Source: Defluviitaleaceae bacterium
GTDB taxonomy: Bacteria > Bacillota > Clostridia > Lachnospirales > WRBF01
Assembly: GCA_009784685.1 (NCBI GenBank)
Contig: WRBF01000011.1
Location: 1-42,764, forward strand
Direction: 5' to 3'
Length of the DNA: 42,764 nt
Below are positions 1-42,764 of this stretch, piece after piece. Position numbers and translations under genes: made by a program. A model generated the notes under the pieces. It saw only the letters and a list, made by a program, of their open reading frames with translations. It ran no database searches and had not been told where the DNA came from. Each line of letters opens with the position of its first letter. Positions within the stretch are counted from its first letter, which is position 1.

Positions 1-89
1 GAATGCACAGATTTTCAGCAGGTTTTGTGTAAATCGAGGCAAAAATTTGCAGAAATACTGAACGTATTTCAAGAATTTTTAATATGCAT

Positions 90-140
90 CGACAAGAAGG
101 TCGGACGCCAAAGGCGGCTTTTGTATAGCAAAAGTGCTGA
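90..140 (-). repeat. Triple-hairpin element, copy E
   Basis: Three adjacent small hairpins in non-coding DNA upstream of aspartase: CGAC/GTCG (90-93/100-103, loop AAGAAG), CGCC/GGCG (106-109/113-116) and CTTTTG/CAAAAG (118-123/129-134), followed by TGCTGAG. Read on the minus strand this has the same order as the four copies at 30.9-32.5 kb: a CTCAGCA flank, an A/T-rich hairpin, a G/C hairpin, then a hairpin with loop CTTCTT. The copy lies within a wider 10-bp inverted repeat (18-27 and 152-161), and a perfect 7-bp hairpin lies just upstream (52-70). No gene is visible in 1-228. Confidence 0.7.
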
Positions 141-228
141 GAAGAGTGGCGCAAAACCTGCAAAAAGATGAGCGTTTCAGATAGTGGGAACACGCCCTAG
201 CTAATAGAAGAAGGAGGACTCTACTCTA

Positions 229-1644
229 ATGGGAAAGAGAAGCACAGACAACGTTAAAACAAGGCAGGAAAAAGATTTTATCGGTGTTAAAGATATACCT
301 GTTGATGCGTATTACGGAATACAAACGGTACGTGCGGCTGAAAACTTTAACATCACAGGGCTTTACATGCATCCCGAAATCATTATAAGTATTGCCAAAA
401 TCAAAAAAGCTGCTGCAATAACAAATGCTGCGGTAGGTACGTTGGACGAAAAACGTACAGGCGCAATTGTTACCGCATGTGATGAAATTATTGCAGGTGA
501 ACTTCATTATGAATTTATCGTTGACCCTATCCAAGGCGGTGCGGGTACATCACTTAACATGAATGCAAATGAAGTCATAGCTAACCGTGCCATTGAGATT
601 CTTGGCGGGGAAAAAGGTGATTATTCTGTTGTTCATCCAAATGACCATGTGAATTGCGGTCAATCAACAAACGATGTGTTTCCATCCTGCGGGCGTATCG
701 CCGCTCTTAACCTTCTTAATAATGCAACTACCGAGCTTGAGCGGTTATGGCATGCATTACATGATAAAGCAAAAGAATTTGATCATGTTATAAAAATGGG
801 ACGTACACAGCTTCAAGATGCGATTCCAATTAGGCTTGGACAAGGTTTTCAAGCTTATGCAACGGCAATCCGCAGGGATATAAACCGCTTTAACCACGCA
901 AAAGAAGAAATGAGCGTTTTAAACCTTGGCGGCACAGCTATCGGGACGGGGCTTAATGCTGATGCGGACTATATCAAAAAAGTTGTTCGTAATCTTGCGA
1001 CGGTTTCCGGTCTTGACTTGGTACAGGCTTTCGATTTAATTGATGCGACTCAAAACTTAGACGGCTATACATTTGTTTCCGGAGTTGTTAAGTCTTGCGC
1101 AGTAACTCTTTCAAAAATGTCAAACGACTTACGGCTTATGTCTTCCGGTCCGAGAACAGGCTTTGGTGAGATCAACCTGCCTGCAAGACAGCATGGTTCT
1201 TCAATTATGCCGGGCAAAGTTAACCCGGTTATTCCCGAGGTTGTAAATCAAGTTGCTTTTAATATTATAGGCAACGATATGACTATCGCAATGGCAACTG
1301 AAGCCGGTCAGCTTGAACTTAACGCTTTTGAACCAATAATCTTCTTTAAGCTGTTCCAATCAATAGATACTTTAACAAACGCAGTGCGGACATTTATTGA
1401 TAACTGTATCGTTGGTATAACTGCTAATGAAGATCATTGCCGCAATCAAGTGGAAAACAGCGTTGGGATTATAACAGCTATTAACCCATATATCGGTTAC
1501 GATAAAGCATCTGACCTTGCAAAAGAGGCAATCCGTTCCGGTGCGCCTATCAGGGAAATAGTGTTAAGAGAAAAAATGCTTTCAGAGCAAGAACTTGAAA
1601 AGATACTTAACCCATATGCAATGACAGATTGGGAATTCTTATAA
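229..1644 (+). CDS. aspA: Aspartate ammonia-lyase (aspartase)
   Basis: A 471-residue member of the fumarase/aspartase superfamily, which deaminates L-aspartate to fumarate and ammonia in the cytoplasm. The superfamily signature GSSIMPGKVNP is present at about residues 323-333. GQSTNDVFP (about 143-151) and GRTQLQDA (about 189-196) are the other substrate-loop motifs. TQLQDA rather than the fumarase form THLQDA favours aspartase. Length fits the family (about 470). The start is set by AGAAGGAGGA about 10 bases upstream of the ATG. A VOC gene follows after 23 bases, so the two may be co-transcribed up to the terminator at 2128-2166. Aspartase versus fumarase is inferred from motifs. Confidence 0.93.
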   Translation: MGKRSTDNVKTRQEKDFIGVKDIPVDAYYGIQTVRAAENFNITGLYMHPEIIISIAKIKKAAAITNAAVGTLDEKRTGAIVTACDEIIAGELHYEFIVDPIQGGAGTSLNMNANEVIANRAIEILGGEKGDYSVVHPNDHVNCGQSTNDVFPSCGRIAALNLLNNATTELERLWHALHDKAKEFDHVIKMGRTQLQDAIPIRLGQGFQAYATAIRRDINRFNHAKEEMSVLNLGGTAIGTGLNADADYIKKVVRNLATVSGLDLVQAFDLIDATQNLDGYTFVSGVVKSCAVTLSKMSNDLRLMSSGPRTGFGEINLPARQHGSSIMPGKVNPVIPEVVNQVAFNIIGNDMTIAMATEAGQLELNAFEPIIFFKLFQSIDTLTNAVRTFIDNCIVGITANEDHCRNQVENSVGIITAINPYIGYDKASDLAKEAIRSGAPIREIVLREKMLSEQELEKILNPYAMTDWEFL

Positions 1645-1667
1645 GAATAACTTTAGGAGGGAACATT

Positions 1668-2090
1668 ATGAAAATAAGACCATATTTAACATTTGACGGT
1701 CAATGTAATGAAGCTATTGAACTGTATAAAAGAGCGTTTAACACAGACACTTTAGAGTGTATGTTATTCGGTCAAATGCCGCCGATTCCCGGGTTTGAAG
1801 TGCCGGAAGAATATAAAGTCAGAGTTTTGCAAGCAACAATGAAATTTGGAGACGATTTTATCCGCCTGTCTGACTGCGGTTATGCGCCGGGATTCAAACT
1901 TAATGAGCAAGAATCTGAGAGAATCTCACTTGCTGTTGAAACCGGTGTTGATGAGATAAAACATGCATTCAATATTTTATCAGAAGAGGGGCATGTTGGA
2001 ATACCTCTTGAGGAAACATTTTACAGCCCTTGTGCAGGGGTTGTGTTTGATAAATTTGGAGTAATGTGGAACCTAGTGGCAAATAAGTAA
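1668..2090 (+). CDS. PhnB-like VOC/glyoxalase-fold protein
   Basis: A 140-residue protein of the vicinal oxygen chelate fold, PhnB-like (3-demethylubiquinone methyltransferase-like) group. It opens with the family's typical start (IRPYLTFDGQCNEAIELYK) and ends with DKFGVMWNLV. The frame is open further upstream, but AGGAGGGAA just before ATG 1668 decides the start. The substrate is unknown; proteins of this group are often annotated only by fold. It is weakly similar in layout to the second VOC gene at 31.1 kb. It follows aspA closely and shares its terminator. Confidence 0.85.
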   Translation: MKIRPYLTFDGQCNEAIELYKRAFNTDTLECMLFGQMPPIPGFEVPEEYKVRVLQATMKFGDDFIRLSDCGYAPGFKLNEQESERISLAVETGVDEIKHAFNILSEEGHVGIPLEETFYSPCAGVVFDKFGVMWNLVANK

Positions 2091-2127
2091 AGTGATTACC
2101 AAGAATTGACTTACTACATAAAAACGC

Positions 2128-2166
2128 AAAAAAGCCACGGATTTTTTGAAAACACGTGGCTTTTTT
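2128..2166. terminator. Bidirectional intrinsic terminator
   Basis: A perfect 12-bp stem AAAAAAGCCACG / CGTGGCTTTTTT with a 15-base loop. It has a U-run in either direction, so it can end both the plus-strand aspA-VOC unit and the minus-strand ZIP transporter gene. Confidence 0.85.
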
Positions 2167-2182
2167 TATTTCATCAGCTTGA

Positions 2183-2962
2183 TTAAATTTGTGTAAATAA
2201 CATCCCTGTAATAATTCCGATTAGTGCAAAAATTGCAGGAACTTTATCTTTGGTCGTAACAACAGATTGCGGTAAAATTTCAGCAAATACAACATATAGC
2301 ATAGCACCGCCTGCTGCTGAAAATGAAAGAGCAAGCGCCGTATAAGAAATTCCGCCTATTAAAACTCCCAGTAACGCACCTATAACCGTTGTTGAACCTG
2401 TTAAGAACGCCAGTAGCACAGTCTTTGTTTTGGAAAGGCCTCCGGAAATAAGCGGAGCTGAAATTGCCATCCCCTCAGGAATATTGTGAAGACCGATCAT
2501 AATTGCAAGAGTCAAGCCAAGGGCAGCATCATGATATCCCGCAGCTCCCATTGCTAGCCCTTCGGGGATATTATGTAATGCGATAGCAAAAATCATTATT
2601 AATCCCGAACGTAACATGCCGCTTTTGTTTGATAACATCCCGTCTGAATGAAAAAATTCGGCGTATGATTCATGAAATCCTGATTTACCTTTAGATGCGG
2701 CGGATATTTTGTCTATAATGTTGTGTAAAATTAGCACCATTGCAACGCCCAAAAGTAAGCCTATAACAGTGGTCCATATATTAGAATACTCAATTGATTC
2801 AGGGATCAATTCAAGGAATACAATGCTTGCCATAACTCCGCCGGCAAAAGATAAAAATATGCTTACCATTTTGTCTGTTCGGCTTCCAAAAGCAGCGGTT
2901 ATTAAGCCACCAAGTCCCATGCCTACTACGCCTGCCAAAAGGCTCATAATAATAATGTTCAT
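2183..2962 (-). CDS. ZIP-family divalent metal transporter
   Basis: A 259-residue polytopic membrane protein of the ZIP family (GufA/ZupT-like), which moves Zn, Fe or Mn into the cytoplasm. The two diagnostic metal-binding helices are present: HNIPEG at 130-135 and HNIPEG at 159-164. About eight hydrophobic segments can be counted, with a short histidine-containing loop (FHESYAEFFHSD, about 96-107) between the third and fourth. AAGGAG eight bases before ATG 2962 sets the start. It is transcribed divergently from a DtxR-type repressor. Its promoter (TTGACT-17-TAACAT) carries an inverted repeat over the -10 region, so metal-dependent repression is likely. The metal is not decided by sequence; the regulator type suggests Mn or Fe. 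Confidence 0.9.
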   Translation of the reverse strand: MNIIIMSLLAGVVGMGLGGLITAAFGSRTDKMVSIFLSFAGGVMASIVFLELIPESIEYSNIWTTVIGLLLGVAMVLILHNIIDKISAASKGKSGFHESYAEFFHSDGMLSNKSGMLRSGLIMIFAIALHNIPEGLAMGAAGYHDAALGLTLAIMIGLHNIPEGMAISAPLISGGLSKTKTVLLAFLTGSTTVIGALLGVLIGGISYTALALSFSAAGGAMLYVVFAEILPQSVVTTKDKVPAIFALIGIITGMLFTQI

Positions 2963-3010
2963 TTTGTGTGCTCCTTCGTTAGTTATAAATTTTGTAGTCC
3001 AACAATTCAG

Positions 3011-3026
3011 GTTAGCTTGCTCTAAC
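3011..3026. promoter_or_regulatory. DtxR-type operator 1, GTTAG-N6-CTAAC
   Basis: A perfect inverted repeat GTTAG-CTTGCT-CTAAC in the ZIP leader, about 50 bases upstream of the ZIP start codon. Its centre is 25 bp from operator 2. It resembles DtxR/IdeR family boxes (TTAGGTTAGCCTAACC type). Confidence 0.65.
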
Positions 3027-3033
3027 TAGGACT

Positions 3034-3062
3034 ATGTTAGCATAGACTAACTCTTGAGTCAA
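3034..3062 (-). promoter_or_regulatory. ZIP gene promoter with operator 2 inside
   Basis: On the minus strand TTGACT, a 17-base spacer, then TAACAT. A perfect GTTAG-CATAGA-CTAAC repeat occupies 3036-3051, covering most of the -10 and part of the spacer. A repressor bound here would block RNA polymerase. Confidence 0.65.
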
Positions 3063-3144
3063 TAGCAAATTTGGTATAAATACAAAAACTTCGTTTATTT
3101 AAATAATACCCGCTTGTGGAATAAATTATCAATTCATTTTTTTC

Positions 3145-3173
3145 TTGAAATTGTGCTCAGCTTGTGCTAAAGT
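3145..3173 (+). promoter_or_regulatory. Promoter of DtxR-type regulator
   Basis: TTGAAA (3145-3150), a 17-base spacer ending in TGTGC, then TAAAGT (3168-3173). Spacing is ideal. A third operator-like repeat lies about 20 bases downstream. Confidence 0.6.
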
Positions 3174-3192
3174 AAATACAACATTAATACAG

Positions 3193-3208
3193 GTTAGTGC
3201 TGTATAAC
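3193..3208. promoter_or_regulatory. DtxR-type operator 3, GTTAG-N6-ATAAC
   Basis: GTTAG-TGCTGT-ATAAC, one mismatch from the two repeats before the ZIP gene. It sits just downstream of the regulator's predicted transcription start and before its Shine-Dalgarno, which suggests autorepression. Confidence 0.55.
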
Positions 3209-3227
3209 TTTGAGGGGGGTAGTACGC

Positions 3228-3626
3228 TTGAATAAAACGCCGGAATCAGTAGAAAACTATTTAGAAACTATTTTAATGCTTAGCCATAACGGATTGCCTG
3301 TTCGCTCTGTTGATATTGCAAAGGAGTTGGAATATTCAAAGCCAAGCGTTAGTGTCGCAATGAAAAACTTACGCTCAAGCGGGTATATCGTAATGGACAC
3401 AAATGGTTACATAACTTTAACCGAAAGCGGGCGGGAAATAGCACAAAAAATATATGACCGTCACATGTTAATTTCTGATTGGCTTATATTTCTTGGCGTT
3501 GATAAAGAAACGGCTGTTAACGATGCTTGTAAAATGGAACATGGAATGAGCGAAGAAAGTTACATAGCGATTCAAAAGCATATTGAAGAATGGAAGCGGA
3601 GTGTTTATAGAAACTCATGGGACTAA
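3228..3626 (+). CDS. DtxR/MntR-family metal-dependent repressor
   Basis: A 132-residue regulator: N-terminal winged helix (about 1-60, with DIAKELEYSKPSVSVAMKNL as the recognition region) and a metal-binding dimerisation domain (ACKMEHGMSE, the equivalent of ACRWEHVMS in DtxR). It lacks the C-terminal SH3-like domain of full DtxR, as MntR does. GAGGGGGGT eight bases upstream points to a TTG start at 3228; the frame is open to 3210. The metal-ligand Asp of MntR near the N terminus is Asn here (ESVENYLE versus SMEDYIE), so metal preference may differ. Divergence from the ZIP gene and the shared operators suggest it represses that transporter and itself. Confidence 0.87.
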   Translation: MNKTPESVENYLETILMLSHNGLPVRSVDIAKELEYSKPSVSVAMKNLRSSGYIVMDTNGYITLTESGREIAQKIYDRHMLISDWLIFLGVDKETAVNDACKMEHGMSEESYIAIQKHIEEWKRSVYRNSWD

Positions 3627-3645
3627 AAATCAGGAGGGACTTATC

Positions 3646-3948
3646 ATGTCAAATGCAGTTTTTTATTGCGCCTATAAACTTAAAAAAGGAGCTTCCGTAC
3701 CAGATTTCTTGAATGCAGCGGAAGCTCTTAATAACGAGTATATCTCAAAACAAAAAGGATATATTTCGTGGAAACAGCTTGTTGATGGTGATACTTGGGC
3801 GGATTTTGCAACTTTTGAAACGATGGAAGATGTTAAAAAGTTTGAAGCGGATTCAGGTAATTCTGGTGAACTTGCTAAGAACTTTTATTCATTTATCAAC
3901 TTGAACAACTGCAAACAGCATTATTTTACTGTTGAAAGAAGTTATTAA
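3646..3948 (+). CDS. Small dimeric alpha/beta-barrel-like protein
   Basis: A 100-residue soluble protein with the layout of antibiotic-biosynthesis-monooxygenase-like (dimeric alpha+beta barrel) proteins: a first beta strand (NAVFYCAYKLKKG), a helix (PDFLNAAEALNNEYISKQKGY), then ISWKQLVDGDTWADFATFETMEDVKKF. AGGAGGGA before ATG 3646 sets the start; the open frame begins earlier, overlapping the regulator. It lies 19 bases after the DtxR-type gene and 22 before an AraC-type gene, so it may be co-transcribed with one or both. No catalytic residues can be named; function unknown. Confidence 0.7.
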   Translation: MSNAVFYCAYKLKKGASVPDFLNAAEALNNEYISKQKGYISWKQLVDGDTWADFATFETMEDVKKFEADSGNSGELAKNFYSFINLNNCKQHYFTVERSY

Positions 3949-3970
3949 TTGATTTTGAGGGGGTAGAAGT

Positions 3971-4804
3971 GTGATTTCTAAAAAAGACATACACATGTTT
4001 AGGGAAAGTCGCCGCATACTGCTCAAATCAAATGAGTATATATGTTTAAGCCCCCACTCCAATTTAAGAGAATACATTTCAAACTACAACATAACATTTC
4101 CCACGAAAGCTATTATGCCAACCGGATTCACAATTATGCCAAGCGGCTGCGGCTCGCTTACTGTTTCAAGTGATGGCAAAAATTTATTTGTTGATTTGGA
4201 TGGTCCTACTATGAAGCCGTATATTGTTGGCAGTCAGGCTGATCAGCCTGAAATGATAGTAGATATTGAATTTAAACCGGCGGGGCTTTATGCATTGATA
4301 GGTATAAATCAAAGCGAACTGACTGACGAAAAAATTTCTTTTGAAACAGTGAACCCCGTATTAAGCAAATTGATATCCAATGCAGTTGAAAAAGCGGACA
4401 GTGTTCTCGAGCTTGTAACTAGCCTTGATATATTGCTGTTTAAGAGCATGTATACGATTTATCATCCGCAGTTAAAGCTGATATTTCAAAATATTTTTGA
4501 TTGTGCCGGGAACGTTTCAATCAAAAGCCTATCAGAGGAATCACATTACAGTGAACGTCAATTGAATAGGCTCTTCAAGGAGCATGTTGGTGTAAGTGGT
4601 AAGTCGTTTTCAAGGCTGATTAGAATTTATAACACCTTTCGTTTGCTTAAAAAGTCTAAAAATAGTTTAACTTTTATTTCTGATGTAACTGGATATCATG
4701 ATTTGTCGCATTTTATCCGTGATTTTAGATTGGTATGTGGTATAACACCACAAGATTATCGTAATAATATGTCCGATTTTTACATAAATTCTACGAAATT
4801 TTAG
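3971..4804 (+). CDS. AraC-family transcriptional regulator
   Basis: A 277-residue regulator with a GTG start preceded by GAGGGGG. The N-terminal part (about 20-150) resembles the cupin-like DUF6597 sensor domain seen in many AraC proteins (YICLSPHSNLREYISNYNI, followed by TGFTIMPSGCGSLTV). The C-terminal part (about 165-270) is a double helix-turn-helix: SIKSLSEESHYSERQLNRLF and LTFISDVTGYHDLSHFIRDF, then the typical GITPQDYR. The small alpha/beta-barrel gene just upstream could be a partner or a target; the ligand is unknown. Confidence 0.85.
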   Translation: MISKKDIHMFRESRRILLKSNEYICLSPHSNLREYISNYNITFPTKAIMPTGFTIMPSGCGSLTVSSDGKNLFVDLDGPTMKPYIVGSQADQPEMIVDIEFKPAGLYALIGINQSELTDEKISFETVNPVLSKLISNAVEKADSVLELVTSLDILLFKSMYTIYHPQLKLIFQNIFDCAGNVSIKSLSEESHYSERQLNRLFKEHVGVSGKSFSRLIRIYNTFRLLKKSKNSLTFISDVTGYHDLSHFIRDFRLVCGITPQDYRNNMSDFYINSTKF

Positions 4805-4828
4805 GGTAATATGAGTATTATAATTCAA

Positions 4829-4875
4829 TACCCTTGCAATACAATGAACGTGTTGTACATTGTATTGCAAGGGTA
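4829..4875. repeat. Long perfect hairpin, TACCCTTGCA family copy 1
   Basis: An 18-bp perfect inverted repeat (4829-4846 and 4858-4875; ends TACCCTTGCA / TGCAAGGGTA) with an 11-base loop. No U-tract follows, so a plain terminator is not certain. The right half recurs at 28649-28672 with 23 of 24 bases identical, and a looser relative lies at 35560-35599. Confidence 0.75.
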
Positions 4876-4906
4876 AGCAAGTCTAAAAAAATTAGGAGAG
4901 ATAAAA

Positions 4907-5320
4907 ATGGATAAAAAACTATTTGAAAAGGCAAATCAATTTTTTAAAACTCGTGAGAATGCGAGCTTCAGCGTGATAGATGAAAAAGGATACCCTTCTT
5001 CTTCTGCTATTTGGTTGATAGGTAATGAGGATATTTCTGAAATTTATTTTTCAACATTTGTAGATTCAAATAAATATAACCGCCTCAAAAAATGCAATAA
5101 AGCAAGCATATGCAGTTATTCTGAGTTCAACAACCTGACTCTTGTTGGAGAAGCAGAGGTTTTAACCGATCAAAAATCAAAAAGTGAACATTGGCAAGAA
5201 CCGTTTATACACATATATCCAAAAGGTGAAACTGATCCAACTTATTGTATAATCAAATTCACAACTAAAAGGGTGTCTATGCATATTGATCATGAAGGTG
5301 CAGAGTTTGTTATAGAGTAG
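4907..5320 (+). CDS. Pyridoxamine 5'-phosphate oxidase-like flavoprotein
   Basis: A 137-residue split-barrel protein of the general-stress-protein-26 / PNPOx-like group, probably binding FMN or F420-like cofactors. Typical features are the N-terminal ENASFSVIDEKGYPSSSAIWLI strand pair, IYFSTFVDSNKYNRLKKCNKASICSY, and a late EHWQEPFIHIYPKGETDPTYCIIKF. AGGAGAG sits seven bases before the ATG. A paralogue with the same layout is at 29.6 kb. A terminator follows at 5402-5428. Substrate unknown. Confidence 0.82.
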   Translation: MDKKLFEKANQFFKTRENASFSVIDEKGYPSSSAIWLIGNEDISEIYFSTFVDSNKYNRLKKCNKASICSYSEFNNLTLVGEAEVLTDQKSKSEHWQEPFIHIYPKGETDPTYCIIKFTTKRVSMHIDHEGAEFVIE

Positions 5321-5401
5321 ATTTTTTATTTCTTGATCAATCATTCCCAAAAATAGTGATATAATAGGAATTTTTATCATAACAAATCTTAACTATTTTG
5401 T

Positions 5402-5428
5402 AAAAGCCATGTTTTAAGCATGGCTTTT
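5402..5428 (+). terminator. Intrinsic terminator
   Basis: AAAAGCCATG / CATGGCTTTT, a perfect 10-bp stem with a 7-base loop and T-rich 3' side. It lies 80 bases after the PNPOx-like gene and directly before a long palindromic repeat. Confidence 0.8.
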
Positions 5429-5439
5429 ATTTTGTTATA

Positions 5440-5603
5440 TATACTCGTATCCCCTCAAAACAGTAACAAAAACTTGTATTTTTTCCGCTATTCGTCGTCA
5501 AAAGAACCTTACCGTACCTTCGGGTACGCTAAGAACCTTTTTCCTAGTCTAGCGAAAAAAATTCTGCGTTTTTCTGCTACTGTTTTGAGAGGATACGAGT
5601 ATA
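5440..5603. repeat. Long-palindrome repeat (MITE-like), copy 1
   Basis: A 164-bp element that is an imperfect palindrome along its whole length. Its ends are TATACTCGTATCC / GGATACGAGTATA, followed inside by CTCAAAACAGTA / TACTGTTTTGAG. The centre is CGTACC-TTCG-GGTACG, a UUCG-type loop. Interior asymmetric motifs are CGTCGTC on the left arm and TTTCCTAG and TTCTGCG on the right. An inverted copy at 42642-42764 differs at one position over the 123 bases visible. No transposase is encoded; reading frames through it are shadows. Confidence 0.88.
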
Positions 5604-5614
5604 GTTTGTGAACC

Positions 5615-6055
5615 TCAAAAACTTGTGAATTTTTGATATCTTAATCTATCCAATAACTTTTTAATATTCATTATTGTTTCGGGGTTAAAAAAATGTTCAA
5701 TTTTTTCAACCTGTTCTAATTCATTCTGTGAATTATTGATATAGCATAAAAGTTTGTGGATAGTGTCATGCCTAAATATCAAATATCTTCCAAGTTCATT
5801 GCCCTCATCTGTAAGCTTTATGTAACCATACCGTTCAGACGAAACCAGGTTATGTTTTTTAAGGTTAGCTACCATTTTTGTAGCAGAGGACGGCTTAACA
5901 TTTAAGCTAACGGCAAGTGTACTAATCCTTACGGGTTCACCGCTTGAATGAATTCTATAAATCATTTCCAAGTAATCTTCCATAGATGCTGTGATTACAT
6001 TATCTTCCATCATGGCGTATCCTTTAAGTGTGTAATATTTTGTGTTCTCCGGCAT
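5615..6055 (-). CDS. mntR: MntR-like manganese-responsive repressor
   Basis: A 146-residue DtxR-family protein. The stretch TASMEDYLEMIYRI closely follows the N terminus of Bacillus MntR (TPSMEDYIEQIYML) and keeps the D and E metal ligands. The recognition helix region is VKPSSATKMVANLKKHNLV, and the C-terminal domain has RHDTIHKLL and VEKIEHFF in place of the MntR histidine/glutamate ligands. TGGAGG seven bases upstream of ATG 6055 supports the longer start, giving about 20 extra residues before the MntR homology. It is divergent from an MntP-type exporter, so it probably controls it. The 3' end abuts the palindromic repeat. Confidence 0.86.
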   Translation of the reverse strand: MPENTKYYTLKGYAMMEDNVITASMEDYLEMIYRIHSSGEPVRISTLAVSLNVKPSSATKMVANLKKHNLVSSERYGYIKLTDEGNELGRYLIFRHDTIHKLLCYINNSQNELEQVEKIEHFFNPETIMNIKKLLDRLRYQKFTSF

Positions 6056-6141
6056 AGTTTGCCTCCATTCTAGGGCGTGTCATCAATAGTTTCAATGCTC
6101 ATACAAATACAAACGTAACACTTCAAGGTAAATTGCCATAC

Positions 6142-6176
6142 ATTAGCTTAGGGAAAAAATCTTTCCTTAAACTAAT
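6142..6176 (+). promoter_or_regulatory. Inverted repeat in the mntP leader
   Basis: Two 15-base arms, ATTAGCTTAGGGAAA and TTTCCTTAAACTAAT, matching at 13 of 15 positions around a 5-base spacer. They lie directly upstream of the mntP Shine-Dalgarno (TAGGAGG). This could be an operator for the MntR-like protein or an attenuator hairpin (a T-rich run follows). I see no yybP-ykoY Mn riboswitch consensus. Confidence 0.5.
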
Positions 6177-6199
6177 TTTATTATTAGGAGGCTGTAAAT

Positions 6200-6766
6200 A
6201 TGTTTATGTCAGTTTTATCAGGGCTTGTTGTGTCGGTAGATGCTTTTTTTATCGGGCTTTCGTTGGGCTTGCAAAAGAAGTGCAAGTTTTTATATCTTGC
6301 TGTAATAAATGCATTTCTATTTGGACTTTGCATACTCGGCTTTTTTGTAGCAGGGCAGATTTATGAATTGATACCGTTTGAACCTGACTATATTGTAGGG
6401 TTTGCGTTCATCACTCTCGGGCTTTGGACAATTTTTCATTATTTCATAGCTGAGCATATTAGACGCCGTAAAGGGTCTACGGATGAAGTAAATATCTCAA
6501 TTAAAACAATTATCATTGTAGGGATCGTAATGAGCATTGAGGCAATGTTGATAACAATGGGGCTTACACTCCTTTTTATCCCTGATTCAACTTTAATTAT
6601 CCCTATTATTGTTGCGCTTGCACATTTTATATATTCTACATTGTCATTCCATTTGGCAAGAACCAGACATGTGAAACGAATCCCGGCTGCTTTAAGCCAC
6701 GTTGTCTCTGGGATTGCCCTGATTACGTATGGTATGATGGCACTTTTTGTGGAGATTGGAATATAA
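6200..6766 (+). CDS. mntP: MntP-family manganese efflux pump
   Basis: A 188-residue membrane protein with six hydrophobic segments in two repeated halves: LVVSVDAFFIGLSLGL (about 9-24) and GIVMSIEAMLITMGLT (about 109-124). Each half carries the acidic residue typical of MntP (VSVDAF and MSIEAM). A charged cytosolic loop (EHIRRRKGSTDE) separates them. AGGAGG eight bases before the ATG. It is divergent from the MntR-like gene and ends at a strong terminator. Mn export is inferred from family and neighbour. Confidence 0.85.
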   Translation: MFMSVLSGLVVSVDAFFIGLSLGLQKKCKFLYLAVINAFLFGLCILGFFVAGQIYELIPFEPDYIVGFAFITLGLWTIFHYFIAEHIRRRKGSTDEVNISIKTIIIVGIVMSIEAMLITMGLTLLFIPDSTLIIPIIVALAHFIYSTLSFHLARTRHVKRIPAALSHVVSGIALITYGMMALFVEIGI

Positions 6767-6772
6767 TTCTTC

Positions 6773-6827
6773 ATTGCGGCAATCTCCTGAAAAATATTTT
6801 TCAAGAGGCTTCGCCGCAATTTTTTTG
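6773..6827 (+). terminator. Intrinsic terminator of mntP
   Basis: Outer stem ATTGCGGC / GCCGCAAT, inner palindrome CTCCTGAAAAAT / ATTTTTCAAGAG, then seven T. It starts seven bases after the mntP stop codon. A small minus-strand frame ends exactly on its far side. Confidence 0.85.
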
Positions 6828-6935
6828 CTATTTGTCGAGTTTTTTGAATCTTTTGCTTTCCTTTGTGTGTTCTTTACAACAAACAACAGAACCTCGTTCT
6901 CGCGGTTCGCTGGGGTCAAAGTCATTGAAATACAT
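6828..6935 (-). CDS. Possible 35-residue small protein
   Basis: A short frame starting at ATG 6935 with AGAGGAGA nine bases upstream and ending at TAG beside the mntP terminator, convergent with mntP. The product is charged (starts MYFNDFDPSEPRERG, then VVCC, then a Lys-rich tail ending FKKLDK) and has one CC pair but no signal peptide or membrane segment. A weak promoter (TTGAGT-17-TTATGT) lies about 60 bases upstream on the same strand. I do not recognise the family. Ribosome-site quality and position are the only support. Confidence 0.35.
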   Translation of the reverse strand: MYFNDFDPSEPRERGSVVCCKEHTKESKRFKKLDK

Positions 6936-7273
6936 ATTTTCACATCTCCTCTAATTCAGTTACATCTCGAAAACATCCATATGGTTTTGTCGTAGTAAGA
7001 CATAAACGACGAAACGGCAACTACTCAACTATAAATTCACTACGAAACTTCATACAAAAATAATAACGCATAAAGAGATGTCGTTTCAATAAACACTATA
7101 TCTTATCTCATGTTGAAAGTCTATAATTATTTTTGTTCGCACGTTGTTAAAATCAGTGTCATTATCGGCGAGAATACTAATGCTCCATGACCATTTTATC
7201 ATAATGATTTTGGCAATTAACCTATTTAACGGCTATTTTCTAACAAGCGAATAGTCGTTTTCTAATCTTAAAT
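6936..7273. other. Gene-free spacer upstream of selB
   Basis: No convincing reading frame on either strand apart from the small frame that starts at 6935. It contains an imperfect inverted repeat AACGGCTATT / AATAGTCGTT (7228-7237 and 7250-7259; 9 of 10 match) shortly before the selB promoter. I found no tRNA-Sec or other RNA gene here. Confidence 0.5.
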
Positions 7274-7302
7274 TTGCAGAAATCACATGCAAATGTTATA
7301 AT
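7274..7302 (+). promoter_or_regulatory. selB promoter
   Basis: TTGCAG (7274-7279), a 17-base spacer, TATAAT (7297-7302). Transcription would begin near 7309, placing the palindromic element at 7326-7457 inside the selB 5' leader. Confidence 0.65.
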
Positions 7303-7325
7303 AAGCCATTGATACTTTTCTGTAG

Positions 7326-7457
7326 TTAAAAACACTTTAAAATCTTGTCTTTTTGGCACAATACGTCGTCATCTCCTTTTAGTGTGCCTTCGGGCACATG
7401 TCGTCGTCGTTTCCTAGCCTTGTGCCAAAAATCCTGCGATTTTATGCGTGTTTTTAA
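7326..7457. repeat. Long-palindrome repeat, diverged copy in the selB leader
   Basis: A 132-bp imperfect palindrome with ends TTAAAAACAC / GTGTTTTTAA, inner arms TTTTTGGCACAA / TTGTGCCAAAAA and centre TGTGCC-TTCG-GGCACA. It shares with the 164-bp copies the left-arm motifs TTGT(A/C)TTTTT and CGTCGTC, the right-arm motifs TTTCCTAG and CTGCG, and the UUCG loop. The stem sequences themselves are different but still complementary. The element contains no gene. Confidence 0.72.
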
Positions 7458-7504
7458 ATGCGGGAAAGTATGAGATATTGCAAATGAAGCATAGGAGCAA
7501 AACC

Positions 7505-9409
7505 ATGAAAAATATAATAATAGGAACAGCGGGACATATTGATCACGGAAAAACAACGCTTGTGCGCAGCCTTACGGGGAATAATACCGATACTTTACCG
7601 GAGGAAATGAAGCGTGGAATTTCAATCAATTTAGGGTTTACTTATTTCGATCTCCCAAGCGGCAAAAGGGCGGGAATAGTTGATGTTCCAGGGCATGAAC
7701 GTTTTATAAAGAACATGATAGCCGGGGCATGTGGTATTGATATAGCTCTTTTAATAGTTGCAGCAACGGAGGGCGTTAAGCCGCAAACAATTGAACATGC
7801 TGATATAATCAGCTTTCTTAGCATTAAAGAGGGGCTTGTAGTTTTAACTAAATGCGGTCTTGCCGATGAAGATATGAAAGAACTTGCTGCACAGGATGTA
7901 AAGGAAAGGCTTGAGGGAACATTTTTTGAGGATAAAGAAATAGTAATGGTAGATTCCGTTTCAGGAAGTGGATTTGACAAGCTTATTTCAAAAATAGACG
8001 AACTTGCAGCTAAAACCGAAGAACGCAATTCAAAGTCAGCCCCAAGGCTTAATATTGACAGGGTTTTTACAAAAAAGGGGTTTGGAGCAGTTGTAACCGG
8101 CACTCTTTCAGAGGGAAAAATTGGCTTAAACGACGAACTATGTATATATCATTATGGTAATGATGAAGTGAGTGCGGCAAAAATTAAAAACATTCAAGTC
8201 CATGAAGAAAACCGCCAAATTGCATATGCCGGTCAAAGAGCTGCGCTTAATCTTGCCGGGCTTAAAGCTTCTGAGCTAACACGTGGAGATGTTTTAGCGG
8301 CTAAAGATTCAGTCATGCGCACAAATATTGCGGATGCACAGCTTACTGCCAGTAAAAACACGAAGATAAACCTAAAAATGTGGGACAGGCTAAGAGTTTA
8401 TTTGGGATCAAAAGAGATATTTGCAAGGTTTGTTCCGCTTTGGGATCAAGATAAAGAAGCACTTTTACCCGGTGAATCATGCTTTTGCCAACTTCGCTTT
8501 GAAGAAGATGTGTATGTCAAGAAAGATGATGCTTTTGTTGTTAGGCGCTATTCACCTATGGAGACTATTGGCGGTGGAAAAATATTAGATCCTTTGCCAA
8601 AAAAGCGCAGGAAAGTCAACGAAAATGACGTAGCATCTTTATCTGTTAAACTTCAAGGTTCTGATTCTGACGTTATTGACGGCATATTAAGAAAATCGAA
8701 AGAGCCTATGACATTAAAATCCCTTGCTTCTCTTTCATCTCAAAACGAAAAACAAGCGGAAGATGCGGTTGGTAAGCTAATTAGTGATGATGCTGTAGTT
8801 GTTATCAATAATCTTTATCTTCACATCGATACAATTGAAGATTGGCGGGCGAAACTTATTGAGCTTGTCGCAGGGTTTCACAATAAATTCGGCTTAAAAC
8901 CCGGTATGATTAAAGAAGAACTTCGTTCAAAAGCGGCACTTCCTCTTAAGTCTAAAGAATTTGATTTGTTGATTTCGATTTTTTGCAAGGACAAAACATT
9001 TAAAACATTCGAAAATATCATTTCCCTGTACTCTTTCGAACAAAAATACAATGATGCACAGCAAAAAATCTATGATCGAATAGAAAAAACATATCTTGAT
9101 GCAAAGTATACGCCGCCTGCAAAGGCAGATGTCGCAAAAGATAGGGCTTCCCTTGAAGTTTTTGATTCGATGATAAAGAAAACCCTTATAATGCTTGACG
9201 ATGTTAACTTTTTGCATATTATACATTTGGATGCGGCAAAAGATATGATAAAAAAGCATATGCACCAAAACGGAAGCTTAACTATTGCTGAGCTTAGAGA
9301 TATGACAGGTTCGAGCAGAAAATATTGCTTATTGATACTTGAGTATTTTGATAACCGGAACTTTACTCGGCGAGATGGTGAGAAACGGGTGCTTAGGGCA
9401 TCTGAATAG
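7505..9409 (+). CDS. selB: Selenocysteine-specific elongation factor SelB
   Basis: A 634-residue translational GTPase that delivers Sec-tRNA to UGA codons with a SECIS. The P-loop GHIDHGKT is at 10-17 and DVPGH (G3) at 60-64. The G4 motif reads TKCG at 115-118, lacking the usual Asp of N/TKxD. An EF-Tu-like domain 2 (IDRVFTKKGFGAVVTGTL) and a SelB C-terminal extension with winged helices (TMTLKS.., and SLTIAELRDMTGSSRKYCLLILEYFD near the end) complete the family layout. AGGAG before ATG 7505 decides the start; the open frame upstream runs into the repeat. No selA, selD or tRNA-Sec lies in the window. Confidence 0.93.
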   Translation: MKNIIIGTAGHIDHGKTTLVRSLTGNNTDTLPEEMKRGISINLGFTYFDLPSGKRAGIVDVPGHERFIKNMIAGACGIDIALLIVAATEGVKPQTIEHADIISFLSIKEGLVVLTKCGLADEDMKELAAQDVKERLEGTFFEDKEIVMVDSVSGSGFDKLISKIDELAAKTEERNSKSAPRLNIDRVFTKKGFGAVVTGTLSEGKIGLNDELCIYHYGNDEVSAAKIKNIQVHEENRQIAYAGQRAALNLAGLKASELTRGDVLAAKDSVMRTNIADAQLTASKNTKINLKMWDRLRVYLGSKEIFARFVPLWDQDKEALLPGESCFCQLRFEEDVYVKKDDAFVVRRYSPMETIGGGKILDPLPKKRRKVNENDVASLSVKLQGSDSDVIDGILRKSKEPMTLKSLASLSSQNEKQAEDAVGKLISDDAVVVINNLYLHIDTIEDWRAKLIELVAGFHNKFGLKPGMIKEELRSKAALPLKSKEFDLLISIFCKDKTFKTFENIISLYSFEQKYNDAQQKIYDRIEKTYLDAKYTPPAKADVAKDRASLEVFDSMIKKTLIMLDDVNFLHIIHLDAAKDMIKKHMHQNGSLTIAELRDMTGSSRKYCLLILEYFDNRNFTRRDGEKRVLRASE

Positions 9410-9430
9410 TGGAGAAGCAAGCAATTAATT

Positions 9431-9478
9431 AGGGCGTGTTCAATAAATTAGCTTTTGCTAAATTTTTGAACACGCCCT
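9431..9478. terminator. Long hairpin between convergent genes
   Basis: AGGGCGTGTTCA / TGAACACGCCCT, a perfect 12-bp outer stem, with an inner AAATTAGC / GCTAAATTT stem. It lies between the ends of selB (plus) and the LRR gene (minus), where a bidirectional terminator is expected. The outer arm recurs singly as GAACACGCCCTAG at 188-200 and CTAGGGCGTGT at 6070-6080, so it may instead be a small repeat. Confidence 0.6.
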
Positions 9479-9496
9479 ATCAATGAAGTGGATATT

Positions 9497-10729
9497 CTAT
9501 GGTCGCCCTGAGACATTATCAATATGTGCCACAGGCTCCCAATTAGTGACTAGATTTCCCCATAAACTTAACTCTGTCAAGTTTGGCAACCCGGAAAGAG
9601 GGGTCAAGTCGCTTATTAAATTAGAATTTAGCTCTAACATAGTCAAATTAGTCAGTCTGCTTAACGGTGATAAATAACTGATACGGTTGTCAGTCAACTG
9701 CAATGTCGTTAAGTTAACTAAGCCGGCTATCGGAGCTAAATCACTTATATCATTCCAAGGAATCCGCAATGCTGTTAGGTTTGTTAAGTCGGCTAACGGT
9801 GTTATGTCATAAATTTCATTTTCATGCAACCAAAGCTCTGTCAAGTTTTCTAAGCCACTTAAATGTGTTATATCACTGATTTGATTCCAAGATAGGCTTA
9901 TTTTTGCTAAGCTTGGCAGTGCAGTTAATGTCTCCGCAAACGGTTTTAAATCACTTATTTGATTAGAACCAAGACCTAAGAAGTTCAAATACGTTAATTC
10001 GCTTAGCGGGGTTATATTGCTAACTTCATTTCCAAACAACTCAAGAGACTCTAAGTTTTTCAAATTAGCAAGTGGTGCTAAATCACTTATTTGATTGTTA
10101 CTTAAAGACAAATCTCTTAAATTAGTCAAGTTAGAAAGAGATGATAAATCACTTATTTGGTTATCATCTAATCGAAGTGATTCCAGGTATATCATGTATT
10201 CAAGTGGCTTAATATCATCGTTTGTTAAAAGCATTAAAGTTAAGTCCAACTCTCTACCGGATGTAGGAAATAGCTCTCCTTGGATTATTACAGCCGGCGT
10301 TATTATGACAGTTTGTTCCTCTGCTGACCAATTTACATGATATCTAACACTCTCAAGTACAGCACGAATAGGAAGCATAGTAGACTCGCCGATAATTTGC
10401 GCAGGCACATCAAGGATATGTTCTTCTCCGTTTGTAGTAAATACATCACTGCTGATAGTGAGAATTACGATATAATCATCGCTTGTTAACGTTGCTTGAC
10501 GGGTTGAACCATCCCAACTCACATCAAAACCTAACTGCTCAAATACACCTCGTACAGGAACAAGCGTTCTGCCGTCTACAATAACCGGGCGTTGTCCTGC
10601 GAAGTTTACAAGTTCTCCTTCGATTGTTACATTGATTGATTCGTTGGCATAAGTAATATTTGATAGTAGAATTGAACTAGCAAATATTACAACCAACGCT
10701 GTTGCTAAAACTTTCATTTTGATTTTCAT
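9497..10729 (-). CDS. Secreted leucine-rich-repeat protein with copper-amine-oxidase-like N domain (paralogue 1)
   Basis: A 410-residue exported protein. A signal peptide spans about 1-29 (basic KIKMK, hydrophobic core, cleavage probably after TYA). A copper amine oxidase N-terminal-like domain (VIVDGRTLVPVRGVFEQLGFDVSW and later STMLPIRAVLESV) covers about 30-145. About 11 internalin-type LRRs of 22 residues follow (pattern LxxLxLxxNQISDLxPLSxLTN); one is lengthened by about 4 residues. No LPXTG or SLH anchor is visible. GGGGTGATATCA before ATG 10729 fixes the start; a GTG three codons earlier overlaps the ribosome site. It ends WEPVAHIDNV like its neighbour. Likely an extracellular interaction protein; partner unknown. 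Confidence 0.85.
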   Translation of the reverse strand: MKIKMKVLATALVVIFASSILLSNITYANESINVTIEGELVNFAGQRPVIVDGRTLVPVRGVFEQLGFDVSWDGSTRQATLTSDDYIVILTISSDVFTTNGEEHILDVPAQIIGESTMLPIRAVLESVRYHVNWSAEEQTVIITPAVIIQGELFPTSGRELDLTLMLLTNDDIKPLEYMIYLESLRLDDNQISDLSSLSNLTNLRDLSLSNNQISDLAPLANLKNLESLELFGNEVSNITPLSELTYLNFLGLGSNQISDLKPFAETLTALPSLAKISLSWNQISDITHLSGLENLTELWLHENEIYDITPLADLTNLTALRIPWNDISDLAPIAGLVNLTTLQLTDNRISYLSPLSRLTNLTMLELNSNLISDLTPLSGLPNLTELSLWGNLVTNWEPVAHIDNVSGRP

Positions 10730-10755
10730 TGATATCACCCCAAGTTTAAGTTTTG

Positions 10756-12150
10756 CTAATTATTGCCTGTATCTGACCATCTTGTCGTAACAACATTGTC
10801 AATATGAGCTACAGGAGATAAGTCGCTAATGGGATTGTCAATTAACTCCAAATACTCCAAATTCATTAAATCAGACAGAGGTATTAAGTTGCTGATGTCG
10901 TTATCTGATAAAAGTAAAATTCTCAAACTTGCAAGATTTGACAACGGTGTTAGGTCGCTGATTTTATTGTCCTGCAAGTGCAATCTGTATAAATTTGTGA
11001 GGTTTGACAGGGGCACTAAGTCACTAATTGAGGTATCATTCAAGAAGAATCTCCTCAGATTTGTAAGATTAGACAGAGGTGCTAAATTGTTTAATTGCCT
11101 GCCTCCCAGACGTAAATCAGTCAGACCTGTTAAGTTTGATAATGGTGTTAAGTCACTAATTTGGTTGCCGCCCAAACTCAAATAGATCAAATTCGTGAGG
11201 GTTGATAGTGGCGTAATGTCAGCGAATTGATTAGTATCCAAGCTTAGCCAATTCAAATTTGTAAGTGCAGATAGCGGTGTCAAGTCATTGATTTGATTGT
11301 ATATTAATTCCAGAACATTCAAATTTGATAGACCTGACAGAGGAGATAAATCGCTTATTTGGTTGAATAGCAAGCTCAACCTAGTCAAATTTGCGAGATT
11401 TGAAAGGGGGGTCAAGTCACTGATTTGGTTGTCGGTCAACTCTAGTTCAATTAAGCTTGCAAGGCTAGACAGAGGAGTTAAGTCGCTGATTTGATTAGCT
11501 CCTAGCTGAAGCTGATTCAAATTAGTGAGGCTTGACAAAGATGTTAAATCACTGATTTGATTGATTAACAAATTCAACTCCGTCAAATTCATCATATACC
11601 GCAAAGGCACAATATCCGCGTTAGTTAATCCCATAGAGCTCAAATCAAGTGAAGTCAAATCCGTACTATACTGCACTCCACGAATAGTTATATAATCTGG
11701 TCTCTCAAAAGGTGTTGTTGATATAAAAACCGTTTGCGTTTCCTCAAACCAATTCAAATAATAGCCAACACTTTCAAGCACAGCACGAATCGGCAACATT
11801 GTAGATCCACCGATAATTTGTGCAGTGACATCAAGGGTGTACTCTCTACCATTTACAGTGAAAATATCACTGCCAATATTGAGAAGCACAACATACTCAT
11901 CATTTACTAGCATTGCTTGGCGAGTTGTGTCGTTCCAACTAACATCAAACCCCAATTGCTCAAATACACCACGCACAGGCACGAGTGTTCTGCCGTCAAC
12001 TATTACAGGGGGCTGCCCTTCAAAGCTCACAACCTCCCATTCAATGCTTACATTGATTACATCGCTAGCATAAATGGTAGTTGTTAGTAAAAATGAAACG
12101 GCAAATAGTGCAATAAATAGTGCCGCAAATATTCTAGTTTTGATTCTCAT
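10756..12150 (-). CDS. Secreted leucine-rich-repeat protein with copper-amine-oxidase-like N domain (paralogue 2)
   Basis: A 464-residue paralogue of the next gene downstream, with the same order: signal peptide (to about residue 28, TIYA), copper amine oxidase N-like domain (about 29-150), then 13 LRRs of 22 residues and the tail SPVAHIDNV. The repeats are so regular that the DNA shows a 66-bp period. The two genes are 26 bases apart and probably arose by tandem duplication followed by loss or gain of repeats. It lies 30 bases after the NIF3-like gene on the same strand, so it may be read through from the peptidase operon. The ATG 12150 start has only a weak site (GAGAG); a GTG at 12159 is the alternative. 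Confidence 0.84.
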   Translation of the reverse strand: MRIKTRIFAALFIALFAVSFLLTTTIYASDVINVSIEWEVVSFEGQPPVIVDGRTLVPVRGVFEQLGFDVSWNDTTRQAMLVNDEYVVLLNIGSDIFTVNGREYTLDVTAQIIGGSTMLPIRAVLESVGYYLNWFEETQTVFISTTPFERPDYITIRGVQYSTDLTSLDLSSMGLTNADIVPLRYMMNLTELNLLINQISDLTSLSSLTNLNQLQLGANQISDLTPLSSLASLIELELTDNQISDLTPLSNLANLTRLSLLFNQISDLSPLSGLSNLNVLELIYNQINDLTPLSALTNLNWLSLDTNQFADITPLSTLTNLIYLSLGGNQISDLTPLSNLTGLTDLRLGGRQLNNLAPLSNLTNLRRFFLNDTSISDLVPLSNLTNLYRLHLQDNKISDLTPLSNLASLRILLLSDNDISNLIPLSDLMNLEYLELIDNPISDLSPVAHIDNVVTTRWSDTGNN

Positions 12151-12180
12151 GAAAAGCACACTCTCGCTTTATTATTTTAT

Positions 12181-12999
12181 TTAAGCCTTTACAACCCCGG
12201 ACATCATTGTAGTTTCAACGCCAAATTCAGCCCATTTTTCTGCGATTTTGTTAAGACCAAAAGAGTCACTGGACATATGACCTGCTATAAGCACGTTCCC
12301 GATGTTTTGTTCTTTCAGTTTTTTAGCATCTGCTTCAGGTATGTGCATCATTACAAGTGTTCCAACTCCCGCTTCAAAATATTCTTTTAAAACATCAGCA
12401 CCCGGACCTGTAAGTCCGGACATAAGTACGTAGATTTTACCCGCATAGCTTTCTTTGTCTCCAACACGTATAACAGGTTTTCTTGCGGAATTTTTGTACT
12501 CGCCAAGTTCTTCAAGAGCCTCGGCAATGTCTTGAACAGTTGTTCCGGGTTTATCCTTGAATTTTTCATCCAAAAACTGCTGAACAATGCTCTCACCAAT
12601 TACATCAGCCGGGGTATGTATCGACATAAACGGCATGTTTAAAAGCTGTGCTGCACTTTCACTTCTTCTTGAATTTGATACGTGTTGGTTGTAGCTCAGT
12701 TCGTTTTTTCTCTCTTTTATCAGCTTTTGTGATTTATTTCTTGGCACGCCCAAAGCTTCTAGCTTAAGAATGTGCTCGTCCAAAACATCAAGCATATCAA
12801 CGTTAGTATGGCGCGGGTGATGCGTTACAACAAGATCGTAACCTAATTGCTGTGCAAGCATTAATTCCGGCGTATCCATATCTACGCCCATTAATACCTT
12901 TTTGATATTTTCGCCTTTTACAGTAATTCCGCAGTCATTAGGCATTTCTTTAAGCTGTGCCACTTCTAAGGCTAAATCCATAAGTTTTTCAGTTGTCAT
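12181..12999 (-). CDS. NIF3-like dinuclear-metal protein
   Basis: A 272-residue cytoplasmic protein of the NIF3/YqfO-like family, usually hexameric with two metal ions. The N-terminal metal site appears as VVTHHPRH (about 58-65) after LMGVDMDTPELMLAQQLGYDL, and the C-terminal half carries LIAGHMSSDS (about 239-248). Length is close to short NIF3 proteins without the inserted PII-like domain. GGAGG eight bases upstream of ATG 12999. It is the fourth gene of a run with three M42 peptidases, only 23 bases from the last one, which suggests a functional or regulatory link. The biochemical role of NIF3 proteins is unsettled. Confidence 0.8.
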   Translation of the reverse strand: MTTEKLMDLALEVAQLKEMPNDCGITVKGENIKKVLMGVDMDTPELMLAQQLGYDLVVTHHPRHTNVDMLDVLDEHILKLEALGVPRNKSQKLIKERKNELSYNQHVSNSRRSESAAQLLNMPFMSIHTPADVIGESIVQQFLDEKFKDKPGTTVQDIAEALEELGEYKNSARKPVIRVGDKESYAGKIYVLMSGLTGPGADVLKEYFEAGVGTLVMMHIPEADAKKLKEQNIGNVLIAGHMSSDSFGLNKIAEKWAEFGVETTMMSGVVKA

Positions 13000-13022
13000 A
13001 ATAGTAATCCTCCAATATTAGT

Positions 13023-14012
13023 TTAGTCTATTGCGGTTTCAAGAACTTTAACAGTCAAATCAATGCAGTCTTGAATATCAGAAAGTCTTGCCATTTCGTT
13101 CATTGAATGAACGTATCTAGTTGGTATTGATATAACGCCGGATGGTACGCCGCTGCCGTGGAGATGTATTGCTCCTGAGTCCGTTCCTCCTGCTTCAAGT
13201 ATTTCAAATTGATACTTAATATTGCCGTCTTTTGCACATTTTTCCATATGCTTGATAATTTTAGGATGGCAAAGAATTGACATATCTTTTATTTTGATAC
13301 ATGCACCGCCGTCAAATTTTTGCGGAAGTTTTCTACATTTTGGTGTGTCGGAAGAGATTGTTACATCAAATGAAATTCCATAATCCGGGTCAACAGTATA
13401 GACAGAAGTTTTCGCACCTCGAAGACCTACCTCTTCTTGAACAGTAAATACAAAATACAAATCAAATGCATGATTTTTAAGCTTCTTTAGTGCTTCAATC
13501 ATTATGAAACAGCCAAGTCTGTCATCAAGGTAAGGGGTCATAACTTTGTGGTCATCCACAATCGTTTCGCCATAGTATACGCAAATATCGCCTATTTGAA
13601 CGTATTTTTCAGCTTCTTCTTTAGAAATTGCGCCAATGTCAATGTACATTTTATCAATCGTCATTTTTGCAGGCTCTTCAATGCGTTCACAGTTTACGAT
13701 CCCTGTAGTTCCATTTGAAAAAATAACACATGCGCTGTGAATTACTGTTGGGTTAAGCCCACCAATGTTTGTAAAGTGGATGAAGCCATCTTTGTCAATA
13801 TACGTAACCATCATACCTATTTGGTCCATATGTCCTGCGAGCATCATTTTTTTGCCATTGCCTTTTTTATGTACAATTAAATTTCCGAGTGTGTCAATTT
13901 TATAATCGTCAACATAATCTTTAATTTGCTCTATTATAAATTCAGCGATAGCTCCTTCTTCGCTTGAAGCACCTTTTAGCGTGCAAATGCTTTTCAATAA
14001 TTCGGTATTCAT
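13023..14012 (-). CDS. M42-family metallo-aminopeptidase (paralogue 3)
   Basis: A 329-residue member of peptidase family M42 (TET/CelM/FrvX-like), cytoplasmic di-metal aminopeptidases that trim peptides. Motifs in order: LAGHMDQIGMM (about 57-67; metal ligand His and catalytic neighbour Asp), YLDDRLGC (second metal-bridging Asp), FTVQEEVGLRGA (catalytic Glu pair), SFDVTISSD, and TRYVHS near the C terminus (last metal His). The first motif has Q where the other two copies have E. Start ATG 14012 with AGGAGGG; it overlaps the previous gene's stop as TAATG, so translation is probably coupled. Confidence 0.9.
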   Translation of the reverse strand: MNTELLKSICTLKGASSEEGAIAEFIIEQIKDYVDDYKIDTLGNLIVHKKGNGKKMMLAGHMDQIGMMVTYIDKDGFIHFTNIGGLNPTVIHSACVIFSNGTTGIVNCERIEEPAKMTIDKMYIDIGAISKEEAEKYVQIGDICVYYGETIVDDHKVMTPYLDDRLGCFIMIEALKKLKNHAFDLYFVFTVQEEVGLRGAKTSVYTVDPDYGISFDVTISSDTPKCRKLPQKFDGGACIKIKDMSILCHPKIIKHMEKCAKDGNIKYQFEILEAGGTDSGAIHLHGSGVPSGVISIPTRYVHSMNEMARLSDIQDCIDLTVKVLETAID

Positions 14013-15031
14013 TATTTAGTACCCTCCTGACCATATTTGAGAATAAACGCTTTAACCAAGGCAAGAAGCGCTTCGTAATCCCTTTTATCACACATTGAAA
14101 CAGGGGTATGGATATACCTGCAAGGAACGGCAAGCCCGATAACAGGCGTTCCTCCATGAGCTGTGTGATAGTTAAGTGAATCCGTTCCGCCTGCACCTGA
14201 TCGCCTGAATTGCAGCGGGATATTGTTTTCTTTTGCAACATCAATCATTTGTTGGTAGTATTTTTTGATATATATTGATGTTGTATCTCTGATTGACAAT
14301 GCCGGTCCTGCGCCTTGCGTTGTAACCCTTAAATGTTCTTCAATATCTTCGCTGTCTGCACAAACAGTACCTTCTAAGTTGATCATCAAATCAACAAATA
14401 TTTGATTAGCTGCAACAGCAGAGCCTCTAAGACCAACCTCTTCCTGTACGCAAAATACAGCTGTTAATTTGTGGGGAATATCAGATTTAAACATCTCAAT
14501 TATAGCTGCACAACCGAGCCTGTCGTCTAGTGCTTTCGCTTTAATTTTGTGTCTGCCCATTTCCCTGTATTCGCTGTCAAATGCAATATAATCACCGATT
14601 TCAACGTATTTTTCAGCGTCTTCTTTTGATGTCGCTCCTATATCAATGTAAATTCTGTCAAGATCTAAAACAGTCAGCCGCTCTTCGGGTTTTTGAAGAT
14701 GTACAGGCTTTGAACCGATAACTCCAATAACTTGGTTTTTACCTATTTTAACGGTTTTTGAAAGCATAACCTTAGGAAGCACGCCCCAAGTATCAAACCT
14801 AATCATCCCGCTTTTTTCAATCGTTGTTACAACCATGCCAACTTCATCCATATGGGCAGAAAGTCCAATATGCATACCGTCGGCTTTTTCGTTTTTAACG
14901 GCTATAAGGTTGCCCATTCTATCGGTGTACATATTATCAACGAAATCTTTGATTTCTTCTTTTATAGCTGCACGGACATCGTCCTCGTATGAAGGAAGTC
15001 CGTTTATGTCTGTTAATTTTTTTATAAGCAT
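14012..15031 (-). CDS. M42-family metallo-aminopeptidase (paralogue 2)
   Basis: A 339-residue M42 peptidase. LSAHMDEVGMVV, ALDDRLGC, FCVQEEVGLRGSA, NLEGTVCAD and CRYIHTPVS give the expected ligand order. GGAGG seven bases before ATG 15031. The start overlaps the end of the upstream paralogue by 10 bases. M42 enzymes form dodecameric tetrahedra; adjacent diverged subunits raise the possibility of hetero-complexes with complementary specificities, which is inference. Confidence 0.9.
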   Translation of the reverse strand: MLIKKLTDINGLPSYEDDVRAAIKEEIKDFVDNMYTDRMGNLIAVKNEKADGMHIGLSAHMDEVGMVVTTIEKSGMIRFDTWGVLPKVMLSKTVKIGKNQVIGVIGSKPVHLQKPEERLTVLDLDRIYIDIGATSKEDAEKYVEIGDYIAFDSEYREMGRHKIKAKALDDRLGCAAIIEMFKSDIPHKLTAVFCVQEEVGLRGSAVAANQIFVDLMINLEGTVCADSEDIEEHLRVTTQGAGPALSIRDTTSIYIKKYYQQMIDVAKENNIPLQFRRSGAGGTDSLNYHTAHGGTPVIGLAVPCRYIHTPVSMCDKRDYEALLALVKAFILKYGQEGTK

Positions 15032-16071
15032 AAAAATTCCTCCAAATCGCAGTTGTTAAAATTAATTATAAACTCAGCAATAAGCCGTCCGGTTGCTTCA
15101 ACATCGTCCATGGAGAGCGTTTCAACAGATGTATGCATATACCTTGTTGGAATTTGTAAAAGTGAAGTTGCTGCTCCTTTACCTGTCACTTGAATAGCCC
15201 GGCAGTCAGTTGGAGTCATTCCGGCATAAACTGTCACTTGGTGTTTAATCCCATTTTTCTTTGCAACCTCTTTTAGAGTTTTAAACATTTTACGGTGGAT
15301 GTTTACACCTGTTACTATTTCTACGCCTTCACCTACTAAGCACTTTCCATCGTCTGATCCTTCTGATGACTTACCAAATCCAACTTCAAGCACGATTGCA
15401 AGGTCCGGTTCGATATGTTGTGCGGCGACTTGAGCACCTCTTACGCCAACCTCTTCCTGGGCAGATGCAACAAAATAGATATCCAGATCATGATCAAAGC
15501 CTTTAAGTCTTTCAAGTATTGTTGCATATGTAGCAATACCTGCGGTATCATCCATACATTTTCCTGCGATCCTATTATTTTTGAGTTCAACAACTTGTCT
15601 GTTTATAGTGATAAGATCGCCGATTGAAATGAGCTCTTTCACTTCTTCAACATCATAACCTGTGTCGATTAGAAGATGTTCAAGCTTAATTGATTTTTTT
15701 GCTTCTTCAGGCGTTGTAATATGTGGAGGCTTTATGCCGATAATGCCGTAAACTTTGTCTTTTTTGCCATGAATAACAACTTCATGAGCCAAAAGTGTTC
15801 TTTGATCAAAGCCACCTATTTGTGTAACACCAAGAAACCCTTGCTCATCAATATGTGAAACCATAAGCCCGATTTCATCCATATGCGCTGACAGCATAAG
15901 CTTTCCTTTACCTTTACCTTTTTTAATGCCGATAACATTGCCGATTTTATCAGTTGAGATCTCATCGCAAAAACTTTTTAAATATTCGATTATAATTTCA
16001 GCTCGTTCAGCTTCATAACCGGAAACGCCTACAGCATTACTCATTTTAATTAAAAATTCTTTTGTGTTCAA
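15022..16071 (-). CDS. M42-family metallo-aminopeptidase (paralogue 1)
   Basis: A 349-residue M42 peptidase, first gene of the operon. LSAHMDEIGLMV, CMDDTAGIATY (DDTAG instead of the DDRLG of its neighbours), ASAQEEVGVRGAQ, VLEVGFGKS and TRYMHTSVE are present. The start is probably TTG 16071 behind AAGGGG; no ATG lies closer to the homology. A clean promoter (TTGACC-17-TATAAT) stands about 50 bases upstream. The DDTAG variant may change substrate-pocket shape, but all metal ligands look intact. Confidence 0.88.
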   Translation of the reverse strand: MNTKEFLIKMSNAVGVSGYEAERAEIIIEYLKSFCDEISTDKIGNVIGIKKGKGKGKLMLSAHMDEIGLMVSHIDEQGFLGVTQIGGFDQRTLLAHEVVIHGKKDKVYGIIGIKPPHITTPEEAKKSIKLEHLLIDTGYDVEEVKELISIGDLITINRQVVELKNNRIAGKCMDDTAGIATYATILERLKGFDHDLDIYFVASAQEEVGVRGAQVAAQHIEPDLAIVLEVGFGKSSEGSDDGKCLVGEGVEIVTGVNIHRKMFKTLKEVAKKNGIKHQVTVYAGMTPTDCRAIQVTGKGAATSLLQIPTRYMHTSVETLSMDDVEATGRLIAEFIINFNNCDLEEFLCL

Positions 16072-16119
16072 ACAAACCCCTTCTTTTTTAGTAGATTTTT
16101 CAAGCTAATTGTTACTTGT

Positions 16120-16148
16120 ATTATACACATTTAATCTCTTTTGGTCAA
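16120..16148 (-). promoter_or_regulatory. Promoter of the M42/NIF3 operon
   Basis: On the minus strand TTGACC (16148-16143), a 17-base spacer and TATAAT (16125-16120), a near-consensus housekeeping promoter about 50 bases before the TTG start of the first peptidase. Confidence 0.75.
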
Positions 16149-16187
16149 TGCGGTTTATGTATTAAAAATATCTAAAATAGTCATAAA

Positions 16188-16218
16188 AAAATGCCCTGTA
16201 AACACAAGGCATTTTTAT
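16188..16218 (-). terminator. Intrinsic terminator
   Basis: AAAAATGCC / GGCATTTTT, a 9-bp stem with a 12-base loop and A/T runs on both sides. It lies just beyond the stop codon of the minus-strand membrane protein gene and separates it from the M42 operon. Confidence 0.7.
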
Positions 16219-16226
16219 GATTGTTT

Positions 16227-16868
16227 TTAGTCTATTTCTGTAATAGGATTAAAGTTAGAATCAGTAACTTCCCAATATATAATCCTCCATCTTCGTGAAG
16301 GGTTATCTGCGCTTAACGTGTAAACAAGGTGGGTGTTTCTTACACCGGTGTTGTATTTTATTACTCTTATTTGGCAGACATTTCTTTCAATATTTGGAAA
16401 TATAGGAGGTCTTTGCTCGGTATAAAATGTGACAACGTTCATTTCTTGAAGTTCTTCAAGTTTCTCAAAGAAGTTATAAACCTGGTCTCCAATTCTGTTG
16501 CGGCTTAATATATCTTCGCTTAAAAACGTTCTTTGCCTTTCGATAACGTTAACCATAAAATATTCGTTTCGCAGCATATCTCCATATAAAAGCCGAACTG
16601 TTTTAAGATAAAGTTCCATAACTTCTTCAGGGGTTTCCGGGTAGTCTGTTATATGGTCAAAATTAATAATCTGTTGATAAAGCTGATAGGCTTCTGCTGC
16701 TCTTTCCGGATTAAACCCTAAATCCGCTGTTTCCGCAGAGTGTAGTCTAAAATAGACAAACGCCATAACTATTAAAATAATTATTGACAGCGACACTAAT
16801 ATGCTAACAGCCTTTTTGCCCTTTTTAGGTTTTATGCCCTTTGCGGCGGGTCTTACTTGGTTTCTCAT
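16227..16868 (-). CDS. Single-pass membrane protein of unknown function
   Basis: A 213-residue protein with a basic cytoplasmic N terminus (RPAAKGIKPKKGKKA), one transmembrane helix at about 22-43 (AVSILVSLSIIILIVMAFVYF), and an outward-facing domain of about 165 residues. The outer part has no cysteine pairs or catalytic motif I recognise; its end (QIRVIKYNTGVRNTHLVYTL and RRWRIIYWEVTDSNF) looks like a small beta-rich NTF2-like or lipoprotein-like fold. AGGAG before ATG 16868. Transcribed on its own between terminators and the AlkC-like gene. Confidence 0.7.
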   Translation of the reverse strand: MRNQVRPAAKGIKPKKGKKAVSILVSLSIIILIVMAFVYFRLHSAETADLGFNPERAAEAYQLYQQIINFDHITDYPETPEEVMELYLKTVRLLYGDMLRNEYFMVNVIERQRTFLSEDILSRNRIGDQVYNFFEKLEELQEMNVVTFYTEQRPPIFPNIERNVCQIRVIKYNTGVRNTHLVYTLSADNPSRRWRIIYWEVTDSNFNPITEID

Positions 16869-16956
16869 GAAGGCAGCTCCTTACATTAAAGAGTATTTTC
16901 CCATTCCATTATACCCTCACACACTGAGAATATCAATATATTATTTCCATATCTTC

Positions 16957-18051
16957 TCAAATTAATTCAAAGTCAAGCCGTTCTTGTTCCATTCCATTTA
17001 TAATAAGCGTAACAGAATGAATTCCCAGATAATGTTTTCTTACGCTTACATCTGCAAAAGAATGTTTTTTGGCATAGCTATTTTTTTGATTTTCTTTTAA
17101 TGAAATTTCTGATATTTTAAAAATTTTTCTGTTTCTTTTTCCATTTGATTTTACATAGTCAATTCCGTATTCCAACCTAATTTTTGTCGATTGTCTTGCT
17201 AAAATCGCAAAAGAAAAAGTAATATCTTCTCCGATTGAAACTGATGTTGCATCTAAGGCAAAGTCGTAAACTTCTACAGAGCTAGCATCTTCGAATCCAA
17301 AAATAGCTAATACATCACGGTTACCCTTTTTAAGCAGAGTTCTACAGCCATGTTTTACGATCCAATCAGTATGTTCATTTTTACCGTACCATTTTTTAGC
17401 AAGGCTTACAACTAAGTCCGGATGGTTTTTGGAGATATCATTTAGATTATTAGCAACACTTTTGCGAACATAAAACGCAGGGTCAGTCTTTAGCTGTTCC
17501 AATATTGGCAAGATCGGGGCAGGGTCTGCTTTGTACTTTGGCAAAGCCACAGCCCAAGGCAGCATAGGGCGGCATCCTTCACTGGCGAGCCTTCTTACAT
17601 CTTCGTTTTCATGTTTTGACCAAACATACATTTGTTCCATCATGCGTTCTTCATGGTTGATTATAAACGGTCTAACGGCAAATTCCGCAGATGCATGGAT
17701 GGTATACCTTTCTAAAGCGGCTATTGATATATCCCAATCTTTTTCATCCTGCCCATAAACCTCAATAAAATCCAAAAAGAACATGCAAAAAAAGCCATCT
17801 AGCCAGTTGCCATAGGCAGTTATTACTTTATCGATAATGCTGATAGCTTCTTTATAGCTTGTCGGCAAAAACTTCCCTAAACTTAATGATATTTGCCGCC
17901 CTCTGGCTTTCAACTCCAGATTGTCCCAAGTCTCATCCATTATTGATTCTACAAATTTATCAGCTTGAAATGGGTCGTAAACAGACTTAATATTTAAGGC
18001 GAGTTTATGAAGCGACTCATAGTTATACATATTCTTTAGTAAATCAGGCAT
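16957..18051 (-). CDS. AlkC/AlkD-family DNA alkylation repair protein
   Basis: A 364-residue HEAT-like-repeat DNA glycosylase of the type that removes alkylated bases without base flipping. The central motif WSKHENEDVRRLASEGCRPMLPWA (given here only as landmarks: residues about 144-168) is characteristic of the AlkC branch. HEAT repeats cover about 30-255, ending YGKNEHTDWIVKHGCRTLLKKG. A C-terminal Ig-like domain follows (about 265-364; FALDATSVSIGEDITFSFAI, then HYLGIHSVTLIINGMEQ). AAGGAGAGG before ATG 18051. Monocistronic between the membrane protein and groESL. Confidence 0.85.
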   Translation of the reverse strand: MPDLLKNMYNYESLHKLALNIKSVYDPFQADKFVESIMDETWDNLELKARGRQISLSLGKFLPTSYKEAISIIDKVITAYGNWLDGFFCMFFLDFIEVYGQDEKDWDISIAALERYTIHASAEFAVRPFIINHEERMMEQMYVWSKHENEDVRRLASEGCRPMLPWAVALPKYKADPAPILPILEQLKTDPAFYVRKSVANNLNDISKNHPDLVVSLAKKWYGKNEHTDWIVKHGCRTLLKKGNRDVLAIFGFEDASSVEVYDFALDATSVSIGEDITFSFAILARQSTKIRLEYGIDYVKSNGKRNRKIFKISEISLKENQKNSYAKKHSFADVSVRKHYLGIHSVTLIINGMEQERLDFELI

Positions 18052-18076
18052 ATGACCTCTCCTTTATAAAATAAAT

Positions 18077-18106
18077 GGATAGGTCAGCCGAGAGCGTGAC
18101 CTATCC
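18077..18106 (-). terminator. Terminator of groESL
   Basis: GGATAGGTCA / TGACCTATCC, a perfect 10-bp stem with a 10-base loop; on the minus strand it is followed by ATTTATTTTA. Confidence 0.78.
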
Positions 18107-18133
18107 AATAATTCCAAAGTGTTATAGTTTTTA

Positions 18134-19774
<1,641 letters not shown>

Positions 19775-19802
19775 TTAATGGTTTTTTGAATCCGGGGTTT
19801 TA

Positions 19803-20087
19803 TTACTCTACAATCGCCAAAATATCATTTTGCTTAACGATGATATATTCAACATTTTCAACTTTAATTTCTGTACCTGCATATTTTGAATAAATTACTT
19901 TATCTCCAACTTTTACTTCCATTTTGATTTCTTTGCCATCAATAACGCCGCCTGCGCCTACTGCAACTACTTCTGCTTGAAGCGGTTTTTCTTGAGATTG
20001 AGTTGGTAATACGATTCCTGATTTTGTTTTTTCTTCGGCATCAAGCTGCTTAATAACTACTCTGTCGCCCAAGGGTTTTAATTTCAT
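19803..20087 (-). CDS. groES: 10-kDa co-chaperonin GroES
   Basis: A 94-residue heptameric cap of GroEL. KPLGDRVVIKQLDAEEKT at the N terminus is the family signature, GIVLPTQSQEKP spans the mobile loop, and it ends EYIIVKQNDILAIVE. GAGGAGG before ATG 20087. First gene of the groESL operon; the promoter and CIRCE lie directly upstream. Confidence 0.98.
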   Translation of the reverse strand: MKLKPLGDRVVIKQLDAEEKTKSGIVLPTQSQEKPLQAEVVAVGAGGVIDGKEIKMEVKVGDKVIYSKYAGTEIKVENVEYIIVKQNDILAIVE

Positions 20088-20135
20088 AAGTTGCTTCCTC
20101 CTCTATATTTGAGTTTTAAACTCTATTTCTTGCTA

Positions 20136-20162
20136 TTAGCACTCAATGAAGATGAGTGCTAA
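20136..20162. promoter_or_regulatory. CIRCE operator (HrcA site)
   Basis: TTAGCACTC-N9-GAGTGCTAA, a perfect CIRCE, just downstream of the groES -10 box. It is the known binding site of the HrcA heat-shock repressor. Confidence 0.97.
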
Positions 20163-20172
20163 AACCTTTCTA

Positions 20173-20201
20173 ATATTAAGATAATAGCATTGATATTGCA
20201 A
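20173..20201 (-). promoter_or_regulatory. groESL promoter
   Basis: TTGCAA, 17-base spacer, TAATAT on the minus strand. The predicted start of transcription falls at the edge of CIRCE. Confidence 0.75.
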
Positions 20202-20435
20202 ACACTGAGTGTAGCCTAAAATCACGATAAATCTTAATATATCTTTAAAATGCTTTTGTTTTCTTTGATTATTTAGGTTTTTCATAATTTGCAGTTGTGT
20301 ATTGCTTATAAAATTTTGTATTTTATGCTCTTTAAATACACTATTGCCACTTCCTTCTCGCTATGTTAATATAAATACTTAAAATGATTGTCAATTAATT
20401 GTGAGCATGAGAATATTCTTTAATATATATCGAAA

Positions 20436-21518
20436 ATGATTTTAATGGAAATGAGTGATAGATTGAACAGACCAAATTTAGTTGTTTTATTTGGCGGAGC
20501 AGGTCCGGAACATGAAGTTTCTAAAATGTCAGCAGCTGCCATAGTATCAAATATGCCGGAAGATAAATATAACATAATCCCAGTATATATAACAAAAGAG
20601 GGTGAATGGCTTTTATATGACGGTGCTGTTGATAATTTAAGCAATATCAAATGGAGCAGATTTGGGACAAAAGCTGTTTTAAGCCCGGACAGGTCAGACA
20701 AAGGGTTGCTTCGGATTGTAAATGATAAAGTTAAAATCGTTCCTGTGGATATTGTTTTCCCGGTTTTGCATGGAATGTATGGGGAAGATGGTACGATACA
20801 GGGTCTTTGTGAGCTTGCGGGAATTCCATATGTTGGCTGCGGAGTGTTTAGTTCCGCAGTTTGTATTGATAAAGCTGCGACAAAATCTGTCGTAAGCGGT
20901 CTTAAGGTTAAGCAAGTTGATTCTTTAGTCTTAAATGCATCTGAAACAGCTGATTTCAAGAAAATTGAGAGAAAAGTGCGTAGTAAAATTGGCTATCCAT
21001 GCTTTGTTAAACCATCGAAAACAGGCTCTTCGATAGGTATTACAAAGGTGTCTGAAAAATCAGAGCTTTTAAATGCTGTGGAAAATGCACTTGAATTTGA
21101 CAATAAGATAATAATTGAAAAAATGGTAGCAGGCAGGGAATTTTCATGTGCAATTTTAGGTAGATATGACGGAGAAGTCTCGGCAACTGTTGCAGGAGAG
21201 ATATTAGCAGACGGCGAATTTTATGATTATGATGCAAAATATATTAAAAGTGGGTCAAGAACAGTTATCCCAGCTGATATTAGCGAAGAAATGCATGAAA
21301 AAATAAAGGAAATGTCAATCAAAATCTTCAAAGCAACCGAATGTTCGGGTCTCGCAAGGGCAGACTTTTTTATTGAAGACGAAACAGGTAACATTTTGTT
21401 CAACGAAATAAACACAATGCCGGGCTTTACAAAAATAAGTATGTTTCCTATGCTTTGGGCTGAAATGGGTGTAAATTTCTCTGACTTGATTGACAGGCTT
21501 ATTTTAATGTCAATATAA
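20436..21518 (+). CDS. ddl: D-alanine--D-alanine ligase
   Basis: A 360-residue ATP-grasp ligase making D-Ala-D-Ala for peptidoglycan. N-terminal LVVLFGGAGPEHEVS, PVLHGMYGEDGTIQG (about 111-125), KPSKTGSSIG (ATP loop, about 195-204), DYDAKY (omega loop; the Tyr fits a D-Ala rather than D-lactate acceptor) and FNEINTMPGFT (about 325-335; metal and D-Ala2 site) are present. The start is uncertain: ATG 20436 and 20448 lack a good ribosome site, and TTG 20463 (giving MNRPNLVVLFGG) better matches family length. First gene of the plus-strand envelope cluster. Confidence 0.93.
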   Translation: MILMEMSDRLNRPNLVVLFGGAGPEHEVSKMSAAAIVSNMPEDKYNIIPVYITKEGEWLLYDGAVDNLSNIKWSRFGTKAVLSPDRSDKGLLRIVNDKVKIVPVDIVFPVLHGMYGEDGTIQGLCELAGIPYVGCGVFSSAVCIDKAATKSVVSGLKVKQVDSLVLNASETADFKKIERKVRSKIGYPCFVKPSKTGSSIGITKVSEKSELLNAVENALEFDNKIIIEKMVAGREFSCAILGRYDGEVSATVAGEILADGEFYDYDAKYIKSGSRTVIPADISEEMHEKIKEMSIKIFKATECSGLARADFFIEDETGNILFNEINTMPGFTKISMFPMLWAEMGVNFSDLIDRLILMSI

Positions 21519-21557
21519 AAAACAAAAGATACCGGCGAGTAGGGGGATAAATAACAG

Positions 21558-22055
21558 ATGAGCATAGAGTATAAATGGAATACACCAAAAAAGTCAAAAA
21601 TAGTTATAGAGAGTGCAGCTGATCAAGCACTTCTCCAAAAGAAAATCATGTTCCCGATGACACTTTCATATAGGAATATAAACGACAAGGAGAGCGAATT
21701 CCGCCTTGTTTATGATCCGATAGGGACTACAAAGCTTAAGTTTTCATATACCCCTCCCGGCTTAAAGGGTCATGTTAAAAGCACTTCAAAGGGGTGTGAA
21801 ATAACAGCTGTACCTTATTCTCGTCGTGCCGTAATGTGTAATATCGCTAACATTATGCTCATAGTATTTTTGTTTACAGCAGGAATTGGTTCGCTATTTT
21901 ATGATGCCGGTCTACCTGTTGCAACTTCTATAATTTGTCTTGCGATGGGGTTTGGGTTTGCTTGGAGCTTTTATTACACCTATACGAAATATCGCAATCT
22001 TAATCGGCATTTGGAAATTATGAATAACGCAACAGGCGTTGATTATATCACTTAG
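21558..22055 (+). CDS. Two-helix membrane protein of unknown function
   Basis: A 165-residue protein with a soluble, probably beta-rich N-terminal part (about 1-90) and two transmembrane helices near 96-112 and 119-140, then a short basic tail. AGGGGG upstream of ATG 21558. It lies between ddl and murI and overlaps the open region upstream of murI, so it is probably expressed with them. The layout (soluble domain plus two C-terminal helices) gives no function; a role in envelope biology is only suggested by neighbours. Confidence 0.65.
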   Translation: MSIEYKWNTPKKSKIVIESAADQALLQKKIMFPMTLSYRNINDKESEFRLVYDPIGTTKLKFSYTPPGLKGHVKSTSKGCEITAVPYSRRAVMCNIANIMLIVFLFTAGIGSLFYDAGLPVATSIICLAMGFGFAWSFYYTYTKYRNLNRHLEIMNNATGVDYIT

Positions 22056-22101
22056 AGTGCTTCGGTTTGTGCCTGCACACTATAAAAGGGGAAGTGAAAT
22101 T

Positions 22102-22905
22102 TTGGATTCAAGACCAATAGGAATATTTGATTCCGGTGTTGGTGGACTTACTATTGCAAGCGAAGTTATGAAAATTTTGCCGAATGAAACAATAATTTAT
22201 TTTGGTGATACCGCAAGAGTTCCCTATGGCAGCAAATCAAAGGAAACCGTTACGAAATACAGCCGTCAGATGGTTAATTTTCTTAAAGACAGCGGCGTAA
22301 AGGCGATAGTTGCGGCATGTAACACTGTATGCGCAAACAGCCTTGATAAATTGCTTGAAGAATTTGATATACCTATTATAGATGTTTTAAACCCGGGTGT
22401 TTCAAGTTGTCTTGATGCTACAAGAAATAACGTCGTAGGTGTTATCGGAACCGAGGGTACTATTAAAAGCGGGGCATATGAAAAAGCTCTTAAAGCCGCA
22501 AAGCCGGGAATAATTGTCTATTCAAAAGCATGTCCGCTATTCGTTCCTCTTTCGGAAGAAGGATGGACTTCAAACAGCGTAGCTAATATTACAACTGAAA
22601 TATACTTGCAAGAACTGATAGACAAAGAGATTGACAGTTTACTTCTTGGATGCACACATTATCCGCTATTAATAGAATGTATATCTCGTGTTGTTGGCGG
22701 AATAACAATAATTAATTCTGCCGTTTCCGTTGCCGGAAGTTTAAAGGAGTTCTTAACAGAAAATAATATGCTGTCAGAAAGTAGAGAATCACCTGAACAT
22801 GAGTTTTATGTAAGTGATGATACAGTTAAATTTAGAAGAACTTGCAAATCAGTATTTGGAAGAGATTTTACAGCAACACAAATAGATATTGAGAAATTTA
22901 TATAA
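22102..22905 (+). CDS. murI: Glutamate racemase
   Basis: A 267-residue cofactor-independent racemase providing D-glutamate for peptidoglycan. N-terminal IGIFDSGVGGLT, FGDTARVPYG, and the two catalytic cysteines in AACNTVCAN (Cys73) and LGCTHYPLL (Cys184) are present. AGGGGAAGTG about nine bases upstream supports a TTG start at 22102; the frame extends upstream, overlapping the previous gene, but without family homology. Followed closely by glmM. Confidence 0.95.
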   Translation: MDSRPIGIFDSGVGGLTIASEVMKILPNETIIYFGDTARVPYGSKSKETVTKYSRQMVNFLKDSGVKAIVAACNTVCANSLDKLLEEFDIPIIDVLNPGVSSCLDATRNNVVGVIGTEGTIKSGAYEKALKAAKPGIIVYSKACPLFVPLSEEGWTSNSVANITTEIYLQELIDKEIDSLLLGCTHYPLLIECISRVVGGITIINSAVSVAGSLKEFLTENNMLSESRESPEHEFYVSDDTVKFRRTCKSVFGRDFTATQIDIEKFI

Positions 22906-22920
22906 TTTTGGAGGGAACAA

Positions 22921-24273
22921 ATGGGAAAATTATTTGGAACAGATGGAATTAGAGGAATTGCAAACAAACAGCTCACTCCTGAGCTTGCTTTTGATCTTGG
23001 AAGAGCTGGGGCTTATGTTTTGACAAAATCTACAAATCATTCACCAAAAATAATAATAGGAATGGACACAAGAATATCAGGAGATATGCTAGCGGCGGCA
23101 CTCACTGCCGGGATGTGCTCCGTAGGGGCTACTGTATACTCCGCAGGCGTTGTCCCGACACCTGCTGTTGCGTATTTAACACGCAAGTATGGTCTTGATG
23201 CAGGAGTTGTTATATCAGCTTCTCATAATCCGTTTCAAGATAATGGGATAAAGTTTTTCAGTGGTAATGGTTACAAGCTTCCCGATGCGCTTGAGAATGA
23301 GATTGAGGGGTACATGCTTGAAAAAACATCCGAACTACCTCGACCAATAGGTGAAAAGGTTGGACGATCAGAAATATGCACGAATGCGACCGATGATTAT
23401 GTTAAGTTTTTAGGTTCGGCGGTGGATAATATTTCTTTGTCAGGAATGAAAATAGCTCTTGACTGTGCGAATGGTGCTACATATATTGCTGCTCCGATTA
23501 TATTTAAGCAGTTAGGTGCAGAAGTATTCTTGATGGGTAATGAACCGAATGGTGTAAATATTAATCATGACTGTGGTTCAACGCATGTAAATGCATTATC
23601 AAAATTCATAAAAGAAACAAATGCGGATGTAGGTTTTGCATTTGATGGTGATGGTGACCGTTGTTTTGCCGTTGATGAAAGCGGAAAAGTAGTCGAAGGC
23701 GATGAAATAATGACGATTTTGGGTCATCAAATGAAAAAATCCGGGAAATTGGCTAATGATACAATAGTGGCAACCGTTATGAGTAACTTAGGTCTTACCC
23801 TCATGGGCAAAGAGCATGGAATAACTATCGAGAGGACAAACGTCGGTGACAGGTATGTACTTGAACGAATGATCGAAGGCGGGTTCACGCTCGGCGGCGA
23901 GCAATCGGGGCATATTATACTTCTTGAACACAACCCGACTGGTGATGGAATTTTAACAGCATTAAAGCTTTGCAGCATAATAAAATCAGAAGGTAAACCA
24001 CTTTCTCAGCTTAATAATTTAATGACTATTTTGCCGCAGGTTCTTATAAATGCAAAAGTTGCGCCCGAAAAGAAAAATGATTATTTAACTGATGAAACTA
24101 TAATCAGTGAAATAAAACGAATCGAAGAAAAGTTTGAAAATGAAGGTCGTGTCCTTATCCGACCGTCAGGCACAGAGCCTATGGTTCGTGTTATGATCGA
24201 AGGAAAAGATCAAAATATTATTGAGACCGAGGCTAAATCTTTAGCTGAGAAGATAGAAAAGCTCTTTGGCTAA
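22921..24273 (+). CDS. glmM: Phosphoglucosamine mutase
   Basis: A 450-residue alpha-D-phosphohexomutase converting glucosamine-6-P to glucosamine-1-P for UDP-GlcNAc. N-terminal KLFGTDGIRGIAN, the active phosphoserine in VISASHNPFQDNG (Ser101), the Mg loop DGDGDRC (about 241-247), GGEQSGH (sugar-binding loop) and RPSGTEPMVRVM (phosphate-binding loop) are all in order. GGAGGG eight bases before the ATG, 15 bases after murI. Confidence 0.97.
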   Translation: MGKLFGTDGIRGIANKQLTPELAFDLGRAGAYVLTKSTNHSPKIIIGMDTRISGDMLAAALTAGMCSVGATVYSAGVVPTPAVAYLTRKYGLDAGVVISASHNPFQDNGIKFFSGNGYKLPDALENEIEGYMLEKTSELPRPIGEKVGRSEICTNATDDYVKFLGSAVDNISLSGMKIALDCANGATYIAAPIIFKQLGAEVFLMGNEPNGVNINHDCGSTHVNALSKFIKETNADVGFAFDGDGDRCFAVDESGKVVEGDEIMTILGHQMKKSGKLANDTIVATVMSNLGLTLMGKEHGITIERTNVGDRYVLERMIEGGFTLGGEQSGHIILLEHNPTGDGILTALKLCSIIKSEGKPLSQLNNLMTILPQVLINAKVAPEKKNDYLTDETIISEIKRIEEKFENEGRVLIRPSGTEPMVRVMIEGKDQNIIETEAKSLAEKIEKLFG

Positions 24274-24317
24274 TAAAAAAAGAGCGTATCATGTAGAAAA
24301 TTCAGGAGGAAATACAA

Positions 24318-24770
24318 ATGAGCTTTGGGGATATTATCATTATAGTTGCTGTTGTTGTAATTGGTATTGTTGCCGTACTTTATTTTCTTAACAGATGGGC
24401 AAGCAAGAAAACGGTGGAGCATAACAGCATAGTTGACCGCACACGTCAATCAGTGGAAATATTTGTAATTGATAAAAAAATGGGTAAGTTATCAGAAGCA
24501 AACTTACCCAAGTCAGCTTTGGAGCAAGTTCCTAAAATTCATAAAGTTATGAAAACTCCGCTTGTAAAAGCAAAAATAGGACCTCAGATAATGACTCTTA
24601 TGTGTGATAAGCGTATTTTTAACGCCCTGCCGGTTAAAAAGTCTGTTAAGATTGATCTTGCCGGCATTTATATCGTTGATATTAAAGGCATGAAAAATGC
24701 CGGAGAGCAAAAAGCGAGTGCTAAAGCAAAAAAAGAAAATGCAAATCAGACAAAAAAGGGTAAAAATTAA
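24318..24770 (+). CDS. Membrane-anchored basic protein of unknown function
   Basis: A 150-residue protein with an N-terminal transmembrane helix (about 5-25, IIIIVAVVVIGIVAVLYFL), a soluble middle domain (about 40-125; SVEIFVIDKKMGKLSEANLP, then KAKIGPQIMTLMCDKRIFNALPVKKSVKIDLAGIYI as landmarks) and a Lys/Ala-rich tail. AGGAGG before the ATG. Its stop overlaps the aroB start (TAATG), so translation is coupled. I do not recognise a named family; the Lys-rich tail may bind membrane or nucleic acid. Confidence 0.7.
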   Translation: MSFGDIIIIVAVVVIGIVAVLYFLNRWASKKTVEHNSIVDRTRQSVEIFVIDKKMGKLSEANLPKSALEQVPKIHKVMKTPLVKAKIGPQIMTLMCDKRIFNALPVKKSVKIDLAGIYIVDIKGMKNAGEQKASAKAKKENANQTKKGKN

Positions 24771-25846
24771 TGTATGAAGATGAGTTTCGTTGCGGATTAA
24801 TATATATTCGTGATAACTTTGAAGATATTTTCTTAGCTTTTAAGCGCATTGAATCATTAGGTGGAAGTATATTTATAGTCACTGACAACAATGTTAAAGA
24901 GCTGCATCTAAATAGCTTTTTGACATCAATTTCAGACGTTGTTACTGTCAAAGGAATGCATGTAATTAAGCCCGGTGAGGAATCTAAGAACTCAGATACT
25001 GTTTCAGAGATATATAAAGCTTTTTCAGCTGCCGGGGTTGATAGAAAGACAGTTGCTGTTGCGCTTGGAGGCGGAGTCGTCGGGGATATTTGCGGGTTTG
25101 CCGCCTCAACATTTATGCGTGGGATTCCGTATGTCCAAATTCCAACTACTTTAATGGCGATGGTTGACTCAAGTGTTGGCGGTAAAACAGGGATTAATTT
25201 TGAAGGGCACAAAAACTTAGTTGGATCGTTTTATCAGCCTAAGTTTGTTTATATTAATATCGGTAATTTAAAAACTTTGCCCAGAGAACAGTTTTTAGAA
25301 GGAATGGCAGAAGTTATAAAGTATGGATTGATTCATGACGCAGAACTCTTCGGTTTTTTGATTGCTAATGTTGATAAAATCTCTGATGATGATATTATCA
25401 GCTATTTGATCCGTCGTTCTGTAGAAATAAAGGATGAAATAGTATCAAAAGATGAAAAAGAAATCGGCGTAAGAGAAATTCTTAATTTTGGGCATACGTT
25501 TGGTCACAGCATTGAAAGTTTGCTTAAATATAAAGCGCCTCATGGTTTCTGTGTTGGTCTTGGAATGACGGTGGCTCTTAACTTATCAATTGCTAAAGGA
25601 TATATTGGATTTGATGTTTTTGAAAAATATATATATCTGTGCAAAAAGCTTGGAATTCCCTCAAAAATATCTGACTTAGGTTTTACTAATATTGATGCCG
25701 ATGATATTTATGAAAATATGAGGTATGATAAGAAGGTTAGGAACGGTAAAATAAGATTCGTTCTGCTTAAGTCTGTTGAGGACGCATTTGTGGACGAGCT
25801 ATGTGAAAAAGATGAAGTAATTTTGAGTATTGACTCCATATTATAA
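24770..25846 (+). CDS. aroB: 3-dehydroquinate synthase
   Basis: A 358-residue NAD- and metal-dependent synthase of the shikimate pathway. The NAD site ALGGGVVGDICGFAA (about 100-114) and VQIPTTLMAMVDSSVGGKTGIN (landmark near 123-144), EVIKYGLI (about 183-190), and the metal ligands in LNFGHTFGHSIE (about 240-251) with the later HGFCVGLGM are present. Coupled to the preceding gene by TAATG. No other shikimate genes lie nearby. Confidence 0.96.
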   Translation: MYEDEFRCGLIYIRDNFEDIFLAFKRIESLGGSIFIVTDNNVKELHLNSFLTSISDVVTVKGMHVIKPGEESKNSDTVSEIYKAFSAAGVDRKTVAVALGGGVVGDICGFAASTFMRGIPYVQIPTTLMAMVDSSVGGKTGINFEGHKNLVGSFYQPKFVYINIGNLKTLPREQFLEGMAEVIKYGLIHDAELFGFLIANVDKISDDDIISYLIRRSVEIKDEIVSKDEKEIGVREILNFGHTFGHSIESLLKYKAPHGFCVGLGMTVALNLSIAKGYIGFDVFEKYIYLCKKLGIPSKISDLGFTNIDADDIYENMRYDKKVRNGKIRFVLLKSVEDAFVDELCEKDEVILSIDSIL

Positions 25847-25876
25847 ATCGTACTAATGAAAGAGCGGGTTTGATTC

Positions 25877-26371
25877 ATGAAAGAATTTTCATCAACACGT
25901 GTCAGAATAATATTGCCAATAGTAACGTTTATAATGCTCGTTGCTTTTGACCAAATAACAAAATTAATAGCTGTCGTAAGGCTTAAGCCTATAGGCACAT
26001 ATCCTGTTATTCCGGGAATCCTCAGCTTTACTTATCTGGAAAATAGCGGGGCAGGCTTTGGCATATTACAAGGGGCACGATGGTTTTTTATTGTTTTTAC
26101 AGTAGTTGTGCTTATAGGGATTGTTTGGTATTATATTAAATTGCCCCAAAAAAGACCATATAATTATGTGCGGGCAGGTCTTGTTATATTAGCTTCCGGT
26201 GCTGTCGGAAATGGGATAGATCGGCTGCTTAACGGTTTTGTGATTGATTTTTTACATGTAAGGTTTATTAATTTCCCGATTTTTAATATCGCAGATATAT
26301 ATGTATCTATTGCAACCTTTATGTTGGCAATTATAATGCTGTTTTTTATTAAAGAAGATGATAAAATATGA
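25877..26371 (+). CDS. lspA: Lipoprotein signal peptidase (signal peptidase II)
   Basis: A 164-residue membrane aspartyl protease that cleaves lipoprotein signal peptides. Four hydrophobic segments; the motifs are DQITKL (25-30), NSGAGFGIL, GNGIDRLLNG followed by VIDF (catalytic Asp124), and FNIAD (catalytic Asp140). The start is ATG 25877 with GAGCGGG upstream. The stop overlaps the next gene's start as ATGA. Confidence 0.95.
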   Translation: MKEFSSTRVRIILPIVTFIMLVAFDQITKLIAVVRLKPIGTYPVIPGILSFTYLENSGAGFGILQGARWFFIVFTVVVLIGIVWYYIKLPQKRPYNYVRAGLVILASGAVGNGIDRLLNGFVIDFLHVRFINFPIFNIADIYVSIATFMLAIIMLFFIKEDDKI

Positions 26372-27297
26372 AAAATAAAGATTTTCTTGAAGAATTTGAG
26401 ATACTATGCGGTGGTTTTGATGTGAGCAGCCGCTTAGATTTATATTTGTCAAATGAGCTTTCTGGTTACTCTAGAAGTGCGCTGCAAAAGCTTATTGAAA
26501 ATGGGAACGTTACTGTAAACGAGAATGTTCAAAAACCCGGTTATAAGCTTAAAGAAAATGATATAATTAACGTAAAAGTGCCCGTTCCAAAAGAGCTTTC
26601 TATAAACCCGGAAAATATTCCGCTTGATGTGCTTTATGAAGATGAAGGGGTTATTGTTGTTAATAAGCCTAAGGGGATGGTTGTTCATCCTTCTTTTGGA
26701 CATTATGAAGGCACTCTTGTTAATGCGCTTTTGTATCATTTATCAGGTAGGCTGTCTGGTATAAACGGCGTTTTGCGCCCGGGTATTGTTCATAGGATTG
26801 ATAAGGACACATCAGGAGTTCTAGTCGCCGCAAAGACAGATGACGCACATAAATCATTGTCAGATCAGCTTAAAGACCACAGTATGACACGGAAATACAT
26901 AGCTCTCGTATACAATAACATAGCAAAAGACAGCGATGCAATTGATGCACCAATTGGAAGACACCCCAAAGACAGAAAAAAAATGGCTATAGTTCATGGC
27001 GGGCGGAATGCGGTTACTCATTATACAGTTATTGAAAGGCTTGGAAAATACACACTCATTGAAGCGAGTCTTGAGACAGGACGAACACATCAGATAAGAG
27101 TTCATATGTCTTCTATTGGGCATGGGCTTGTAGGTGATGAAGTTTACGGGTTTGGAAATTCACCTTTTAACACAAATGGGCAAATGCTTCATGCTAAAAC
27201 CCTTGGATTTATAAATCTTACGACAGGTAAATATATTGAGCTTAACGCCGAATTACCTGAGTATTTTAGCCGAATATTAAATATTATGAGACGATAA
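26368..27297 (+). CDS. RluD-type 23S rRNA pseudouridine synthase
   Basis: A 309-residue RluA/RluD-family enzyme: an S4 RNA-binding domain at about 20-80 (SRLDLYLSNELSGYSRSALQ as a landmark) followed by the catalytic domain with GIVHRIDKDTSGVLV (catalytic Asp145) and the family's ETGRTHQIRVH (about 237-247). lspA-rluD order with ATGA overlap is common in Firmicutes. The exact target uridines cannot be read from sequence; in this context it corresponds to Bacillus YlyB. Confidence 0.93.
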   Translation: MKNKDFLEEFEILCGGFDVSSRLDLYLSNELSGYSRSALQKLIENGNVTVNENVQKPGYKLKENDIINVKVPVPKELSINPENIPLDVLYEDEGVIVVNKPKGMVVHPSFGHYEGTLVNALLYHLSGRLSGINGVLRPGIVHRIDKDTSGVLVAAKTDDAHKSLSDQLKDHSMTRKYIALVYNNIAKDSDAIDAPIGRHPKDRKKMAIVHGGRNAVTHYTVIERLGKYTLIEASLETGRTHQIRVHMSSIGHGLVGDEVYGFGNSPFNTNGQMLHAKTLGFINLTTGKYIELNAELPEYFSRILNIMRR

Positions 27298-27322
27298 GAG
27301 TAGGGTAGAGCGAGGCGTGGTC

Positions 27323-28639
27323 ATGAATAATACACAAAACAACGTGATAATAAAAGTCGAAAAAGGCAGCATAGCAGAGGAGCTTGGAATTTCTCCCGGT
27401 GATATTTTGCTCAATATTAACGGTATGCCTATTCAAGATATTTTTGACTACCGAATGGCAATTTTTGATGAATACATAGAACTTGAGATTGGTTTAAAGA
27501 GCGATTCCAAGATAGTTTATGAAATTGAAAAAGATGATTATGAGGACTTAGGCATAGTATTTGAAAGCGGCTTAATGGATGATGCAAAAAGCTGTGCTAA
27601 CAAATGCATTTTTTGCTTCATTGACAGGCTTCCAAAAGGTATGCGCAAAACGCTTTACTTTAAGGACGATGATTCACGTCTGTCATTTTTATCCGGAAAT
27701 TATGTAACACTGACTAATATGACTGATGATGATATGGATAGAATAATTAGGCATAGATTGTCGCCAATAAATATATCTGTGCATACTACAGACGCTAGCC
27801 TTCGGGAGTTTATGCTCAAAAACTCTAACGCAAAAAATATAATGCGCATGATAGACAAATTATATGATGCCGGAATTGCGATGAACTATCAAATAGTTCT
27901 TGTTAAAGGCGTTAATGACGGCGAAAATCTTGATAAAACGATAAACGACCTAGTTAAATATATTGACTTGGGACACAGCCTATCTGTAGTTCCGGTCGGC
28001 TTAACAAAATACAAAGATGGGCTTCATCCTATAGAGTCCTTTTCACCAGAAGAATGTGAAAAAATTATTAAGCAAATTGATAACTTCGGAGAAATTTTTA
28101 AGAAAACGCACGGAAGCCGCTTTGTTTATGCAGCGGATGAACTTTATATTCGTTCCGGCATTAAAATCCCGAATTATGAACATTACGAAGATTTTCCACA
28201 GCTCGAAAATGGGGTTGGAATGATTGCGCTTATGGAGAGCGAGCTTAATGATGCTGTTAAAAAAGCAAAGTACGCAGGTGGAAAGAAGGATATTTCTATA
28301 GTTACAGGTGAGGCTGCTTTTGATTTTATAAGTGGTTTGTGTGTAAAAATAAATTCGACTTTTTCGGATATAACAGTGATTCCTTACAAAATAGTAAATA
28401 ACTTTTTCGGCGAGACTGTTACTGTCTCCGGGCTATTGACCGGTAATGATATAATTAGTCAGTTAAAAGACAAACAACTTGGAAATAGGCTTTTAATACC
28501 TAAAAACGCATTAAGATTTGATGATGTTGTGTTTTTAGACGATGTAACGATTGATCAGGTTAGAAAAGAACTTTCAGTTGATGTCCGTGCTGTTGAGGTT
28601 AATGGGTTTGTGTTTTTAGAAGAAATTTTATCAAGTTAG
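27323..28639 (+). CDS. PDZ / radical-SAM-like / DUF512 protein
   Basis: A 438-residue protein: PDZ-like N-terminal segment (about 8-60; KGSIAEELGISPGDILLNING), an iron-sulfur motif CxxxCxxC at Cys91, Cys95 and Cys98, a TIM-barrel-like middle (NISVHTTD, YQIVLVKGVNDG) and the DUF512 C-terminal domain (about 225-438). The family occurs in Clostridia and Cyanobacteria without settled function. GAGG precedes ATG 27323; a GTG two codons earlier is less likely. Last gene of the plus-strand housekeeping run; the accessory island begins right after its stop. Confidence 0.85.
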   Translation: MNNTQNNVIIKVEKGSIAEELGISPGDILLNINGMPIQDIFDYRMAIFDEYIELEIGLKSDSKIVYEIEKDDYEDLGIVFESGLMDDAKSCANKCIFCFIDRLPKGMRKTLYFKDDDSRLSFLSGNYVTLTNMTDDDMDRIIRHRLSPINISVHTTDASLREFMLKNSNAKNIMRMIDKLYDAGIAMNYQIVLVKGVNDGENLDKTINDLVKYIDLGHSLSVVPVGLTKYKDGLHPIESFSPEECEKIIKQIDNFGEIFKKTHGSRFVYAADELYIRSGIKIPNYEHYEDFPQLENGVGMIALMESELNDAVKKAKYAGGKKDISIVTGEAAFDFISGLCVKINSTFSDITVIPYKIVNNFFGETVTVSGLLTGNDIISQLKDKQLGNRLLIPKNALRFDDVVFLDDVTIDQVRKELSVDVRAVEVNGFVFLEEILSS

Positions 28640-28648
28640 TGCAAGCAG

Positions 28649-28672
28649 GTTGTACATTGTATTGCAATGGTA
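28649..28672 (+). repeat. Half copy of the TACCCTTGCA hairpin
   Basis: Twenty-four bases matching the right half of the hairpin at 4852-4875 with one mismatch (ends TTGCAATGGTA versus TTGCAAGGGTA). The left half is missing. It sits exactly between the intact DUF512 gene and a 5'-truncated DUF4268 gene, i.e. at the island's left junction. Confidence 0.7.
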
Positions 28673-29268
28673 GTATTGACATTACTTGTATTAAGGTTGC
28701 GCCTTATAAAGATGGCGAGAAGCTATACCTTGATGCGGAGCAAATTATTCCCATTCAAGATGCACAAGATTATCAAATTCGTTTAACCGCCAAAAAGCAA
28801 GAAGAAGCCATATCATCAAAAAATGAAGCCGACCGCCACAAACTTAGACGTAGCTTTTGGGAGCGCACTTTACCTGCCATGCGTGAAAAAACAGGGATTT
28901 ACAACAACGTGTCACCAACCAAGGATAACTGGCTTTATGGCGCAAGCGGATATAGCGGCATTCCATATAATTCTGTTATCCGAAGTGACGGCGCACGGGT
29001 AGGATTATTTATAAGCACGAGCAACCGCGAAAAGAACAAAGAGATTTTCCGCAAGTTGGAAAGCCAAGCGAAGGATATAACTATCTTAGGTCGCAAACTC
29101 GACTGGAGAGAATTGCCGGAGAAAAAGACAAATTGCATAAGCCTACACTATCAAGGATATGGATTGAATGACATCGATAATTGGGATGAAGTAATTGAAT
29201 TTTTGGCAGACGGGCTGACGCAGTTAAAGCAGATTTTACAGCCTTTGCTTGATGAAGCTATGAGGTAA
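28673..29268 (+). pseudogene. 5'-truncated DUF4268 nuclease-like gene
   Basis: The frame encodes the C-terminal part of proteins with an endonuclease-like N domain plus DUF4268. Homology starts abruptly at IDITCIKVAPYKDGEKLYLD, normally near residue 170-190 of a protein of about 350-400, and continues through RRSFWERTLPAMREKTG, SPTKDNWL, GYSGIPYNSVI and the C terminus. The N-terminal nuclease domain is absent. The frame is open back to 28639 only because it runs through the half-hairpin repeat; no ribosome site exists. Such proteins can belong to defence or DNA-modification loci; this one is a remnant. Confidence 0.7.
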
Positions 29269-29291
29269 CTGCTTTATAGAATGGATTGGAG

Positions 29292-29539
29292 GTGGCTGCC
29301 ATCACAATTTATCTAAACCCAAACTGCAAAAAAATCCGTGGCAGTCATATTCTAGCGGTTAGTTGCGCTCGTTGTAAAACTTTTATCGCTAATTATCAGA
29401 AAGTAGGCGAGAGCAATTTTGTAAAAATGTACAATGAGCGAATTATTGACGGCGTGATTGATTTTTCCGAAAGGCATGCCCAAGTTGTGGGAGTTTATCG
29501 AAACAGCGGTGCAAGATGCTATTAGCAAGGGATATATAA
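29292..29539 (+). pseudogene. Frameshifted zinc-ribbon protein
   Basis: The open frame stops at 29525 after 78 codons and encodes CKKIRGSH, CARCKTFIANYQKVG and NERIIDGVIDFSE. From about 29470 the sense continues in another frame as KACPSCGSLSKQRCKMLLARDI to TAA 29537-29539, restoring a second CPxC and thus a zinc ribbon. A single missing A in the GAAAGG run (29469-29474) explains it. GGAGG (29288-29292) is well placed for a start at 29301, but the codon there is ATC, so the start may also be mutated. I do not know the family's function. Confidence 0.55.
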
Positions 29540-29559
29540 AACCGTGACGGAGGATATCT

Positions 29560-29982
29560 ATGTCAGCAAAAGAAAAGGCTGAAAAGTTGCACAAAAAAGT
29601 TAATACATTTATTTTGTCATGCGTGGACTCCGATGGATATCCGTTGACGAAAGCAGTTGTGCCAGCCAAGTATCGAGAGTCATTGAATGAGATATATTTT
29701 TGTACAAATACGTCCTCTAAATTTGCCGCTGAAATAAGCAAGAACCCAAAAGCCAGCGTTTATTTTTACAGCCGCAAAATAATCTGGTACAAAGGATGCT
29801 TGCTTAAAGGTGATATGGAGATTGTATCAGACATGAATATCAAGGAAAAATATTGGCAGAGTATGTTCAAAAACGCATATCCGCAAAAATCTTTTACCGA
29901 CCCCGACTTTTGTGTTCTTAGGTTTACTCCAATTTCAGGAAGATTCTATGCAGACTTTAAACTTGAAGATTTTGAAATTTAA
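29560..29982 (+). CDS. Pyridoxamine 5'-phosphate oxidase-like protein
   Basis: A 140-residue split-barrel flavoprotein, general-stress-protein-26-like, paralogous in layout to the protein at 4.9 kb: NTFILSCVDSDGYPLTKAVV, IYFCTNTSSKFAAEISKNPKASVYFY, KYWQSMFKNAYPQKSFTDPDFCVLRF. GGAGG before ATG 29560. It appears intact, one of the few whole genes in the island. Substrate unknown. Confidence 0.8.
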   Translation: MSAKEKAEKLHKKVNTFILSCVDSDGYPLTKAVVPAKYRESLNEIYFCTNTSSKFAAEISKNPKASVYFYSRKIIWYKGCLLKGDMEIVSDMNIKEKYWQSMFKNAYPQKSFTDPDFCVLRFTPISGRFYADFKLEDFEI

Positions 29983-30030
29983 CTTGTCGGATGAACATCA
30001 GTTACAAATAGCAAATTGGAGGATTCGCCT

Positions 30031-30426
30031 ATGCTTTATGAATACACATTATCTGCTCTGCGAGAGGATTTTTTCAGCATCACTTCCCAAGTGCGCGAAG
30101 CAATAACCAAAAGTGGTGTAAAAAGCGGCACTGCCGTTGTCTTTTGCCCACATACGACCGCCGGAATCACGATTAATGAAAATGCAGACCCTACGGTTGT
30201 TCGCGATTTGTTGTTGGGATTAAACAAAGCCTTCCCTAACCGCGCAGAGTTTCAGCACGGCGAGGGCAATAGTGCGGCACATTTGAAAGCCTCTGCGATG
30301 GGTTCGAGTGCGACCATTATAATCGAAAATGGGAAGCCCCTGCTTGGAACATGGCAAGGATTATACTTTTGCGAATTCGATTCACCGAGAGAACGCAAAT
30401 TTTTTGTGAAGGTACAAGGCGAATGA
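30031..30426 (+). CDS. yjbQ: YjbQ-family protein (secondary thiamine-phosphate synthase type)
   Basis: A 131-residue protein of the UPF0047/YjbQ family. Diagnostic motifs: CPHTTAGITINENADP (about 37-52), HGEGNSAAHLKAS (about 77-89; metal-binding His and Glu) and LGTWQGLYFCEFDSPRER near the C terminus. Members have weak thiamine-phosphate synthase activity in E. coli, but their true role is unclear. GGAGG eight bases before ATG 30031; the open frame five codons earlier lacks support. The next gene overlaps by ATGA. Confidence 0.9.
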   Translation: MLYEYTLSALREDFFSITSQVREAITKSGVKSGTAVVFCPHTTAGITINENADPTVVRDLLLGLNKAFPNRAEFQHGEGNSAAHLKASAMGSSATIIIENGKPLLGTWQGLYFCEFDSPRERKFFVKVQGE

Positions 30427-30728
30427 AGGTAGAATTTACTGAAAGTGAAATAGAAATCATGCAAACAGCCCTTGACCAGTGGGGCTTAAATGCACAAGTT
30501 GGTCAGACTGTGGAAGAATGTGCGGAGTTAATCGTTGCACTTCAAAAATACATCAATCGAACGCCACAACCCGGAATGATTGAAAATATACTGGATGAAA
30601 TCGCAGATGTTGAAATGATGCTGGCTCAGATGCGGTTGGTTCTTGATATTGGCGATGACGCGCTACGTAAGCGGATTGAGTACAAATTCCAACGGCTGAA
30701 TCAATATTTATCAAGGGATGAGGTTTAA
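30423..30728 (+). CDS. MazG-like nucleotide pyrophosphohydrolase
   Basis: A 101-residue all-alpha NTP pyrophosphatase-like protein. The metal-binding pattern is visible as VEECAELIVAL (about 29-39) and LDEIADVEMML (about 58-68), with the usual E-x2-E then E-x2-D spacing. It lacks the second domain of full MazG, so it resembles house-cleaning enzymes of the MazG-like group. Start ATG 30423 overlaps the yjbQ stop; translation is coupled. Confidence 0.8.
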   Translation: MKVEFTESEIEIMQTALDQWGLNAQVGQTVEECAELIVALQKYINRTPQPGMIENILDEIADVEMMLAQMRLVLDIGDDALRKRIEYKFQRLNQYLSRDEV

Positions 30729-30770
30729 TCTCATCGTAACTACAAACCAAAATTGGAAGGGATGATTTTT

Positions 30771-31088
30771 ATGCAAATCACCGTGAGAAAAGCAACCGAA
30801 TCAGACATCGACAAATTGAGAAATAATCCAACTTGGGGATGCGGTGTGTCCGAATTTGACTGGCATTACGACAGTGAGGAAATTTTCAGTAGTTTTACTT
30901 CGTAAAACCGCGCTTTGCGCGCCCGACTTCTTTCGGGTACACGCTGGCTAACCGAGGGTGAAGTGACCGTAACTTATGATGGCGGCAGTGTATCATTTGG
31001 CGCAGGGGACTATTGCGAATTTCCGCAGGGTTTATCCTGTGTCTGGAAAGTCACCAAGCCTGTAAAAAAACATTACGAATTCAGATAG
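30771..31088 (+). pseudogene. Cupin gene interrupted by a triple-hairpin element
   Basis: The first part (ITVRKATESDIDKL, SEFDWHYDSEE) and the last part (LTEGEVTVTYDGGSVSFGAGDYCEFPQGLSCVWKV) together make an EutQ-like/cupin_3 protein of about 85 residues. They are separated by about 57 bp containing element copy A. Both halves are in the same frame, but the insert brings a TAA at 30903-30905 (codon 45). Removing the insert restores a typical cupin strand (EE-x-x-LTEGE). The gene has a normal ATG and AAGGGATG upstream. Confidence 0.8.
30892..30937 (+). repeat. Triple-hairpin element, copy A
   Basis: Contiguous hairpins: GTTTTAC-TTC-GTAAAAC (30892-30908), CGCGC-TTT-GCGCG (30909-30921), CCCGA-CTTCTT-TCGGG (30922-30937), preceded by TTCAGTA. 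Inserted in frame in the cupin gene. Confidence 0.88.
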
Positions 31089-31098
31089 GAGAAATTGT

Positions 31099-31500
31099 AT
31101 GCTTATTCCAACAATTCATTTTAACGGAAATTGCAACGAGGCAATCGCATTTTACAAAGAGGCATTAGGCGCGGAGGTTAAGGAAATAAACTACGCCAAA
31201 GATGCGCCGCCGAACAGTGGCATGGGCGAATTACCGCCAAATTTTGTGATGCACTCAGAAGTGTTCATTTGTGGTACAAATTTTTCATTGACGGACGGCG
31301 CAGAAACTCCGATACCATTCGGAAATTTCTCGTTCATTATTGTTTATGATACAGCGGAAGAGGTAACAGCGATTTTTGAAAAGCTAGCAGTAAGCGGTGA
31401 AGTGGAAGAACCGTTAGCCACCACGTTTTGGTCACCACTCTACGGCTCTGTCGTTGACCGTTTCGGCGTGAATTGGCAAGTGATGGTGAAACATTCATGA
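31099..31500 (+). CDS. PhnB-like VOC-fold protein
   Basis: A 133-residue PhnB-like VOC protein: IPTIHFNGNCNEAIAFYKEALGAEV at the start, SEVFICGTNFSLTDG in the middle and YGSVVDRFGVNWQVMV at the end. AGGAGA before ATG 31099. It appears intact and overlaps the next gene (ATGA). It is similar in layout to the VOC gene at 1.7 kb. Confidence 0.85.
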   Translation: MLIPTIHFNGNCNEAIAFYKEALGAEVKEINYAKDAPPNSGMGELPPNFVMHSEVFICGTNFSLTDGAETPIPFGNFSFIIVYDTAEEVTAIFEKLAVSGEVEEPLATTFWSPLYGSVVDRFGVNWQVMVKHS

Positions 31501-32309
31501 ATGAAATAATCCGCAAACGCAAATCCGTGAGAAAATACGACCTCACACCACTGGATGCCACAATCCTTGAGGCTGTTCGCGCAGAAATTAATAATCTGAA
31601 GCCGCTGTACCCAAACATAAAATTTTCTATTGAAATCGTCAGCAAGGCAAAGGGTATGTTCGGTATAAAAGCTCCGCATTATTTAATTTTCACAAGTGAT
31701 GAACAAGACGGATACCTTGAAAACATCGGCTTTGTCGGTCAGCAGTTGGATTTGTATTTCTCTGCCAACGGAATGGGTGCGTGCTGGCTTGGCGCATCGA
31801 AATCAGATGAGAAATTGGAATCTGATTTACCGCATGTTATCGCATTGGCTTTCGGCAAGCCTTCCGAGCCGCTTTATCGTGAAATTTCTGCTTTCAAGCG
31901 CAAGCCCTTGTCAGCAATCAGCGAAGGTAGTGACCCACGTTTGGAAGCGGCACGACTTGCCCCCAGTGCGATGAATATGCAAAACTGGTTTTTTATCGCA
32001 ACCAACGGGAAAATCCATTGCTATTTACGAAAAACTAATCCTCTTCTTGGATTGATATACGGCAAGATGAACCGCATAGATTTGGGCATAGCCGTTTGCC
32101 ATATTGAACAGGGGGCACCCGAAAGAAGTCGGGACGCCGAAGGCGGGTTTTGCGAAGCAAAACTGCTGAAAAGCGAGAATTTTTCTTTTGCCAAAATGGA
32201 CGATGTACCCATACGAAAAGAGCTTATTTATGTAGGGACGGTTGTGTTCAGCAGTTTCGCCTCTGGCGAAACCGACCTTCGGTCGCCCCGCTTCTTCGAG
32301 GTGCATTAA
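31497..32309 (+). CDS. Nitroreductase-family protein with in-frame repeat insertions
   Basis: A 270-residue TM1586-type nitroreductase (two fused half-domains): N-terminal NEIIRKRKSVRKYD, middle GFVGQQLDLYFSANGMGACWLG (FMN-domain landmark) and LAPSAMNMQNWFF. After GIAVCHIEQG the frame passes through element copy B, adding about 18 residues (APERSRDAEGGFCEAKLL) that do not fit the family, then returns to ENFSFAKMDDVP. The last residues (SSFASGETDLRSPRFFEVH) are encoded by copy C. The frame stays open, so a modified protein may be made. Start ATG 31497 overlaps the VOC stop. Confidence 0.72.
   Translation: MNEIIRKRKSVRKYDLTPLDATILEAVRAEINNLKPLYPNIKFSIEIVSKAKGMFGIKAPHYLIFTSDEQDGYLENIGFVGQQLDLYFSANGMGACWLGASKSDEKLESDLPHVIALAFGKPSEPLYREISAFKRKPLSAISEGSDPRLEAARLAPSAMNMQNWFFIATNGKIHCYLRKTNPLLGLIYGKMNRIDLGIAVCHIEQGAPERSRDAEGGFCEAKLLKSENFSFAKMDDVPIRKELIYVGTVVFSSFASGETDLRSPRFFEVH
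32118..32163 (-). repeat. Triple-hairpin element, copy B
   Basis: On the plus strand CCCGA-AAGAAG-TCGGG (32118-32133), CGCC-GAA-GGCG (32135-32145), GTTTTGC-GAA-GCAAAAC (32147-32163), then TGCTGAA. It is the reverse orientation of copies A, C and D. It lies in frame in the nitroreductase gene without a stop codon. Confidence 0.88.
32254..32301 (+). repeat. Triple-hairpin element, copy C
   Basis: GTTTCGCC-TCT-GGCGAAAC (32254-32272), CGACC-TTC-GGTCG (32273-32285), CCCCG-CTTCTT-CGAGG (32286-32301; one mismatch), preceded by TTCAGCA. It forms the 3' end of the nitroreductase gene just before the DUF503 start. Confidence 0.85.
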
Positions 32310-32644
32310 TGTTCGCATTAACGGCAGAATTGGCTTTTTACATTCCGCAATCAACATCGCTAAAAGATAAGCGGCAAATTCGCAGAAGTCTAATCGAAAA
32401 AACGCGCAACAAATTTAATGTATCAATTGCGGAAATTGCCACACAGGATATTTTACAAACGCTGACCATTGGAGTCGCTGTCGTGTCCGGCTCATGATTT
32501 TCGCTTCGCGAAAACGGCACTTTGTGCCGCCGATTTCTTTCGGTCTCTGATGCCGCCCACAGGCGAAATTCCATAGATGAGATTATCCGATTCATGGAAG
32601 AACACGCTGATGCGGAGCTGACATATGTGCAAATAGGAGAGTGA
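32309..32644 (+). pseudogene. DUF503 gene interrupted by a triple-hairpin element
   Basis: The N-terminal part (FALTAELAFYIPQSTSLKDKR, ..NKFNVSIAEI, IGVAVVSG) and the C-terminal part (SDAAHRRNSIDEIIRFMEEH, then ELTYVQIGE) form a typical DUF503 protein of about 93 residues. Between them lies element copy D; the insert gives a TGA at 32495-32497. Taking out exactly 54 bp rejoins GTGTCCGGCTC to TGATGCC in frame. The start ATG overlaps the nitroreductase stop (TAATG). DUF503 proteins are small and conserved in Firmicutes; function not established. Confidence 0.82.
32498..32543 (+). repeat. Triple-hairpin element, copy D
   Basis: TTTTCGC-TTC-GCGAAAA (32498-32514), CGGCAC-TTT-GTGCCG (32515-32529), CCGA-TTTCTT-TCGG (32530-32543). 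The inserted segment is about 32494-32547, with CTC at both junctions as a possible short duplication. Confidence 0.88.
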
Positions 32645-32647
32645 AGC

Positions 32648-32998
32648 ATGAGCAGAATCAATATTTTCAAGATGTCATTTTCTGATATTTATCCGCTGTA
32701 TGTCCAAAAAGCAGAACGCAAAAGCCGCACCAAAGCAGATGTTGACACTGTTATTTGCTAGCTAACTGGTTATGACAATGCAGGATTTCAGCGACAAATC
32801 GAAAGCAAAGTTGACTTGGAAACCTTTTTTGCCCATGCTCCACAAATCAACCCAAATGCGGAAAAGATAAAAGGGGTGATATGCGGCGTTCGAGTAGAAG
32901 ATATCGCAGACCCGCTTATGCAAAAAATCCGCTGGCTGGATAAACTTGTGGATGAGGTAGCGAAAGGCAAGGCGATGGAAAAAGTGTTGAGAAGCTAA
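32648..32998 (+). pseudogene. DUF2200 gene with an internal amber codon
   Basis: Reads as a complete DUF2200 protein ([65 protein letters not shown]; 116 codons) except for TAG at 32759-32761, codon 38. Family members usually have Trp just before LTGY, so TGG to TAG is the likely change. GGAGAG precedes ATG 32648. Without suppression only a 37-residue stub is made. DUF2200 function is not known. Confidence 0.8.
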
Positions 32999-33002
32999 TT
33001 TT

Positions 33003-33449
33003 ATGATTTCATACACATTGATTCGTTCTCGCCGCAAAACTGCTGCCATTTATGTCCGTAACGGTGATGTTGAGGTCCGCACTCCGCTTCGAACGCCCAA
33101 GGGGGATATTGACCGCTTCATAACAGAAAAAGAGGCATGGATTTTGAAAAGCCTCGTAAAACAGCGTATCCAAGCCGAAAATAAGGAATCTTTCAAGATT
33201 AATTATGGCAGTATTGTGACATTTCGAGGCAATCAGCATACTATTACTCAGCGTAGCGGAACAAGGCTGATTATGGCAGATGACAGCGTTATTGATTATG
33301 TTGTTATCCATGAGTTGGCGCACTTGGTGGAGATGAATCACTCATCGCGGTTTTGGGAAATCGTGAGATGTGTTTTACCAGATTATAAGACGGAACAAAA
33401 GAAATTGAAAGTTCTGCAACAGCGACTTGTGTATGAGAATTGGGAGTAA
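33003..33449 (+). pseudogene. YgjP/DUF45-type metallopeptidase with internal deletion
   Basis: A 148-codon frame with the N-terminal part of YgjP-like proteins (SYTLIRSRRKTAAIYV, DIDRFITEKEAWI) joined directly after SGTRLIMADD to the C-terminal SVIDYVVIHELAHLVEMNHSSRFW zinc site (HELAH, then H). Full proteins are about 220-240 residues; the missing block of about 80 includes the conserved SRWGSC region. The junction is near 33280-33290. The frame is kept, but the fold is probably not functional. It starts five bases after the DUF2200 stop. Confidence 0.72.
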
Positions 33450-33766
33450 CTTGGGGCAAAAAAGCGACTCGCTTGAGTCATTGATATATATGTATCAATA
33501 TTTTACCTTCCGCTTATGTCCATATGACTGACAACGAGCAGAGAGTATTTTCATTTTTCCGATAATCCAAGAAATTTGTCAACGTCCTTAATTGCACGTT
33601 GCTTCGGGATAATATCACTCGTCAAGAGGTTGTTGCATTGCTTTATAGGTTTGATAGTTTGATGAAGTAAGTAGTTTTAAGCTAAGTTACTGATCATATT
33701 TTGACTACTTTTTGACCACAGAAAAACTAATAAAAAACGATAAAAAACGAAATTTGCGAAAATGCA
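33450..33766. other. Non-coding debris between island genes and tRNA-Val
   Basis: No intact gene. It holds the SLH-like fragment at 33608-33670, then an A/T-rich stretch with TTTTGACTACTTTTTGACC and two tandem TAAAAAACGA units (33731-33750). Such sequence next to a tRNA 3' end may be left from an integrated element, but I see no integrase or clear attachment repeat. Confidence 0.5.
33608..33670 (+). pseudogene. C-terminal fragment of an S-layer-homology (SLH) domain
   Basis: Twenty codons reading DNITRQEVVALLYRFDSLMK then TAA. ITRxExxxxLYRF is the end of an SLH repeat, the cell-wall-anchoring module of Gram-positive surface proteins. The preceding sequence has stops in this frame, so only the tail of a lost gene remains. 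Confidence 0.6.
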
Positions 33767-33800
33767 AAAGCCTTGATAATCATTGAATTATCAAGGCTTT
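33767..33800. terminator. Bidirectional terminator
   Basis: AAAGCCTTGATAAT / ATTATCAAGGCTTT, a perfect 14-bp stem with a 6-base loop, flanked by A- and T-rich runs. It lies just beyond the 3' end of the minus-strand tRNA-Val and after the plus-strand island genes. Confidence 0.85.
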
Positions 33801-33817
33801 GTTTTGGTAATGCCAAA

Positions 33818-33890
33818 TGAAGGCAACAGGACTTGAACCTGTGACCACCTGCACGTCAAGCAGGTACTCTACCAACTGAGCTATGCCTCC
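33818..33890 (-). tRNA. tRNA-Val (anticodon GAC)
   Basis: A 73-base cloverleaf: acceptor GGAGGCA / TGCCTTC (one G-U), D arm GCTC-AGTTGGTA-GAGT, anticodon arm CCTGC-TTGACGT-GCAGG with anticodon GAC, T arm ACAGG-TTCAAGT-CCTGT, discriminator A. CCA is not encoded. The last gene-free base before the accessory island adjoins its 3' end. Confidence 0.92.
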
Positions 33891-33946
33891 ATATGCCGAT
33901 ATTCTAACATGAAGAAATTAGCATGTCAATATGTTCACAACCCTTA

Positions 33947-33975
33947 TTGCCCCCATTTTAGTGATGTGATATACT
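33947..33975 (+). promoter_or_regulatory. Promoter of the NAD(P)HX repair gene
   Basis: TTGCCC (33947-33952), 17-base spacer, TATACT (33970-33975), about 37 bases before the start codon. Confidence 0.6.
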
Positions 33976-34011
33976 AATTTTTATACACTTAAAATATCGG
34001 AGGCTATGAAA

Positions 34012-35556
34012 ATGAAACTTGTAACTGCTTCACAGATGCGGCGCATTGAGGATAATGCAGTAAAGTTTGGAGTTAGCAAGAGTTCCCTTATGGAAAATGC
34101 CGGGGTTAAGGCGGCGGAATTTATATGCAGTGTTTTTGATATCGCTGGGCTGAGTATAACCATTTTTGCCGGCCGCGGAGGCAATGGCGGAGATGGATGT
34201 GTTGTGGCTCGAAAGTTATGTGAACTTGGGGCAAATGTAACTGTTATACTTGTTGATGGACTGCCGTCAAATGATTTACCATTTGCTGTGTATAATGACT
34301 TGTTAGATAAGGGTATTAAAATATTCAACAGCCTTTTAGATAAAATCTGTATGAAATCAATAGCCAGGCAAAGTGATATAATTGTAGATGCGATTTCGGG
34401 AATAGGATTCATAGGAAGTTTAAAGCCCAACATAAAGGAAGCCTGTGATGCAATTAACTCTGTTCGTTATACTGCGCCAATAGTATCTCTAGATATTCCA
34501 ACAGGTATTGAATGTGATACAAGCGCATACGACCCGCACGCAGTCAGGGCAGATTATACTATAGTTTTTGACAGCTTAAAGCCGGCTCATCTTTTGCCTA
34601 AAAGTAATCCGCTGTGTGGGGTAGTTCATGTTGTTGAAATCGGGATTTCTGATAAGGCGGCAAAATCCATAGCGGGTTTAAGCGGGATATTAACCGAGGA
34701 ACAGGTTTTTTCTAAGCTATTGCCTCGTGCTGTAAATTCACATAAAGGGGTTCACGGGCGGCTGTTGAACATATCAGGTTCATTACGCTATCGTGGTGCT
34801 GCTTCTCTTTCCTGTATAGGCGCTCTTAGGGCAGGGGTTGGGCTTTGTTTTCTTGCTTCAACAGATAAGGTGTGCGATGCGGTTGCGGCGTTGCTTCCCG
34901 AAGTTATATTTTGTCCTTTACCGGATGACGGTAGCGGAGTAATTCTTGCGGAAAATCTTGATGAGCTGATTAGGGAAGAGCTTGCGGCAGCAAAGACGGT
35001 GCTTTTAGGTTGTGGATTGGGTGATGGACAACATGCCAAGAATTTGTTGGAGTACGTATTAACGAATGCTAAATGTCCTGTTGTGATTGATGCTGATGGG
35101 CTTAATGCGCTTGCAAGAAATATGAAATTGCTTAAAAATGCTGATATGCCTATAATTCTAACGCCGCATCTTGGAGAAATGGCTCGTCTTTGTGATGCAA
35201 CAACAGAGGATATATCCGCTGATAAATCAGGCTATGCATCACGCTTTGCTAAAGAACATAGCGTCACACTTGTGCTAAAAGGAAACGGAACATTGATTGC
35301 GACTTCTGATGGAAAATTGTGGTTAAACCCAACAGGAAACCCAGGCCTTGCAAAAGGAGGAAGTGGGGATGTTCTTGCAGGGATAATAGCCTCGTTTGCG
35401 GCGCAAGGAGTAAATGCTGATGATGCATGTTTATGTGGAGTTTTCCTACACGGGCTTGCCGCAGATAAATCGTCAGAAAGACGTGGCGAATACGCCATGC
35501 TGCCTAGTGAGTTAGGGATTGATCTTGCGGAGATTTTAGCAGCAAGCGGCAGGTGA
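34012..35556 (+). CDS. nnr: Bifunctional NAD(P)HX epimerase / ADP-dependent NAD(P)HX dehydratase
   Basis: A 514-residue fusion that repairs hydrated NADH and NADPH. The N-terminal YjeF epimerase domain is at about 1-215 (MRRIEDNAVKFGVSKSSLMENAG, then FAGRGGNGGDGCVVAR and SLDIPTGIECD). The C-terminal ribokinase-like dehydratase domain is at about 220-510 (SHKGVHGRLLNISGS, VIDADGLNALA, LTPHLGEMARL and NPGLAKGGSGDVLAGIIA). CGGAGG is eight bases before ATG 34012 but only two before ATG 34006, so 34012 is the better start. It fits a locus rich in NAD(P)H enzymes. Confidence 0.95.
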   Translation: MKLVTASQMRRIEDNAVKFGVSKSSLMENAGVKAAEFICSVFDIAGLSITIFAGRGGNGGDGCVVARKLCELGANVTVILVDGLPSNDLPFAVYNDLLDKGIKIFNSLLDKICMKSIARQSDIIVDAISGIGFIGSLKPNIKEACDAINSVRYTAPIVSLDIPTGIECDTSAYDPHAVRADYTIVFDSLKPAHLLPKSNPLCGVVHVVEIGISDKAAKSIAGLSGILTEEQVFSKLLPRAVNSHKGVHGRLLNISGSLRYRGAASLSCIGALRAGVGLCFLASTDKVCDAVAALLPEVIFCPLPDDGSGVILAENLDELIREELAAAKTVLLGCGLGDGQHAKNLLEYVLTNAKCPVVIDADGLNALARNMKLLKNADMPIILTPHLGEMARLCDATTEDISADKSGYASRFAKEHSVTLVLKGNGTLIATSDGKLWLNPTGNPGLAKGGSGDVLAGIIASFAAQGVNADDACLCGVFLHGLAADKSSERRGEYAMLPSELGIDLAEILAASGR

Positions 35557-35559
35557 ATT

Positions 35560-35599
35560 TACCCTTAAATACGCATTATATATCGTAATGCAAAGGGTA
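35560..35599. repeat. TACCCTT/AAGGGTA hairpin, loose copy
   Basis: TACCCTT ... TACGCATTA / TAATGCA ... AAGGGTA forms an imperfect hairpin four bases after the nnr stop. The ends match those of the perfect hairpin at 4829-4875. It may also serve as a weak terminator. Confidence 0.5.
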
Positions 35600-35620
35600 G
35601 GTTTGCCAGGTATAATGAGG

Positions 35621-35649
35621 TTGACAAACATTTTTTATAATGATATTAT
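35621..35649 (+). promoter_or_regulatory. Promoter of secondary alcohol dehydrogenase
   Basis: TTGACA, 17-base spacer, TATTAT: close to consensus, about 45 bases before the start codon. High expression is plausible. Confidence 0.8.
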
Positions 35650-35693
35650 AAAATTGTAGTTACAATAAATGAAGATTTAAGGGAGGATACCTT

Positions 35694-36764
35694 ATGAAAA
35701 CAATGAAAGCATTTGCAATGTTAGGTCCAAGCAAAGTGGGTTGGATCGAAGTTGAACGTCCTGTATGTGGTCCGTTTGACGCAATCTGTCGTCCTTTAGC
35801 AGTAGCGGCTTGTACATCAGACATCCACACTGTTTATGAAAACGGACTTGGACCACGCACTGACCTCATCCTCGGCCACGAAGCAGTGGGCGAAGTTGTA
35901 GAAGTAGGCTCCCTTGTTAAAGACTTCAAGCCTGGAGATAAAATACTTGTAGCCGCAGTAACCCCAAATTGGAGCTCTGCAGCAGCACAAGACGGATACT
36001 CAATGCACAGCGATCAACCGCTTGGCGGTTTTAAGTTTGCAAATACAAAAGCTGGTAGTTTTGCCGAAGTGTTCCATGTTAACGATGCAGATGGCAATAT
36101 GGCTCATCTTCCCAAAGGAATGGATGTTGGCGTAGGTGCTATGCTTGCGGATATGGTTCCCACCGGTTTCCACGGTGCAGAACTTGCTGAAATTGAATTT
36201 GGCGATACCGTATGTGTTGTTGGAATTGGTCCTGTTGGGCTGATGGGCGTGCGCGGTGCGGTTCTTCATGGTGCATCACGTGTCTTTGGAGTAGGAACGA
36301 GGCAAAATTGCATCGACCTTGCTAAAGGATACGGTGCTACAGATATCATCAGCTACAAAGATGGTCCTATTGATCAACAAATCCTTGAGCTTACAAACGG
36401 AGTAGGCGTAGATAAAGTGATCCTTGCCGGCGGTACTAATGATGTGTTTGTACAAGCTGTTAAAATGGTTAAGCCTGGCGGAACTATCGCAAATCTTATT
36501 TATCTTGATTCAGGCGAATTTATTCAAATTCCTCGCATCGAGTGGGGACTTGGTATGGGACACAAAACCATCAAAGGCGGGCTTATGCCTGGCGGTCGCC
36601 GTCGCTTAGAAAGGTTAGCTTCGCTTGTTACTACCGGTCGAGTTGACCCGGGTCTGATGATAACTCATACGTACAACGGGCTTGATAAAGTTGGAGACAT
36701 GCTTCAAATTATGTATGAAAAACCTTCAGAACTTGTTAAGCCGGTTACAATAATTGAGTATTAA
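35694..36764 (+). CDS. NADP-dependent secondary alcohol dehydrogenase
   Basis: A 356-residue zinc alcohol dehydrogenase very close in layout to the Thermoanaerobacter/Clostridium beijerinckii enzyme that interconverts secondary alcohols (2-propanol, 2-butanol) and ketones. Catalytic zinc ligands are Cys40 (AVAACTSDIHT), His62 and the neighbouring Glu63 (LGHEAVGE), and the Asp of MLADMVPTGFHGAE. The Rossmann loop is GIGPVGLMG, and the strand end reads VGTRQN, matching the GSR triplet that selects NADPH. GGAGG nine bases before the ATG. It stands alone upstream of the flavin/iron-sulfur operon and could draw NADPH from it. Confidence 0.93.
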   Translation: MKTMKAFAMLGPSKVGWIEVERPVCGPFDAICRPLAVAACTSDIHTVYENGLGPRTDLILGHEAVGEVVEVGSLVKDFKPGDKILVAAVTPNWSSAAAQDGYSMHSDQPLGGFKFANTKAGSFAEVFHVNDADGNMAHLPKGMDVGVGAMLADMVPTGFHGAELAEIEFGDTVCVVGIGPVGLMGVRGAVLHGASRVFGVGTRQNCIDLAKGYGATDIISYKDGPIDQQILELTNGVGVDKVILAGGTNDVFVQAVKMVKPGGTIANLIYLDSGEFIQIPRIEWGLGMGHKTIKGGLMPGGRRRLERLASLVTTGRVDPGLMITHTYNGLDKVGDMLQIMYEKPSELVKPVTIIEY

Positions 36765-36790
36765 TAATTAAAATATGTAAAATAGCTATC

Positions 36791-36822
36791 TAAGGCTTAT
36801 CGGTTTTTGCCGGTAAGCCTTA
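36791..36822 (+). terminator. Hairpin after the alcohol dehydrogenase gene
   Basis: TAAGGCTTATCGG / CCGGTAAGCCTTA with a short T-rich loop, stem of 12-13 bp with one mismatch. No long U-tract follows (TAGGGTTAAG), so termination strength is uncertain. Confidence 0.6.
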
Positions 36823-36879
36823 TAGGGTTAAGCTAATCCTGTTCCATAACCTGCTTTCATCAGTTTTTACATTATGCTT

Positions 36880-37042
36880 TATAATCAAAATTATGGTGGA
36901 ATGAGGTTATAGAATAGGATTGAACCACCGCATCAAACAGCTAAAAACAGCTATTTGATGCCTCCTCTCTAAAAGGGATGCCGGCAATAACATTGTTTGA
37001 TTTGAATTGCCGGCGAATATTACTAAGAAAAGGGCTGGTTAA
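36880..37042 (+). promoter_or_regulatory. Structured leader of the nuoEFG-like operon
   Basis: A TATAAT at 36880-36885 (no clear -35) could start a leader of about 150 bases. Three stems follow in tandem: GGTGG/CCACC (36895-36899/36925-36929), directly abutted by GCATCAAA/TTTGATGC (36930-36937/36954-36961), then GCCGGCAAT/ATTGCCGGC (36980-36988/37006-37014). CCTCCTCTC between the second and third could mask a purine-rich ribosome site. I match it to no known riboswitch. Confidence 0.4.
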
Positions 37043-37558
37043 ATGGAATGCAATTGCATTAAAGAATGGAAATTCGCTGACCCAAAAATTGATGCGGGGC
37101 TTCTCGAACCAACGTTTGAAAAGTATGTAGGTGTAGAAGGAAGTTTGATTGCAGTGCTTCAAAAGGCACAGGATTTGTATGGATACCTTCCTGTGGACTT
37201 GCTTGCGTATATTTCACATAGAACAGGGATAAAGCCATCAAAAGTAATTGGAGTCGTAACGTTTTATACTCAATTTAGAATGAACCCGATAGGCAAGCAT
37301 CTGATATTGATTTGCCAAGGTACGGCTTGTCATGTTAATGGTTCTGCGGATGTTGAAGCGGCTATACGAGGTCATATCGGAGTTAACGAGGGCGAAATAT
37401 CTGAAGATGGACTTTTTACTTATAACAACGTAGCATGTTTAGGCTGTTGCAGTCTTGCGCCTGCTATTATGATAGGCGATAAAGTATACGGCAATTTAAC
37501 ACGTGAAAAAACCGTAAGTATTTTGGAAGAAATAAAAAATAAGGAGGCCTCAGAATGA
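37043..37558 (+). CDS. NuoE/HydC-like [2Fe-2S] subunit
   Basis: A 171-residue thioredoxin-like ferredoxin subunit of NADH-oxidising complexes. The four ligands are Cys91, Cys96, Cys132 and Cys136 (C-x4-C-x35-C-x3-C, as in NuoE). N-terminal helices include LIAVLQKAQDLYGYLPVDLL and IKPSKVIGVVTFYTQF. It passes electrons to or from the flavin subunit encoded next, which overlaps by ATGA. The ribosome site is AAAAGGG. First gene of a three-gene operon, as in HydABC and Stn-type complexes. Confidence 0.93.
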   Translation: MECNCIKEWKFADPKIDAGLLEPTFEKYVGVEGSLIAVLQKAQDLYGYLPVDLLAYISHRTGIKPSKVIGVVTFYTQFRMNPIGKHLILICQGTACHVNGSADVEAAIRGHIGVNEGEISEDGLFTYNNVACLGCCSLAPAIMIGDKVYGNLTREKTVSILEEIKNKEASE

Positions 37559-39288
37559 AAGTATTTGTTGGTAGAGGCAGCTGCGGCAACGCTGCAGGGG
37601 CATCCGAAATTTTTTCGATGTTTGAAGACAGCGGCTGTGATGTTCGTACTGTAGGCTGTGTCGGTATGTGTTACCTTGAACCGATTGTTGACGTTCAAGA
37701 CGGTGATGGAGAGCGGCGCACGTTTGTAAAAGTAGATGAAAAGGTCGCAAGCGAAATTATAAAAATGGTAAAAGGCGAAGCAAATAATGCTGATGCTAAC
37801 TCAATTTCTAAAGAAGATATTGATATATTAAAAGCACAAAAACGTATCGCTTTATTAAACTGCGGTGTTATTAATCCGGATGACATAGAAGAATATATAG
37901 CGCAAGAAGGTTATTCGGCTGTTAAAAAAGCTGTTACGGAAATGACGCCGGAGCAAGTAATTGCTGAAATTAAAGTATCTGGCTTGGCAGGTCGAGGCGG
38001 TGCCGGCTTTCCGACATGGTTTAAATGGAATGCAGCAAGAAACTCTCAAAATGCTAAAAAATACATGATATGTAATGCTGATGAAGGCGATCCGGGTGCA
38101 TTTATGGATCGTGCAATAATCGAAGGAGATCCTCATGTTCTTATTGAAGGTATGATGATAGGTGCATATGCCATAGGTTCAGACGAAGGTATTGTATATG
38201 TACGTGCTGAATATCCGCTTGCTATTATCCGCCTTGAACATGCGCTTAATCAAGCCCGGGAGAAAGGCATTCTTGGAAATAACATATTTGGAAGCGGTTT
38301 TTCTTTTGATATACGTATAAAAGCAGGTGCGGGTGCATTTGTTTGCGGTGAGGAAACAGCACTTATAGCCTCACTTGAAGGCGAACGCGGTATGCCTCGT
38401 TTAAAGCCTCCTTTCCCTGCTCAAAAAGGGTATTGGGGCAAACCTAGTAATATAAATAACGTAGAGACTTTTGCTAACGTCCCTTGGATTATCAAAAACG
38501 GCGGCACCGCTTACAGCGTTCTTGGAACAGAAAACTCTAAAGGAACAAAAGTTTTCGCTCTTACCGGCAAAATCGCAAAAGGCGGGCTTGTTGAAGTACC
38601 AATGGGTATAAGCATTAACGATATCATCTTTAACGTCGGCGGTGGAATTAAAGACGGTAAAGAGTTCAAGGCTGTACAAATGGGCGGTCCTTCAGGAGGG
38701 TGCATACCTAAAAACCTTGGCGATACTCAAGTTGACTACGCTTCTTTAGCTGCTACAGGTGCAATAATGGGTTCCGGTGGTATGGTTGTAATGGATGAAA
38801 CTACATGTATGGTAGATATGGCACGCTTTTTCTTAGACTTTACACGCAAGGAAAGCTGTGGTAAATGCACTCACTGTCGCATAGGCACAGACAGAATGTT
38901 AAAGATTCTTGAACGAATATGTGATGGAAATGGTCTTAAAGGCGATATTGAAACGCTTGAAGAATTATCTGTACACATAAGCGATGGTGCGCTTTGTGCC
39001 TTAGGTCAAACGGCTGCAAACCCTGTACTTACAACGATACGCTATTTCCGTAACGAGTATGAAGACCACATTACAAATAAAAAATGTACTGCGGTTCAGT
39101 GCAAGCCTCTTATTAATTTTTCTATAGACGAAGTTAAGTGTACAGGCTGTACCATCTGCGCTCGCAAATGTCCTGTTGGGGCTATTACAGGCGAGCTTAA
39201 AAAAGTTCATACAATTGATACTGATAAATGTGACAAATGCGGAGTTTGCAAAAACATATGCAAATTTGATGCGGTGGAGGTACTATGA
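37555..39288 (+). CDS. NuoF/HydB-like FMN, NADH-binding subunit
   Basis: A 577-residue flavin subunit. Order: N-terminal [2Fe-2S] thioredoxin-like domain (Cys in GRGSCGN, GCDV, VGCVGMC; about 1-80), FMN/NADH fold with GLAGRGGAGFPTWFKW (about 142-157) and CNADEGDPGAFMDR (about 172-185), SLBB region, [4Fe-4S] motif ESCGKCTHCRIG (about 432-443), and a C-terminal two-cluster ferredoxin domain (CTGCTICARKCPVGAI, CDKCGVCKNICKF). It is the NADH site of soluble bifurcating hydrogenases, formate dehydrogenases and Stn transhydrogenases. Overlaps both neighbours by ATGA. Confidence 0.95.
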   Translation: MKVFVGRGSCGNAAGASEIFSMFEDSGCDVRTVGCVGMCYLEPIVDVQDGDGERRTFVKVDEKVASEIIKMVKGEANNADANSISKEDIDILKAQKRIALLNCGVINPDDIEEYIAQEGYSAVKKAVTEMTPEQVIAEIKVSGLAGRGGAGFPTWFKWNAARNSQNAKKYMICNADEGDPGAFMDRAIIEGDPHVLIEGMMIGAYAIGSDEGIVYVRAEYPLAIIRLEHALNQAREKGILGNNIFGSGFSFDIRIKAGAGAFVCGEETALIASLEGERGMPRLKPPFPAQKGYWGKPSNINNVETFANVPWIIKNGGTAYSVLGTENSKGTKVFALTGKIAKGGLVEVPMGISINDIIFNVGGGIKDGKEFKAVQMGGPSGGCIPKNLGDTQVDYASLAATGAIMGSGGMVVMDETTCMVDMARFFLDFTRKESCGKCTHCRIGTDRMLKILERICDGNGLKGDIETLEELSVHISDGALCALGQTAANPVLTTIRYFRNEYEDHITNKKCTAVQCKPLINFSIDEVKCTGCTICARKCPVGAITGELKKVHTIDTDKCDKCGVCKNICKFDAVEVL

Positions 39289-42200
39289 GTAAAATATTCT
39301 TAAATATCGACGGACGTGAAGTAACCGGATTTGCGGGTCAAACTATTTTAGATATCGCCTCCGCAAACGGAATAGAGATACCTACGCTGTGTCATGATGA
39401 ACAGCGTGTTGAAATGTATTCATCATGCGGAATTTGTATCGTAGAAATTGAAGGAAGCGCAAAGCTTCTGCGTGCATGTTCTACATTTGCCGCTGATGGT
39501 ATGATTATTAAAACAAACACAGAACGTGTTAGAAAAAATCGTAAAGCTGCTCTTGAACTTATGATGAGCGATCATGTCGGTGATTGCCGTCCGCCTTGTA
39601 TGCTTGCTTGTCCTGCTGAAACTGATTGTCAAGGATATGTTGGTCTTATAGCGAATGGCGAATACAAAGAAGCTGTAAAACTAATAAAGGATAAAATTCC
39701 ATTACCTGCATCAATCGGACGTGTTTGCCCTCATCCTTGCGAGGATGCATGTCGCCGTAAATTAGCAGAAGAGCCAATTGCAATTGCTGCGCTTAAACAG
39801 TTTGCCGGTGATGTTGAAATTGCGAGCGGCGAACTTTTCATGGCTGATATGGCTGAGCTTACCGGAAAAACTGTAGGTATAGTAGGCGGCGGACCTGCCG
39901 GGCTTAGTGTTGCAACATTCTTGCGCCAAGCGGGTCATGAAATAACTATTTATGAAGCAATGCCTCAAATGGGTGGGATGCTTCGTTACGGAATCCCTGA
40001 ATATCGTTTACCTAAAAAGATTTTAGATGCGGAAATCCTCGCTATCGAAAATATGGGCATAACTTTCCGTAACAATATTAAAGTAGGCAAGGATTTAACT
40101 CTGGATTATCTTAAATCTGAATATGATGCTGTTGTAGTTTCTGCCGGTGCTTGGGCGAGTACCGACTTGCGCTGTCCGGGTGAAGAACTTGAAGGTGTAA
40201 TCGGCGGTATCGACTTTTTGCGTAAAGTTGCCCTTAACGAAACTTTGCATTTAGGAAGCAAAGTTGCAATTGTCGGCGGCGGTAACACTGCAATGGATGC
40301 ATGTCGTACAGCTGTAAGACTTGGTGCAACGGAAGTTTACAATATTTACAGACGTACAAAAAATGAAATGCCCGCCGAAGAAATAGAGATAATTGAAGCG
40401 GAAGAAGAAGGCGTAATTTTCAAAAACCTTACAAACCCGATAGAAGTAATTGGAAGAGATGGTAAGGTCGCTGCAATCCGTTTGCAAGTTATGGAGCTAG
40501 GTGAGCCGGATGCATCCGGTAGGCGTTCCCCTGTTGCTGTTGATGGAGCAGAGGAAACTATCGAGGTTGATACGGTGATAGTCGCTATCGGTCAAAAAGC
40601 TTCGTTAGAAGGTTTTGAAGAGCTCACTTTTACAAAATGGGGCACAATTGTTGCTGATGAAAAAACATATTTGAGCAGCACAGACAAAGTGTTTGCCGTA
40701 GGTGAATCAGCTAACAACGGACCGGATATTGCGATAACAGCGATAGGGCATGCAAGAAAAGCTTCTGATATGATTGATAGATATCTTCGTGGTGAAAAAC
40801 TTATAAGCGAAAACCCATATCTGTCTAAAGCCGAGAAAACTGTTGAAGACTTTGCAGATGTGCCTAAAGAGCCTCGTATGCGTATAGCTCACCGTTCGCC
40901 GGAAGAGCGCCGCAGGGATTTCCTTGCTGTAAATCTTCCGCTTTCTGAGGATGAAGTTAAACGTGAAGCTCATCGCTGTTTAGAGTGCGGTTGCCATGAT
41001 TTCTTTGAATGTAAATTGCTGACATACGCCTCAGATTATGACATAAGCCCGGAAAAATACACAGTCTCACCATTAAAACCCGGCATTGTTAAGGATGATC
41101 ATCCATATATACGCTGTGAACCCGGGAAATGTATATTATGCGGACTTTGTGTGCGTATTTGTGATGAGGTTGCCGGTGCTTCAGCTCTTGGTCTGATTGG
41201 TCGTGGGCTTGATACTTCTGTAATGCCTGCACTTAAGAGACCGTTATCAGAAACAGATTGTATTTCATGCGGTCAATGTGTACTCGGTTGTCCAACAGGT
41301 GCGCTTACAGAAGTAATGATGATGGAAAAACAAGTTCCTTTGCAAGAAGATTCAACAGAAACGGTATGTCCGTCATGTTCTGTTGGTTGTAAAATACAAT
41401 TACGCACTTGCGGCACTTTAATAATTCGCAGTCTTCCTGCGGATGATTCTTGCTTGTTGTGTGCCGGTGGACGTTTTGGCTTCTTTGATTTAGTGAAGAA
41501 AGAGCGTTTGATCACTCCGCAAATTAAAGGTGCTGTAGCTGATTTTGAAGAAGCTGTTGTGTTTACTAACAAAAAACTTCAAAGCTTACAGTCGCAGTAT
41601 GGTAACGACTGTATAGCAGTTGCTGTTTCCGGAAGATATACTAACGAAGAGGCGGCACTTATCAAAGAATACGCTCAAAACAAACTTAAAACTTCCAATA
41701 TATTCTCATTTGGGCTTACGCATAGCGTTCTTGAAGAGGAGTTCGGGAAAAATTCATCTTCTGCGACTATGGACGAGTTGGAGAATGCAGGGTTAGTTGT
41801 TGCTATAAATCCAAAAGGCATCCTTGAAAACCACGGCGTAGCATATATGCGCATTAAAAAGGCGGTTAAAAAAGGTGCTAAGTTAGTGATTGTCAGTAAA
41901 GAAAGCAGCTTGATGGATGATATTGCAACGATACGCTTGAGTTCAGTTGATGAATTAAAGTCTTGCAAACTGATAGAGGAATCAAAAAAAGCCGTTTACA
42001 TTTATGCGCAAGCCTTGACTAGCGTCCAAGACTCAAAGGCATTGGTTAATGCAGCTAAGAAACATGGGCATGTAATTGGAGCACGCAGCGGAATAATTCA
42101 ACTTTTACCTGATGCAAATTCGCAAGGTCTTATAAATCTTGGGGTAAACCCTCGTGAAGAATATGTTGATGCAGTTAATAAGGGTGAAATCCGTGGATTG

Positions 42201-42449
42201 TTTGTATTTGGTGAAGATATTGATGCTTTTGATCTTGATAAGCTTGAATTTTTAGCAGTACAAGATTTGCACAAAACAAATACTACAGACAAAGCAGATG
42301 TGGTATTCCCTGCATCAAGCTTTGCTGAAACTGCCGGAAGCTTTACAAATGTGGATTGTGAAACTCAATGTGTTCGTAAAGCACTTGACAGCCCTGATTT
42401 TCTTTGGGACAATACCCGTCAGTTAACAGAACTTATAAACAGGTTTTAG
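39285..42449 (+). CDS. Large NuoG-like/GltD-like iron-sulfur flavoprotein (Stn-type candidate)
   Basis: A 1054-residue multi-domain protein. Order: plant-type [2Fe-2S] (about 1-80; Cys in CHDEQRVEMYSSCGIC and later RACS), GltD-type cysteine-rich N domain (GDCRPPCMLACPAETDC, RVCPHPCEDACRR; about 100-165), FAD/NAD(P) domains (GIVGGGPAGLS near 199; AIVGGGNTAMDA near 328), a cysteine linker (HRCLECGCHDFFEC), a two-cluster ferredoxin (CILCGLCVRICDE, CISCGQCVLGCPTG), a CPSCSVGC...CAGGRFG iron-sulfur module, and a shortened molybdopterin-oxidoreductase-like tail (about 740-1054). No H-cluster motif is present, so it is not a hydrogenase. Domain order suggests NADH/NADPH/ferredoxin transhydrogenation. 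Confidence 0.85.
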   Translation: MSKIFLNIDGREVTGFAGQTILDIASANGIEIPTLCHDEQRVEMYSSCGICIVEIEGSAKLLRACSTFAADGMIIKTNTERVRKNRKAALELMMSDHVGDCRPPCMLACPAETDCQGYVGLIANGEYKEAVKLIKDKIPLPASIGRVCPHPCEDACRRKLAEEPIAIAALKQFAGDVEIASGELFMADMAELTGKTVGIVGGGPAGLSVATFLRQAGHEITIYEAMPQMGGMLRYGIPEYRLPKKILDAEILAIENMGITFRNNIKVGKDLTLDYLKSEYDAVVVSAGAWASTDLRCPGEELEGVIGGIDFLRKVALNETLHLGSKVAIVGGGNTAMDACRTAVRLGATEVYNIYRRTKNEMPAEEIEIIEAEEEGVIFKNLTNPIEVIGRDGKVAAIRLQVMELGEPDASGRRSPVAVDGAEETIEVDTVIVAIGQKASLEGFEELTFTKWGTIVADEKTYLSSTDKVFAVGESANNGPDIAITAIGHARKASDMIDRYLRGEKLISENPYLSKAEKTVEDFADVPKEPRMRIAHRSPEERRRDFLAVNLPLSEDEVKREAHRCLECGCHDFFECKLLTYASDYDISPEKYTVSPLKPGIVKDDHPYIRCEPGKCILCGLCVRICDEVAGASALGLIGRGLDTSVMPALKRPLSETDCISCGQCVLGCPTGALTEVMMMEKQVPLQEDSTETVCPSCSVGCKIQLRTCGTLIIRSLPADDSCLLCAGGRFGFFDLVKKERLITPQIKGAVADFEEAVVFTNKKLQSLQSQYGNDCIAVAVSGRYTNEEAALIKEYAQNKLKTSNIFSFGLTHSVLEEEFGKNSSSATMDELENAGLVVAINPKGILENHGVAYMRIKKAVKKGAKLVIVSKESSLMDDIATIRLSSVDELKSCKLIEESKKAVYIYAQALTSVQDSKALVNAAKKHGHVIGARSGIIQLLPDANSQGLINLGVNPREEYVDAVNKGEIRGLFVFGEDIDAFDLDKLEFLAVQDLHKTNTTDKADVVFPASSFAETAGSFTNVDCETQCVRKALDSPDFLWDNTRQLTELINRF

Positions 42450-42488
42450 GCTTAAAAGTCAGCATTTAGTTTAATAGCCTGGAAGTAT

Positions 42489-42549
42489 AGGGCGTATTTG
42501 ACAATCAGTTTTTTCTGAAATGATAAATATGCCCTTTTATTTTGTCTTG
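42489..42549 (+). terminator. Terminator of the nuoEFG-like operon
   Basis: AGGGCGTATTT / AAATATGCCCT (one G-T pair) around an inner ATCAG/CTGAAAT stem, followed by TTTTATTTTG, 40 bases after the stop codon. Confidence 0.7.
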
Positions 42550-42604
42550 ATATGTTTCGACTCATGGCAGACACATGAAGGGTCAAAACGTGTAATTTGC
42601 TGTT

Positions 42605-42638
42605 GCCGTCATTCCGGGCTTGACCCGGAATCTCCAGG
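42605..42638. repeat. REP-like hairpin ATTCCGGG-CTTGA-CCCGGAAT
   Basis: An 8-bp perfect stem with a 5-base loop inside GCCGTC...CTCCAGG. This short sequence type (GTCATTCCGGGCTTGACCC...) is a known widely dispersed intergenic repeat in many, mostly non-Firmicute, genomes. It abuts the long-palindrome repeat. Confidence 0.65.
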
Positions 42639-42641
42639 TTG

Positions 42642-42764
42642 TATACTCGTATCCTCTCAAAACAGTAGCAGAAAAACGCAGAATTTTTTTCGCTAGACTA
42701 GGAAAAAGGTTCTTAGCGTACCCGAAGGTACGGTAAGGTTCTTTTGACGACGTATAGCGGAAAA
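42642..42764. repeat. Long-palindrome repeat, copy 2 (cut by window end)
   Basis: The reverse complement of 5481-5603 with one difference in 123 bases (CGACGTATAGC versus CGACGAATAGC). The remaining arm runs out of the window. Near identity over 37 kb points to recent spread or conversion. Confidence 0.9.

Follow-up and report, generated by a model that had tools for sequence, protein, structure and literature searches.

How five copies of a tiny, strongly paired sequence came to lie in one contig of a Defluviitaleaceae bacterium, and what kind of element they represent, are the questions raised by this locus. We analyzed the whole stretch of 42,764 nucleotides, referred to below as the window. 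The first-pass annotation had described the copies as three contiguous hairpins, and all five were recovered (cmsearch E = 1e-17 to 1e-24), with the first stems, the differing second stems, and the YTTCTT third loop as it had given them. R1, a covariance model built from the five window copies, scored them at 62.9–83.6 bits, and the next-best match in the window reached 11.2 bits (cmsearch). The three-hairpin layout alone was set aside as evidence, since a generic scan gave approximately the chance level, with 25 clusters of adjacent triple hairpins scoring at least 16 among those listed in the window, compared with 15–21 in shuffled sequences. The sharing of sequence together with structure is not due to chance.

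Anatomy and covariation of the element

The five copies align from a common TCA to a common TN'C (Table 1). Their annotated loci were accurate, but the true unit, approximately 57 bp from the TCA, is larger than had been noted. The three hairpins were likewise seen correctly, but a fourth, outer stem completes them as a closed four-way junction. The plan of the element is TCA–GNA–hairpin 1–hairpin 2–hairpin 3–TN'C–2 nt. Hairpin 1 has a T-rich stem of approximately 7 bp (TTTTGC...GCAAAA type) and a 3-nt loop; hairpin 2 is free in sequence and sometimes enlarged to more than 40 nt; and hairpin 3 combines a stem of approximately 5 bp with a 6-nt loop, mostly YTTCTT, ending in TCTT. In the outer stem, the 5' GNA pairs with the 3' TN'C (GTA/TAC, GCA/TGC, GAA/TTC), and the full form folds on one strand into a four-way junction with zero unpaired bases at the junction. 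The copies placed at 90–140 and 32118–32163 are on the minus strand. The former is a genuine element, with the correction that it sits within a repeat of approximately 200 bp (window positions ~1–200) that recurs in the genome; its flanks are found again in L005, L023, and L024.

Table 1. Element copies and associated features in the window
Feature	Position	Strand	Remarks
Copy 1	30886..30942	+	57 bp, TCAGTA...TACAC; outer stem GTA/TAC; CM E 1.9e-22; within EutQ-like cupin gene
Copy 2	32113..32169	-	57 bp; outer stem GCA/TGC; CM E 2.7e-24; in frame, stop-free, within TM1586-type nitroreductase gene
Copy 3	32248..32306	+	59 bp; outer stem GCA/TGC; CM E 1.6e-20; 3' end of nitroreductase gene, right before DUF503 start
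Copy 4	32492..32548	+	57 bp; outer stem degenerate; CM E 8.6e-18; breaks DUF503 (YlxP-like) gene, in-frame TGA
Copy 5	84..140	-	57 bp; CM E 6.5e-21; carried within larger repeat
Larger MITE-like repeat with copy 5	1..200	.	truncated by contig start; 94–98% identity to G000:C10, C48, C3 over ~200 bp
MITE-A copy, empty element site (site A)	5440..5603	+	98% identity to reference; site ...CGTCGTCAAAAG... (L193)
Cupin gene, broken by copy 1	30771..31088	+	joined gene matches Cupin_3, 67 bits
Nitroreductase gene	31497..32309	+	copy 2 read through in frame (adds 57 bp), runs into copy 3; Pfam TM1586_NiRdase
DUF503 gene, broken by copy 4	32309..32644	+	joined protein matches DUF503, 93.5 bits

In the five window copies, 93.8% of the cells were paired and 16 were double-change cells, compared with 72% and 4.8 in shuffles, and register-slid controls showed 32–53% paired cells. 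None of the 500 shuffles and none of the slid registers reached the observed pairing or number of double changes. Across 24 diverse copies and 20 pairs, 96.0% of the 480 pair cells were standard, double-change cells numbered 87 (24.1 in shuffles), and the covariation score was 0.51 (0.14 in shuffles), with slid registers 32–54% paired. This alignment was made by sequence only, after four longer-loop copies had been pruned. Most of its rows had been collected with a search pattern in which stem 1 and the TTCTT loop were fixed, so pairing is fairly tested by hairpin 2, by the stem of hairpin 3, and by the outer stem. R1 treats the last of these as unpaired and provided an independent test, in which 51 of 62 distinct R1 matches form the outer stem (GTA/TAC in 18, GAA/TTC in 17, GCA/TGC in 13, GTG/CAC in 3). 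The earlier view that structure is conserved over sequence was borne out in the five and in the 24 copies, the covariation exceeding both shuffles and slid registers. The covariance-model search that the annotation had proposed returned dozens of further copies in the genome and its relatives, and most of the distinct ones pair even at the outer stem.

Variants of approximately 89–94 bp with an extra long stem within hairpin 2 were observed (L053, L061, L067, L074, L056, L063, L040, and L050); the middle arm tolerates cargo. On the minus strand of L153 (~4235–4340), the hairpin 2 loop appears to contain another triple-hairpin sequence (TCAAGTG...CAC), possibly a nested relative. Copies of the Anaerotignum neopropionicum type (L085, L088, L090, L106, and L128) have a 4-bp outer stem, GGAA/TTCC, within a conserved flank, CCTTGGGCGCCGGG, and are probably carried by another repeat.

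Distribution, insertion sites, and mobility

The complete 1.53-Mb metagenome-assembled genome (MAG) contains approximately 58 strong R1 matches. Carriers make up 9 of 39 order-level genomes, the source genome included, and the other 30, with no match at E 0.001, serve as a negative control. Scanning the GTDB representative genomes with a degenerate pattern yielded 81 stretches, all titled Bacillota or Clostridia, at least three of which look like an unrelated repeat. The hosts are Defluviitaleaceae termite MAGs, Anaerotignum, rabbit and goat gut Clostridia, Geosporobacter, and Paenibacillus. We rejected L081, L114, and L156 as family members; they match the pattern, but apparently represent an unrelated repeat, TCAGCAATTTTGCTTCGCAAAACC...GAAAGGAGAA, of a rabbit-gut Ruminiclostridium MAG. 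R1 detected 131 copies in A. neopropionicum DSM 3847, 100 in a Eubacteriaceae MAG, 71 in a Paenibacillus MAG, and 57 in an Anaerotignum MAG. The result of the phylum-wide scan (2 of 399) is not a prevalence, since no more than 14 candidates were scored in each genome, and the scan recovered just 14 copies in the source genome. A 56-bp query had no match in the plasmid and phage collections. Tandem arrays of the element also exist, with spacers of 2–4 bp.

Excising 57 bp of copy 1 gives back the continuous frame ...SEEICWLTEGE..., and the DUF503 frame is restored by excising 54 or 57 bp. In-frame copies were found in other genomes, in hsdR (L122) and in two DNA methylase genes (L080 and L148). 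The latter two are independent in-frame insertions, both in C-5 cytosine DNA methylase genes, and L080 comes from a viral contig. A transposase gene (L089) is frame-shifted by a copy, and excising 59 bp (the element plus 2 nt) restores its frame, in agreement with the ends found at MITE sites. Copies occur on either strand of genes. The annotation had likened the family in habit to the Rickettsia palindromic elements (RPEs) while calling it much smaller, and this description fits: the copies lie within genes, sometimes in frame, and are approximately 57 bp long.

Three sites in two MITE-like repeats of the source genome exist in empty and filled forms, with several copies of each. The empty and filled lengths are 41 and 98 bp at site A, 41–42 and 97–101 bp at site B, and 47 and 105 bp at site C. 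At site A, the empty form ...CGTC/G/TCAAAAG... corresponds to filled CGTC(TCAG...TACAT)ATCAAAAG. The empty form AAATAAA/GAAGAAG of site B is filled with TCAG...TACRT, and GGGCT/M/TTGAC of site C with (R)TCAG...TACRY. The insert is (N)TCAGNA...TN'C plus 2 nt, the gain is 57–58 bp, and the target duplication is 0–1 bp at the three sites, with an uncertainty of approximately 1 bp concerning the base preceding TCA and the final two bases of the element. Since the empty alleles of site B lack TCA, an IS605-like insertion behind a fixed TCA target was rejected. The 34 insertion sites showed a weak target preference after TN'C, for T at +4 (18/34) and G at +6 (19/34). In the relative G017, four sites contain 89-bp versions, the main copies of which are 96–99% identical while their 60-bp flanks are 22–42% identical. 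The many copies, the four covarying stems, the insertions into genes and MITEs with 0–1 bp duplication, and the recent copying to unrelated sites were established by sequence comparisons throughout, several of them from MAGs. That the element is mobile DNA is well supported by these comparisons.

Copies of the 165-bp MITE-A (inverted ends TTATACTCGTATCC...) lie at window positions 5440–5603 and 42642–42764. Many assembly contigs end within MITE-A or MITE-B; the breaks in the assembly were probably caused by these repeats. At L010 (~1300–1465), we observed a second insertion of approximately 160–190 bp within MITE-A, with inverted ends GGGTCTGTCGAC...GTCGACAGACCC, a MITE in a MITE.

Mode of movement and alternative explanations

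We consider it probable that the element is a non-autonomous miniature mobile DNA of approximately 57 bp, one strand of which would fold to a fully paired four-way junction and which would be moved in trans; that the folded single strand is recognized, and that the enzyme acts in trans, are the parts that we infer. Folding may take place during replication, with the lagging strand as one example, and an enzyme supplied in trans would recognize the junction together with the TCA end and the TCTT loop. This enzyme would then excise or copy the recognized strand and insert it with low target selectivity. Copies that have landed in MITEs are carried by them and multiply as passengers. A bolder and rather doubtful proposal is that the family represents a categorically new mode of DNA mobility, widespread among the Bacillota. 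Its main requirement would be that single-stranded DNA fold into a fully paired four-way junction, in effect a miniature Holliday junction, and the processing would fall to an undescribed enzyme or to housekeeping enzymes of junctions or of replication.

The annotation had suggested looking for a REP-type transposase or reverse transcriptase that the copies share, and neither tracks the carriers. Y1_Tnp was detected in 3/9 order-level carriers, compared with 17/30 non-carriers, and in 9/15 other carriers; it is missing from 12 of 24 carriers overall, including those with 71, 39, 38, 29, and 12 copies. The corresponding order-level counts were 5/9 and 17/30 for reverse transcriptase, and 2/9 and 12/30 for IS110. 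Y1/RAYT, reverse transcriptase, and IS110 were rejected as consistent movers, as none fits the carrier distribution, with the proviso that failure to find an enzyme in a MAG of low completeness is weak evidence (the source genome is 77% complete). These counts bear on a REPIN-type origin, in which two REP-like hairpins around a spacer hairpin would be moved by an IS200/IS605-like Y1 transposase (RAYT), perhaps lost from many hosts. A similar clover layout and compensatory stem changes are described for REPINs (PMC3116915), the 5' GNAN includes GTAG and GCAG among its possible forms, which recalls the degenerate GYAG tags of REPs (PMC3733652), and the target duplication is minimal or absent. 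Nevertheless, we regard this origin as unlikely: beyond the distribution of Y1_Tnp, none of 15 examined Y1 loci had a convincing element beside it, and the ends of a REPIN are formed by a single REP in two inverted copies, while hairpins 1 and 3 of the element show no relationship to each other.

Whether the folded form is DNA or RNA bears on two further readings. In the 24 diverse copies, G–T pairs numbered 4 of 461 and A–C oppositions 7 (480 pair cells). RNA helices tolerate G–U, but not A–C, and 13 tRNAs of the same loci, used as a control, contained 5% G–U. Relative to tRNA, the odds ratio for wobble was 0.17 over all pairs (p = 0.0007) and 0.24 over variable pairs only (p = 0.008). With DNA energy parameters, three hairpins formed in all five window copies, while RNA parameters rearranged several. 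Folding as DNA rather than RNA appears favored, as G–T is no commoner than A–C. The annotation had allowed for folded RNA or single-stranded DNA; its DNA part gains from these data, and RNA as the copied form is disfavored by the low G–U tolerance. A reading in which reverse transcription spreads a structured RNA (for instance, a small ribozyme or a regulatory RNA) or its retrocopy would explain the strong covariation, but is very improbable given that G–U is as rare as A–C mismatches, that copies occur on both gene strands, that Rfam gave no match above the gathering score, and that no reverse transcriptase was detected in the carriers G011 (100% complete, 40 copies), G017, and G033. Template-switch correction of palindromes would leave the same signature, so the scarcity of G–T pairs is not proof of selection, and the compensatory changes could derive partly from such correction of imperfect palindromes. 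An enzyme-free spread by replication template switching, with covariation as a mutational by-product (quasi-palindrome correction), would also suit the tandem arrays with their 2–4 bp spacers, the missing target duplication, the very few wobble intermediates, and the lack of an associated enzyme. We judge it improbable, since the 3-bp outer stem, whose halves lie approximately 50 nt apart across three hairpins, covaries at its middle base, which is hard for local correction, and since precise, repeatable ends at unrelated sites and near-identical copies at unlinked sites also speak against it.

Relation to known small repeats

REPINs are nearest in plan, and RPEs nearest in habit. For REPINs, a clover form has been proposed and compensatory stem changes have been reported (PMC3116915); their two ends are identical and inverted, and they have a GTAG tag and accompanying RAYTs (PMC3733652). 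The survey of GTAG/CGTC elements lists other phyla, not Bacillota. The element resembles REPs and REPINs in being tiny, palindromic, present in many copies, possibly clover-like in fold, and sometimes intragenic. It differs in that hairpin 1 (3-nt loop) and hairpin 3 (6-nt YTTCTT) are unrelated in 24 copies, in that GNA accepts any of T, C, or A at its second base, in covariation with the 3' end, instead of forming a conserved GTAG (or CGTC) tag, in that GNA closes a stem, in its few G–T pairs, and in that a RAYT/Y1 gene is often missing from the genome and was flanked by elements at none of the loci examined. RPEs are 105–146 bp long, with a long stem-loop and terminal inverted repeats (PMC2229807). 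The element shares with them a location within genes, a conserved structure, an unknown mover, and in-frame insertion (in the window nitroreductase, hsdR, and the methylase genes), although other insertions break frames; it differs in its 57 bp, four short stems, lack of long terminal repeats, and phylum. Classical bacterial MITEs are also non-autonomous, and the hosts MITE-A and MITE-B belong to this kind, whereas the element has only a 3-bp outer stem and, at three sites, a 0–1 bp duplication, compared with the terminal inverted repeats and duplication of at least 2 bp of MITEs. The small dispersed repeats (SDR) of Nostoc are likewise very small mobile repeats with no known mover, and differ by description in being smaller and cyanobacterial. 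Mitochondrial repetitive or double hairpin elements are short, potentially mobile, and sometimes in genes, with an unknown mover; they comprise one or two hairpins, occur in organelles, and are not known to have a closing stem (PMC2800124). The statement that no described family has this layout agrees with the open literature searched, which contained no such description. By the features tested, we place the element outside the described kinds, as a new family of its own among the miniature palindromic mobile DNAs.

RPEs, SDR, and mitochondrial hairpin elements have long been without a known mover. The sharp ends, the empty and filled alleles, the four covarying stems, and the more than 130 copies in the cultured type strain DSM 3847 make the question of the mover testable. 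Genome annotation of Bacillota needs a new repeat family, and this family shows a route by which short in-frame insertions enter proteins.
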